35,483 nt of DNA from contig JALSNW010000028.1 of the NCBI GenBank assembly GCA_026986785.1, positions 1 to 35,483 on the forward strand. The letters are read 5' to 3'. The notes under the pieces are model-generated. The model ran no database searches, was not told where the DNA came from, and saw nothing but the letters and a program-made list of their open reading frames with translations. The translations under genes were made by a program, and so were the position numbers. Below are positions 1 through 35,483 of the stretch, piece by piece (position 1 is the stretch's first letter; each line of letters opens with the position of its first letter). This DNA is from Deltaproteobacteria bacterium. GTDB taxonomy: Bacteria; Desulfobacterota; Dissulfuribacteria; Dissulfuribacterales; QOAL01.

Positions 1-858
<858 letters not shown>

Positions 859-921
859 AAATTGAATTAAAGCCGAAATCGGCTACTTGAGCTTTGATTA
901 TGTTTGGCACCCGCCAGACGC

Positions 922-940
922 TATTCAGTTTTCAAAGATC
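922..940 (-). promoter_or_regulatory. boxA-like antitermination element in the rRNA leader
   Basis: On the minus strand this reads GATCTTTGAAAACTGAATA. It closely matches the boxA-type element of rRNA leaders (the Bacillus form has CTTTGAAAACTA). It lies about 65 bases upstream of the 16S 5' end and downstream of both promoters, as expected for NusB/NusE-dependent antitermination of the rrn operon. The role is inferred from sequence and position. Confidence 0.6.
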
Positions 941-964
941 GGCTTTTTCAAAAGTGCGAAAGAA

Positions 965-993
965 ACTGTAACTACTAACCGCCTCACTGTCAA
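965..993 (-). promoter_or_regulatory. rrn promoter P2 (sigma70 type)
   Basis: On the minus strand TTGACA (988-993) is followed by a 17-base spacer and TACAGT (965-970). The -35 box is a perfect consensus. It is the promoter nearest to the 16S gene, with transcription starting near 958. It is the downstream member of a tandem pair, as is common for rRNA operons. Confidence 0.75.
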
Positions 994-1059
994 TAGCTTT
1001 TCTTCAAATCGCCTGAGGTAGAGATGATAGCAGCATGTTTCTCGCCCTATGATCTCTTG

Positions 1060-1073
1060 GCGGCTGGCGCCGC
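1060..1073. repeat. GC-rich hairpin between the two rrn promoters
   Basis: GCGGC, a TGGC loop and GCCGC form a 5-bp stem in an otherwise unremarkable stretch. It would lie in the leader of transcripts starting at P1. There is no U-tract, so it is not a terminator. Its role is unknown. Confidence 0.35.
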
Positions 1074-1104
1074 AGTCATCTCGCCTCATCAGCAAGGCCT
1101 GAGA

Positions 1105-1133
1105 TTTATAGCCTACATTCCAAAAATGTGCAA
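1105..1133 (-). promoter_or_regulatory. rrn promoter P1 (sigma70 type)
   Basis: On the minus strand TTGCAC (1128-1133) is followed by a 17-base spacer and TATAAA (1105-1110). This is the upstream member of the tandem rrn promoter pair, about 240 bases before the 16S 5' end. It begins only about 50 bases after the topA stop codon, and I see no clear intrinsic terminator between topA and it. topA read-through into the rRNA operon is therefore possible. Confidence 0.7.
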
Positions 1134-1185
1134 GAAAAATCTAAAAAAAATTTGCCTATCTGACCTTTATTTTTTGTCACCCAAA

Positions 1186-3444
1186 TTACCTCTTTGATTT
1201 CAGTGACTTGGTATAGGGACAACCCTTTCTTGGGCACTTGAGTGCCCTTTCACCGGATTTGGTCTTTTTTTCCAACAGATAAGGTGATCCACAACTGGGG
1301 CACTCTTCATTTACCGGTTTGTCCCAAATGGCAAAATCACAAGATGGATAATTGCTGCACCCATAAAAGACCTTACCCCTCCTGGTTGCCTTCTGCACCA
1401 ACTCGCCGCTGCACCCCTCCCTTGGGCAGGAAACCCCTGTAGGAATAGGCATGGTATTCTTACATTCCGGATATCCAGAACATGCCAGAAACTCTCCATA
1501 TCTGCCCCTTTTCTTGATCATGGGCCTGCCGCACTTCTTGCAGACATGTTCTGTCACATGGACCTCGTCAGAGGCAAGCTCAATAGTACCATCCGATGCC
1601 CTGGTGAAATTACTGGTGTGTTTGCACTTTGGAAATGCCGAACAGGCGAGGAATTCACCGGTCTTTCCATACCTTATCACCATAGGGGCACCACACTTGT
1701 CACACTTTATCTCTGTGGCAACGCCATTTGCCTTGACAGACTCCATATTCTGCCTGGCTGTCTCCAACCGGCTGGAAAAGGTAGAATAAAAACGCCGAAG
1801 GAGATCCACCCATGAAACAGCACCCTCTTCGACCTGATCTAGCCCTTTCTCCATCTCGGCAGTGAAATCCGTATCAAGTATCTCAGGGAAATGGGCAGTC
1901 AGCAGATCGGTAACCAAGAATCCAAGTTCTGTTGGGTAAAATCGCCTCTTTCCCAATCTGACATATTCTTTGTCTTGTATGGTGGAGAGGATGGCAGCAT
2001 AAGTGCTTGGCCTGCCTATGCCCTTTTGTTCCAATGCCTTGATCAGAGTCGCTTCGCTATAGCGTGGAGGAGGTTGGGTAAAATGCTGTTGCGGCTCAAG
2101 GCCGAGCAGTTTCAAGACCTGGCCTTCGTCCAAAAGAGGCAACTCCACTGTTCTATCATCTTGCCTGCCATCCTTACCGTAAAGCTTCAAGAATCCTTCA
2201 AACTTCATAACACTGCCCACTGCCCTGAGAGTGAATTTACCTGCCTCTATGTTGATGGTGGTCTGATCGTAAATGGCCGGAGACATCTGGGAAGCAAGAA
2301 ACCTCTTCCAGATAAGTTCGTAGAGCCTGAGTAGATCCCTTTCCAAAAATGCAGAAAGCTCATCAGGGGTCCTAAAGACAGAGGTTGGCCTTATTGCCTC
2401 ATGCGCATCCTGGGTTAGCTTCCCCTTCTTGAACTGCCTTCCACGAGAAGGCACGAATTCCGGGCCAAGGCTCTTGCTGAGAAATGCCCTGGCCTCCTTG
2501 ATTGCCTCTGATGAAAGCCTCACAGAATCCGTTCTCATATAGGTGATGAGGCCCACTGGCCCTTCCTCACCAAGATCAATGCCTTCATAGAGCTTTTGAG
2601 CCAATGTCATTGTCTTCTTTGCAGAAAATCCAAGCTGGTTGGCTGCTGCCTGTTGGAGCGTACTGGTGATGAATGGCGGGGGAGGGTTTTTCTTCCTCTC
2701 CACCCTTTTCACATCTGTCACCCGGTATTCTGCCTCTTTCAGCTGGTCGGTGATCTGCCTCGCTCTGGCTTCATCCTTAATCTGGAGCTTTTTGCCAGAT
2801 TCCTTTATCACCTTGGCCTGGAATTCGGGGGGAACAGGGCCCTGTAGTCTGGCCGTAATATCCCAATATTCCTCTGGGACAAAACTCTGGATCTGTCTTT
2901 CCCTGTCGCATACAAGACGTACAGCAACCGACTGGACCCTTCCTGCCGAAAGACCTTGGCGCACCTTTTCCCATAAAAGGGGAGAAAGTTCATAGCCAAC
3001 GAGCCTGTCGAGAATGCGCCTGGCCTGCTGGGATTCGAATCTATTGCGATTGAGCTCAGTAGGAGACTCGAGGGCCTCCATTATGGCCCTCTTGGTCAAT
3101 TCGTGAAACAGCACCCTGTGAAAACGCTTTCCGTTCTTTCTCCCCCTTTTAAGCTCTTCTGCAATATGCCAGGCAATCGCCTCTCCCTCCCTGTCAGGAT
3201 CGGGGGCAAGGTATATATCTTCAACTTTGGAAGCAGCAGACCGTAGCTGCTTGATAATCTTACCCTTTCCCCTAATGATCTCATATTCTGGGGAAAAGTC
3301 CCTTTCCTTGTCAACACCAAGACGTTTCCTGGGCAAATCCTTGACATGTCCCACTGACGCCATGACATCATAGTCTTTGCCCAAATACCTCTTTATAGTT
3401 CTCACCTTTGTAGGTGACTCTACTATTACAAGCCCTTTCTTCAT
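1186..3444 (-). CDS. topA: DNA topoisomerase I (type IA)
   Basis: This cytoplasmic enzyme relaxes negative supercoils through a transient 5'-phosphotyrosine link. The 752-residue protein has an N-terminal TOPRIM domain with Glu9 in VESPTK and the acidic DPDREGE motif at 82-88. The active-site Tyr302 lies in TYMRTDS (301-307). The C-terminus from about 581 to 742 holds four Cys4 zinc-ribbon units, the first pairs being CDKC and CKKC; the length is usual for a multi-zinc-finger TopA. The start overlaps the dprA stop by 4 bases (ATGA), so the two are probably translationally coupled in a dprA-topA operon, an arrangement common in many bacteria. The rRNA operon lies directly downstream on the same strand. 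Confidence 0.97.
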   Translation of the reverse strand: MKKGLVIVESPTKVRTIKRYLGKDYDVMASVGHVKDLPRKRLGVDKERDFSPEYEIIRGKGKIIKQLRSAASKVEDIYLAPDPDREGEAIAWHIAEELKRGRKNGKRFHRVLFHELTKRAIMEALESPTELNRNRFESQQARRILDRLVGYELSPLLWEKVRQGLSAGRVQSVAVRLVCDRERQIQSFVPEEYWDITARLQGPVPPEFQAKVIKESGKKLQIKDEARARQITDQLKEAEYRVTDVKRVERKKNPPPPFITSTLQQAAANQLGFSAKKTMTLAQKLYEGIDLGEEGPVGLITYMRTDSVRLSSEAIKEARAFLSKSLGPEFVPSRGRQFKKGKLTQDAHEAIRPTSVFRTPDELSAFLERDLLRLYELIWKRFLASQMSPAIYDQTTINIEAGKFTLRAVGSVMKFEGFLKLYGKDGRQDDRTVELPLLDEGQVLKLLGLEPQQHFTQPPPRYSEATLIKALEQKGIGRPSTYAAILSTIQDKEYVRLGKRRFYPTELGFLVTDLLTAHFPEILDTDFTAEMEKGLDQVEEGAVSWVDLLRRFYSTFSSRLETARQNMESVKANGVATEIKCDKCGAPMVIRYGKTGEFLACSAFPKCKHTSNFTRASDGTIELASDEVHVTEHVCKKCGRPMIKKRGRYGEFLACSGYPECKNTMPIPTGVSCPREGCSGELVQKATRRGKVFYGCSNYPSCDFAIWDKPVNEECPSCGSPYLLEKKTKSGERALKCPRKGCPYTKSLKSKR

Positions 3445-4568
3445 GAAATTTTACTCAAATCACAATCTTTAATACTGTATTTCCCGCCAGGATGGCTGAT
3501 CACTAATCCTTTAAGTTCAAGCTGAAGAAGCACTGGATTGATCAATGAGGCAGCCATGTTACAACGTGCCGCTATCTCATCAATATGTTGGGGCTCTGCC
3601 TCAAGATTGTCAACCACATGCCGTTCATCCTGTGAAAGAGATGAAACTTTAACTTTCTCCCGTGATTCAGCAACCCCTTTTTCAAAAAAATTTCCCCCAA
3701 TCTCGCGAATTATGTCATTCAGGCCTGTTATCAAGGCAGCCCCTTCCCTTATCAACTGATGACATCCCTTACTATTGAAAGAATATATGCTGCCTGGCAC
3801 TGCCATAACCTCTCTTCCCTGCTCCATACCCAGATATGCAGTGATAAGAGAACCGCTTCCAGGACCGGCCTCTACCACCACAACAGCTTGAGAAAGGCCA
3901 CTTATGATCCTGTTTCTCGCAGGAAAGTTGCCAGGTTCTGGCCTGGTGCCAGGTAAAAACTCTGATATAACAACCCCGTTTCGTGCTATTTGATCCTTCA
4001 GGCCCTTGTTTCGTACTGGATAATTCACATCAAGCCCACAACCTATTACTGCAACGGTCAACCCTCCAATAGACAGGGCCCCTTCATGGGCCGCAGAATC
4101 AATGCCCATGGCCAATCCAGAAACTACTACGAATCCCTGGGCACAGAGTCCTTGGGCAAGCTCTCTCGCCACCCTTCTTCCATAACTGGAAGCCTTTCTG
4201 GAACCAACTATGGCTATTGCCTTTTGTTTCAATACCCACCTATCTCCGACCCCGAATAACACTGGAGGCGGTAGATGGATATCTCTCAGCACTGGAGGAT
4301 AATCTTCATCATGTATAGTCATGAACCAGGCATCCAGCGAACCAAGGTCGTTTTTCAACATTTCGAGGGCATCCATGTCTACTCCCGCAAGGATGGAATG
4401 TATGGTTTTCTCAGGTAGTACCCCAATAGACCTCAGGGCGGATGGTCGGCTTCTCCAGACCTCGATGGGTGAACCAAACTCTTCCATCAGCCGAGCATAA
4501 AACGCCTTTCCTATACCTGGCACCATCATCAGGGCCAAGCTGGCATCCTTTATCGAGAGACTGGACAT
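3441..4568 (-). CDS. dprA: DNA processing protein DprA (Smf)
   Basis: DprA binds incoming single-stranded DNA and loads RecA during natural transformation; it is also widespread in bacteria not known to be competent. The 375-residue protein has an N-terminal helix-hairpin-helix segment (VPGIGKAFYARL). A Rossmann-like core follows with AIVGSRKAS, VSGLAMGIDSAAH, VIGCGLDVNYP, FPARNRIISG and EAGPGSGSL. The C-terminal winged-helix DML1-type domain spans about residues 310-368. A good ribosome binding site (GAAGGAG) precedes the ATG. The gene overlaps topA by 4 bases and diverges from xerC across a gap of about 150 bases. Confidence 0.96.
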   Translation of the reverse strand: MSSLSIKDASLALMMVPGIGKAFYARLMEEFGSPIEVWRSRPSALRSIGVLPEKTIHSILAGVDMDALEMLKNDLGSLDAWFMTIHDEDYPPVLRDIHLPPPVLFGVGDRWVLKQKAIAIVGSRKASSYGRRVARELAQGLCAQGFVVVSGLAMGIDSAAHEGALSIGGLTVAVIGCGLDVNYPVRNKGLKDQIARNGVVISEFLPGTRPEPGNFPARNRIISGLSQAVVVVEAGPGSGSLITAYLGMEQGREVMAVPGSIYSFNSKGCHQLIREGAALITGLNDIIREIGGNFFEKGVAESREKVKVSSLSQDERHVVDNLEAEPQHIDEIAARCNMAASLINPVLLQLELKGLVISHPGGKYSIKDCDLSKIS

Positions 4569-4720
4569 CTTATAGCTCCTTCAACGGACGGAAAGTGAAT
4601 TCGTTTTTTTTATTCCCTTATGAAAAATATGGGATAAATTAACCCTATGGCTTTTTTCGGTATGTTTGTTGAAGTTCAAAAATCAATGCCATTAGAACTT
4701 GGTATCCATGTGGTGATCGG

Positions 4721-5632
4721 ATGTTAAAAGACAGCCTTTCATCCTTTTTGGAATTCCTATCGGCAGAGCAAAATGCGTCGCCCAATACCATTGCCGCATA
4801 TAAAAGGGATGTGGAAGAATTCCTGAGATTCATGGATGACAGGGATAAAAAAGGGCTTCCTGGCCCCAAAGATGTGCGGAACTGGTTGGCAAACTTGAAC
4901 AAAAAGGGCTTAAAAAGGACATCCATATCAAGGAAATTGTCTTCCTTGAGGGCCTTTTTCAAATTCCTTTTCAGAATGGGGCAGGTTGCCTCCAATCCAG
5001 CAGAACCTGTCTCTTTTCCAATAAGATCGAGGCCGCTTCCCCACAATCTCTCTACAGCCCAGATCTCTGCCATGCTGGACAATATCCAACCTACTGGTTT
5101 TAAAGCAACAAGGGACAAGGCAATCCTTGAACTGCTTTACAGCACAGGGATGCGCGTAAGTGAACTGACAGGGCTCGATATAGACCGAATCGATCTGTCT
5201 GCTGAGATAGTCAAGGTCCGGGGCAAGGGGAGAAAAGAACGGATCATACCCTTTGGTTCCTTGGCCAAACAGGCCGTTGAAAACTACCTGCCAGAAAGGT
5301 CGTCTCTCCTCAAAAGGCTCAACTGCACCTCAGAACAAGCAGTCTTTGTCAATAAAAATGGTTCTCGCCTTTCTCAGCGAACTGTTCAACGCATGGTTTC
5401 ATCTGTAGCGTTCTCTGCAGGGGTATATAGTGAGGTAACCCCTCATGTATTCAGGCATTCCATGGCCACGCATCTCCTTGAGGCAGGTGCAGATCTCCGC
5501 TCTATCCAGGAACTTCTTGGACATGCCAGTGTTGCCACCACGCAGAAATACACGCATCTCGATATGAAAAGCCTACGCGAGGTATTCGATAAAGCCCACC
5601 CGCGAGGCAAAAAGAGAAGTATGCGGGATTGA
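4721..5632 (+). CDS. xerC: tyrosine recombinase, XerC/XerD type
   Basis: This site-specific recombinase probably resolves chromosome dimers at a dif-like site with a partner Xer protein. The 303-residue length is typical. The N-terminal SAM-like core-binding domain spans about residues 1-90. All catalytic residues are visible: Arg145 in GMRVSEL, Lys169 in RGKG, His242 and Arg245 in PHVFRHS, His268 in LLGHAS and nucleophile Tyr277 in QKYTH. The first ATG is used although its ribosome binding site is weak. Nothing nearby suggests an integrase of a mobile element, and its place beside dprA-topA fits a housekeeping Xer. Whether it is XerC or XerD cannot be settled without alignment. Confidence 0.9.
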   Translation: MLKDSLSSFLEFLSAEQNASPNTIAAYKRDVEEFLRFMDDRDKKGLPGPKDVRNWLANLNKKGLKRTSISRKLSSLRAFFKFLFRMGQVASNPAEPVSFPIRSRPLPHNLSTAQISAMLDNIQPTGFKATRDKAILELLYSTGMRVSELTGLDIDRIDLSAEIVKVRGKGRKERIIPFGSLAKQAVENYLPERSSLLKRLNCTSEQAVFVNKNGSRLSQRTVQRMVSSVAFSAGVYSEVTPHVFRHSMATHLLEAGADLRSIQELLGHASVATTQKYTHLDMKSLREVFDKAHPRGKKRSMRD

Positions 5633-5695
5633 TCGTTCTCTTCCTCGATAATCTCACCTGACGAGATACCATGTCCCATAATCTGCCAATTTCCC

Positions 5696-5714
5696 GAAGA
5701 TGAAAAGCATCTTC
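5696..5714 (+). terminator. possible weak terminator after xerC
   Basis: GAAGATG, loop AAAAG and CATCTTC form a perfect 7-bp stem, followed by TTAACCTTT rather than a clean U-run. It lies about 65 bases after the xerC stop. The hairpin is clear; its function as a terminator is only plausible. Confidence 0.4.
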
Positions 5715-5820
5715 TTAACCTTTACAGATTTTCATGCTACATTTGGAATAACTGAAAACTATGTTACATAGAGACTTGCTATCCCTGTAAAAATTTTTAG
5801 TCTTTCATTCGTTTTACCGC

Positions 5821-5836
5821 ATCTCCTGCTGGAGAT
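5821..5836 (+). repeat. 6-bp hairpin in the hflK upstream region
   Basis: ATCTCC, loop TGCT and GGAGAT form a small perfect hairpin 55 bases upstream of the hflK start codon. No U-run follows. It may be an mRNA leader structure. The remainder of 5633-5891 shows no gene and no convincing promoter. Confidence 0.3.
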
Positions 5837-5891
5837 CTACATCCGCGTTGACAGCCGATATCAATTTACGTTGAGGAGACCTGATTAGACA

Positions 5892-6884
5892 ATGAACAAC
5901 ATGAATACCCCTCAAATTCCCCCTACATTGGAACATCTGAGGAGATCCAAAAATCAATTGAAGGCCCTGATGCCTTTGGCTGTTATTGTCCTTGCTGGCA
6001 TCGTTCTATGGAACTGCTGGTACACAGTAGAGCCTGAGGAAGTAGGTCTGGTGCTGAGATTCGGAAAATACATCAAGGAGACCCAGCCTGGCCTCCACTT
6101 CAAACTGCCAGATCCGATCGAAACCGTTATCAAGGTCCCTGTCCAAAGGCAGCTCAAGGAGGAATTCGGCTTCAGGACAGAGGTCCCAGGGGTCAGAACC
6201 CGCTACTCTGTCCAGAATTTCGAACACGAATCCTTGATGTTGACAGGAGATCTCAACGTAGCCGTAGTGGAATGGATAGCCCAATACAGGATAAGAGACC
6301 CCTATAAATTCCTTTTCAAGATAAAAGATCCCAGGCAGACATTCAGGGACATGAACGAGGCCATCATGAGAGAAGTTGTGGGAGATAGGACTGTCACTGA
6401 CATCCTCACTACAGGGCGCCAAGAGATAGCGGACGAGGCCAGGAAAAAGCTCCAGGAACTCTGTGATCAATATGAAACAGGGATAGTGGTAGAACAAATC
6501 GTCTTACAGGACGCCAACCCACCAGACCCTGTCAAGCCCTCTTTCAACGAGGTCAATCAGGCCCAACAGGAGAAGGAAAGAATGATAAATGATGCGTGGG
6601 CCGAATATAACAGGGTTATCCCAAAGGCAAAAGGCCAGGCACTTCAAACCATCCAGGAAGCAAAGGGCTATGCTGCAAACCGCATCAACAGGGCCCAGGG
6701 AGATGCCAAGTTTTTCCAGGAGATCCTGAGGGCCTACCGAGAAGCACCGATAGTTACGAGGCGGAGGTTGTATCTCGAGGCAATGGATCACATCTATGGT
6801 TCCATTACGAGGAAGATAATAGTAGATGAATATGTAAAGGGTATCCTGCCCATGCTATCCCTGGACAAAAAGGTGAAACCATGA
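5892..6884 (+). CDS. hflK: FtsH protease modulator HflK
   Basis: This is an SPFH/prohibitin-family inner-membrane protein that forms a large complex with HflC and modulates the AAA protease FtsH. The 330-residue protein has a short N-terminal segment, one transmembrane helix at about 27-44 and an SPFH domain beginning near TVEPEEVGLVLRFGK. A long charged Ala/Gln/Glu/Lys-rich coiled-coil region lies near 210-280. The start at 5892 is preceded by GAGGAG about 13 bases upstream; a second in-frame ATG at 5901 is possible but further away. It overlaps hflC by 4 bases (ATGA), giving a coupled two-gene operon. Confidence 0.93.
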   Translation: MNNMNTPQIPPTLEHLRRSKNQLKALMPLAVIVLAGIVLWNCWYTVEPEEVGLVLRFGKYIKETQPGLHFKLPDPIETVIKVPVQRQLKEEFGFRTEVPGVRTRYSVQNFEHESLMLTGDLNVAVVEWIAQYRIRDPYKFLFKIKDPRQTFRDMNEAIMREVVGDRTVTDILTTGRQEIADEARKKLQELCDQYETGIVVEQIVLQDANPPDPVKPSFNEVNQAQQEKERMINDAWAEYNRVIPKAKGQALQTIQEAKGYAANRINRAQGDAKFFQEILRAYREAPIVTRRRLYLEAMDHIYGSITRKIIVDEYVKGILPMLSLDKKVKP

Positions 6885-7795
6885 AGATATTCTCTGGCAT
6901 TTCAATCATTGTCCTGATCATGGCCTTGGCATTGGTTGGGGGGACGTTTTACGTGGTGAAGGAATCCCAACAAGTCATAATCACCCAATTCGGCAAACCA
7001 ATTGGCTCGGCCGTCACCGAACCCGGCCTTCACACAAAGCTGCCGTTTATTCAGGAGGCCAACTATTTTGAAAAGAGGTTCCTGGCCTGGGATGGTGAGC
7101 CCAACCAGATCCCAACCAAGGACAAACGCTTCATCTGGGTAGACACCTATGCAAGATGGAGAATCGTGGACCCCTTACTATTTTTCCAGAGGCTGAGGAA
7201 CCAGAGGATAGCCCAGAGCAGGCTGGATGACATCCTGGATGGGGGAACAAGAAACGTAGTAGCAAATCACAGGCTCATCGAGCTGGTGGAAAGCGGCCTG
7301 GACAAAAATAAACTCAGGGAAAAGGGATTGGAGCCCATCAAATTCGGCAGGGAAAAACTTGCAAAAGAGGTATTACACCAGGCGGCCCCCAAGGTGAAAG
7401 ACCTGGGAATAGAGATCCTGGATTTCCGTTTCAAGAGGATCAATTATGTGGAGGCGGTGAGGAAGAAGGTATATGCCAGGATGATTGCCGAGAGGAAGAG
7501 AATAGCCGAACAGTATAGGGCAGAAGGTGCAGGTGAGGCAGCAAGGATAGCAGGCGAAAAGGACAGGCAACTCAAGACCATCACCTCTGAGGCATATAAG
7601 ACAGCAAAAGAGATAAAGGGTAAGGCCGAGGCCGAGGCCTCTAGGATTTATGCCAAGGCATATCAGCAGGACCCAGAATTTTTCGATTTTTTAAGAAGCC
7701 TCGACACCTATAAAAAGGCCCTCAGAAAAAATACGACTCTGGTCATTTCGTCAAAGAGCGAACTGCTGAAATATATGTCAAACATCCAGAAATAA
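6881..7795 (+). CDS. hflC: FtsH protease modulator HflC
   Basis: HflC is the partner of HflK in the membrane complex surrounding FtsH. The 304-residue protein has one transmembrane segment at about 6-25 and then an SPFH domain (QQVIITQFGKPIG, EPGLHTKLPF, DTYARWRI). A coiled coil rich in EAA/AERKR-type repeats (about 205-250) precedes a C-terminal segment reading DPEFFDFLRSLDTYKKAL, which is typical of HflC. The start overlaps the hflK stop as ATGA. It converges on an unrecognised minus-strand gene, leaving 75 bases that contain no clear terminator. Confidence 0.93.
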   Translation: MKIFSGISIIVLIMALALVGGTFYVVKESQQVIITQFGKPIGSAVTEPGLHTKLPFIQEANYFEKRFLAWDGEPNQIPTKDKRFIWVDTYARWRIVDPLLFFQRLRNQRIAQSRLDDILDGGTRNVVANHRLIELVESGLDKNKLREKGLEPIKFGREKLAKEVLHQAAPKVKDLGIEILDFRFKRINYVEAVRKKVYARMIAERKRIAEQYRAEGAGEAARIAGEKDRQLKTITSEAYKTAKEIKGKAEAEASRIYAKAYQQDPEFFDFLRSLDTYKKALRKNTTLVISSKSELLKYMSNIQK

Positions 7796-7870
7796 GGACA
7801 TAGCCTATAAAGACATAATACCCCTGCCAACAGCGGAGCCAAAAAGGAAGGGGCCTTGTATTTAGGCAAC

Positions 7871-8899
7871 TCAGACCAAGAACAATGAGCCGTATATGGT
7901 TGGAAGAGGGCAGTTATCCACGTCCTTTTCCGTAAGACCAGCTGCCTTGAGGGCTACCTCTTGCCAAGAATGGCCTGGATAGATCGTAACCACCATGTGA
8001 GCTGCCCCCTTTTGGGAACTCGCTTCACAATGTATATCTATGGTCTGCTGTATATCCTGTTTAATGCCTTCCAATTCTTTGTCCTCTGTGATCTCTGAGG
8101 ACTTAGCCCCATCCGATAATATGTGGAGGAGCCTTGCAAAAAGGGGACGAACTGCCAAGACCTTCTCCTGGCATAATCTTTCTGGCTGGAAAGGAATGGA
8201 AAACCTGGCCAGCTCCATACTTGACTTTCCCCCAGACAACGACTCGTAAGCAGCATCCATCAAATCCTTTGTGGAGACACTTTCTCCAACAGGCCAACAT
8301 TGCTTCACTCCAACACCGCTAAAAAAGGTCCTTATCCATGCCCTGAGCCTTTCCCGGACCCTATTCAGCGGTTCGATGAAGAAAGTAGTTCCTTCAGTAG
8401 CTTTTGGGGTAGACAGCCCTTCGACGAGTTCAGAGATCTTAGTTGCATCCATCTCTACCTGTTCGAGCTCCCTGTCAAGCTGATCCATTCTCTGATCTGC
8501 GTCCATGGAAAGTCTGAGGAAAAGGCGAGATGCCATCAGGATATCTTCCTTTTTGCCTCCTTTGATGGCGCCAATTATCCCCTGGATATCCTCATTGCCC
8601 GAATTCATCAGGGCTGAATAGAGCGTCTCAAACCCAGTATTACCTCCGAGCCCCAACTGCTCACCCCAGGTTTCCAGGGCCTTGAGGCCATTCTTGAAAT
8701 CTTCCAGTCTGTCTCCAAGGGGAGAGGCCACTATTGGTGTAATCCGCATAGCATTTATCTCGCGATCCTGGCTGACCAACTCGACACTGTCTTCAGACGG
8801 TGCCATGACCAACATTTCATCCAGAAAAAGCGAGGCGGCAACAGCCGATTTATATCTCAGATAACAGGTCGGATATAATAAGGCACTTTTAGTGGACAT
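7871..8899 (-). CDS. hypothetical protein, 342 residues
   Basis: I do not recognise this family. The protein has no signal peptide or obvious membrane segment and looks soluble. Residues about 135-165 are rich in Asp, Glu, Met and Leu (MDQLDRELEQVEMDATKISE) and may form a coiled coil. Only four cysteines are visible and there is no metal-binding or nucleotide-binding motif. A strong AGGAG ribosome binding site lies about 10 bases upstream of the ATG. The reading frame is long and its codon use resembles the neighbours, so it is probably a real gene. It is monocistronic, converging on hflC and diverging from the DUF1232 gene. Confidence 0.75.
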   Translation of the reverse strand: MSTKSALLYPTCYLRYKSAVAASLFLDEMLVMAPSEDSVELVSQDREINAMRITPIVASPLGDRLEDFKNGLKALETWGEQLGLGGNTGFETLYSALMNSGNEDIQGIIGAIKGGKKEDILMASRLFLRLSMDADQRMDQLDRELEQVEMDATKISELVEGLSTPKATEGTTFFIEPLNRVRERLRAWIRTFFSGVGVKQCWPVGESVSTKDLMDAAYESLSGGKSSMELARFSIPFQPERLCQEKVLAVRPLFARLLHILSDGAKSSEITEDKELEGIKQDIQQTIDIHCEASSQKGAAHMVVTIYPGHSWQEVALKAAGLTEKDVDNCPLPTIYGSLFLV

Positions 8900-8973
8900 A
8901 TCTATTTTTCTCCTATTTCATTGTCTTTTGCTTTTCAGATATCATACATTGTCTTATCAAGATACCTTAAAAG

Positions 8974-9001
8974 TTGACTATTCACATTTATATATTAAAT
9001 T
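8974..9001 (+). promoter_or_regulatory. possible promoter for the DUF1232-HAD-selD genes
   Basis: TTGACT (8974-8979), a 16-base AT-rich spacer and TAAATT (8996-9001) resemble a sigma70 promoter. They lie about 100 bases upstream of the DUF1232 start in a 201-base divergent gap. The -10 box is only a moderate match, so this is tentative. Confidence 0.35.
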
Positions 9002-9036
9002 CTCAAGTGTAATAATCAGAATGTTATTAGAGCCGC

Positions 9037-9061
9037 TATAGGCTGACATCACAGGCCTATA
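9037..9061 (+). repeat. inverted repeat upstream of the DUF1232 gene
   Basis: TATAGGC and GCCTATA are perfect 7-base inverted arms separated by 11 bases. They lie 40 bases upstream of the ATG at 9101 and downstream of the possible promoter. This could be a leader hairpin or a regulator site. There is no U-run after it. Confidence 0.4.
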
Positions 9062-9100
9062 TGATTGTGTCGATTCTACCATGAAGAGAAGCCAAATAGC

Positions 9101-9505
9101 ATGAAGAAGATACAGGATTCCAAAAAATCAAGCGGCTCGTCCTTTCTGGCCTACATACCCAAGTTCCTAAGGCTCCTCATCAACCTACTGCGTGATCCCA
9201 GGGTATCCACTACAGACAAGGCTATACTGGGGGCGACAATCGCCTATCTGCTGAATCCTGTAGACATCGTCCCTGATTGGATACCTTTTCTGGGCATGGT
9301 AGACGATGTCTATCTCATTGCCCTGGCCCTCTTGCGGATGCTCCTCAGAACCGATGAGAAGGTACTCAACCAGTATTGGGATGGGCCAGAGGAACTTATA
9401 CCCTTACTCAAACAAACTGCTGAATGGGCGGTTGCCTTTCTCCCTTCCAAGGTGAGAAAGGCCCTTCTGGCAAAGATAGAAAAGGAAGAAAGGATTCAAA
9501 CATGA
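9101..9505 (+). CDS. DUF1232 (YkvA-type) small membrane protein
   Basis: This is a small membrane-associated protein of the DUF1232 family, whose function is not established. The signature YLLNPVDIVPDWIPFLGMVDD is split here as YLLNPVDIVPDW (49-60) and IPFLGMVDD (61-69), followed by a hydrophobic stretch IALALLRML. The frame is open from a TTG at 9065, but ATG 9101 gives MKKIQDSKKS and the usual family start, so it is preferred; it has only a weak GAAGAG site. The protein is 134 residues. It is followed after 18 bases by a HAD-like gene and then selD, all on the same strand, which suggests one transcript but not necessarily a shared function. Confidence 0.85.
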   Translation: MKKIQDSKKSSGSSFLAYIPKFLRLLINLLRDPRVSTTDKAILGATIAYLLNPVDIVPDWIPFLGMVDDVYLIALALLRMLLRTDEKVLNQYWDGPEELIPLLKQTAEWAVAFLPSKVRKALLAKIEKEERIQT

Positions 9506-9523
9506 TAAGGATCCGGGGGATTC

Positions 9524-10018
9524 ATGGCAACAATCAAAAATCTTGAAATCGATCTTCCCTGCGGTATCTTTTATAACCTTTCAAACCTTATTCTCGATCT
9601 CAATGGCACCCTTACTGTGGACGGTGAGTTCATGGAGGGGGTCTTGCCTAGGCTACGGGAGTTATCGAGATTCTTGAATATATTCATCGTCACTGCCGAT
9701 ACCAATCAGGCAGTTGATAAGATAAGCCAGTCATTGATGGATACGGATATAATAATCCATAAACTCGAAAGTGGCAGAGGTGATATCCAGAAACTCTCTT
9801 TCCTTGAGAGGTTGGGCAGAGAGAAGACAGCAGCAATAGGAAATGGCCGAAATGATGCATTGATGCTCCGAGAGGCTGCCCTTGGAATATGTGTGGTGGG
9901 GCCAGAAGGTGCAGCCGTAGATGCGCTACAGGCCAGCAGGGCCTTGTTCCTTGATATCCGCGATGCACTCGACATCTTTCTAAAGACAAACAGGCTCATT
10001 GCTACCCTCAGGAAATAG
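9524..10018 (+). CDS. HAD-superfamily protein, soluble P-type-ATPase-like
   Basis: This is a 164-residue stand-alone HAD core resembling the soluble P-type ATPase-like family. Motif I is DLNGT (25-29), motif II is in VTADT (56-60) and motif IV is GNGRND (106-111). Ordinary HAD phosphatases have DxDGT and GDGxND, whereas here the second motif-I Asp and the first motif-IV Asp are both Asn. The nucleophile Asp25 is kept. Substrate and physiological role are unknown. It lies between the DUF1232 gene and selD, and its stop codon is 11 bases before the predicted selD start, so co-transcription is likely. The frame has no membrane segments, so it is not a transporter. Confidence 0.8.
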   Translation: MATIKNLEIDLPCGIFYNLSNLILDLNGTLTVDGEFMEGVLPRLRELSRFLNIFIVTADTNQAVDKISQSLMDTDIIIHKLESGRGDIQKLSFLERLGREKTAAIGNGRNDALMLREAALGICVVGPEGAAVDALQASRALFLDIRDALDIFLKTNRLIATLRK

Positions 10019-10029
10019 CAGGCAAATCT

Positions 10030-11091
10030 TTGAGTTACATTGTAAAAAGCCAAAAAGAAAAGACCCGACTTACCAGTCTCGCAACTGCCTCTGGTTGAGC
10101 TGCCAAGATAGGTCCGGAGGATCTGCATCGTATACTCGAATCCCTACCCCTTTCAAAAAGCCCGGATCTGCTCCTTGGCATGGAGACTGCGGCAGATGCA
10201 TGTATAATCAGGATCTCAAAGGATATTGCCATTGTCCAGAGCCTGGACTTTTTTACCCCCATTGTGGATGACCCCTTCGAGTTTGGCCAGATAGCAGCGG
10301 CCAACTCTCTGAGCGACCTCTATGCTATTGGTGCCAGACCGCTTTCTGCCATGAACATAGTCTGTTATCCAATAAAGGACCAACCTGAAGAGACATTGAG
10401 ACAGATATTGAGGGGAGGCATAGAAAAAATCCACGAAGCTGGCGCATTGCTGGCAGGGGGACACAGTGTAGAAGACAAGGAGCCGAAATATGGCCTTTCT
10501 GTTACCGGTCTCGTGCATCCTGAAAAATTTTTTTCCAATAGTGGGGCTCGTCCAGGGGATCTGCTGGTACTGACCAAACCTGTGGGAACAGGCATCTTGT
10601 CAACGGCTCACAAGGCTGGGCTCCTTCCACCAGACATACTTAGTCGTATGATAGATGTAATGAAGAGACTCAACAAGGCGGCCAGCGAGGCCATGAAAAA
10701 GGCAGCAGCCAATGCAGCTACAGATATCACAGGCTTTGGCCTTGCAGGCCATGCACTCGAGATGGCATTGGCCAGTAAGTGCCGTCTGGAACTGAGGGCC
10801 TCCAAGGTACCGATTTTCAAAGAGGCCCTGGAATATCTGAAAATGGGCATGATACCTGAGGGCGACTATTCAAACCAAAACTTCTGTAGGAAGATGGTCA
10901 ACATATCAGGCGATGTCGATCCGGACCTGCTCGTCCTCATGTTCGATGCCCAGACCTCTGGGGGACTTCTCATCTCTGTACCACGGGATAGGATTGAGAA
11001 ACTACAGAGACATCTACAACTACGTGGAGAAGAATCTGCTGTCATCGGCTCGGTGAAGGAAGGGACACCAGGCCTGGACATTCTCGCCTAA
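10030..11091 (+). CDS. selD: selenide, water dikinase SelD (selenoprotein, in-frame TGA)
   Basis: SelD makes selenophosphate from selenide and ATP, the selenium donor for selenocysteine and selenouridine. The first ATG frame starts at 10180, but the same frame upstream reads through a single TGA at 10096-10098 and encodes TRLTSLATASG-U-AAKIGPEDL. This is the conserved SelD N-terminus, with U23 at the position of E. coli Cys17 and Lys26 at that of Lys20. The likely start is TTG 10030, with GCAGG (10018-10022) about 7 bases upstream. The resulting 353 residues match the usual SelD length of about 350. Other signatures are QSLDFFTPIVDDPF, NSLSDLYAIGA and LAGGHSVEDKE. The organism must therefore have SelA, SelB and SelC, which are not in this window. 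SelD enzymes with Sec are known; the start codon is inferred. Confidence 0.93.
10096..10124 (+). promoter_or_regulatory. selenocysteine codon with candidate bacterial SECIS hairpin
   Basis: The TGA at 10096-10098 is followed 11 bases later by AGGTCC (10110-10115), loop GGA and GGATCT (10119-10124). These make a 6-bp stem containing one G-U pair. The apical loop lies about 18-20 bases after the TGA, inside the 16-37 base window known for bacterial SECIS elements, and the GGTC tract echoes the loop region bound by SelB in E. coli. The fold was made by eye. Confidence 0.6.
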
Positions 11092-11109
11092 ATAAATTGC
11101 TGGAAGCCA

Positions 11110-11616
11110 TCAAGTAGCTGTCTGAGACAGTAACTTCTCAATCACCGGGTCGAGTTCATCAGGGTTCACCATCCCCGTTATCTTCTTCACGATCTTGTGC
11201 TCCCGATCTAGCACAAAGGTCACAGGCAGGGCATAGATGTTGCCATAATCCTTCAAGACCTTTGTAGTTGCCAAAAGCACCGGAAAGTTCAGACCAAGCC
11301 TCTCAATAAAAGAGGGGAGCACTTTCTCAGGCTCATTGTCCACAGAGATGGCAATGACAGTGAACCCCTTCGATCCATACTTCTCCTGGAGCCTGACAAA
11401 ATCTGGCATCTCCATCCTGCACGGCGGACAATAGGTTGCAAAAAAATTGATCAGGACCACCTTTCCCCTATAATCAGACAGGTTGACTGTATCGCCAGAA
11501 AGGTTCAATAGGGTGAAATCAGGGGCATGCGATTCATCTGCCTTGCCTTGACAGGCAGGAAGCAAGGTAACAACGGCAATCAACAAGACCAATGGTATCG
11601 ATTTATTAGGCCACAT
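11110..11616 (-). CDS. TlpA/ResA-like lipoprotein thioredoxin
   Basis: This is probably an exported membrane-anchored thiol-disulfide reductant, as in cytochrome c maturation or general periplasmic thiol reduction. The N-terminal signal has a lipobox ending LLPAC, with Cys22 as the predicted lipid attachment residue. The AhpC/TSA-Redoxin fold follows with FTLLNLSGDTVNLSDYRGK, active-site CPPC at 63-66 in ATYCPPCRMEM, and the cis-proline segment YALPVTFVLD. The 168-residue length is typical. The start lies 2 bases after the stop of the creatininase-family gene, with GAGGAAT as ribosome binding site, so the two are co-transcribed. The exact client protein is unknown; c-type cytochromes are encoded elsewhere in this window. 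Confidence 0.9.
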   Translation of the reverse strand: MWPNKSIPLVLLIAVVTLLPACQGKADESHAPDFTLLNLSGDTVNLSDYRGKVVLINFFATYCPPCRMEMPDFVRLQEKYGSKGFTVIAISVDNEPEKVLPSFIERLGLNFPVLLATTKVLKDYGNIYALPVTFVLDREHKIVKKITGMVNPDELDPVIEKLLSQTAT

Positions 11617-11618
11617 AT

Positions 11619-12341
11619 CTATTCCTCTTCAAATCCTTCCATTGTTTTAACCAGGCCGACCAGCAGTTCCGCCTCTTCCTCCAAGATACGACTACCTTTC
11701 AGAGGAGACGATTTGGAGGGATCACCCCATACGCCGCCTGGCCAATAACGAACCTTGTTTCTTACAAGGATGAACTTAGGGAACTGGGGAAATTCCCTTG
11801 GGCTAGAGCCATCTATAAGATCTGGCTTTAGATATTGGATTAGAGACGTTTCCACTTCACCTGCATGTGCATCTCCTTTGGTCTCCACAATGCCCTTCTC
11901 CAATCCTGCAATGAGATCTAGGATCGATAGTACTGCAAACCTGGCATCTTGGAGTTCTTCCATCAAGGTGTCTGCAGAATCGAGTATAGTAGACATGTGG
12001 GTCCCTCCTGCATGACCAGACAGGAGTATAAAATTCCTTAATCCCTGGCCATACATGGACCTACACATATCCATGACCACCATCCTGAGGGATGTTGAGC
12101 TAATCCCTATTGTACCTGGATGCATACTCGTACTGCGGCATAGCCCGTACCACATGGGGGGCATGACGAACACAGGGATCTTGGAAGCCGTTTTCTTGGC
12201 AAGCTCATATGCATGAAATGTGTCGGTTCCGAGGGGAAGGTGCATACCATGCTCCTCCACCGAACCAAAGGGCACTATGACGGTCCTTGTTCTGGAAAGT
12301 CCCCTCTCAAAGGCCTCCATGGTGATATTAGTAACGATCAT
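11619..12341 (-). CDS. creatininase-family amidohydrolase
   Basis: This is a cytoplasmic metal-dependent amidohydrolase of the creatininase family, which includes creatinine amidohydrolases, archaeal FAPy deformylases and MftE. The motif GSVEEHGMHLPLGTD (residues 27-41) supplies the usual metal ligands Glu, His and Asp. The GHAGGTH motif and a Glu near GDAHAGEVETS complete the usual set. The protein is 240 residues. ATG 12341 is chosen although its ribosome binding site is weak; ATG 12320 is an alternative. It is the first gene of a two-gene operon with the TlpA-like gene. The substrate cannot be read from the sequence. FolE2 nearby raises a pterin or deazaflavin link, but that is speculation. 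Confidence 0.88.
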   Translation of the reverse strand: MIVTNITMEAFERGLSRTRTVIVPFGSVEEHGMHLPLGTDTFHAYELAKKTASKIPVFVMPPMWYGLCRSTSMHPGTIGISSTSLRMVVMDMCRSMYGQGLRNFILLSGHAGGTHMSTILDSADTLMEELQDARFAVLSILDLIAGLEKGIVETKGDAHAGEVETSLIQYLKPDLIDGSSPREFPQFPKFILVRNKVRYWPGGVWGDPSKSSPLKGSRILEEEAELLVGLVKTMEGFEEE

Positions 12342-12482
12342 GTCTGGAGTTTAATTTCAGCTTATTTATATGTCAAACTTTCCAGGGAACAGAAAGCCTA
12401 AATGCCCCTGTTGAGATCCAGCAATTCACCACCGGCCCCTGAACCCTCTGCACAAAACCACTCTTCTTTTCTTTCTTTGGAC

Positions 12483-12511
12483 TTGACTGTCTGTGAGTAG
12501 GCGAATAACTT
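12483..12511 (+). promoter_or_regulatory. possible promoter of the Rrf2-ackA-folE2 gene group
   Basis: TTGACT (12483-12488), a 17-base spacer and TAACTT (12506-12511) lie 55 bases upstream of the Rrf2-type regulator. A very A-rich stretch follows. This is the best sigma70-like match in the 225-base divergent gap, and autoregulation by the regulator would be expected here. Confidence 0.45.
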
Positions 12512-12566
12512 ATAAAAAATGGGATAAAAAAAATCTTTAATATTTCAAAGAAGATCAACAAAAACT

Positions 12567-12998
12567 ATGAGACTAACAAGAGCAGGCGAATATGCCATCA
12601 GATGCATACTGTATTTGGCCGCAAAAGGAGAAGGTGTACTTACGAGCAAGAAAGAAATAGCTGCCCGATGCGAAATCCCGCCCCAATTTCTTTCTAAGAT
12701 CGCTCAAGAGCTTCAAAAGGCACGAATTATTGAGATAAGACAGGGCCCAAAAGGTGGATTCATCCTTACTCGAAATCCAAAGGACCTGACCCTACTAAAT
12801 GTAATAGAGGCAATTATAGGGGAAATCTATCTGAACGACTGCATAGCCAGGCCTAACCAGTGCACAGCCAGTCCCAAATGCCCGGTGCACAAGGTATGGA
12901 ACAAGGCCAGGGAACAACTAAGGAGCACCTTGGACGCAGTAACTTTCAGTGAGCTTGCCCGGGACCCTAATTGCCTCCCTGATTTCAGTAGAGAATAA
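12567..12998 (+). CDS. Rrf2-family transcriptional regulator, probably Fe-S binding
   Basis: This is a DNA-binding regulator of the Rrf2 family (IscR, NsrR, CymR). The 143-residue protein has the typical N-terminal winged helix (MRLTRAGEYAIRCILYLA, then FLSKIAQELQKA and GPKGGFIL). Cys92, Cys99, Cys105 and His108 correspond closely to Cys92/98/104 and His107 of E. coli IscR, which hold a [2Fe-2S] cluster; one spacing is a residue longer here. It therefore probably senses Fe-S status, oxygen or NO. The start codon has only a weak ribosome binding site. It lies 51 bases before ackA on the same strand and probably controls its own promoter and perhaps the following genes. Whether it is IscR itself is unclear, as no isc/suf genes are present here. 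Confidence 0.9.
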   Translation: MRLTRAGEYAIRCILYLAAKGEGVLTSKKEIAARCEIPPQFLSKIAQELQKARIIEIRQGPKGGFILTRNPKDLTLLNVIEAIIGEIYLNDCIARPNQCTASPKCPVHKVWNKAREQLRSTLDAVTFSELARDPNCLPDFSRE

Positions 12999-13049
12999 GA
13001 TTCTTTTCAGGACAAAGATACTGTTTTCGCCCGTATCTTATCTGGACAA

Positions 13050-14249
13050 ATGAAGATACTTGTAATCAATTCTGGAAGTTCGTCCATTAAGTATAAGATA
13101 TTCGACATGAAGGGCATGAAGGTCCTTGCAAATGGCCTGATTGAAAAAATCGGGCGTGATATCAGTAGGTTCAGGCAACGAAGCGGTGAATCAGGGGTTG
13201 ATTTTACAAAGGAATTGCCTATAAAAGACCATACCCGAGGCTTTTCCCTGATGATGGAGGCGCTTTTAGAAACCTCTACCATAGACCATATCTCAGACAT
13301 ATCGGCCATTGGCCACAGGGTGGTCCACGGAGGCAAAAAATTCAAGGCTCCTGTCCTCATAGACAATGAGGTCACGGCGACCATAAGTAGGCTCATCCCC
13401 CTCGCACCTATCCATAACCCTGCAAATCTCACTGGCATAGAGATAACGATGAAGCTCGCCCCCAACATACCCCAGGTGGCCGTGTTCGACACAGCTTTTC
13501 ATCAGACCATGCCTGAAATGGCCTTTCTCTATGCATTACCCAGAAGTCTCTATGAACACTATCATGTCAGGCGTTATGGATTCCATGGCACATCTCACAG
13601 CTATGTGTCACGTCTTGCAGCATCATTTCTGGGGATTGAATCAAGGAGACTGAACTGCATCAGTATGCACCTGGGAAATGGCGCCAGCGCTGCTGCCATA
13701 GAAAAAGGCAGATCCATTGACACATCCATGGGCATGACCCCACTGGAAGGCTTGATAATGGGCACAAGAAGTGGAGACATGGACCCTGCCATTATCTTCT
13801 ATCTGGCCAGAGTTACCAACATGGACATACAGGAGATAGACCATCTACTGAATTTTGACAGCGGGCTTCTTGGGATATGTGGTGAAAACGATATGCGTCT
13901 CATAACCAAAAGGGCTATAGAAGGGGATGCCAATGCCCGTCTTGCCATTGACATGTTCTGTCATCGTCTAAAAAAATACATTGGCGCCTATCTGGCCATC
14001 CTAAGAAGGGTGGATTGCCTGATCTTCACAGGCGGCATAGGGGAGAACTCTCCCTTGATCCGGCAGCAGGTTTGCTCCGGCCTGGAACATCTGGGTATAT
14101 TCATCGATGCAGAAAGAAATAACAAATCCTCTACTGGCATAACTGCGATTCACAAGGAACAGTCCCAGGTAAAGATACTCGTGATCCCAACTGATGAAGA
14201 ACTCGAGATAGCCCAGCAGACCAAAAAGATTCTCCAGGAAAGGCATTGA
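13050..14249 (+). CDS. ackA: acetate kinase
   Basis: This cytoplasmic enzyme interconverts acetyl phosphate + ADP and acetate + ATP. The 399-residue length is standard. Family motifs are complete: NSGSSSIKYKIF near the N-terminus, GHRVVHGG, GFHGTSHSYV, HLGNGASAAA, DTSMGMTPLEGLIMGTRSGD and IFTGGIGENS. It is not next to pta, the usual partner. Instead it follows an Rrf2-type regulator and overlaps the next gene by 4 bases (TTGA), so it is the head of a coupled run with the RibD-C, PP-loop, glycosyltransferase and FolE2 genes. The linkage to those genes may be only transcriptional. Confidence 0.97.
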   Translation: MKILVINSGSSSIKYKIFDMKGMKVLANGLIEKIGRDISRFRQRSGESGVDFTKELPIKDHTRGFSLMMEALLETSTIDHISDISAIGHRVVHGGKKFKAPVLIDNEVTATISRLIPLAPIHNPANLTGIEITMKLAPNIPQVAVFDTAFHQTMPEMAFLYALPRSLYEHYHVRRYGFHGTSHSYVSRLAASFLGIESRRLNCISMHLGNGASAAAIEKGRSIDTSMGMTPLEGLIMGTRSGDMDPAIIFYLARVTNMDIQEIDHLLNFDSGLLGICGENDMRLITKRAIEGDANARLAIDMFCHRLKKYIGAYLAILRRVDCLIFTGGIGENSPLIRQQVCSGLEHLGIFIDAERNNKSSTGITAIHKEQSQVKILVIPTDEELEIAQQTKKILQERH

Positions 14250-14890
14250 AGTCGATACTCATATGCATAGAAACCCTTTGCGGGAGAATATCTCCTGCAG
14301 GTTTCGGGAGCAAGGAAGACAGGCGGCATCTTGAAAGGGCAAGGGAACAAACAGATGCCTCTCTACTCGGAGCAGGCTCCCTAAGGGCGGGTGATCCAGA
14401 ATTTAGGACGTTCGAAGGCAAACTCCCAGTAAACCGCTTGCGTGCCATTGTCACAAGATCTGGCAATATCCCCGCTACTAAATCCATATTCAGAACAGGC
14501 CCCAGGCCCTTGATATTTACCAAATTTTCAATACGAGATATGCTGAACGAACGATTTGGGGAAAGGGCCGAGGTTATAGGCGTACCAGAGACAGATTCAG
14601 GAATGCTCTGCCTGAAAACCATATTGGACAACCTGGAACAGCGTGGGGTCGAGAGCTGTCTCATCGAGGGGGGTGGACTCCTCAATTACGAAGCCTTTAA
14701 ACAAGGAGTGGTGACCGAACTTCTCCTAACCATTGCCCCAAAGATCATTGGAAAGCAGACAGAGACATGTCTCGTATCTGGACCCACGGCCCTGGGTACT
14801 CCCTTCATTCACCTGGAACTTTTATCTTGTAGGATGAATGCCCGGAGTGGTGAACTATTCTTACATTACAAGATCCTGGACAGGAGATAG
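14246..14890 (+). CDS. stand-alone RibD C-terminal-type reductase
   Basis: This 214-residue protein matches the RibD C-terminal domain, a dihydrofolate reductase-like NAD(P)H-dependent fold that reduces riboflavin-pathway pyrimidines. Signatures are the N-terminal segment ending CGRISPAG, DASLLGAGSLRAGDPEF, LRAIVTRSGNIP, and SCLIEGGGLLNYEAF with GVVTELLLTIAPKIIG. No deaminase domain is attached. The start is TTG 14246, overlapping the ackA stop as TTGA, with AGGAAAGG just upstream. Archaeal-type stand-alone members reduce diaminopyrimidine intermediates, and others act on pterins. With FolE2 in the same operon, a pterin or flavin substrate is plausible, but the exact substrate is unknown. Confidence 0.85.
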   Translation: MKSILICIETLCGRISPAGFGSKEDRRHLERAREQTDASLLGAGSLRAGDPEFRTFEGKLPVNRLRAIVTRSGNIPATKSIFRTGPRPLIFTKFSIRDMLNERFGERAEVIGVPETDSGMLCLKTILDNLEQRGVESCLIEGGGLLNYEAFKQGVVTELLLTIAPKIIGKQTETCLVSGPTALGTPFIHLELLSCRMNARSGELFLHYKILDRR

Positions 14891-14892
14891 AT

Positions 14893-15639
14893 ATGGAACG
14901 ACAAGACATGGCCATCTTATTTTCTGGAGGCTCTGACAGCCTGGCCTTGTATAGCCTGGCCATGGCAGGTTCCCTGCCAGGGATCCCAAGGCCAAGAAAC
15001 ATCCATCTCCTCCATATGTTAAACGGCATGGGACGCTTCCCTGATTTCCCCAAGAATCGTTTGAAGGTTGCCAAAACCATACTTGAGGCACAATTGCCAG
15101 CCAAAGAAGACATCCCAGAAACATGCTATATAGAACTCGATATGGGAAGACTCTTTCAAGGGCTTTGGCTTGACAGATACGAAGAGCTCATGCCCCGGTT
15201 CAATGGGAAAAATCTGGTATGTGTTGCCTGTAAATTAGCCATGCACACAAGGGCCATCATATATTGTGTCCAGAATTATGTCCCCTTATTCCTGGCCGGA
15301 TACGCCAAGAAACAGTCCTTTTTCCCAGAACAGACACGGGTTTTCATGGAACTTGTTTCAGGCCTATCTGAAAAATTTGGGATCAGGACGGCATTTCCTC
15401 TCTATGAAGAATTCAATTCGGAGTTGGTCTCAAGGCATCTGCTCGAGGATTTCGGCCTCCCTTCCACTGGAGGAGGCGAGCGAAAATGCCTTTTTTGCCA
15501 AACCCTGACCACTGCCAGGGGAAAAGACATCAAGGCATTTCTGCTCGAGATGATCCCAAAGACAGAACAATACATTGACCATCGGCTTGCCTTTAGGGTC
15601 AAAGAGGCTGCAGAGATATTTCCACCTGGAAGGACGTGA
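14893..15639 (+). CDS. PP-loop ATP-pyrophosphatase-like protein with two CxxC pairs
   Basis: The N-terminal SGGSDS (11-16) is a PP-loop that binds ATP and adenylates a substrate, as in QueC, TtcA, ThiI and MnmA. Two cysteine pairs are visible: Cys110/Cys113 (CVAC) and Cys199/Cys202 (KCLFC). They could bind zinc or an Fe-S cluster, as in TtcA/TtuA-type thiolases. The 248-residue protein does not clearly match any named PP-loop enzyme that I recognise. It starts 2 bases after the RibD-C stop with a strong CAGGAGAT site, and its last four bases overlap the glycosyltransferase start. It may make or activate a modified base, pterin or thiolated product. No function is claimed. Confidence 0.8.
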   Translation: MERQDMAILFSGGSDSLALYSLAMAGSLPGIPRPRNIHLLHMLNGMGRFPDFPKNRLKVAKTILEAQLPAKEDIPETCYIELDMGRLFQGLWLDRYEELMPRFNGKNLVCVACKLAMHTRAIIYCVQNYVPLFLAGYAKKQSFFPEQTRVFMELVSGLSEKFGIRTAFPLYEEFNSELVSRHLLEDFGLPSTGGGERKCLFCQTLTTARGKDIKAFLLEMIPKTEQYIDHRLAFRVKEAAEIFPPGRT

Positions 15640-16445
15640 TCAGTATAAGCTGTATAATCCCGGTCCGGAACAGAAAAGGGCTGGTTCTTTCAGCAATAGA
15701 ATCGGCCATCAGACAGGATGTGCCCGAGTTGGAGATCGTGGTCGTAGATGATGGATCAACAGATGGCACTCCTTCTGAGATACACAGGCATTTTCCTGAA
15801 ATAACTCTTCTTAGGAAAAGGCAAGGATCTGGTCCAGGAGATGCGAGAAATATTGGTGTCATGGCCTCTCAAGGCCGCATACTCATGTTTCTCGACTCTG
15901 ATGATATCTGGCTCGAAAATCATTGTAGTCTCCTCATGGAAAGGCTGGAGAGCGGCTTTCAGGCAGCATTTGGTGTAACTGAGAATGAGGATACAATAAA
16001 AGGCACCAAATTCCTTATACCGGAACATGGGGCAACCAGGCCATGTTGCATGTTCAGCGCTCTTTTGAGATGGTGCTTCATGGTGCCATCCTCCTTTGCC
16101 GTAACCAGAGAGGCCTTTATGACTGTGGGCGGATTCACCCTCTTTAGCCCAGGTGAAGACTGGCTCTTTTTCCTGGAACTCGCCAGGAGGTTCCCTTTTG
16201 GCTTTGTCCAACAGACCATAACATGGAGGCGCCTTCACCCTGACAGTCTTTGTTTAAAGGCTTTTGATAAAAGCAAAGCAACAGCCATAATGCTCAGATT
16301 GAAGGAGGCCACACCAGGCATAGGCTGTAGGGATAATCATATCTTAAGGATGGAAAAAATTCTCGATCTTATAACAAAGGACGGAGACAAATGGCAAAGC
16401 GTTCAGGATTGGTACACGACCCTAAAAAGGCACAATCTCATATGA
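15636..16445 (+). CDS. family 2 glycosyltransferase
   Basis: This is a GT-A-fold inverting glycosyltransferase of 269 residues. It shows the family 2 opening ISCIIPVRNRKGLVLSAIES, the nucleotide-sugar site VVVDDGSTDGT (35-45), SGPGDARNIG, and the DxD-type metal site FLDSDD (85-90). A later acidic segment, FSPGEDWLFFLELARRF, resembles the catalytic base region. No membrane segment is evident. It starts at GTG 15636, overlapping the previous stop as GTGA, and its own stop overlaps the FolE2 ATG. Its acceptor is unknown. Its presence inside a tightly coupled nucleotide/pterin-type gene group is unusual. Confidence 0.92.
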   Translation: MISISCIIPVRNRKGLVLSAIESAIRQDVPELEIVVVDDGSTDGTPSEIHRHFPEITLLRKRQGSGPGDARNIGVMASQGRILMFLDSDDIWLENHCSLLMERLESGFQAAFGVTENEDTIKGTKFLIPEHGATRPCCMFSALLRWCFMVPSSFAVTREAFMTVGGFTLFSPGEDWLFFLELARRFPFGFVQQTITWRRLHPDSLCLKAFDKSKATAIMLRLKEATPGIGCRDNHILRMEKILDLITKDGDKWQSVQDWYTTLKRHNLI

Positions 16446-17347
16446 GGCCTGAAATCCCAGCGGCCAGACACGAACAGATACTCGCTTCCTGCGAGGATGT
16501 CCCTGAAATGGAACCCGTGTTTAGATTGGCCTTGACAAAGGTTGGTATATCGTCAAAGACGATCTGGATACGTCTCCCCCAAGGCACTCTGCCTTTCGAA
16601 GCAGAGATCATGGTCGATCTGCCAGCAGGATTCAGAGGCATCCACATGTCCAGGATAGAAAGGGCTATTTCTACCCTCACAGATGAACGATTCGACGACA
16701 TAAGATCCTACTCGGAAAAACTTTGCAGACTCGTCCTATTGGGGCAACGAGGCACTGTTGCAGAGATATTCCTCGGGGGGAAACTGCCCCAGTTCACCAG
16801 AACAAGCCTGAGCAATGAACTGTCCACAGATAACCTCGACATATCAGTATTGACCAAGGGGAAACAGGCCGGGGAACAGGTTGAAGTCGTGTCCCATCTC
16901 GGGCTCTGCATTACACATATAACCGCATGTCCATGCACCCAGGCCTACAACAGGGCCCTGTTTCCAGAGGCCCAGATCCCTTGCATGCCAACACATTCCC
17001 AGCGTTGCATGACCAGGTTGCAGGTGGAAGACAAGATAGGAAACCTCACCTACCACCATCTGTACCATTGCCTTGAGAGTTGCCTCCACTTGAGCCAAGA
17101 CCTGCTTAAAAGACCAGATGAGGCGGAACTCGTCCTCAAGTGTCACAATGAGCCCCAATTTGTCGAGGATGTGATCCGACTGGTGGCCTTTCAGGCTGGA
17201 AAGCGGCTTTCAGACCTCTTACCAAGTGATTCCCGAATAACCATTGAGTCCACAAGCCTGGAAAGCATACATCTACATAATGTGAAATCCAGGCTGCGGT
17301 GTCAACTCCACGAGATAAGGGGCATGGAAGCACCAGATGATTATTGA
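16442..17347 (+). CDS. folE2: GTP cyclohydrolase FolE2 (type IB)
   Basis: FolE2 converts GTP to 7,8-dihydroneopterin triphosphate, the entry point to folate, queuosine and other pterins. The type IB enzyme can use various metals, commonly replacing zinc-dependent FolE. The frame is open from 16391, but ATG 16442 overlaps the preceding stop as ATGA and gives the usual length of 301 residues. Motifs are FRGIHMSR (64-71), the catalytic-cysteine segment TACPCTQ (161-167, Cys163), and PTHSQR (183-188). It ends the coupled gene group, and its stop codon directly abuts the pepA stop on the other strand. QueH, a late queuosine enzyme, is encoded about 14 kb away. Confidence 0.95.
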   Translation: MRPEIPAARHEQILASCEDVPEMEPVFRLALTKVGISSKTIWIRLPQGTLPFEAEIMVDLPAGFRGIHMSRIERAISTLTDERFDDIRSYSEKLCRLVLLGQRGTVAEIFLGGKLPQFTRTSLSNELSTDNLDISVLTKGKQAGEQVEVVSHLGLCITHITACPCTQAYNRALFPEAQIPCMPTHSQRCMTRLQVEDKIGNLTYHHLYHCLESCLHLSQDLLKRPDEAELVLKCHNEPQFVEDVIRLVAFQAGKRLSDLLPSDSRITIESTSLESIHLHNVKSRLRCQLHEIRGMEAPDDY

Positions 17348-18799
17348 TCAACCCAGTAACTTATTCGAAAGCTCCAAAAGGGTTCTTATGCCAAACCCCT
17401 TGGCGCCTTTCCCCAGAAATCCAAGGGTCTCCTCCTTTACACATGGCCCGGCTATATCTATATGAGACCATTTGATGTCGTCGGAAACAAATTTTTTCAA
17501 AAAGAGGGCGGCGGTGATAGCCCCGCCCCATCTGCTACCGATATTCTTCATGTCTGCTATCGTTGTCTTTAACTGCTCCATATAGGGCATATGAAGGGGC
17601 ATTTCCCACAAATACTCGCCTACCTTCTGCCCTGCCTCGATAATCGTATTGTTCAACTCCCTATCAGGCCCAAAAACACCCGCAATATCCTCACCAAGGG
17701 CTACGACACAGGCACCAGTCAGAGTAGCTGCATCTATTATCCAGTCGGGTTTCAGCTCTGATGCAAGACAGAGAGCATCTGCCAATATCAATCTGCCTTC
17801 AGCATCGGTATTGTCGACCTGGACAGTTTTCCCATTCCTCATGGTGATAATATCAGTGGTATGAAATGCAGATGAAGAAATATCGTTTTCGACCAAAGGT
17901 GTTATAACAGTGATCTGCAATGGTACCTTGAGCTTGGCCATGGCACAGGCAGCAGCAAAGGTCATTGCAGCCCCGCCCATATCATATTTCATGCCTATCT
18001 GAGATTTTGCCGGCTTCAGGCAATAGCCACCAGTATCCATCGTGACGCCCTTGCCCACAAGACACAAAAAGCCCTTGGCATTTCTGGGCTTGTATTCCCC
18101 TATCACGAGTCTTGGTCTGCTTTCAGCACCTCTTCCTACGGCCAGAATCCCGCCACAGCCCTCCTTCTTGAGCCTTTTTTCCTCCCAGGTGGTGATCTTC
18201 AACCCCGCCTTTTTACCCTCTGTCTGGAATAATGCAGCAAGGGATTCGGGCTGGATCTCATTTGGAGGTTCATTCAAGATGTCACGGGCAAAATTGACCC
18301 ATCTGAAAATGACCTCCCTCTCTTTGAGGGCCTTCTTTTCAGAAGGACCGAGGTTGCAGTCGAGGAAGCAGTAAACTGGACGAGGTTCAGCCTTTTTATC
18401 AAGATACTTATCAAACCTGTAGCCGCCGAGCAAGGCCGCTTCTTGGCATGGACCAAGATAGGCCTTCCCCTTCTTGGAAAAAAATACCACCACCCTTTTG
18501 AGGCCCTGGTCTTCCGCCTCCGATATGGCTGAGGCAACAGCCCTTCTCAGGAGCTCATCTGGAGCGCACAGTTCATCATCAAGCCTTATGGAGCGGGCCA
18601 AGTAACGCTTAGCTTCGTGGGTCCCGGCAGCCACGACAGTGCTCTTGCCTTCCTCACCTGGCCATAGGGACTTCTTGAGAAAGCCTGGGACCTGCCCATC
18701 AGAAAAAAGCGGAGCATCTTCTGCCAGATAAAAAAAGAGGAGCAGATCATCTGCCTCCAATCTGTAGTTTTTTTTCACTATGAATTCGGAATTAGCCAT
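17348..18799 (-). CDS. pepA: leucyl aminopeptidase (M17 family)
   Basis: This two-metal cytoplasmic M17 aminopeptidase removes N-terminal residues from peptides. The C-terminal catalytic domain shows LVGKGVTMDTGGYCLKP, KYDMGGAAM, VDNTDAEGRLILADAL (the family signature) and AATLTGACVVALG. The N-terminal M17 domain is present but divergent. ATG 18799 is chosen over the longer GTG frame because AAGGAGG lies just before it, giving 483 residues and MANSEFIVKK. The gene starts 11 bases after the plsC stop, so plsC-pepA are likely co-transcribed. Its stop touches that of folE2 with no intergenic base. Confidence 0.95.
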   Translation of the reverse strand: MANSEFIVKKNYRLEADDLLLFFYLAEDAPLFSDGQVPGFLKKSLWPGEEGKSTVVAAGTHEAKRYLARSIRLDDELCAPDELLRRAVASAISEAEDQGLKRVVVFFSKKGKAYLGPCQEAALLGGYRFDKYLDKKAEPRPVYCFLDCNLGPSEKKALKEREVIFRWVNFARDILNEPPNEIQPESLAALFQTEGKKAGLKITTWEEKRLKKEGCGGILAVGRGAESRPRLVIGEYKPRNAKGFLCLVGKGVTMDTGGYCLKPAKSQIGMKYDMGGAAMTFAAACAMAKLKVPLQITVITPLVENDISSSAFHTTDIITMRNGKTVQVDNTDAEGRLILADALCLASELKPDWIIDAATLTGACVVALGEDIAGVFGPDRELNNTIIEAGQKVGEYLWEMPLHMPYMEQLKTTIADMKNIGSRWGGAITAALFLKKFVSDDIKWSHIDIAGPCVKEETLGFLGKGAKGFGIRTLLELSNKLLG

Positions 18800-18810
18800 T
18801 TTCCCCCTCC

Positions 18811-19524
18811 TTAATTCTGCCACAACATCTGTTCAATCTGTTCACGAACCAATCTTGTAATCCTTTTCCTGTCTGCACTCGTGGTGCCCGTTACCTCCAA
18901 AGGATTCCCAATGATCACCTCCACCTGCCCGGGATGGGCTACAATACTACCTTTTTTGAGGATCTTGGAGCTGCCCCTTATCGCCACGGGTACCACAGGA
19001 CATCCCGACCTGACGGCGAGCATAAATGCCCCTTCCTTGAAGTCTTGCAGACGCCCATCGGGACTCCTTGTACCCTCGGGGAAAATTACGATGGAGGCCC
19101 CCTGTCTTATCTTGTTGGCAGCCTCTTTCATGCTGCTCAGGGCGGCTCTTCCCCTTGCACGATTTATTGGTATATAGCCTGCCGTCTTCATGGCAAAACC
19201 CAAAAGGGGCACCTTGAACAGCTCCTTCTTGACAATGAATCTGAACTCTACAGGGAGGGCATTGTATAGGATCGGGATATCCAGAAGGCTTGCATGATTA
19301 CAAGCGAATATAACGGGCCTGTCTGTTGGGACCTGCTGCATGATCTTTTTTTTCACCCGTATTCCAGTGGCAGCCAGAACTATTGATGCCCAAAAACGGG
19401 CTATCCTATGAGATGGTGTCCCTGAACCAGTAATAATGGATGCCACGATTGCAAATGGGCTACAGAGCATGAATGACAGGGGTAGAACTATGGGAAAAAC
19501 AATAGCTGTGACGAGTTTTCTCAT
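18811..19524 (-). CDS. plsC: 1-acyl-sn-glycerol-3-phosphate acyltransferase (PlsC-like)
   Basis: This membrane-associated acyltransferase acylates lysophosphatidate to phosphatidate in phospholipid synthesis. A hydrophobic N-terminus (about residues 5-35) precedes the HxxxxD motif NHASLLD (His77, Asp82). Later motifs are FIVKKELFKVPLLG, IPINRARG and FPEGTRS (148-154), followed by the VPVAI segment. ATG 19524 is preferred over TTG 19536; neither has a strong ribosome binding site. It is followed closely by pepA. Confidence 0.93.
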   Translation of the reverse strand: MRKLVTAIVFPIVLPLSFMLCSPFAIVASIITGSGTPSHRIARFWASIVLAATGIRVKKKIMQQVPTDRPVIFACNHASLLDIPILYNALPVEFRFIVKKELFKVPLLGFAMKTAGYIPINRARGRAALSSMKEAANKIRQGASIVIFPEGTRSPDGRLQDFKEGAFMLAVRSGCPVVPVAIRGSSKILKKGSIVAHPGQVEVIIGNPLEVTGTTSADRKRITRLVREQIEQMLWQN

Positions 19525-19658
19525 GACTAGATCCAAGAGCAGGAAATAACCCTCTTTCTTTTTGCCATTATATTAAGACCTCTTTGGAGAAAAAAAAGGC
19601 TTTTCCCCCATCCCACGCAAGTGAAAGGCTTTTTATATCCAATGCCCTATTCATCTAA

Positions 19659-19706
19659 GGAAAATTTTTACATGGAAAAATTTTTCCACTTGGGAAAATA
19701 TTTTCC
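19659..19706. promoter_or_regulatory. tandem GGAAAA(n)TTTTCC palindromes, probable operator cluster
   Basis: Three related boxes lie in a 48-base AT-rich stretch. Box 2 (19674-19687), GGAAAAATTTTTCC, is a perfect palindrome that extends to TGG...CCA. Box 3 (19693-19706), GGAAAATATTTTCC, is also perfect, with its centre 19 bases from box 2. Box 1 (19659-19671), GGAAAATTTTTAC, is an imperfect copy. They lie in the 324-base gap between plsC and a small membrane protein gene. Such repeats usually mean cooperative repressor binding. No regulator is identified, and I see no other gene or clear promoter in the gap. Confidence 0.6.
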
Positions 19707-19848
19707 ATTTGTAGAAGAATCTAAAAAAAACCCACTCAAAACCCGACTTATCATCCAAGAAAAGCGGACATCTATTGGCATATATCTTGATGAACTGAAA
19801 ACAACAAGGCATTCGTTATCAAAAACTTTAATGGAGGAGAAGGCCAAG

Positions 19849-20076
19849 ATGAACAAGATAAATACTAAGAGGATATTAGCATCTTGTACATGCTGCCTAA
19901 TTGTGACAGCAATGGGTGCCTTTTACCAATGGGGCCTCCAGCCGGATCTTTCTCCGGCTCTTCTGGGCGTGAAACAGCTCTTTCCTCTGCACATGTCAGA
20001 GTCATCCTCTCTTGTACTTTCCGGGATGGGGTTGTTGGGCATAAGCACTGTAGCAAGAGAACATATCAATCGCTAA
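19849..20076 (+). CDS. small hydrophobic protein, 75 residues
   Basis: I do not recognise this protein. The frame is open from 19621, but ATG 19849 has a good ribosome binding site (GGAGGAGAAGG at 19833-19843), so the preferred product is 75 residues. The N-terminus MNKINTKRILA is followed by a hydrophobic segment with CTCC and LIVTAMGAFYQW (about 9-26). A second weaker hydrophobic stretch, SSLVLSGMGLLGIS, lies near 52-66. It could be a small inner-membrane protein. The tandem palindromes upstream suggest specific regulation. It converges on otsA. Evidence that it is a gene is moderate. Confidence 0.45.
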   Translation: MNKINTKRILASCTCCLIVTAMGAFYQWGLQPDLSPALLGVKQLFPLHMSESSSLVLSGMGLLGISTVAREHINR

Positions 20077-20119
20077 AAAACACGCCCTTGATAGACGAAG
20101 CCTGATTCCAGCTATCTAC

Positions 20120-20145
20120 TACAATCAATAAATACAATCAATAAA
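20120..20145. repeat. two perfect 13-bp tandem copies across the otsA stop codon
   Basis: TACAATCAATAAA occurs twice back to back (20120-20132 and 20133-20145). The otsA stop codon lies at 20138-20140, so one copy straddles the end of the gene. It is AT-rich and may be a slippage duplication. Confidence 0.7.
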
Positions 20146-21610
20146 AAAAACCCTCGTAATCCTCTTCTACTTCCTGAAAGGCTGCCAGGTCTCTTGAAAA
20201 TGCCGCCTGGAGAAATGTATTCACCCACCAGAAGATATCCCTTCTCCTGATCTGATTCCTCATCTTGAGCATACGCCTTTTCCGTTCTTCTACGTCCATA
20301 CAAAAACTATTGTATATAGCCTCTGAAACACCTTCCTCATCATATGGATTTACCAAGACCGCCCCGTTTTTCAGCTGTGCAGCAGCACCGGCGAACTCGC
20401 TGAGTATGAGAACACCATTACCCTCCAAGTTGCATGCACAATATTCCTTGCATACCAGGTTCATTCCATCTTTCAATGGCGTTACCAGGGCGATCTCCGC
20501 CAGCCTGTAATATGCCAGGAGATCTCGTCTACTGAGGCTTTTATAAAGGTAATGTATGGGAATCCAGCCCGATGTAGTAAACTCCCCATTTATAGCACCA
20601 ACAAGTTGCTCGATCTCTGCCTTGAGCCTCCTGTATTCTCCTACCTCTTCCCTTGAGGGCACTACTACCTGTACAAGGGACACCTTGGTACACAACTCTG
20701 GATATCTTTTCAAGGCCAAGCGAAAGGAGCGGAAGCGCTCGGGGATGCCCTTGGTATAATCAAGCCTGTCTATACCCAGGATAACCTGACGATCTGGCAG
20801 CTTTTCGTGGAGAAACCAGGCACAATCAGCCACCTGCTTGGAACCGGCATCTGCTTCAAACGAAGCAAAATCTATACTGATAGGAAATGTACCCACCCTG
20901 ATCTCTCTATCTCCTGTGTCGAGGCGGACGATGGTGCCCCTTCCCAACAACCTGATTTCCGGGAAAAACCTGTGCACACAATCGAGGAAATGTCTTCTGT
21001 CCCTTCTGGTCTGAAAACCAATAAGATCATATTTAAGCAAGGCCTCGATTACCTGGCTTCTCCAAGGAAGTTTGACAAATATATCAAGGGGAGGAAATGG
21101 TATGTGGAGGAAAAAGCCTATCTTGTTCTCTACCCCTATATCCCTGAGGAAAGAGGCACAACTGAACAGATGATAGTCATGGATCCAAATAAAATCCTCT
21201 GGGCCTATAGTCCTGGAGATAACCTCTGCAAATTTCCTGTTGACCCTGAGGTATTCATACCAATAAGCCGGACAAAAATTACATCTGGTCTGGAGGTCAT
21301 GAAACAGGGGCCAGATTATCTCATTGGAAAACCCATAATAATACCCATGCACCTCATCGGCAGAGAGAAAGACGGGATATAGATCATAGCCGCTCATCTT
21401 CGACGCCTGGGCCAAGAGTTCCGAAAGGACTGCCTCTTCACTTCCTCCAGACCAACCTATCCATATACCTCTCCGGTTCTTGAGCACAGGGGCCAAGGCA
21501 GTAACAAGCCCACCTGCACCTGGCTGAACATGCCAGCCCTCTCTGTCCTTGACAATCTTTATGGGAAGACGGTTGGAAACAGCTACCAGCCTGGGGCCAT
21601 CTATTGTCAT
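20138..21610 (-). CDS. otsA: trehalose-6-phosphate synthase
   Basis: This GT20 enzyme makes trehalose-6-phosphate from a nucleotide-glucose and glucose-6-phosphate. The 490-residue protein has the family landmarks RLVAVSNRLPIK, QPGAGGLVTAL, the conserved WIGWSG, IWIHDYHL, GFFLHIPFPP, LGIDRLDYTKGIPER, LVTPLKDGMNLVCKEY and LSEFAGAAAQL. The frame is open to 21685, but ATG 21610 begins MTIDGPRLVAVSN, the family start, with CAGAGGGG upstream. It follows the otsB stop by only a base or so, giving translational coupling. It is last in the DUF5752-treT-otsB-otsA operon. Confidence 0.96.
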   Translation of the reverse strand: MTIDGPRLVAVSNRLPIKIVKDREGWHVQPGAGGLVTALAPVLKNRRGIWIGWSGGSEEAVLSELLAQASKMSGYDLYPVFLSADEVHGYYYGFSNEIIWPLFHDLQTRCNFCPAYWYEYLRVNRKFAEVISRTIGPEDFIWIHDYHLFSCASFLRDIGVENKIGFFLHIPFPPLDIFVKLPWRSQVIEALLKYDLIGFQTRRDRRHFLDCVHRFFPEIRLLGRGTIVRLDTGDREIRVGTFPISIDFASFEADAGSKQVADCAWFLHEKLPDRQVILGIDRLDYTKGIPERFRSFRLALKRYPELCTKVSLVQVVVPSREEVGEYRRLKAEIEQLVGAINGEFTTSGWIPIHYLYKSLSRRDLLAYYRLAEIALVTPLKDGMNLVCKEYCACNLEGNGVLILSEFAGAAAQLKNGAVLVNPYDEEGVSEAIYNSFCMDVEERKRRMLKMRNQIRRRDIFWWVNTFLQAAFSRDLAAFQEVEEDYEGFFY

Positions 21611-21611
21611 A

Positions 21612-22403
21612 TTATTTCCCCTCTGTCTGTATACTCCACTTTTCCAGAAAGGCCCGCAACTCCTCTGGAGGCCTGATCCAAACATCCGCAGAGGTGGGCC
21701 TTATTTCCTCCCTCACAAGAACGGCCAGCCCCTTGCCTTTTATGGCGACAAAGGCATCCTCATCTGTGAGATCATCGCCAAGATAGGCACAAGGAGGAGG
21801 TGTGTCATATTCTGCCAAGACCTTTTTCACAGCCTGCCCCTTGTCAATTCCAGCAGTTCTGAGCTCAATCCCACCATTGAACCTGTCAAGTTCCATATCT
21901 GATCCTGGCAGCATGGCATTGAAGGCCTTGGAGGCTTGGCGTTCCAACTCGTCTGCTCGTCCTTGCTTCATCCCACGGAAATGGAGTGCAAGACAACCAT
22001 TCTTCTCTTCCATGTTATCAGAAAGACCATGCACTTCAATCCATTCATGGGCGCTGGAGAGGACCTTTTTGGCCGCCTTGGAAAGTGCCTCACTCTCCAT
22101 CATGCCGTTTTCAAGGAGGTGTTCCCGTCCATGACAGCCCCATATCTCCACTGGCTTGACGAGTCTCAAAAGATTCTGGATGGAAGAGATCTCCCTGCCG
22201 GATATAATGACCAAACGGGTTCTGCCTGTGTTGAGTATTCGATTCAAGACACCTGGGACCCAAGGATATGGCACTGCCTCATCCCGTTCAACCTTGAAAG
22301 GCGCAATGGTGCCATCGTAATCCAAAAAAAGGATAGATACCTTGGACTTGGCCAATCTATCCCAAAATCCCTGAAGATCTATTTGTGCATCGAGTACCTT
22401 CAC
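21612..22403 (-). CDS. otsB: trehalose-6-phosphate phosphatase
   Basis: This HAD-superfamily phosphatase removes phosphate from trehalose-6-phosphate. Motif I FLDYDGTIAPF, motif II VIISGRE, the Lys region GIDKGQAVKKVLAEYD and motif IV YLGDDLTDEDAF are all present, as expected for OtsB. The 263-residue length is usual. The start is given as GTG 22403, 25 bases after the treT stop; TTG 22433 is possible, and neither has a strong ribosome binding site. It sits between treT and otsA. It completes the OtsAB pathway encoded with OtsA in the same operon. Confidence 0.94.
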   Translation of the reverse strand: MKVLDAQIDLQGFWDRLAKSKVSILFLDYDGTIAPFKVERDEAVPYPWVPGVLNRILNTGRTRLVIISGREISSIQNLLRLVKPVEIWGCHGREHLLENGMMESEALSKAAKKVLSSAHEWIEVHGLSDNMEEKNGCLALHFRGMKQGRADELERQASKAFNAMLPGSDMELDRFNGGIELRTAGIDKGQAVKKVLAEYDTPPPCAYLGDDLTDEDAFVAIKGKGLAVLVREEIRPTSADVWIRPPEELRAFLEKWSIQTEGK

Positions 22404-22428
22404 CTGGGCATTCTTCTGCCGTCTTTTT

Positions 22429-23673
22429 TCAACTGCTGGATATATCTATCCTATCACCAGATCCATTCATCAGGGAAAGCATCAGGGCCAAATATTCCCT
22501 AAGGTGCCTCGTAAGTAGAAAATTTTCTCTGACCATCCGCTTTGCCCTTTTGCCCATATCTATCCTCTTTTCCCTATGATGAAGTAGATACCTGATACGA
22601 AGGGCGGCCCCCTCAGGCGTTCTGACCTTAAAACCCGTATAATGGTCTATGACCTGGATCCTGATCCCACCCGTGTCTCCCCCCACAACAGGCTTACCTT
22701 TCCACATGGCCTCACACACAGTCAACCCAAAACCTTCCTTTGTAGATTTCTGGATGACTATATCCGCTGCCCTCTGGAGTGCATTTATCTTCCTATGGGA
22801 ATCTGGCGGCAACACCAATACATGTATGTCATCCTCTCCCGAGGCAGCCATCAAGACCTCTTCCAGGACAGCCTCCCCTTCTGGATCGTCACTGGCACCA
22901 CCTCCTGCAAGGACCAACTGGCATGGCACATGGCGCCTCACCTGCCTGAAGGCCTCTATCACCCCAAGAGGGTCCTTGAATCTGTCGAAACGGGAGACCT
23001 GTACCAGTAAAGGAAGCTCTGGATCCAGGCCAAAGCCATCGGTGACTGCCCTTACCTCTTCAACAGGAAGCTCTATGTTTTTTTCACTAAGTGGATCGAT
23101 ACTCGGGGCAATAATATACTGGGGATGAGGCAATTTCTGGGCAAAGTCAGGCAAAGAAAAGACACTGGCGTCGTACATAGAACAATATTGACGGAGGTAT
23201 TTCCACACCGGCCGATGGGGTCGGCTGCAATCTATGTGACATCTCCAGATCCATTTACCTTTTCTCTTAGAGATATGCCTTATTAGGGCAGCTGGTTGGG
23301 GATCATGAACAAATACAAAGTCGGCATCCGCAAGGAGTTGTCTCAACCTTTCCGCATTTTCCCGATTGGTGTCTTCATAGATCTCTATCAAGGCTGAACC
23401 AATAGATACCCTGTGGCCCTGGAGTGCATTGTGGAAGCCCTTGGTACACTTATAAAAATCCTCACGGCCAGAGATTACTTCCCAGGTGACATCAAGGCCC
23501 AGGGCAGTCATCAAGGGGACCAACTTATGCAGGATCTCTGCGACTCCCCCACCTTCCCTGGTGGAATTGACATGGACCACCTTTTTGCCAGCCAAGGGCT
23601 TAGACAGCTGCACCATGTAATTTATCACATCCTCTCCGGCTATGGAGGCATAGGCGTTAAGGATTTTCGACAT
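22429..23673 (-). CDS. treT: trehalose glycosyltransferring synthase TreT (GT4)
   Basis: TreT makes trehalose directly and reversibly from nucleotide-glucose and glucose, in contrast to the two-step OtsAB route. The protein has a GT4/GT-B fold with VVHVNSTREGGGVAEIL, LVPLMTALGLDVTWEVISG, FHNALQG, FVHDPQPAAL, VQVSRFDRFKDPLGV, and QKSTKEGFGLTVCEAMWKGK near the catalytic site. ATG 23673 (414 residues) or ATG 23679 is the start; AGGAGG lies just upstream. Both overlap the end of the DUF5752 gene by about 20 bases. The upstream part of the open frame to 23799 is not coding in this frame. Confidence 0.93.
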   Translation of the reverse strand: MSKILNAYASIAGEDVINYMVQLSKPLAGKKVVHVNSTREGGGVAEILHKLVPLMTALGLDVTWEVISGREDFYKCTKGFHNALQGHRVSIGSALIEIYEDTNRENAERLRQLLADADFVFVHDPQPAALIRHISKRKGKWIWRCHIDCSRPHRPVWKYLRQYCSMYDASVFSLPDFAQKLPHPQYIIAPSIDPLSEKNIELPVEEVRAVTDGFGLDPELPLLVQVSRFDRFKDPLGVIEAFRQVRRHVPCQLVLAGGGASDDPEGEAVLEEVLMAASGEDDIHVLVLPPDSHRKINALQRAADIVIQKSTKEGFGLTVCEAMWKGKPVVGGDTGGIRIQVIDHYTGFKVRTPEGAALRIRYLLHHREKRIDMGKRAKRMVRENFLLTRHLREYLALMLSLMNGSGDRIDISSS

Positions 23674-24334
23674 CAGCATGGCCCTCCTGGAAAAAAGTGG
23701 AAAAACTCTTATAAAGTAGCCTTCTGATCTCCTTGAGAGATGAAAAATAGGGATCAATGGCCTGGATCTTGTCTGCCAACTCCTGATACCGATCCCCAAA
23801 ATTTACTAACCAGGTGGAAAAATCATCGACCTTTTCAGGGGTCCTTCTCCTTGCATCGATAAAATGATAGAAAATGCCCCCCAAGGACATGTTCATAACT
23901 GCCTCGGCGAGCTGAGATGGCTCTTCCAGATAAGTGCCAGTGTCCATGACCAATATCTGGGAATATATGAAATGAAACTGCTCATCGGCCCTGGACCAGG
24001 GAACCCAGTCGGTGAGATCCAGATGTTCCTCTACTCGATCTATCAATTCTGCTCGGAGCCCTTCTATATCATCAAATTCTGTGGGATCTATAACACTGAG
24101 TCGTTCGGCCAAGGCCTTTTCATGGAGGCCATGATACACCCAGGCAGCAAAATCATTATTGTATTCCGGCTCATCAAAACGGGGCTGGAGAAACCTGCCC
24201 CAGAAGTGATGATAAATACTGGATGCAGGAGCCATGGAAAGGCCTTCTCTGAACTCCCTGAGGGTCTGGACAGCGATACCACTCGAGAGTGCAATCAACG
24301 CGCAGTCTTTTATGAAAAATGCTCGGCTCTCCAT
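23657..24334 (-). CDS. DUF5752 family protein
   Basis: This 225-residue protein resembles the DUF5752 family, which is often found beside trehalose and sucrose-type glycosyltransferase genes; its function is not established. Visible features are HHFWGRFLQPRFDEPEYNNDFAAW (about residues 40-65), HEKALAERLSVIDPTEF, and FHFIYSQILVMDTG. I find no cofactor motif. ATG 24334 has GGAG 8 bases upstream; ATG 24340 and TTG 24352 are alternatives. It is first in the operon and overlaps treT, so it is probably produced with TreT in proportion and may regulate or stabilise it (inference). Confidence 0.8.
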   Translation of the reverse strand: MESRAFFIKDCALIALSSGIAVQTLREFREGLSMAPASSIYHHFWGRFLQPRFDEPEYNNDFAAWVYHGLHEKALAERLSVIDPTEFDDIEGLRAELIDRVEEHLDLTDWVPWSRADEQFHFIYSQILVMDTGTYLEEPSQLAEAVMNMSLGGIFYHFIDARRRTPEKVDDFSTWLVNFGDRYQELADKIQAIDPYFSSLKEIRRLLYKSFSTFFQEGHADVENP

Positions 24335-24404
24335 AACCATTTCTCCATGCAATTCCTACAAAAATCCTTGAAGCTACTGCGTATCGCATCCGATTTCGGC
24401 ACAA

Positions 24405-24433
24405 AACATAAACCCGGATTATGCAGCTCGCAA
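24405..24433 (-). promoter_or_regulatory. possible promoter of the DUF5752-treT-otsBA operon
   Basis: On the minus strand TTGCGA (24428-24433) is followed by a 17-base spacer and TATGTT (24405-24410). It lies about 70 bases upstream of the first gene of the operon. It is a reasonable sigma70 match with perfect spacing, but no other support is visible. Confidence 0.45.
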
Positions 24434-24558
24434 GTTTGCCGAAGACGCGCAGCAGAGGGCATGCAGAGACGTACTTTGGTACTTCAACTACCCGACAACA
24501 AAACATATTCGATAAAAATGCGTGCCCCTTGCGGCTTCAAATATCTGAGTTTTTAGAG

Positions 24559-24587
24559 CAAAAAAATCTCCACCTTTTGGGTGAGAG
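24559..24587 (-). terminator. rho-independent terminator after the bd-like oxidase genes
   Basis: On the minus strand CTC-T-CACC, loop CAAAA, GGTG-GAG and then a run of seven T residues form a classic intrinsic terminator. It lies about 130 bases after the stop of the second oxidase subunit and upstream of the promoter of the trehalose operon. It would stop read-through between the two operons. Confidence 0.75.
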
Positions 24588-24684
24588 TAATTATCTGTTT
24601 TTTTTATCAAAACCTTTATTCAGGCATTTGAAGGACCTAATCCGGGATAAACACTTGCAAGAAAGGCAATCCGGCCGAGCACAA

Positions 24685-24709
24685 GGGCAGTGGCCTCAAG
24701 GCCCTGCCC
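24685..24709 (-). repeat. strong hairpin just after the oxidase stop codon
   Basis: GGGCA and TGCCC arms (24685-24689 and 24705-24709) enclose a GGCC/GGCC inner stem with a 4-base loop, 8 bases after the stop codon. No U-run follows, so it may protect the mRNA 3' end. The true terminator is probably the one at 24559-24587. Confidence 0.5.
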
Positions 24710-24716
24710 CAAGAAA

Positions 24717-25940
24717 TCAGAACAAAACGCCGTTTTTCAAGGATACAAAAAGACCGAGGGCTGCCACCACGGCGAACCATGCCACCATGACACCTACAGC
24801 TGTCTTGCCGAGCGATGGATCAAGGCTCACTACCTGTCCCTTTGGTGCCTTTCCTGCCTTGAAAGCTGCAATTGCTGGGAAACAGAGTACATAAAGGCCG
24901 GCGAGAAAAGTTGCAAAAAACAAGATGGTGCTTGGCCAGTCCGGGTTGACACGGTAGTTGAAGATCGAATAACCGTGGGCACCAGTATAGTCCATCCGAA
25001 GCCCTTCTCTTGCACAACACATGATAAATATGGTGACAAAAAGGGCCAGAGCTGAAAAAATGGCCTTTTCTGCTGGCTTTTCAGAGGCCGTACCTATATA
25101 TGCAGTAGTACAAACCCCCATTATCGCCCCTGCGAGGAAAAATGGATTAGAGGCAAAATGGAAACCATCTGGCACTGTACCGAGCCACCAAAAGCCTGCT
25201 CCTATTGCAGGGAAAAGAGACCAAAATGCCAATTTTACACCTGTCTTGGACACATATTCAAGATAGCCTGGGTCATAATCGGCTCGGTCTCTGAAGTACC
25301 AGTGGTATAGCATCATAAACACCCCTGTGACTGCCAGAGAGCCTATGAAAAAATGCAAGAGCCTGCCAAGGCTTATACCATGGAATTCCCCTCCTGCCAC
25401 AGATACCACGCCATGTTGCCCGATCAGCCATTTCTTCCACATCTGGGGCTCGAGTTGCTCCATGGTGAGCATGTGGATGAAAAGGCCTGCCACAAGAAGC
25501 ATGAGAAGGCTTATCCAGGCCCACCTGACGCTTACCGTATCGGTATCTGCCTGCCTATTACCCAGATAGAAGCCATAGGCAGCGTAAAAGGCAACTGTCA
25601 CCACCAACAAAAAGAGCATTGCCCAAAAGGCCGACATGGTGGTTGCAGTATACCAATAAGGATCATAGATGACCTGTACAAAAAGAAGCGGCGCAACACC
25701 AAGGACAATCGCAATGGAAAGGCCTACTGTGATTACCCTGCCCAGGGCCTTTGCAAGCCTCAGGCTGTAGGTGGTCTTCTTGCCCACCTCCCATATGGCA
25801 ACAAACGTGGAGCCCAACACAAGATTTATCATGGTTATGTGCAGTGCAAATGTGAGGACTAATAACACCTGGAAGACCAGGGGATAAAAAGGCAGGCCTG
25901 CAGGGTCCATCATGTTGTTAAGATATGTTTGAAGTTCCAT
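24717..25940 (-). CDS. bd-like oxidase, second CydA-type membrane subunit
   Basis: This 407-residue polytopic membrane protein has about nine to ten hydrophobic segments. It resembles the cytochrome bd subunit I fold by eye: LVLTFALHITMINLVLG early and FHGISLGRLLHFFIGSLAVTGVFMMLYHWYF in the middle. A conventional CydB is not seen. It starts 4 bases after the stop of the c-heme subunit with AGGAGGTAGCC as ribosome binding site. Together the two genes resemble bd-like complexes made of two CydA-type subunits. Whether it still binds heme cannot be judged without alignment. Confidence 0.75.
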   Translation of the reverse strand: MELQTYLNNMMDPAGLPFYPLVFQVLLVLTFALHITMINLVLGSTFVAIWEVGKKTTYSLRLAKALGRVITVGLSIAIVLGVAPLLFVQVIYDPYWYTATTMSAFWAMLFLLVVTVAFYAAYGFYLGNRQADTDTVSVRWAWISLLMLLVAGLFIHMLTMEQLEPQMWKKWLIGQHGVVSVAGGEFHGISLGRLLHFFIGSLAVTGVFMMLYHWYFRDRADYDPGYLEYVSKTGVKLAFWSLFPAIGAGFWWLGTVPDGFHFASNPFFLAGAIMGVCTTAYIGTASEKPAEKAIFSALALFVTIFIMCCAREGLRMDYTGAHGYSIFNYRVNPDWPSTILFFATFLAGLYVLCFPAIAAFKAGKAPKGQVVSLDPSLGKTAVGVMVAWFAVVAALGLFVSLKNGVLF

Positions 25941-25944
25941 GTGG

Positions 25945-27273
25945 CTACCTCCTGATTATGGAAAAAAGATATTCTGCTATGGCCGCCTTATCCTTGTCAT
26001 CTCCGGCAAATGGAGGCATAAATGGATAGTCTCCAAGGGCGTCCATGAAATCTGCGATGTCTTCAGGGGATTCAGGTGCTATATTCTGAAGCAGGGTTGG
26101 CAGGGGTCTCATCTTTCCGAATCTATCCAGGGCATGACAGTTACCACACTGGTAAAGGGCGATAAGCCTCCCTGCCTGCATCCTCCCACTCTTTGTCTCG
26201 AGATCACAGTTCTCAGGCCTGAAATAGAGGCTGTTCCAAAAACCCGCTTCCTGATATTTCTCTATCTCAGAGACAACACCCTTGGCCGGCAGATCATGCG
26301 CTATGATCTGATTGCTGTACATATATTGATCTATGATATATGGGCGCCTGACACCCTCTCTAAATCCTTCTCCTGCCCCTATTCCGAGAAAGAGTATGAA
26401 AAGGATGAAGATAGCAGAAACAGGGCCGGCAAGCTTGGGTCTCACCAAACCACACAGGAAAAACCATGCCAACACCACTGCGTAACACACACCTGCAGCC
26501 CATAACATGTGTTTCAGATACGGCAAGCCACCTTGGAGGCCGAGCTCTTTTGCGTGCTCCGGCATTGAGAACAGGTACCAGAGCCCAAAGAGTGCACCAC
26601 CAATCATACCAGCGATGCCCCATATAGATGCAGTACGAATGAGCTCATGGCCCACAGCGCGGTTTTTTAGCCTGCTGGCAACGATTATGGCATATACACC
26701 TGCTATACCAAACATGAATGCAGTACGGGTTAGTAACTGGGGCCAATAGGTCTGGTTGAAAAAGCCATCAAAGAAGCCGCCTGTCTCTATCCACTTGCCT
26801 GATGATAGCATAAACGCAAGGATACCAGTGATTATTATCATGCTGATCCATGCGGCCCACGCATAAAGCCAACCAAGCATGAGATGGCTCTTGTCATCGA
26901 TCTTGCCCAGGGTGTAGTAATAGACATATATGGAAGCTATCTCTATTACAAAAAATACCCATTCCGTAGCCCACCCCCAGACATAATTGTGTATCAGGCC
27001 TGAGATACCCCTTGGGCTTGCCACTGTTGCAGCATACCATATGCCCACCCCTGAGAGAGAGCCGATAACGAAACAAAAGATCAGGATCAACATGGAATAG
27101 CGCTTGACAAACTCCATGAGTTCCCTACGTCCTTCCTGAACAGCCTTTCTCTCAACGTAGACCAGAAACCAAAAAGCGCCTGTTGCCAGATGACAAGGCA
27201 GTATGTGAAACGTTGCGATCAAGGCGATAACGATGCCTGATGTAAAAAAAGGCACCTCCCAAAATGGATACAT
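25945..27273 (-). CDS. bd-like oxidase CydA-type subunit with C-terminal cytochrome c domain
   Basis: This 442-residue membrane protein has a CydA-like region with multiple transmembrane segments (about residues 10-320). His residues on the first helix, in FHILPCHLATGAFW, may bind heme. The C-terminal part is a monoheme cytochrome c domain with CGNCH at 376-380 and a candidate axial Met in DYPFMPPFAG near 415-425. Fusion of a c-heme to a CydA-type subunit fits bd-like oxygen reductases that take electrons from c-type cytochromes rather than quinol, but that is inference from family comparisons. A strong AAGGAGG site precedes ATG 27273. Confidence 0.82.
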   Translation of the reverse strand: MYPFWEVPFFTSGIVIALIATFHILPCHLATGAFWFLVYVERKAVQEGRRELMEFVKRYSMLILIFCFVIGSLSGVGIWYAATVASPRGISGLIHNYVWGWATEWVFFVIEIASIYVYYYTLGKIDDKSHLMLGWLYAWAAWISMIIITGILAFMLSSGKWIETGGFFDGFFNQTYWPQLLTRTAFMFGIAGVYAIIVASRLKNRAVGHELIRTASIWGIAGMIGGALFGLWYLFSMPEHAKELGLQGGLPYLKHMLWAAGVCYAVVLAWFFLCGLVRPKLAGPVSAIFILFILFLGIGAGEGFREGVRRPYIIDQYMYSNQIIAHDLPAKGVVSEIEKYQEAGFWNSLYFRPENCDLETKSGRMQAGRLIALYQCGNCHALDRFGKMRPLPTLLQNIAPESPEDIADFMDALGDYPFMPPFAGDDKDKAAIAEYLFSIIRR

Positions 27274-27314
27274 GTCTTTGCCCTCCTTGGTTTAAAACAC
27301 GACCGAAAGCCTTT

Positions 27315-27331
27315 GGCCAGTTAGACTGGCC
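27315..27331. promoter_or_regulatory. perfect inverted repeat in the oxidase operon upstream region
   Basis: GGCCAGT-TAG-ACTGGCC is a perfect 7-bp inverted repeat 42-58 bases upstream of the oxidase start. Just upstream of it, on the minus strand, are AT-rich sequences TAGTAT/TATAAG that could form a -10 box. The position suits an operator or a leader hairpin. The rest of the 255-base gap (27274-27528) holds no gene. Confidence 0.55.
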
Positions 27332-27528
27332 CTTACTAAACCTTATACTAAAGATTCATTCCTATTTATCGACAACGATCCAGAAATTCTTCACGACTGA
27401 TTGAGTAGAAAGACGAAAAAAATTGATAAAAAGACCGTAGAAGTACCATTCAGTGACGATAAAAAGTATTTTTCCCCTGAAAAACAAGAGCAGGAAAGGG
27501 CCACTGGGCCGCCAACCATCCTGTGCAG

Positions 27529-28077
27529 CTAAAAATGCCAAGTCAAAACCACAAGATGTTCATCTCGGCCATCGTTGTTGTCATGTATATCAGCATTTGA
27601 TATATGGAAAAAACGGTAGCCGATATCCCACTTTTTGTAAAAGCACACGCCAGTGCCAGCGAGCACAGAAAACTGAAATGCCCCACCGAGTTGCCGCCCC
27701 CTGATATTAGCACGACTCAAAAAATGTATACCCGCTCCCAGATCCAGATAAGGGCTTATCTCATATCTATCATACGAATATCGTAAGACTGGCTGGAAAC
27801 CCATATCAAAGGTGGTATCCCTAGTATCGAGCACTCCCATATCTATCTCTATCCTGGCAGCAAAATTGCCATTTTCTCCCACCAGCATCTGTTTAGGTAA
27901 CCACCATGAACCCACTGCCCGTGCAACGCTTGAACCATCAACAGTGCTACCGATTTCCAGGGACCCAGACCAGGTTTTGTCCGATTTTTGGAGTTCCATT
28001 GCGAGTACATCTGAACAATAGGAAAAGACAAGAAAAAAAAGTGATACCGTGGACCAATAGACCTTGATTCCCTTCAT
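27529..28077 (-). CDS. PagL-family lipid A 3-O-deacylase
   Basis: PagL is an outer-membrane beta-barrel enzyme that removes the 3-position acyl chain from lipid A. The 182-residue protein has a signal peptide of about 26 residues ending SDVLA. Amphipathic strands follow, and near the C-terminus GYRFFHISNADIHDNNDGR carries His158 and Ser160 as the likely catalytic pair, with an acidic partner (Asp172 or Glu173) downstream. The protein ends in a beta-barrel-style aromatic residue (WHF). ATG 28077 has AAGGGGG upstream. Its presence implies a lipopolysaccharide-bearing outer membrane. It has its own promoter region and is probably monocistronic. Confidence 0.85.
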   Translation of the reverse strand: MKGIKVYWSTVSLFFLVFSYCSDVLAMELQKSDKTWSGSLEIGSTVDGSSVARAVGSWWLPKQMLVGENGNFAARIEIDMGVLDTRDTTFDMGFQPVLRYSYDRYEISPYLDLGAGIHFLSRANIRGRQLGGAFQFSVLAGTGVCFYKKWDIGYRFFHISNADIHDNNDGRDEHLVVLTWHF

Positions 28078-28119
28078 GCCTGCCCCCTTTTCTCTTTTAT
28101 CTACCGGCAGACAACAGAT

Positions 28120-28148
28120 GGCAAATGTCCTGCCGGACGGCATTTGCC
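28120..28148. repeat. imperfect hairpin in the pagL-like upstream region
   Basis: GGCAAAT (28120-28126) and ATTTGCC (28142-28148) form a 7-bp stem, with an inner GTCC/GGAC stem and a 4-base loop. It lies 43-71 bases upstream of the start codon, between the possible promoter and the ribosome binding site, so it would be in the mRNA leader. Confidence 0.5.
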
Positions 28149-28187
28149 ACTTTCTCCCAGCGGCCTTACCCTATCTTAACGCCAAAC

Positions 28188-28217
28188 ATTATAAGCCCTT
28201 GCTCACTTAAACCACAA
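28188..28217 (-). promoter_or_regulatory. possible promoter of the pagL-like gene
   Basis: On the minus strand TTGTGG (28212-28217) is followed by an 18-base spacer and a perfect TATAAT (28188-28193). The -35 lies inside the end of the glycogen phosphorylase gene. The perfect -10 makes this credible. Confidence 0.5.
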
Positions 28218-30728
28218 AATCCTGGGGTTTTCAAGGGGCACTAATGCCTCGTCGTGTCTTGGGATAATCCTGGGGGTATAGTCAGAGGCCTCCCTTTTTT
28301 TGGGGATCTCAACGGCAAAGAGAAAACCGTTGACAGAGCCGGCAAGCCGCTGCCGAAAATGCATCTGCCATATCTCTGGATCTCCATCCATTTTCTGTGG
28401 CTCGGCAAATAGCTCTACCGAGATCATGTCTAAGTCCAGACCATCTAAATAGACTTGGATTTCGAAGAGATATCTATCGTTGGCCGAGTCGATTTTCAGA
28501 TTCCCAAAATATACGTTTTTCCAATGGGCGTCTATGGCTGTCTGCCAATCGAGTATATCCCGTCCTACACGGGCATTGGAAGTCGCACGGCGTCTAAATG
28601 CAAGGGCACAAGGGACATAATATTCCTCCACGTACTGCCTAAGCATACGATTGCTGGAGAATTCTGGTGTAAGCTTTATCATGCTGGCCTTCATCATGCT
28701 CACCCATTTTCTTGGGATCCCATGTTCATCCCTGTCATAAAAGGCAGGGATCACCTCTTGTTCCAACCTCTCATAAAGCTCATTCGCCTCGCGTGCATCC
28801 CAATAGGGATCGTCATAATGTTCCTTGCCATCGCCAATAGACCATCCCACCTCGGGTGAGTAGGCCTCTGCCCACCACCCATCCAACTCGGACAGATTGA
28901 TCCCTCCATTCACGAGTACCTTCATCCCACTGGTACCACTGGCCTCCCATGGACGCCTTGGCATATTTATCCATACATCCACGCCTTGTACCAACCTCCT
29001 GGCGACTATCATATCGTAATCCTGGATGAAGATGACCTTGCCCATCACGTCTGGACGCCTCATGAAATTGTGCCATTTTCTGATCATCTCCTTACCGACC
29101 TGATCCCTTGGATGGGCCTTGCCCGAAATGATGAGCTGCACCGGCCTCTGGGGGATATTCAGTATCCTGGCAAACCGTTCAGGGTCCTCGAGCAACAGGT
29201 TGGGCCTCTTATAGGCAGTAAATCGCCTGGCAAAACCCAAGGTCAAGGCATTGGGATCAAGGGCATTTTCATACTTCTTGCTTGTCTCAAGGTCTATGCC
29301 AGAGGCGGCATGCTGCCATTTTATCCTATTGGCCACAAACTCCAGGAGCTGCAACCTGCCCTTGACACGAAACTCCCACAGCTCCTCGTCTGACAAACGC
29401 CCCAGCCCTTGTTCTATGGATTCCAAGGTGCCAAACCAACGGTCTTTCCCACTGGCCTGGCTCCAGAGACGATCTGCCTCTGGAGATTCCCATGAGGGCA
29501 CATGAACTGCATTGGTGACATGGCCTATGGGCACTTCGTCTTCAGGCCACCGGGGAAAGAGAGTAGCAAATATATGCCTACTGACCCTGCCGTGGAGTCT
29601 GCTCACTCCATTTATGAACAGGCTGCTTCGCATTGCGAGATAGGCCATATTAAAGGGTTCTGACTGGTTATCGGGGTCAGACCTACCAAGGGCCATGAAT
29701 TCATCCAGGCCTATATCCAACAACTTGCAATAACATCTGGCATAATTATCGAACATAGAAGCAGGATACCTGTCGAAAGCAGCATCTACAGGGGTATGCG
29801 TAGTAAATACATTTCCTGCCCTTACGCAATTGAGGGCGACCTTGAATGAACACTCTGCCAATCTCATGAAACTCCTGGTCCTCTCAAGGGCGGCAAAGGC
29901 GGCATGTCCTTCGTTTAGATGACATACATTGCAATTCAGGCCAACTGCCTCCAATACCTTCCAGCCACCTATGCCAAGAGCGATCTCCTGTTGGAGCCTC
30001 ATCTCTTCACCGCCCCCATAAAGCTTGCTGGTAATACCTCGATCCCTGGGTGAATTTCTGGGATCATTGCTGTCAAGCAGAAATAGTCTGATCCTGCCTA
30101 TGCGCACCTGCCACGTCTTGAGCACCAACTTTCTACCAGGAAGCTCCACCTCCACCAGGAGCCAATCCCCCTTTTCATTCATGAGAGGGGTAACGGGCAA
30201 CATGACTGGATCATTGTATGGGTAGAACTCGAGCTGGTTTCCAAATGCATCTATGGCCTGGCGAAAGTATCCCTGTTGATACAAGAGCCCTACACCATAT
30301 AGGGGAACCCCGAGATCACTGGCTGTCTTGAGTTGATCACCTGCCAGTATCCCAAGACCTCCAGAATAGATAGGAAGGGCCTCACCAAGGCCAAATTCCA
30401 TGCTGAAATAGGCCACTGCCGAAAGCGGCCCATCAGCATGGACCTTTTGAAACCAAGCTGGCTCCTTCAGAGACCTTTTACGGTTCTCCAATTGCTTGTT
30501 GAGCTCCTGCAGAAAAGACTTGTCTTGTGCCAATTCCTCCAGCTTCTCTTGGCTGATACTCTCGAGTATAAACCAAGGATTTCCTGTGGAATCCCACATC
30601 TGGGCATCGACCCTTCTCCAGAGTCGATCTGATCCATGACTCCAACTCCAACGCATATCCATGGCCAGTTCTGCAAGGCCTGATATCTCCGGAGGTAACT
30701 TTCTTGGAAGGTATCTACTGAGATGCAT
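28203..30728 (-). CDS. glgP: alpha-glucan (glycogen) phosphorylase
   Basis: This GT35 enzyme releases glucose-1-phosphate from glycogen or maltodextrins using pyridoxal phosphate. The 841-residue protein has the N-terminal DUF3417-type domain (LPPEISGLAELAMDMRWSWS). Later motifs are FSMEFGLGEALPIYSGGLGILAGD, CHLNEGHAAFA, FTTHTPVDA, FARRFTAYKRP and the cofactor-lysine region ASGTSGMKVLVNGG with LSELDGWWAEAY. ATG 30728 has AAAGGAG 8 bases upstream. The same frame remains open to ATG 30950, which has its own AGGTG site, so a 74-residue extension is possible. Together with OtsAB and TreT it suggests active glycogen-trehalose cycling. Confidence 0.96.
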   Translation of the reverse strand: MHLSRYLPRKLPPEISGLAELAMDMRWSWSHGSDRLWRRVDAQMWDSTGNPWFILESISQEKLEELAQDKSFLQELNKQLENRKRSLKEPAWFQKVHADGPLSAVAYFSMEFGLGEALPIYSGGLGILAGDQLKTASDLGVPLYGVGLLYQQGYFRQAIDAFGNQLEFYPYNDPVMLPVTPLMNEKGDWLLVEVELPGRKLVLKTWQVRIGRIRLFLLDSNDPRNSPRDRGITSKLYGGGEEMRLQQEIALGIGGWKVLEAVGLNCNVCHLNEGHAAFAALERTRSFMRLAECSFKVALNCVRAGNVFTTHTPVDAAFDRYPASMFDNYARCYCKLLDIGLDEFMALGRSDPDNQSEPFNMAYLAMRSSLFINGVSRLHGRVSRHIFATLFPRWPEDEVPIGHVTNAVHVPSWESPEADRLWSQASGKDRWFGTLESIEQGLGRLSDEELWEFRVKGRLQLLEFVANRIKWQHAASGIDLETSKKYENALDPNALTLGFARRFTAYKRPNLLLEDPERFARILNIPQRPVQLIISGKAHPRDQVGKEMIRKWHNFMRRPDVMGKVIFIQDYDMIVARRLVQGVDVWINMPRRPWEASGTSGMKVLVNGGINLSELDGWWAEAYSPEVGWSIGDGKEHYDDPYWDAREANELYERLEQEVIPAFYDRDEHGIPRKWVSMMKASMIKLTPEFSSNRMLRQYVEEYYVPCALAFRRRATSNARVGRDILDWQTAIDAHWKNVYFGNLKIDSANDRYLFEIQVYLDGLDLDMISVELFAEPQKMDGDPEIWQMHFRQRLAGSVNGFLFAVEIPKKREASDYTPRIIPRHDEALVPLENPRILWFK

Positions 30729-30997
30729 AAAAATTACTCCTTTGTTCAAAGAACCATGATAGTAGAAAAAGACACCATCATCCATAACATATGTCGAGAT
30801 CTCCTTTGCCCCTCGCTGACCAACACCTGGGGACCAACCTTCATGACTCAAGAAGTTAACCATTGTGCCACAGTACATAAAGGGGCAACCCTCTATTGAA
30901 GTGACAATCCTTAGGGGGTATCTCCCTAATGTGGACATTAGCCCTGGCATTTCAGCACCTATTTCGGCACAGGGACATCAAGTTCTTGTAGAGAATA

Positions 30998-31026
30998 TTG
31001 ACCTATCAATAACTGCAACTTAATAT
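30998..31026 (+). promoter_or_regulatory. sigma70-type promoter of the queH operon (leaderless start predicted)
   Basis: TTGACC (30998-31003), exactly 17 bases, then TAATAT (31021-31026). The queH ATG starts 7 bases after the -10 box, where transcription itself would be expected to start. No ribosome binding site is present before the ATG. A leaderless mRNA is therefore predicted. The 30729-31033 gap otherwise holds only the open extension of the glycogen phosphorylase frame. Confidence 0.6.
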
Positions 31027-31033
31027 CCCGGGT

Positions 31034-31639
31034 ATGGAAATATTACTCCATATATGTTGTGGGCCGTGTTCCATCTATCCTGTCACAGTGCTGAAGGATA
31101 AAGGGTTCTTGATCAGGGGTTTTTTCTTCAATCCGAATATTCATCCTTTTTTGGAACTGGAAAGGCGGATAATTGCCCTTGAGACCGTCTCCAATGTCCT
31201 CGACTTTCCTGTGATATGGGATACCCAATATGGCCTTAAAGATTGGCTCGACACCCTTGATGGCAAGCTGGACTTCAATGACAGATGCCTGCCATGCTAT
31301 GCCATAAGACTCGAAGAAACGGCCAAGATGGCAGTCAAATTGGGTATCAAGACCATTTCGACCACGCTTCTCTACAGCAAATACCAACGACATGACAAGA
31401 TCCTCGAGATCGGCAACAAGAGTGCCTTCCAACATGGTCTGGAATTCTATTACGAGGACTTCAGGCAAGGCTGGCAAAAGGGCATAGAGGCCAGCCTTGA
31501 ACTTGGTATCTATCGGCAACCATACTGCGGTTGCATCTTCAGTGAGGCAGAACGATATTCCAAACGCATGAACCGACTCATGAAAAGGCTTGAAAAGAAG
31601 AATAATTTTTTGGAAAACCCACGGATGAAGGAGGCATGA
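31034..31639 (+). CDS. queH: epoxyqueuosine reductase QueH
   Basis: QueH reduces epoxyqueuosine to queuosine in tRNA, the last step of queuosine synthesis. It replaces QueG in many anaerobic or microaerobic bacteria. The 201-residue protein has the family cysteines Cys8-Cys9 and Cys12 (ICCGPC), Cys85/Cys88 in DRCLPCY and Cys165/Cys167 in PYCGC, which bind an Fe-S cluster and a metal. The ATG starts 7 bases after a -10 box, suggesting leaderless expression. It heads a five-gene run with a 1-base gap to DUF2905. Its link to the electron-transfer genes that follow may be incidental. Confidence 0.9.
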   Translation: MEILLHICCGPCSIYPVTVLKDKGFLIRGFFFNPNIHPFLELERRIIALETVSNVLDFPVIWDTQYGLKDWLDTLDGKLDFNDRCLPCYAIRLEETAKMAVKLGIKTISTTLLYSKYQRHDKILEIGNKSAFQHGLEFYYEDFRQGWQKGIEASLELGIYRQPYCGCIFSEAERYSKRMNRLMKRLEKKNNFLENPRMKEA

Positions 31640-31640
31640 T

Positions 31641-31862
31641 ATGGGCCCTTTCAATGAGATTGGCAAACTTTTGCTCTTTCTTGGTATATTCCTGGCATTA
31701 GCAGGCCTTTTACTCATGTTTCTGCCAAAGATCCCCTTATTGGGTAGATTGCCCGGGGATTTTGTTATAAGGAGGGGGAATTTCACCTTTTATTTCCCCC
31801 TCGCCACCTCTATACTCTTGAGCATCATTCTGACCATACTATTTTCCATCTTTCGCAAATGA
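31641..31862 (+). CDS. DUF2905 small membrane protein
   Basis: This 73-residue protein has the DUF2905 layout: two transmembrane segments (about 8-28 and 50-69) flanking LPKIPLLGRLPGDFVIRRGNF. The family has no assigned function. It begins one base after the queH stop and overlaps the Rieske protein by 4 bases (ATGA). The family commonly lies near genes of varied function, so no role is inferred. Confidence 0.88.
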   Translation: MGPFNEIGKLLLFLGIFLALAGLLLMFLPKIPLLGRLPGDFVIRRGNFTFYFPLATSILLSIILTILFSIFRK

Positions 31863-32254
31863 AACGACGCAATCTCCTGAAAAATACCTTTCTCTGGCTC
31901 CTTGGAGCCAGCCTTTCATGGCCATTGTTTGCTTTTGTGCAAAAAAAACGTTTTCGCCCACCCAAGGAGAGGAGGATATCCCGACAACTGAAACCAGGCC
32001 AATTTGTCGTAGAACCGGAATTCGTCCTATTCGAAACCCAGAATGGACCAGTTGCCATCTCCAGGACGTGCACCCATCTGGGCTGCAAGATCAATTACCT
32101 GGAAGACAAAAAGATATTTCTCTGCCCTTGCCATCAAAGTAGATTTACCCAGCAGGGCAGATATATCTCCGGGCCAGCCAAAAAAGACCTGGGCACCTAC
32201 AAGGTCAGCACCATGGAGAATGACCAGGGCTTCATAGTCTACCTTCCTGCATGA
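31859..32254 (+). CDS. Rieske [2Fe-2S] protein
   Basis: This is a membrane-anchored or exported Rieske protein of 131 residues. The N-terminus KRRNLLKNTFLWLLGASLS has a twin-arginine and hydrophobic stretch of the Tat signal-anchor type. Cluster ligands are CTHLGC (Cys71, His73, Cys76) and CPCH (Cys89, Cys91, His92), the canonical CxHxGC...CPCH pattern. It would accept electrons from quinol in a bc/b6f-like complex with the following cytochrome b. It is shorter than most full Rieske proteins. It overlaps the genes on both sides by 4 bases. Confidence 0.93.
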   Translation: MKRRNLLKNTFLWLLGASLSWPLFAFVQKKRFRPPKERRISRQLKPGQFVVEPEFVLFETQNGPVAISRTCTHLGCKINYLEDKKIFLCPCHQSRFTQQGRYISGPAKKDLGTYKVSTMENDQGFIVYLPA

Positions 32255-33084
32255 GAAGAATAACCTATGGACAGATAGCCCTTGCCTGTCTCCTGTTATC
32301 CATGGCCACAGGCTTCGTCGTGGGTTACCAGTACGAGATTGCCGCACCATTCATCTCCACCACGGCCATTGAGGCCACCTTGCCCTTTGGCTGGTTTTGG
32401 AGATCGCTCCATTTCTGGACCAGCCAGGGCTTTGTCATAATGCTCTGTCTTCATTGTTTTGATACCTGGGATCAGGTCAACTATATCGAAACAGGCAATC
32501 GTCTCAAGATCCACTGGACGATGATCAGCATAACCATACCCATTGGGATATTGGCCCTTTTCTCAGGTTATGTATTGAGATTCGACGGCACAGGCCAGGC
32601 AGCCGGGGCGATTGCAGAACATCTCTTGCTTGATGTGCCCTTGATAGGAAATGGGCTTGACAAGTTGTTCATGGCCATAGGCAGCGAGGGCCTCAACAGG
32701 CTATACGTGGTCCACATATTGGCTGGGGTTGTTTGCTGGATACTTGGCACCTGGTACCACACAAAGACAGTGAGGATCACCTTTGCAGCCTTCTGCCTTA
32801 CCACTGTCTTCTTCCTGATCTTTTGCATGTTCACCAGGGCACCTATAGATCTTCCCCTGAACCACCTACACCTTATTCACGGCCCCTGGTTTTTCCTTGG
32901 CATCCAGGAACTGCTCAGGAATTTCAATCCACTCGTAGCTGGAATAATCTTCCCTGCCATACCCATCGTGACAGTAGCAGCCCTACCCTGGCTCAAACAG
33001 AAGGAATGCGGCTATCTCATCCTGCTCTTATGGACTTTTGCCTATGCAGGGGTTACCTTGGTGGGGATATTGAGGGCTGGTTAA
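32251..33084 (+). CDS. cytochrome b (b6-type) with degenerate Qo motif
   Basis: This 277-residue integral membrane protein carries a diheme cytochrome b core. His54 and His68 are 14 apart (HX13H), and His155 and His170 are 15 apart (HX14H); the latter is the b6-type spacing. It has about seven or eight transmembrane helices, combining b6-like and part of subunit IV-like sequence. At the position of the Qo PEWY motif it reads GPWF (211-214). It overlaps the Rieske gene by 4 bases and is followed by DUF456 with a TAATG overlap. No c-type cytochrome partner is in this operon. Confidence 0.88.
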   Translation: MRRITYGQIALACLLLSMATGFVVGYQYEIAAPFISTTAIEATLPFGWFWRSLHFWTSQGFVIMLCLHCFDTWDQVNYIETGNRLKIHWTMISITIPIGILALFSGYVLRFDGTGQAAGAIAEHLLLDVPLIGNGLDKLFMAIGSEGLNRLYVVHILAGVVCWILGTWYHTKTVRITFAAFCLTTVFFLIFCMFTRAPIDLPLNHLHLIHGPWFFLGIQELLRNFNPLVAGIIFPAIPIVTVAALPWLKQKECGYLILLLWTFAYAGVTLVGILRAG

Positions 33085-33596
33085 TGGACAATGCTACCTT
33101 AGCAACTCTGATCTCTTTCATCCTTATACTAACTGGGATTGCCGGAATGATACTTCCCGGGCTCCCCGGGGCCCTGCTGATATGGCTCGGCATTGTGGCC
33201 TATGGCTTTCTCAATCCCAATGTCCACTGGACAATAACATTCTTTCTCATAGAGGGATTACTTGCCCTCCTGACCTACGTGGTGGATTATCTGGCAACCA
33301 TCTGGGGAGTAAAAAAGTTCAAGGGAACCAAAGCCGGTGCAATAGGTGCTGTCATGGGCATGTTCTTTATCTTTATCATGGGGCCCCTTGGGCTCATAAT
33401 AGGCCCTTTCATTGGTGCAGTGATGGGAGAGATCATTGCGGGAGGAGAGATGAGACAGGCTCTCAGCTCAGGCTTTGGCACATTCATTGGCTTTCTCGTG
33501 GCCACATTTGTGCGCCTCTTGCTATGTGGCATAATGATAAGCTGGTTTGTAGCCAAGGTGATAGCAACCATCCCAAACAAGGTCCTGCCTTTTTGA
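33084..33596 (+). CDS. DUF456 family membrane protein
   Basis: This 170-residue, very hydrophobic protein has about four to five transmembrane helices and Gly-rich segments such as GPLGLIIGPFIGAVMGE, which are characteristic of DUF456. The family function is not established. ATG 33084 overlaps the cytochrome b stop as TAATG, ruling out the longer upstream frame. It ends the operon and converges on the histidine kinase with 63 bases between. Confidence 0.85.
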   Translation: MDNATLATLISFILILTGIAGMILPGLPGALLIWLGIVAYGFLNPNVHWTITFFLIEGLLALLTYVVDYLATIWGVKKFKGTKAGAIGAVMGMFFIFIMGPLGLIIGPFIGAVMGEIIAGGEMRQALSSGFGTFIGFLVATFVRLLLCGIMISWFVAKVIATIPNKVLPF

Positions 33597-33659
33597 GGTT
33601 GTCATGGTGATATTACCGATTATGGGAACAAAACGAGTACGAGGAACAGGCAAGACAAA

Positions 33660-35483
33660 TCAATTAGAAGAACCCATGACCTCGTAAAGAACACGAGCCA
33701 GATCCTCAAGGGTATAGGGCTTGACTATGCAGGAGCAAAAGCCATATTCTCGATAAGAGGCCATTATGGGATCATTGGCATAACCGCTGGCCACTATCAC
33801 CTTGGCCCCTGGATCCATGGAAAGCAGCTCCCTTGTGGCTTCCAACCCACCCATGGCACCTTTGACTGTTAGATCCATGACAACAACGTCAAAGGGCTTG
33901 CCCTCTTGTTGCGCCTTTTTGAACAGCTCAATTGCCTCCTTGCCATCCCGTGCCAACACCACATCCAGGCCAAGGCTTTCCAAAAGCCCCTTGGCAACAT
34001 GTCGGAGGATCTCCTCGTCATCCATGACAAGCACCCTCCCACTTCCAGGCCTTACGACCATTGAATCAAATTCTCTTGCCTCAACTGGGCCATCTCCAAG
34101 GGCAGGCAGAAATACGAAGAAAGTGGTGCCTCTTCCCGATCGCGAACTCACTCTTATATGGCCACCATGCCTTTTCACGATGGAGTGGCATATCGAAAGG
34201 CCTAAGCCACTACCTGTCTCCTTTGTAGTGAAAAACGGATCGAAGATCTTGTCCACATATTCTTCAGGGATACCGCCTCCTGCATCTTTGACCTTTAGTT
34301 CCACATATTTCGCCACCGGCCTGATTGCCAGACTACAGGCCTCTTTTGCAGATATGTTCCGGCATTCTATCCTGATAGTGCCACCGCTTGCCATGGCATG
34401 TCTGGCATTGATGACCAAGTTCTGGATCACCTGACTAATCTGGCCTTTGTCGATCTCCACTGGCCATAGATCGTCATGAAATTCGAAAATGCAGTCAACA
34501 TTGGAACCCGTTATCACAAAAGAGGCAGAATCCCTTATCACCTCTTCCAGGGATGCAACCTCCTTGATGGGTTCCCCGCCCTTGGCAAAGGTAAGAAGTT
34601 GCTTTGTCAGATCGGCTGCCCTCAGCACTGCCTTTGCAGCCTGGAATAGATACCTGCTTGCCTTGTGTTCCCTACCAGTAACCATCTGTGCCAATTCTAT
34701 ATTACCCATTATACCAGACAATATGTTATTGAAATCATGGGCAATGCCTCCGGCAAGGACCGCTATGGACTCCATCTTTTCTGTCTTTATGAGCTCTTCT
34801 CTTATTATCTTTTCCTGGGTTATATCCTGGAAGACAAGAACCGTTCCAATGATATTTTGCCCTTCGTCTTTTATTGGTGCACAGCTTGCCTTTATCATCC
34901 GTTCAGAGCCGTCACGGGCCACAAGGATTGTATCCTCTTCCAGATCGACTACCCGGGCCGATCGAAGGGCCTTGTCGAATGGGCTGGCTACACCTTCCTC
35001 GTCATTGGCGCCTATAATCCTGAATACCCTGTCGAGGGACTTGCCATTTGCCTCCTTCTCAGTCCAGCCAGTGAGGTCTTCCGCCACTGCGTTCATCAAT
35101 ATGACGTTCCCACCTATATCGGTAACGATCACACCATCTCCTATGGATTTCAATGTGACCATCAACCGCTCCTTTTCCTCGGCCAGTCTGTGCTGGAGCT
35201 TGACTACAGGTCTCAAGTCTTGGGCACTTACCACGTTCAACACCCTTCCCTCCAGTTTGGCCTTGGACCTTGCAACCAGACATGGAATGAGCTGAGCGTC
35301 CTTGGTCAAAAAAGAACATTTGCTCATACTATTTTCTTCTACATGAGAATCGCCATTCCCCCAAAACTGCCTACTGGCTATCTCGCATATCTCTGTGCCT
35401 ATAAGTTCGTCTTTAGTATATCCAAGTAGGCCAGTCACAATCTTGTTCACTGCCTCTATTATTCCTTGCTCGTCTATCACAAA
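33660..35483 (-). CDS. hybrid sensor histidine kinase (PAS-PAS-HisKA-HATPase-REC), partial
   Basis: This two-component hybrid kinase runs past the right edge, so its N-terminus and start are missing; at least 607 residues are present. Numbered from a GTG at 35480 (the first possible start codon in the window, not a true start), the order is a partial PAS domain, a second PAS domain (about 104-220), HisKA with His248 in GGIAHDFNN, and a HATPase domain with KDAGGGIPEEYVDKIFDPFF and SGLGLSICHSIV. A REC domain follows with phosphoacceptor Asp536 and Lys587. The internal receiver suggests phosphorelay to an unlinked partner or autoregulation. Signal and output are unknown. The large antisense frames on the plus strand are shadows of it. 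Confidence 0.93.
   Translation of the reverse strand, partial: FVIDEQGIIEAVNKIVTGLLGYTKDELIGTEICEIASRQFWGNGDSHVEENSMSKCSFLTKDAQLIPCLVARSKAKLEGRVLNVVSAQDLRPVVKLQHRLAEEKERLMVTLKSIGDGVIVTDIGGNVILMNAVAEDLTGWTEKEANGKSLDRVFRIIGANDEEGVASPFDKALRSARVVDLEEDTILVARDGSERMIKASCAPIKDEGQNIIGTVLVFQDITQEKIIREELIKTEKMESIAVLAGGIAHDFNNILSGIMGNIELAQMVTGREHKASRYLFQAAKAVLRAADLTKQLLTFAKGGEPIKEVASLEEVIRDSASFVITGSNVDCIFEFHDDLWPVEIDKGQISQVIQNLVINARHAMASGGTIRIECRNISAKEACSLAIRPVAKYVELKVKDAGGGIPEEYVDKIFDPFFTTKETGSGLGLSICHSIVKRHGGHIRVSSRSGRGTTFFVFLPALGDGPVEAREFDSMVVRPGSGRVLVMDDEEILRHVAKGLLESLGLDVVLARDGKEAIELFKKAQQEGKPFDVVVMDLTVKGAMGGLEATRELLSMDPGAKVIVASGYANDPIMASYREYGFCSCIVKPYTLEDLARVLYEVMGSSN

Follow-up and report, generated by a model that had tools for sequence, protein, structure and literature searches.

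YcfA of Erwinia amylovora and TgsB of Staphylococcus chromogenes are PP-loop enzymes of 6-thioguanine synthesis, and the titles of the YcfA entries in the PDB include complexes with ATP and GTP. In NcsA, the cysteine triad that holds a [4Fe-4S] cluster consists of C142, C145 and C233, and LarE of T. maritima combines a CXXC-C arrangement with an adjacent fourth cysteine. FolE2 carries the motifs CPC, HxQR, KRPDE and ESIHxH, which we take to be its metal and catalytic motifs. The pteridine glycosyltransferase of Chlorobium tepidum, according to passages of PMC5683033, sets a precedent for an anaerobic sulfur bacterium with a glycosylated pterin.

In the window, i.e., the whole 35,483-nucleotide stretch of DNA analysed here, five genes on the forward strand follow one another closely. 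These are the acetate kinase gene ackA (13050..14249; TIGR00016, 494 bits), a second-copy gene for an RibD_C-type reductase (14246..14890; 214 aa, TTG start; PF01872), the gene for a PP-loop ATP pyrophosphatase (14893..15639), a GT2 glycosyltransferase gene (15636..16445; 269 aa, GTG start; PF00535, 98.8 bits) and a second-copy gene for a FolE2-like GTP cyclohydrolase (16442..17347; 301 aa; PF02649). The matches of ackA, RibD_C, GT2 and FolE2 to their families all lie above the cut-offs. Overlaps of 4 bases join ackA to RibD_C and the PP-loop gene to GT2, and a 2-base gap separates RibD_C from the PP-loop gene. The listed open reading frame of the FolE2-like gene starts at 16391, but its homologues begin near the ATG at 16442, which results in another 4-base overlap with GT2. 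The coordinates thus confirm the tight spacing of five genes that an earlier note on this DNA had described. Such spacing is by itself ordinary in an operon; what exceeds chance is its conservation.

RibD_C, PP-loop, GT2 and the second FolE2 form a conserved module, and ackA lies outside it. The order RibD_C, PP-loop, GT2, FolE2 was seen in 41 of 90 PP-loop-bearing loci, a count of loci and not of genomes, with some genomes entered twice and many loci short. The earlier note had counted ackA as a member of the group; it precedes the module in only 12 of the 90 loci, the three loci from the same genus (L002, L003 and L004) lack it, and here it is probably co-transcribed with the module, yet is no conserved part of it. 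The Rrf2-family gene upstream (12567..12998, forward strand; PF02082, 117.9 bits) stands beside the module elsewhere only within its own genus (L002/L022 and L003/L021) and is a possible local regulator.

The PP-loop gene is present in 33 of 60 relatives and in 65 of 257 genomes of a second order, that of Desulfurivibrio alkaliphilus (G234), which is one of its cultured carriers together with Dissulfurimicrobium hydrothermale. Among the 60 relatives, the FolE2-like gene was detected in 32 of 33 genomes with the PP-loop gene versus 2 of 27 without it (Fisher p 2e-13), and in the second order in 57 of 65 versus 1 of 192 (Fisher p 4e-47). GT2 was found in 46 of the 257 second-order genomes, namely 44 of 65 with and 2 of 192 without the PP-loop gene, and of the two partners tested by genome search the FolE2-like gene is the more faithful. 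At the threshold used, the FolE2-like gene is absent from 8 of the 65 second-order PP-loop genomes, five of which (G433, G515, G516, G526 and G646) are at least 90% complete; GT2 is absent from 21, including 13 of family f71, most of whose genomes have no GT2. The complete D. alkaliphilus genome (3,097,763 bp) retains every module gene despite their dispersal over three far-apart sites, with RibD_C and the PP-loop gene at 884 kb, the FolE2-like gene at 1,550 kb and GT2 at 364 kb. In G019, a stop lies inside RibD_C and the PP-loop gene is reduced to a remnant, and in three f105 genomes that have no FolE2-like gene the PP-loop copies deviate at key residues. This decay and these deviant copies fit one dedicated pathway. 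That unrelated genes are co-transcribed by chance clearly applies to the upstream ackA and Rrf2 genes; for the core genes we give this explanation next to no credence, since genomes of two orders tend to have or to lack PP-loop, FolE2-like and GT2 genes jointly, even when these are unlinked, which refutes it as far as genome comparison can. The conserved group proposed earlier is therefore borne out, with genes kept together far outside one strain, co-occurring even if unlinked, and with two pterin-type enzymes that are second copies.

The PP-loop protein has no NCBIfam match and no Pfam match at E 10, and its fold assignment rests on the SGGSDS motif (residues 11-16, codons at 14923..14940) and a structure model. 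YcfA was recovered by phmmer (E 5e-7), hmmsearch (E 1.7e-11) and Foldseek (E 5.4e-12), and in a VIA comparison with the model it is the closest fold by far (Z 27.9, rmsd 1.8, 220 of 248 residues aligned). TgsB shares 27% identity over 191 residues in blastp. This likeness in sequence and fold across most of the chain places the protein in the YcfA/TgsB family of 6-thioguanine enzymes, and D15, E97, N107, L108, K114, H118, C125, G136, Q141, E146, Q147 and E196 are among the residues common to all three; across about 21-27% identity, we infer a common activity. Among distinct PP-loop copies with a letter at the position, S11, G12, G13 and S16 are found in 69 of 69 and D15 in 67 of 69. Equally conserved is a cysteine triad of the layout C110-x2-C113-x85-C199 (C110 and C113 each in 70/70 distinct copies, codons at 15220..15231; C199 in 69/69), and a variable fourth cysteine, C202, occurs in 62 of 69 copies with a letter there (codons of C199 to C202 at 15487..15498; all on the forward strand). 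The protein thus has the SGGxDS motif and CxxC-C triad of the iron-sulfur PP-loop sulfur insertases, and judging from its sequence a [4Fe-4S] site is probable. Alignment with YcfA and TgsB showed the triad to be absent from both, which implies that the sulfur route of the PP-loop protein would differ from theirs. The adenylating role that the earlier note had given this protein is kept in the chemistry proposed below, but instead of a generic adenylating enzyme the protein is now seen as a member of the YcfA/TgsB kin with a probable cluster site. A guanine-derived substrate is likely, and the best reading is that GTP, or a pterin made from it, receives sulfur from this enzyme; sulfur insertion, which had not been considered before, is likely the key step.

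The folds matched after YcfA include ThiI (15.7), QueC (13.9), TrmU (13.5), LarE (13.4), the nitrile synthetase ArtA (13.3) and NAD synthetase (11.7), with NcsA and LarE in the Z range of 11 to 13. The presence of QueC, ArtA and NAD synthetase in this list, and the GTP-derived ring that QueC uses as substrate, suggest that the enzyme could instead activate a carbonyl for nitrogen, yielding a pterin or deazapurine with an amino or cyano modification. We hold this to be rather improbable: YcfA matches at Z 27.9, the sulfur inserters ThiI, TrmU and LarE match equally well or better than the nitrogen enzymes, the triad is that of iron-sulfur sulfur insertases, and 59 of 60 genomes already have a QueC match separate from the PP-loop gene. 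An identity with QueC itself (PF06508) was rejected on the missing Pfam match and on these QueC matches elsewhere in the genomes. Thiolation of tRNA, with neighbours that are merely co-transcribed, would agree with the fold common to TtuA, NcsA and ThiI and with the gene for a CCA-adding enzyme that lies 3' of the FolE2-like gene in many second-order loci. However, the alignment of 220 of 248 residues with YcfA leaves scant space for an RNA-binding domain and the presence of the PP-loop gene is tied to the FolE2-like gene, so that we consider tRNA a very unlikely target.

The FolE2-like enzyme matches PF02649 with 141.4 bits, compared with 332.7 for the canonical FolE2 encoded elsewhere in the same genome (G000), to which it is 26% identical. 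In the alignment it keeps CPC, HxQR, KRPDE and ESIHxH, and shows an insertion between CPC and HxQR as well as a C-terminal extension. It falls short of the NCBIfam equivalog cut-offs of both FolE2 (102.1 bits, cut-off 215) and the archaeal MptA (131.3 bits, cut-off 220). The module RibD_C protein reaches 81.7-82.2 bits against PF01872 (cut-off 24.1) and stays below all NCBIfam riboflavin cut-offs (TIGR01508, 82.2/186.45; TIGR00227, 78.1/150.15; TIGR00326, 50.9/156.35 bits). No deaminase domain was found in it, and where the SLDG motif has its Asp it carries an invariant Cys (TLCG), meaning that a residue of the riboflavin-reductase motif is lost. It is 25% identical over 150 residues to the RibD of its own genome, which scores 159 bits versus 81.7 for the module protein. 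The possibility raised earlier that RibD_C is an ordinary riboflavin reductase thus falls away, as it is a second copy beside a bifunctional RibD.

Ordinary FolE2, RibD and QueC are encoded elsewhere in most relatives, and RFAP synthase (TIGR00144), a methanopterin marker, was found in four archaeal controls and in 0 of 60 genomes. With ordinary RibD and QueC elsewhere and no RFAP synthase, standard riboflavin, queuosine or methanopterin synthesis was rejected for the module, which is probably not standard folate synthesis either. The earlier view that the group resembles neither riboflavin nor queuosine synthesis nor the usual folate genes therefore stands. An alternative folate route, in which the FolE2-like and RibD_C enzymes make dihydroneopterin triphosphate and reduce dihydropterin and PP-loop and GT2 are accessory, draws on the six of 34 FolE2-like-bearing relatives in which canonical FolE2 was not found (G003, G010, G028, G033, G041 and G044, with a completeness of at least 92% in three), where folate synthesis might also depend on the FolE2-like enzyme. 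In addition, the best solved relatives of the module RibD_C are 2azn, an archaeal RibD reductase, and 4xrb, Rv2671, which is able to act as dihydrofolate reductase. Nevertheless, both FolE2 genes occur in 28 of the 34, module-negative genomes keep canonical FolE2, and such a route leaves both the sulfur-insertase relative and its locked co-occurrence unexplained; we regard it as improbable. A methanopterin-like one-carbon coenzyme, with RibD_C opening the ribofuranosyl ring and GT2 attaching a sugar, is strongly disfavoured. The FolE2-like enzyme does score highest on the MptA model, and a DUF166 gene, whose family has members in two control-set methanogens as well, lies 3' of it in some loci, but RFAP synthase is missing as described and DUF166 turns up in 11 of the 13 genomes of the same order that lack the PP-loop gene.

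The GT2 model (pLDDT 93.6) has WrtF (VIA Z 26.2), chondroitin polymerase (25.8) and AvpGT (25.6), a nucleoside 3'-O-glucosyltransferase, among its top fold matches, and GT2 is probably a tailoring enzyme. AvpGT would suit a 6-thioguanine-like product, a guanine nucleotide or nucleoside glycoside that carries sulfur, with the FolE2-like protein as a thiopurine hydrolase or scaffold; moreover, the only characterised close relatives of the PP-loop enzyme serve 6-thioguanine synthesis. We consider this product unlikely. AvpGT is tied with polysaccharide enzymes, genes for a NUDIX protein, a HAD phosphatase and an exporter were sought in the window module and none was found, and the FolE2-like gene, the more faithful of the two partners tested, encodes a protein that has kept its FolE2 motifs.

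To the reading that RibD_C, PP-loop, GT2 and FolE2-like enzymes form a dedicated GTP-derived small-molecule pathway leading to a reduced, thiolated, usually glycosylated pterin we assign an evenly balanced chance. For this pathway we infer sulfur transfer, an iron-sulfur cluster, substrate, step order, product and role as follows. The PP-loop enzyme would adenylate a ring carbonyl of GTP, or of a pterin derived from it, and C110, C113 and C199 would hold a [4Fe-4S] cluster whose open iron bears the sulfur that replaces the carbonyl oxygen. The FolE2-like enzyme would open and re-close the ring of (thio)GTP to give (thio)dihydroneopterin, the RibD_C enzyme would use NAD(P)H to reduce the ring or its side chain, and GT2 would attach a sugar in most lineages, leaving the reduced, thiolated, usually glycosylated pterin. 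Of the products proposed earlier, a modified, probably glycosylated GTP or pterin derivative is still the best idea, and a deazapurine has become less likely because QueC has a gene of its own, matched in 59 of 60 genomes. The module has no transporter genes, and on this sole basis the product would most likely be used intracellularly as a cofactor.

This sulfur-containing, pterin-like molecule seems not to have been described previously. If the proposal is true, the 6-thioguanine enzymes make up one branch of a larger family and an iron-sulfur form tied to pterin synthesis makes up the other, and the sulfur-containing pterin, new to biology, is a candidate cofactor for sulfur-disproportionating bacteria, whose disproportionation pathways are described in passages of PMC8780430 as deciphered only in part. 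The module is retained in many sulfur-metabolising bacteria. More tentatively, and with appreciably less confidence than the pathway itself, the product could be a Desulfobacterota coenzyme of a new kind, a reduced and usually sugar-bearing pterin with sulfur in place of a ring oxygen, for sulfur or one-carbon redox chemistry; its synthesis from GTP would fall to a [4Fe-4S] relative of YcfA and TgsB together with a FolE2 and a RibD_C reductase reserved for this purpose. The pathway can be tested directly, since the genes occur in D. alkaliphilus and D. hydrothermale, both of which are in culture.

Compared with known systems, the PP-loop protein resembles YcfA and TgsB in its PP-loop with the catalytic Asp, in its YcfA-like fold and in shared positions around K114, H118, C125, G136, Q141 and E146-Q147, but differs from them in its low identity and in its triad. 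The tgs operon (L128) has NUDIX, HAD phosphatase and exporter genes, and the module instead has FolE2-like, RibD_C and GT2 genes. With TtuA, NcsA and LarE the PP-loop protein has the PP-loop and CxxC-C triad in common, with similar spacing (86 residues from C113 to C199, 88 from C145 to C233 in NcsA) and, as in LarE, a nearby fourth cysteine that is variable; its substrate, in contrast to theirs, is apparently neither tRNA nor a nickel-pincer precursor. The FolE2-like enzyme shares PF02649 and all four motifs with FolE2/MptA as a divergent second copy, and the module RibD_C shares PF01872 and the EGG motif with RibD_C reductases, yet departs from riboflavin RibD in its missing deaminase domain and its Asp to Cys exchange, with canonical RibD encoded elsewhere. 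To our knowledge, the reaction of the C. tepidum pteridine glycosyltransferase involves no sulfur insertion; its likeness to the module would be one of product type.

The RibD_C, PP-loop, GT2 and FolE2-like genes of the window form a conserved and dedicated module, in which second copies surround a protein related to the 6-thioguanine enzymes. The earlier note had placed them, together with ackA, in one group of five genes, and the positions it claimed match open reading frames of the window. The family names were borne out by the family calls except for the PP-loop protein, which has no Pfam or NCBIfam match. All four module genes lie on the forward strand: RibD_C (14246-14890), PP-loop (14893-15639), GT2 (15636-16445) and FolE2-like (16442-17347). 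The RibD_C gene starts with TTG at 14246, and alignment shows that its homologues begin at the same place; the claimed 4-base overlap between the GT2 and FolE2-like genes is regained when the latter is read from the ATG at 16442. Inclusion of ackA (13050-14249) did not hold up, as it precedes the module in just 12 of 90 PP-loop loci and is missing there from all three loci of the same genus (L002-L004), and this neighbourhood comparison led us to reject both ackA and the Rrf2 gene as pathway parts. A defence-system reading was dropped, since PADLOC returned no match for any of the four module proteins. Promoter and terminator signals in the scan did not exceed the number in shuffled sequence.

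Two genes further upstream deserve mention. A creatininase-family amidohydrolase gene (11619-12341, reverse strand), whose top NCBIfam match, MftE, is below cut-off (105 of 172 bits), is divergent from the Rrf2 gene, and the pair recurs in one further genome of the genus (L002/L022). The gene at 10018-11091 (forward strand), assigned by eye to SelD (selenide, water dikinase), has a TGA codon in frame at the U of the motif ASG-U-AAKIGP, and its product probably contains selenocysteine; the open reading frame listed at 10180 is only the 3' part of this gene.

By protein search, the PP-loop gene is present in 33 of 60 relatives and 14 of 36 genera, and it was also found on 12 named contigs from GTDB species. 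Of 395 genomes from across the phylum, 20 gave a match to the profile of the family (A1), and all 20 belong either to the window's order or to that of Desulfurivibrio alkaliphilus AHT2 (3,097,763 bp), itself a carrier; in this second order, 65 of 257 genomes have the gene. Dissulfurimicrobium hydrothermale (2,025,450 bp), an obligate sulfur disproportionator, is a carrier in the window's order. The distribution does not establish a tie to sulfur disproportionation as such: 27 of the 60 relatives lack the gene, and 13 of these belong to the window's order. The sole scan beyond the phylum, a plasmid search with the PP-loop family, matched 5 of 72,556 records. RibD_C, GT2 and FolE2-like keep the same order around the PP-loop gene, while the remaining neighbours vary. 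Among the 90 PP-loop loci, many of them short and some from genomes counted twice, 41 show the full four-gene order, in 42 others RibD_C precedes the PP-loop gene but not all four genes are visible, and 7 show no RibD_C.

The module genes also co-occur. For the 60 relatives, a PF02649 match of about 141-166 bits was counted as FolE2-like, excluding a short piece (G035) and partial hits (G019, G059). The gene occurs in 32 of the 33 PP-loop carriers versus 2 of 27 non-carriers (Fisher p 2e-13), the two being G020 and G043, each less than 90% complete. The second order gives 57 of 65 versus 1 of 192 (Fisher p 4e-47; both p values disregard shared ancestry, as though the genomes were independent), and the GT2 gene is present there in 44 of 65 versus 2 of 192. 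The finished chromosome of D. alkaliphilus carries GT2 at 364 kb, RibD_C and PP-loop at 884 kb, and FolE2-like at 1,550 kb; all pieces are kept though apart, which weighs against the concern over non-independence. Of the 57 genomes that have both the PP-loop and the FolE2-like gene, 15 carry them on different contigs, although these are drafts, in which a split alone proves no distance.

There are exceptions. At E 1e-65, the FolE2-like gene is missing from 8 of the 65 PP-loop genomes of the second order, three of which belong to family f105 (G515, G516, G526) and have PP-loop copies that depart at D15 or at Cys positions. These copies (L031/L114, L115, L116) stand alone, with no adjoining RibD_C, GT2 or FolE2-like gene, and with their changed key residues they are decaying or repurposed. 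In the single-contig genome G487, the PP-loop gene (L117:8023-8778) is frameshifted, through recent loss or sequencing error, and RibD_C, GT2 and FolE2-like look intact. GT2 is missing from 13 of the 14 genomes of family f71 that carry the PP-loop gene and is thus a tailoring step at most.

The window's genome encodes a canonical FolE2 (332.7 bits) separate from the FolE2-like gene (141.4 bits); the two are 26% identical and have CPC, HxQR, KRPDE and ESIHxH in common. Of the 34 relatives with a FolE2-like gene, 28 also have a canonical FolE2, which was not found in G003, G010, G028, G033, G041 and G044, and one of the 60 has a classical FolE (PF01227) match that passes the cut-off. Besides the 214-aa RibD_C (81.7 bits), the window's genome has a 379-aa bifunctional RibD (159 bits). 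Among the 33 PP-loop genomes, 30 have a canonical RibD match (none in G009, G016 and G042; a fragment only in G037), and the short RibD_C copy is present in 32, the exception being G037, whose PP-loop gene begins at position 117 of its contig. The RibD_C copies have TLCG or similar where the genome's own RibD has SLDG, with the Cys invariant in 29 aligned sequences. Two adjoining RibD_C-type genes were seen in G031 (C189:201-1505), a genome without the PP-loop gene. QueC matches, as a separate gene, were found in 59 of 60 genomes and RFAP synthase in none of the 60. It follows that riboflavin, queuosine and methanopterin are made by genes outside the module, if they are made at all, and that most of these genomes have a separate FolE2 for folate.

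Other neighbours, namely Ysc84, HD-domain, CCA-adding enzyme and glycogen phosphorylase genes, are provisionally taken as local synteny. Six genomes of the order (L034, L038, L043, L046, L047, L048) have a DUF166 (PF02593) gene directly behind FolE2-like; it was rejected as a pathway gene because 42 of the 60 genomes carry it, as do 11 of the 13 same-order genomes that lack the PP-loop gene. Within the second order, the gene behind FolE2-like in L108, L109, L111-L113, L118-L120, L123, L124 and L126 is of the CCA-adding/poly(A) polymerase type, so assigned from L108 and L124 alone, and it adjoins FolE2-like even where the PP-loop gene is far away. Often a large gene, identified as glycogen phosphorylase for L108 and L123, lies beside this polymerase-type gene. 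A gene of about 340 aa, divergent before RibD_C at L067:6860-7894 and in 15 related loci of the second order, has no Pfam match at E 1e-5; by eye, its product resembles ParB-type proteins.

The AlphaFold model of the PP-loop protein (24 sequences, mean pLDDT 87.4) has YcfA of Erwinia amylovora as its best structural match by far (Foldseek E 5.4e-12, TM 0.80 by query; VIA Z 27.9, rmsd 1.8 over 220 residues), the next family being ThiI (Z 15.7). YcfA is also the sole PDB sequence match of the profile (E 1.7e-11). PDB titles describe it in complex with ATP and with GTP, and YcfA together with YcfB is reported to be necessary and sufficient for 6-thioguanine (PMC7994395). The best plasmid match (E 1e-10) comes from Staphylococcus chromogenes, where the operon encodes a class-V PLP enzyme, PP-loop protein, NUDIX, DMT transporter, NUDIX and HAD. 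This equals the make-up of tgsA-F as printed (PMC7994395); the protein, which we therefore take to be TgsB, is closely related to YcfA (E 4.8e-53).

We infer that the PP-loop enzyme would adenylate a carbonyl of GTP or a derived pterin and then exchange oxygen for sulfur. The FolE2-like enzyme would form (thio)dihydroneopterin, RibD_C would reduce it, and GT2 could glycosylate the product. GTP is the likeliest meeting point, since YcfA was solved with GTP and FolE2 acts on GTP. The GT2 model (pLDDT 93.6) matches WrtF (Z 26.2), chondroitin polymerase (25.8) and the nucleoside glucosyltransferase AvpGT (25.6) equally, so that the fold does not discriminate between acceptors. The module contains no transporter, NUDIX or phosphatase gene, which weakly suggests that the product may be used inside the cell rather than exported. 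Reading that product as a new coenzyme is the bold case. The enzyme families are known; in the open-licence PMC literature, we found no paper joining FolE2, PP-loop and RibD and none on thiopterin biosynthesis, and neither the combination nor a 6-thioguanine-enzyme fold with a Cys triad appears to have been described there.

This triad sets the module's enzyme apart from its relatives. C110 and C113 are invariant in 70 of 70 distinct PP-loop copies and C199 in 69 of 69, and position 202 is Cys in 62 of 69; TgsB and YcfA share other residues with this family but have none of these four. The spacing of C110/C113/C199 is similar to that of C142, C145 and C233 in NcsA, through which this enzyme is reported to bind [4Fe-4S], with inorganic sulfide as its sulfur source (PMC10067955). 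LarE of Thermotoga maritima is described as having a CXXC-C motif and, next to it, a fourth Cys that is variable across LarE proteins; the proposal for this enzyme is that it passes on a cluster-bound sulfide (PMC9283937). Given these like triads, the natural reading is that the PP-loop protein would hold its cluster through three Cys and so leave an iron open, and in sulfidogenic bacteria free sulfide would be a natural donor. The tgs operon, in contrast to the module, brings a predicted cysteine desulfurase (PMC7994395).
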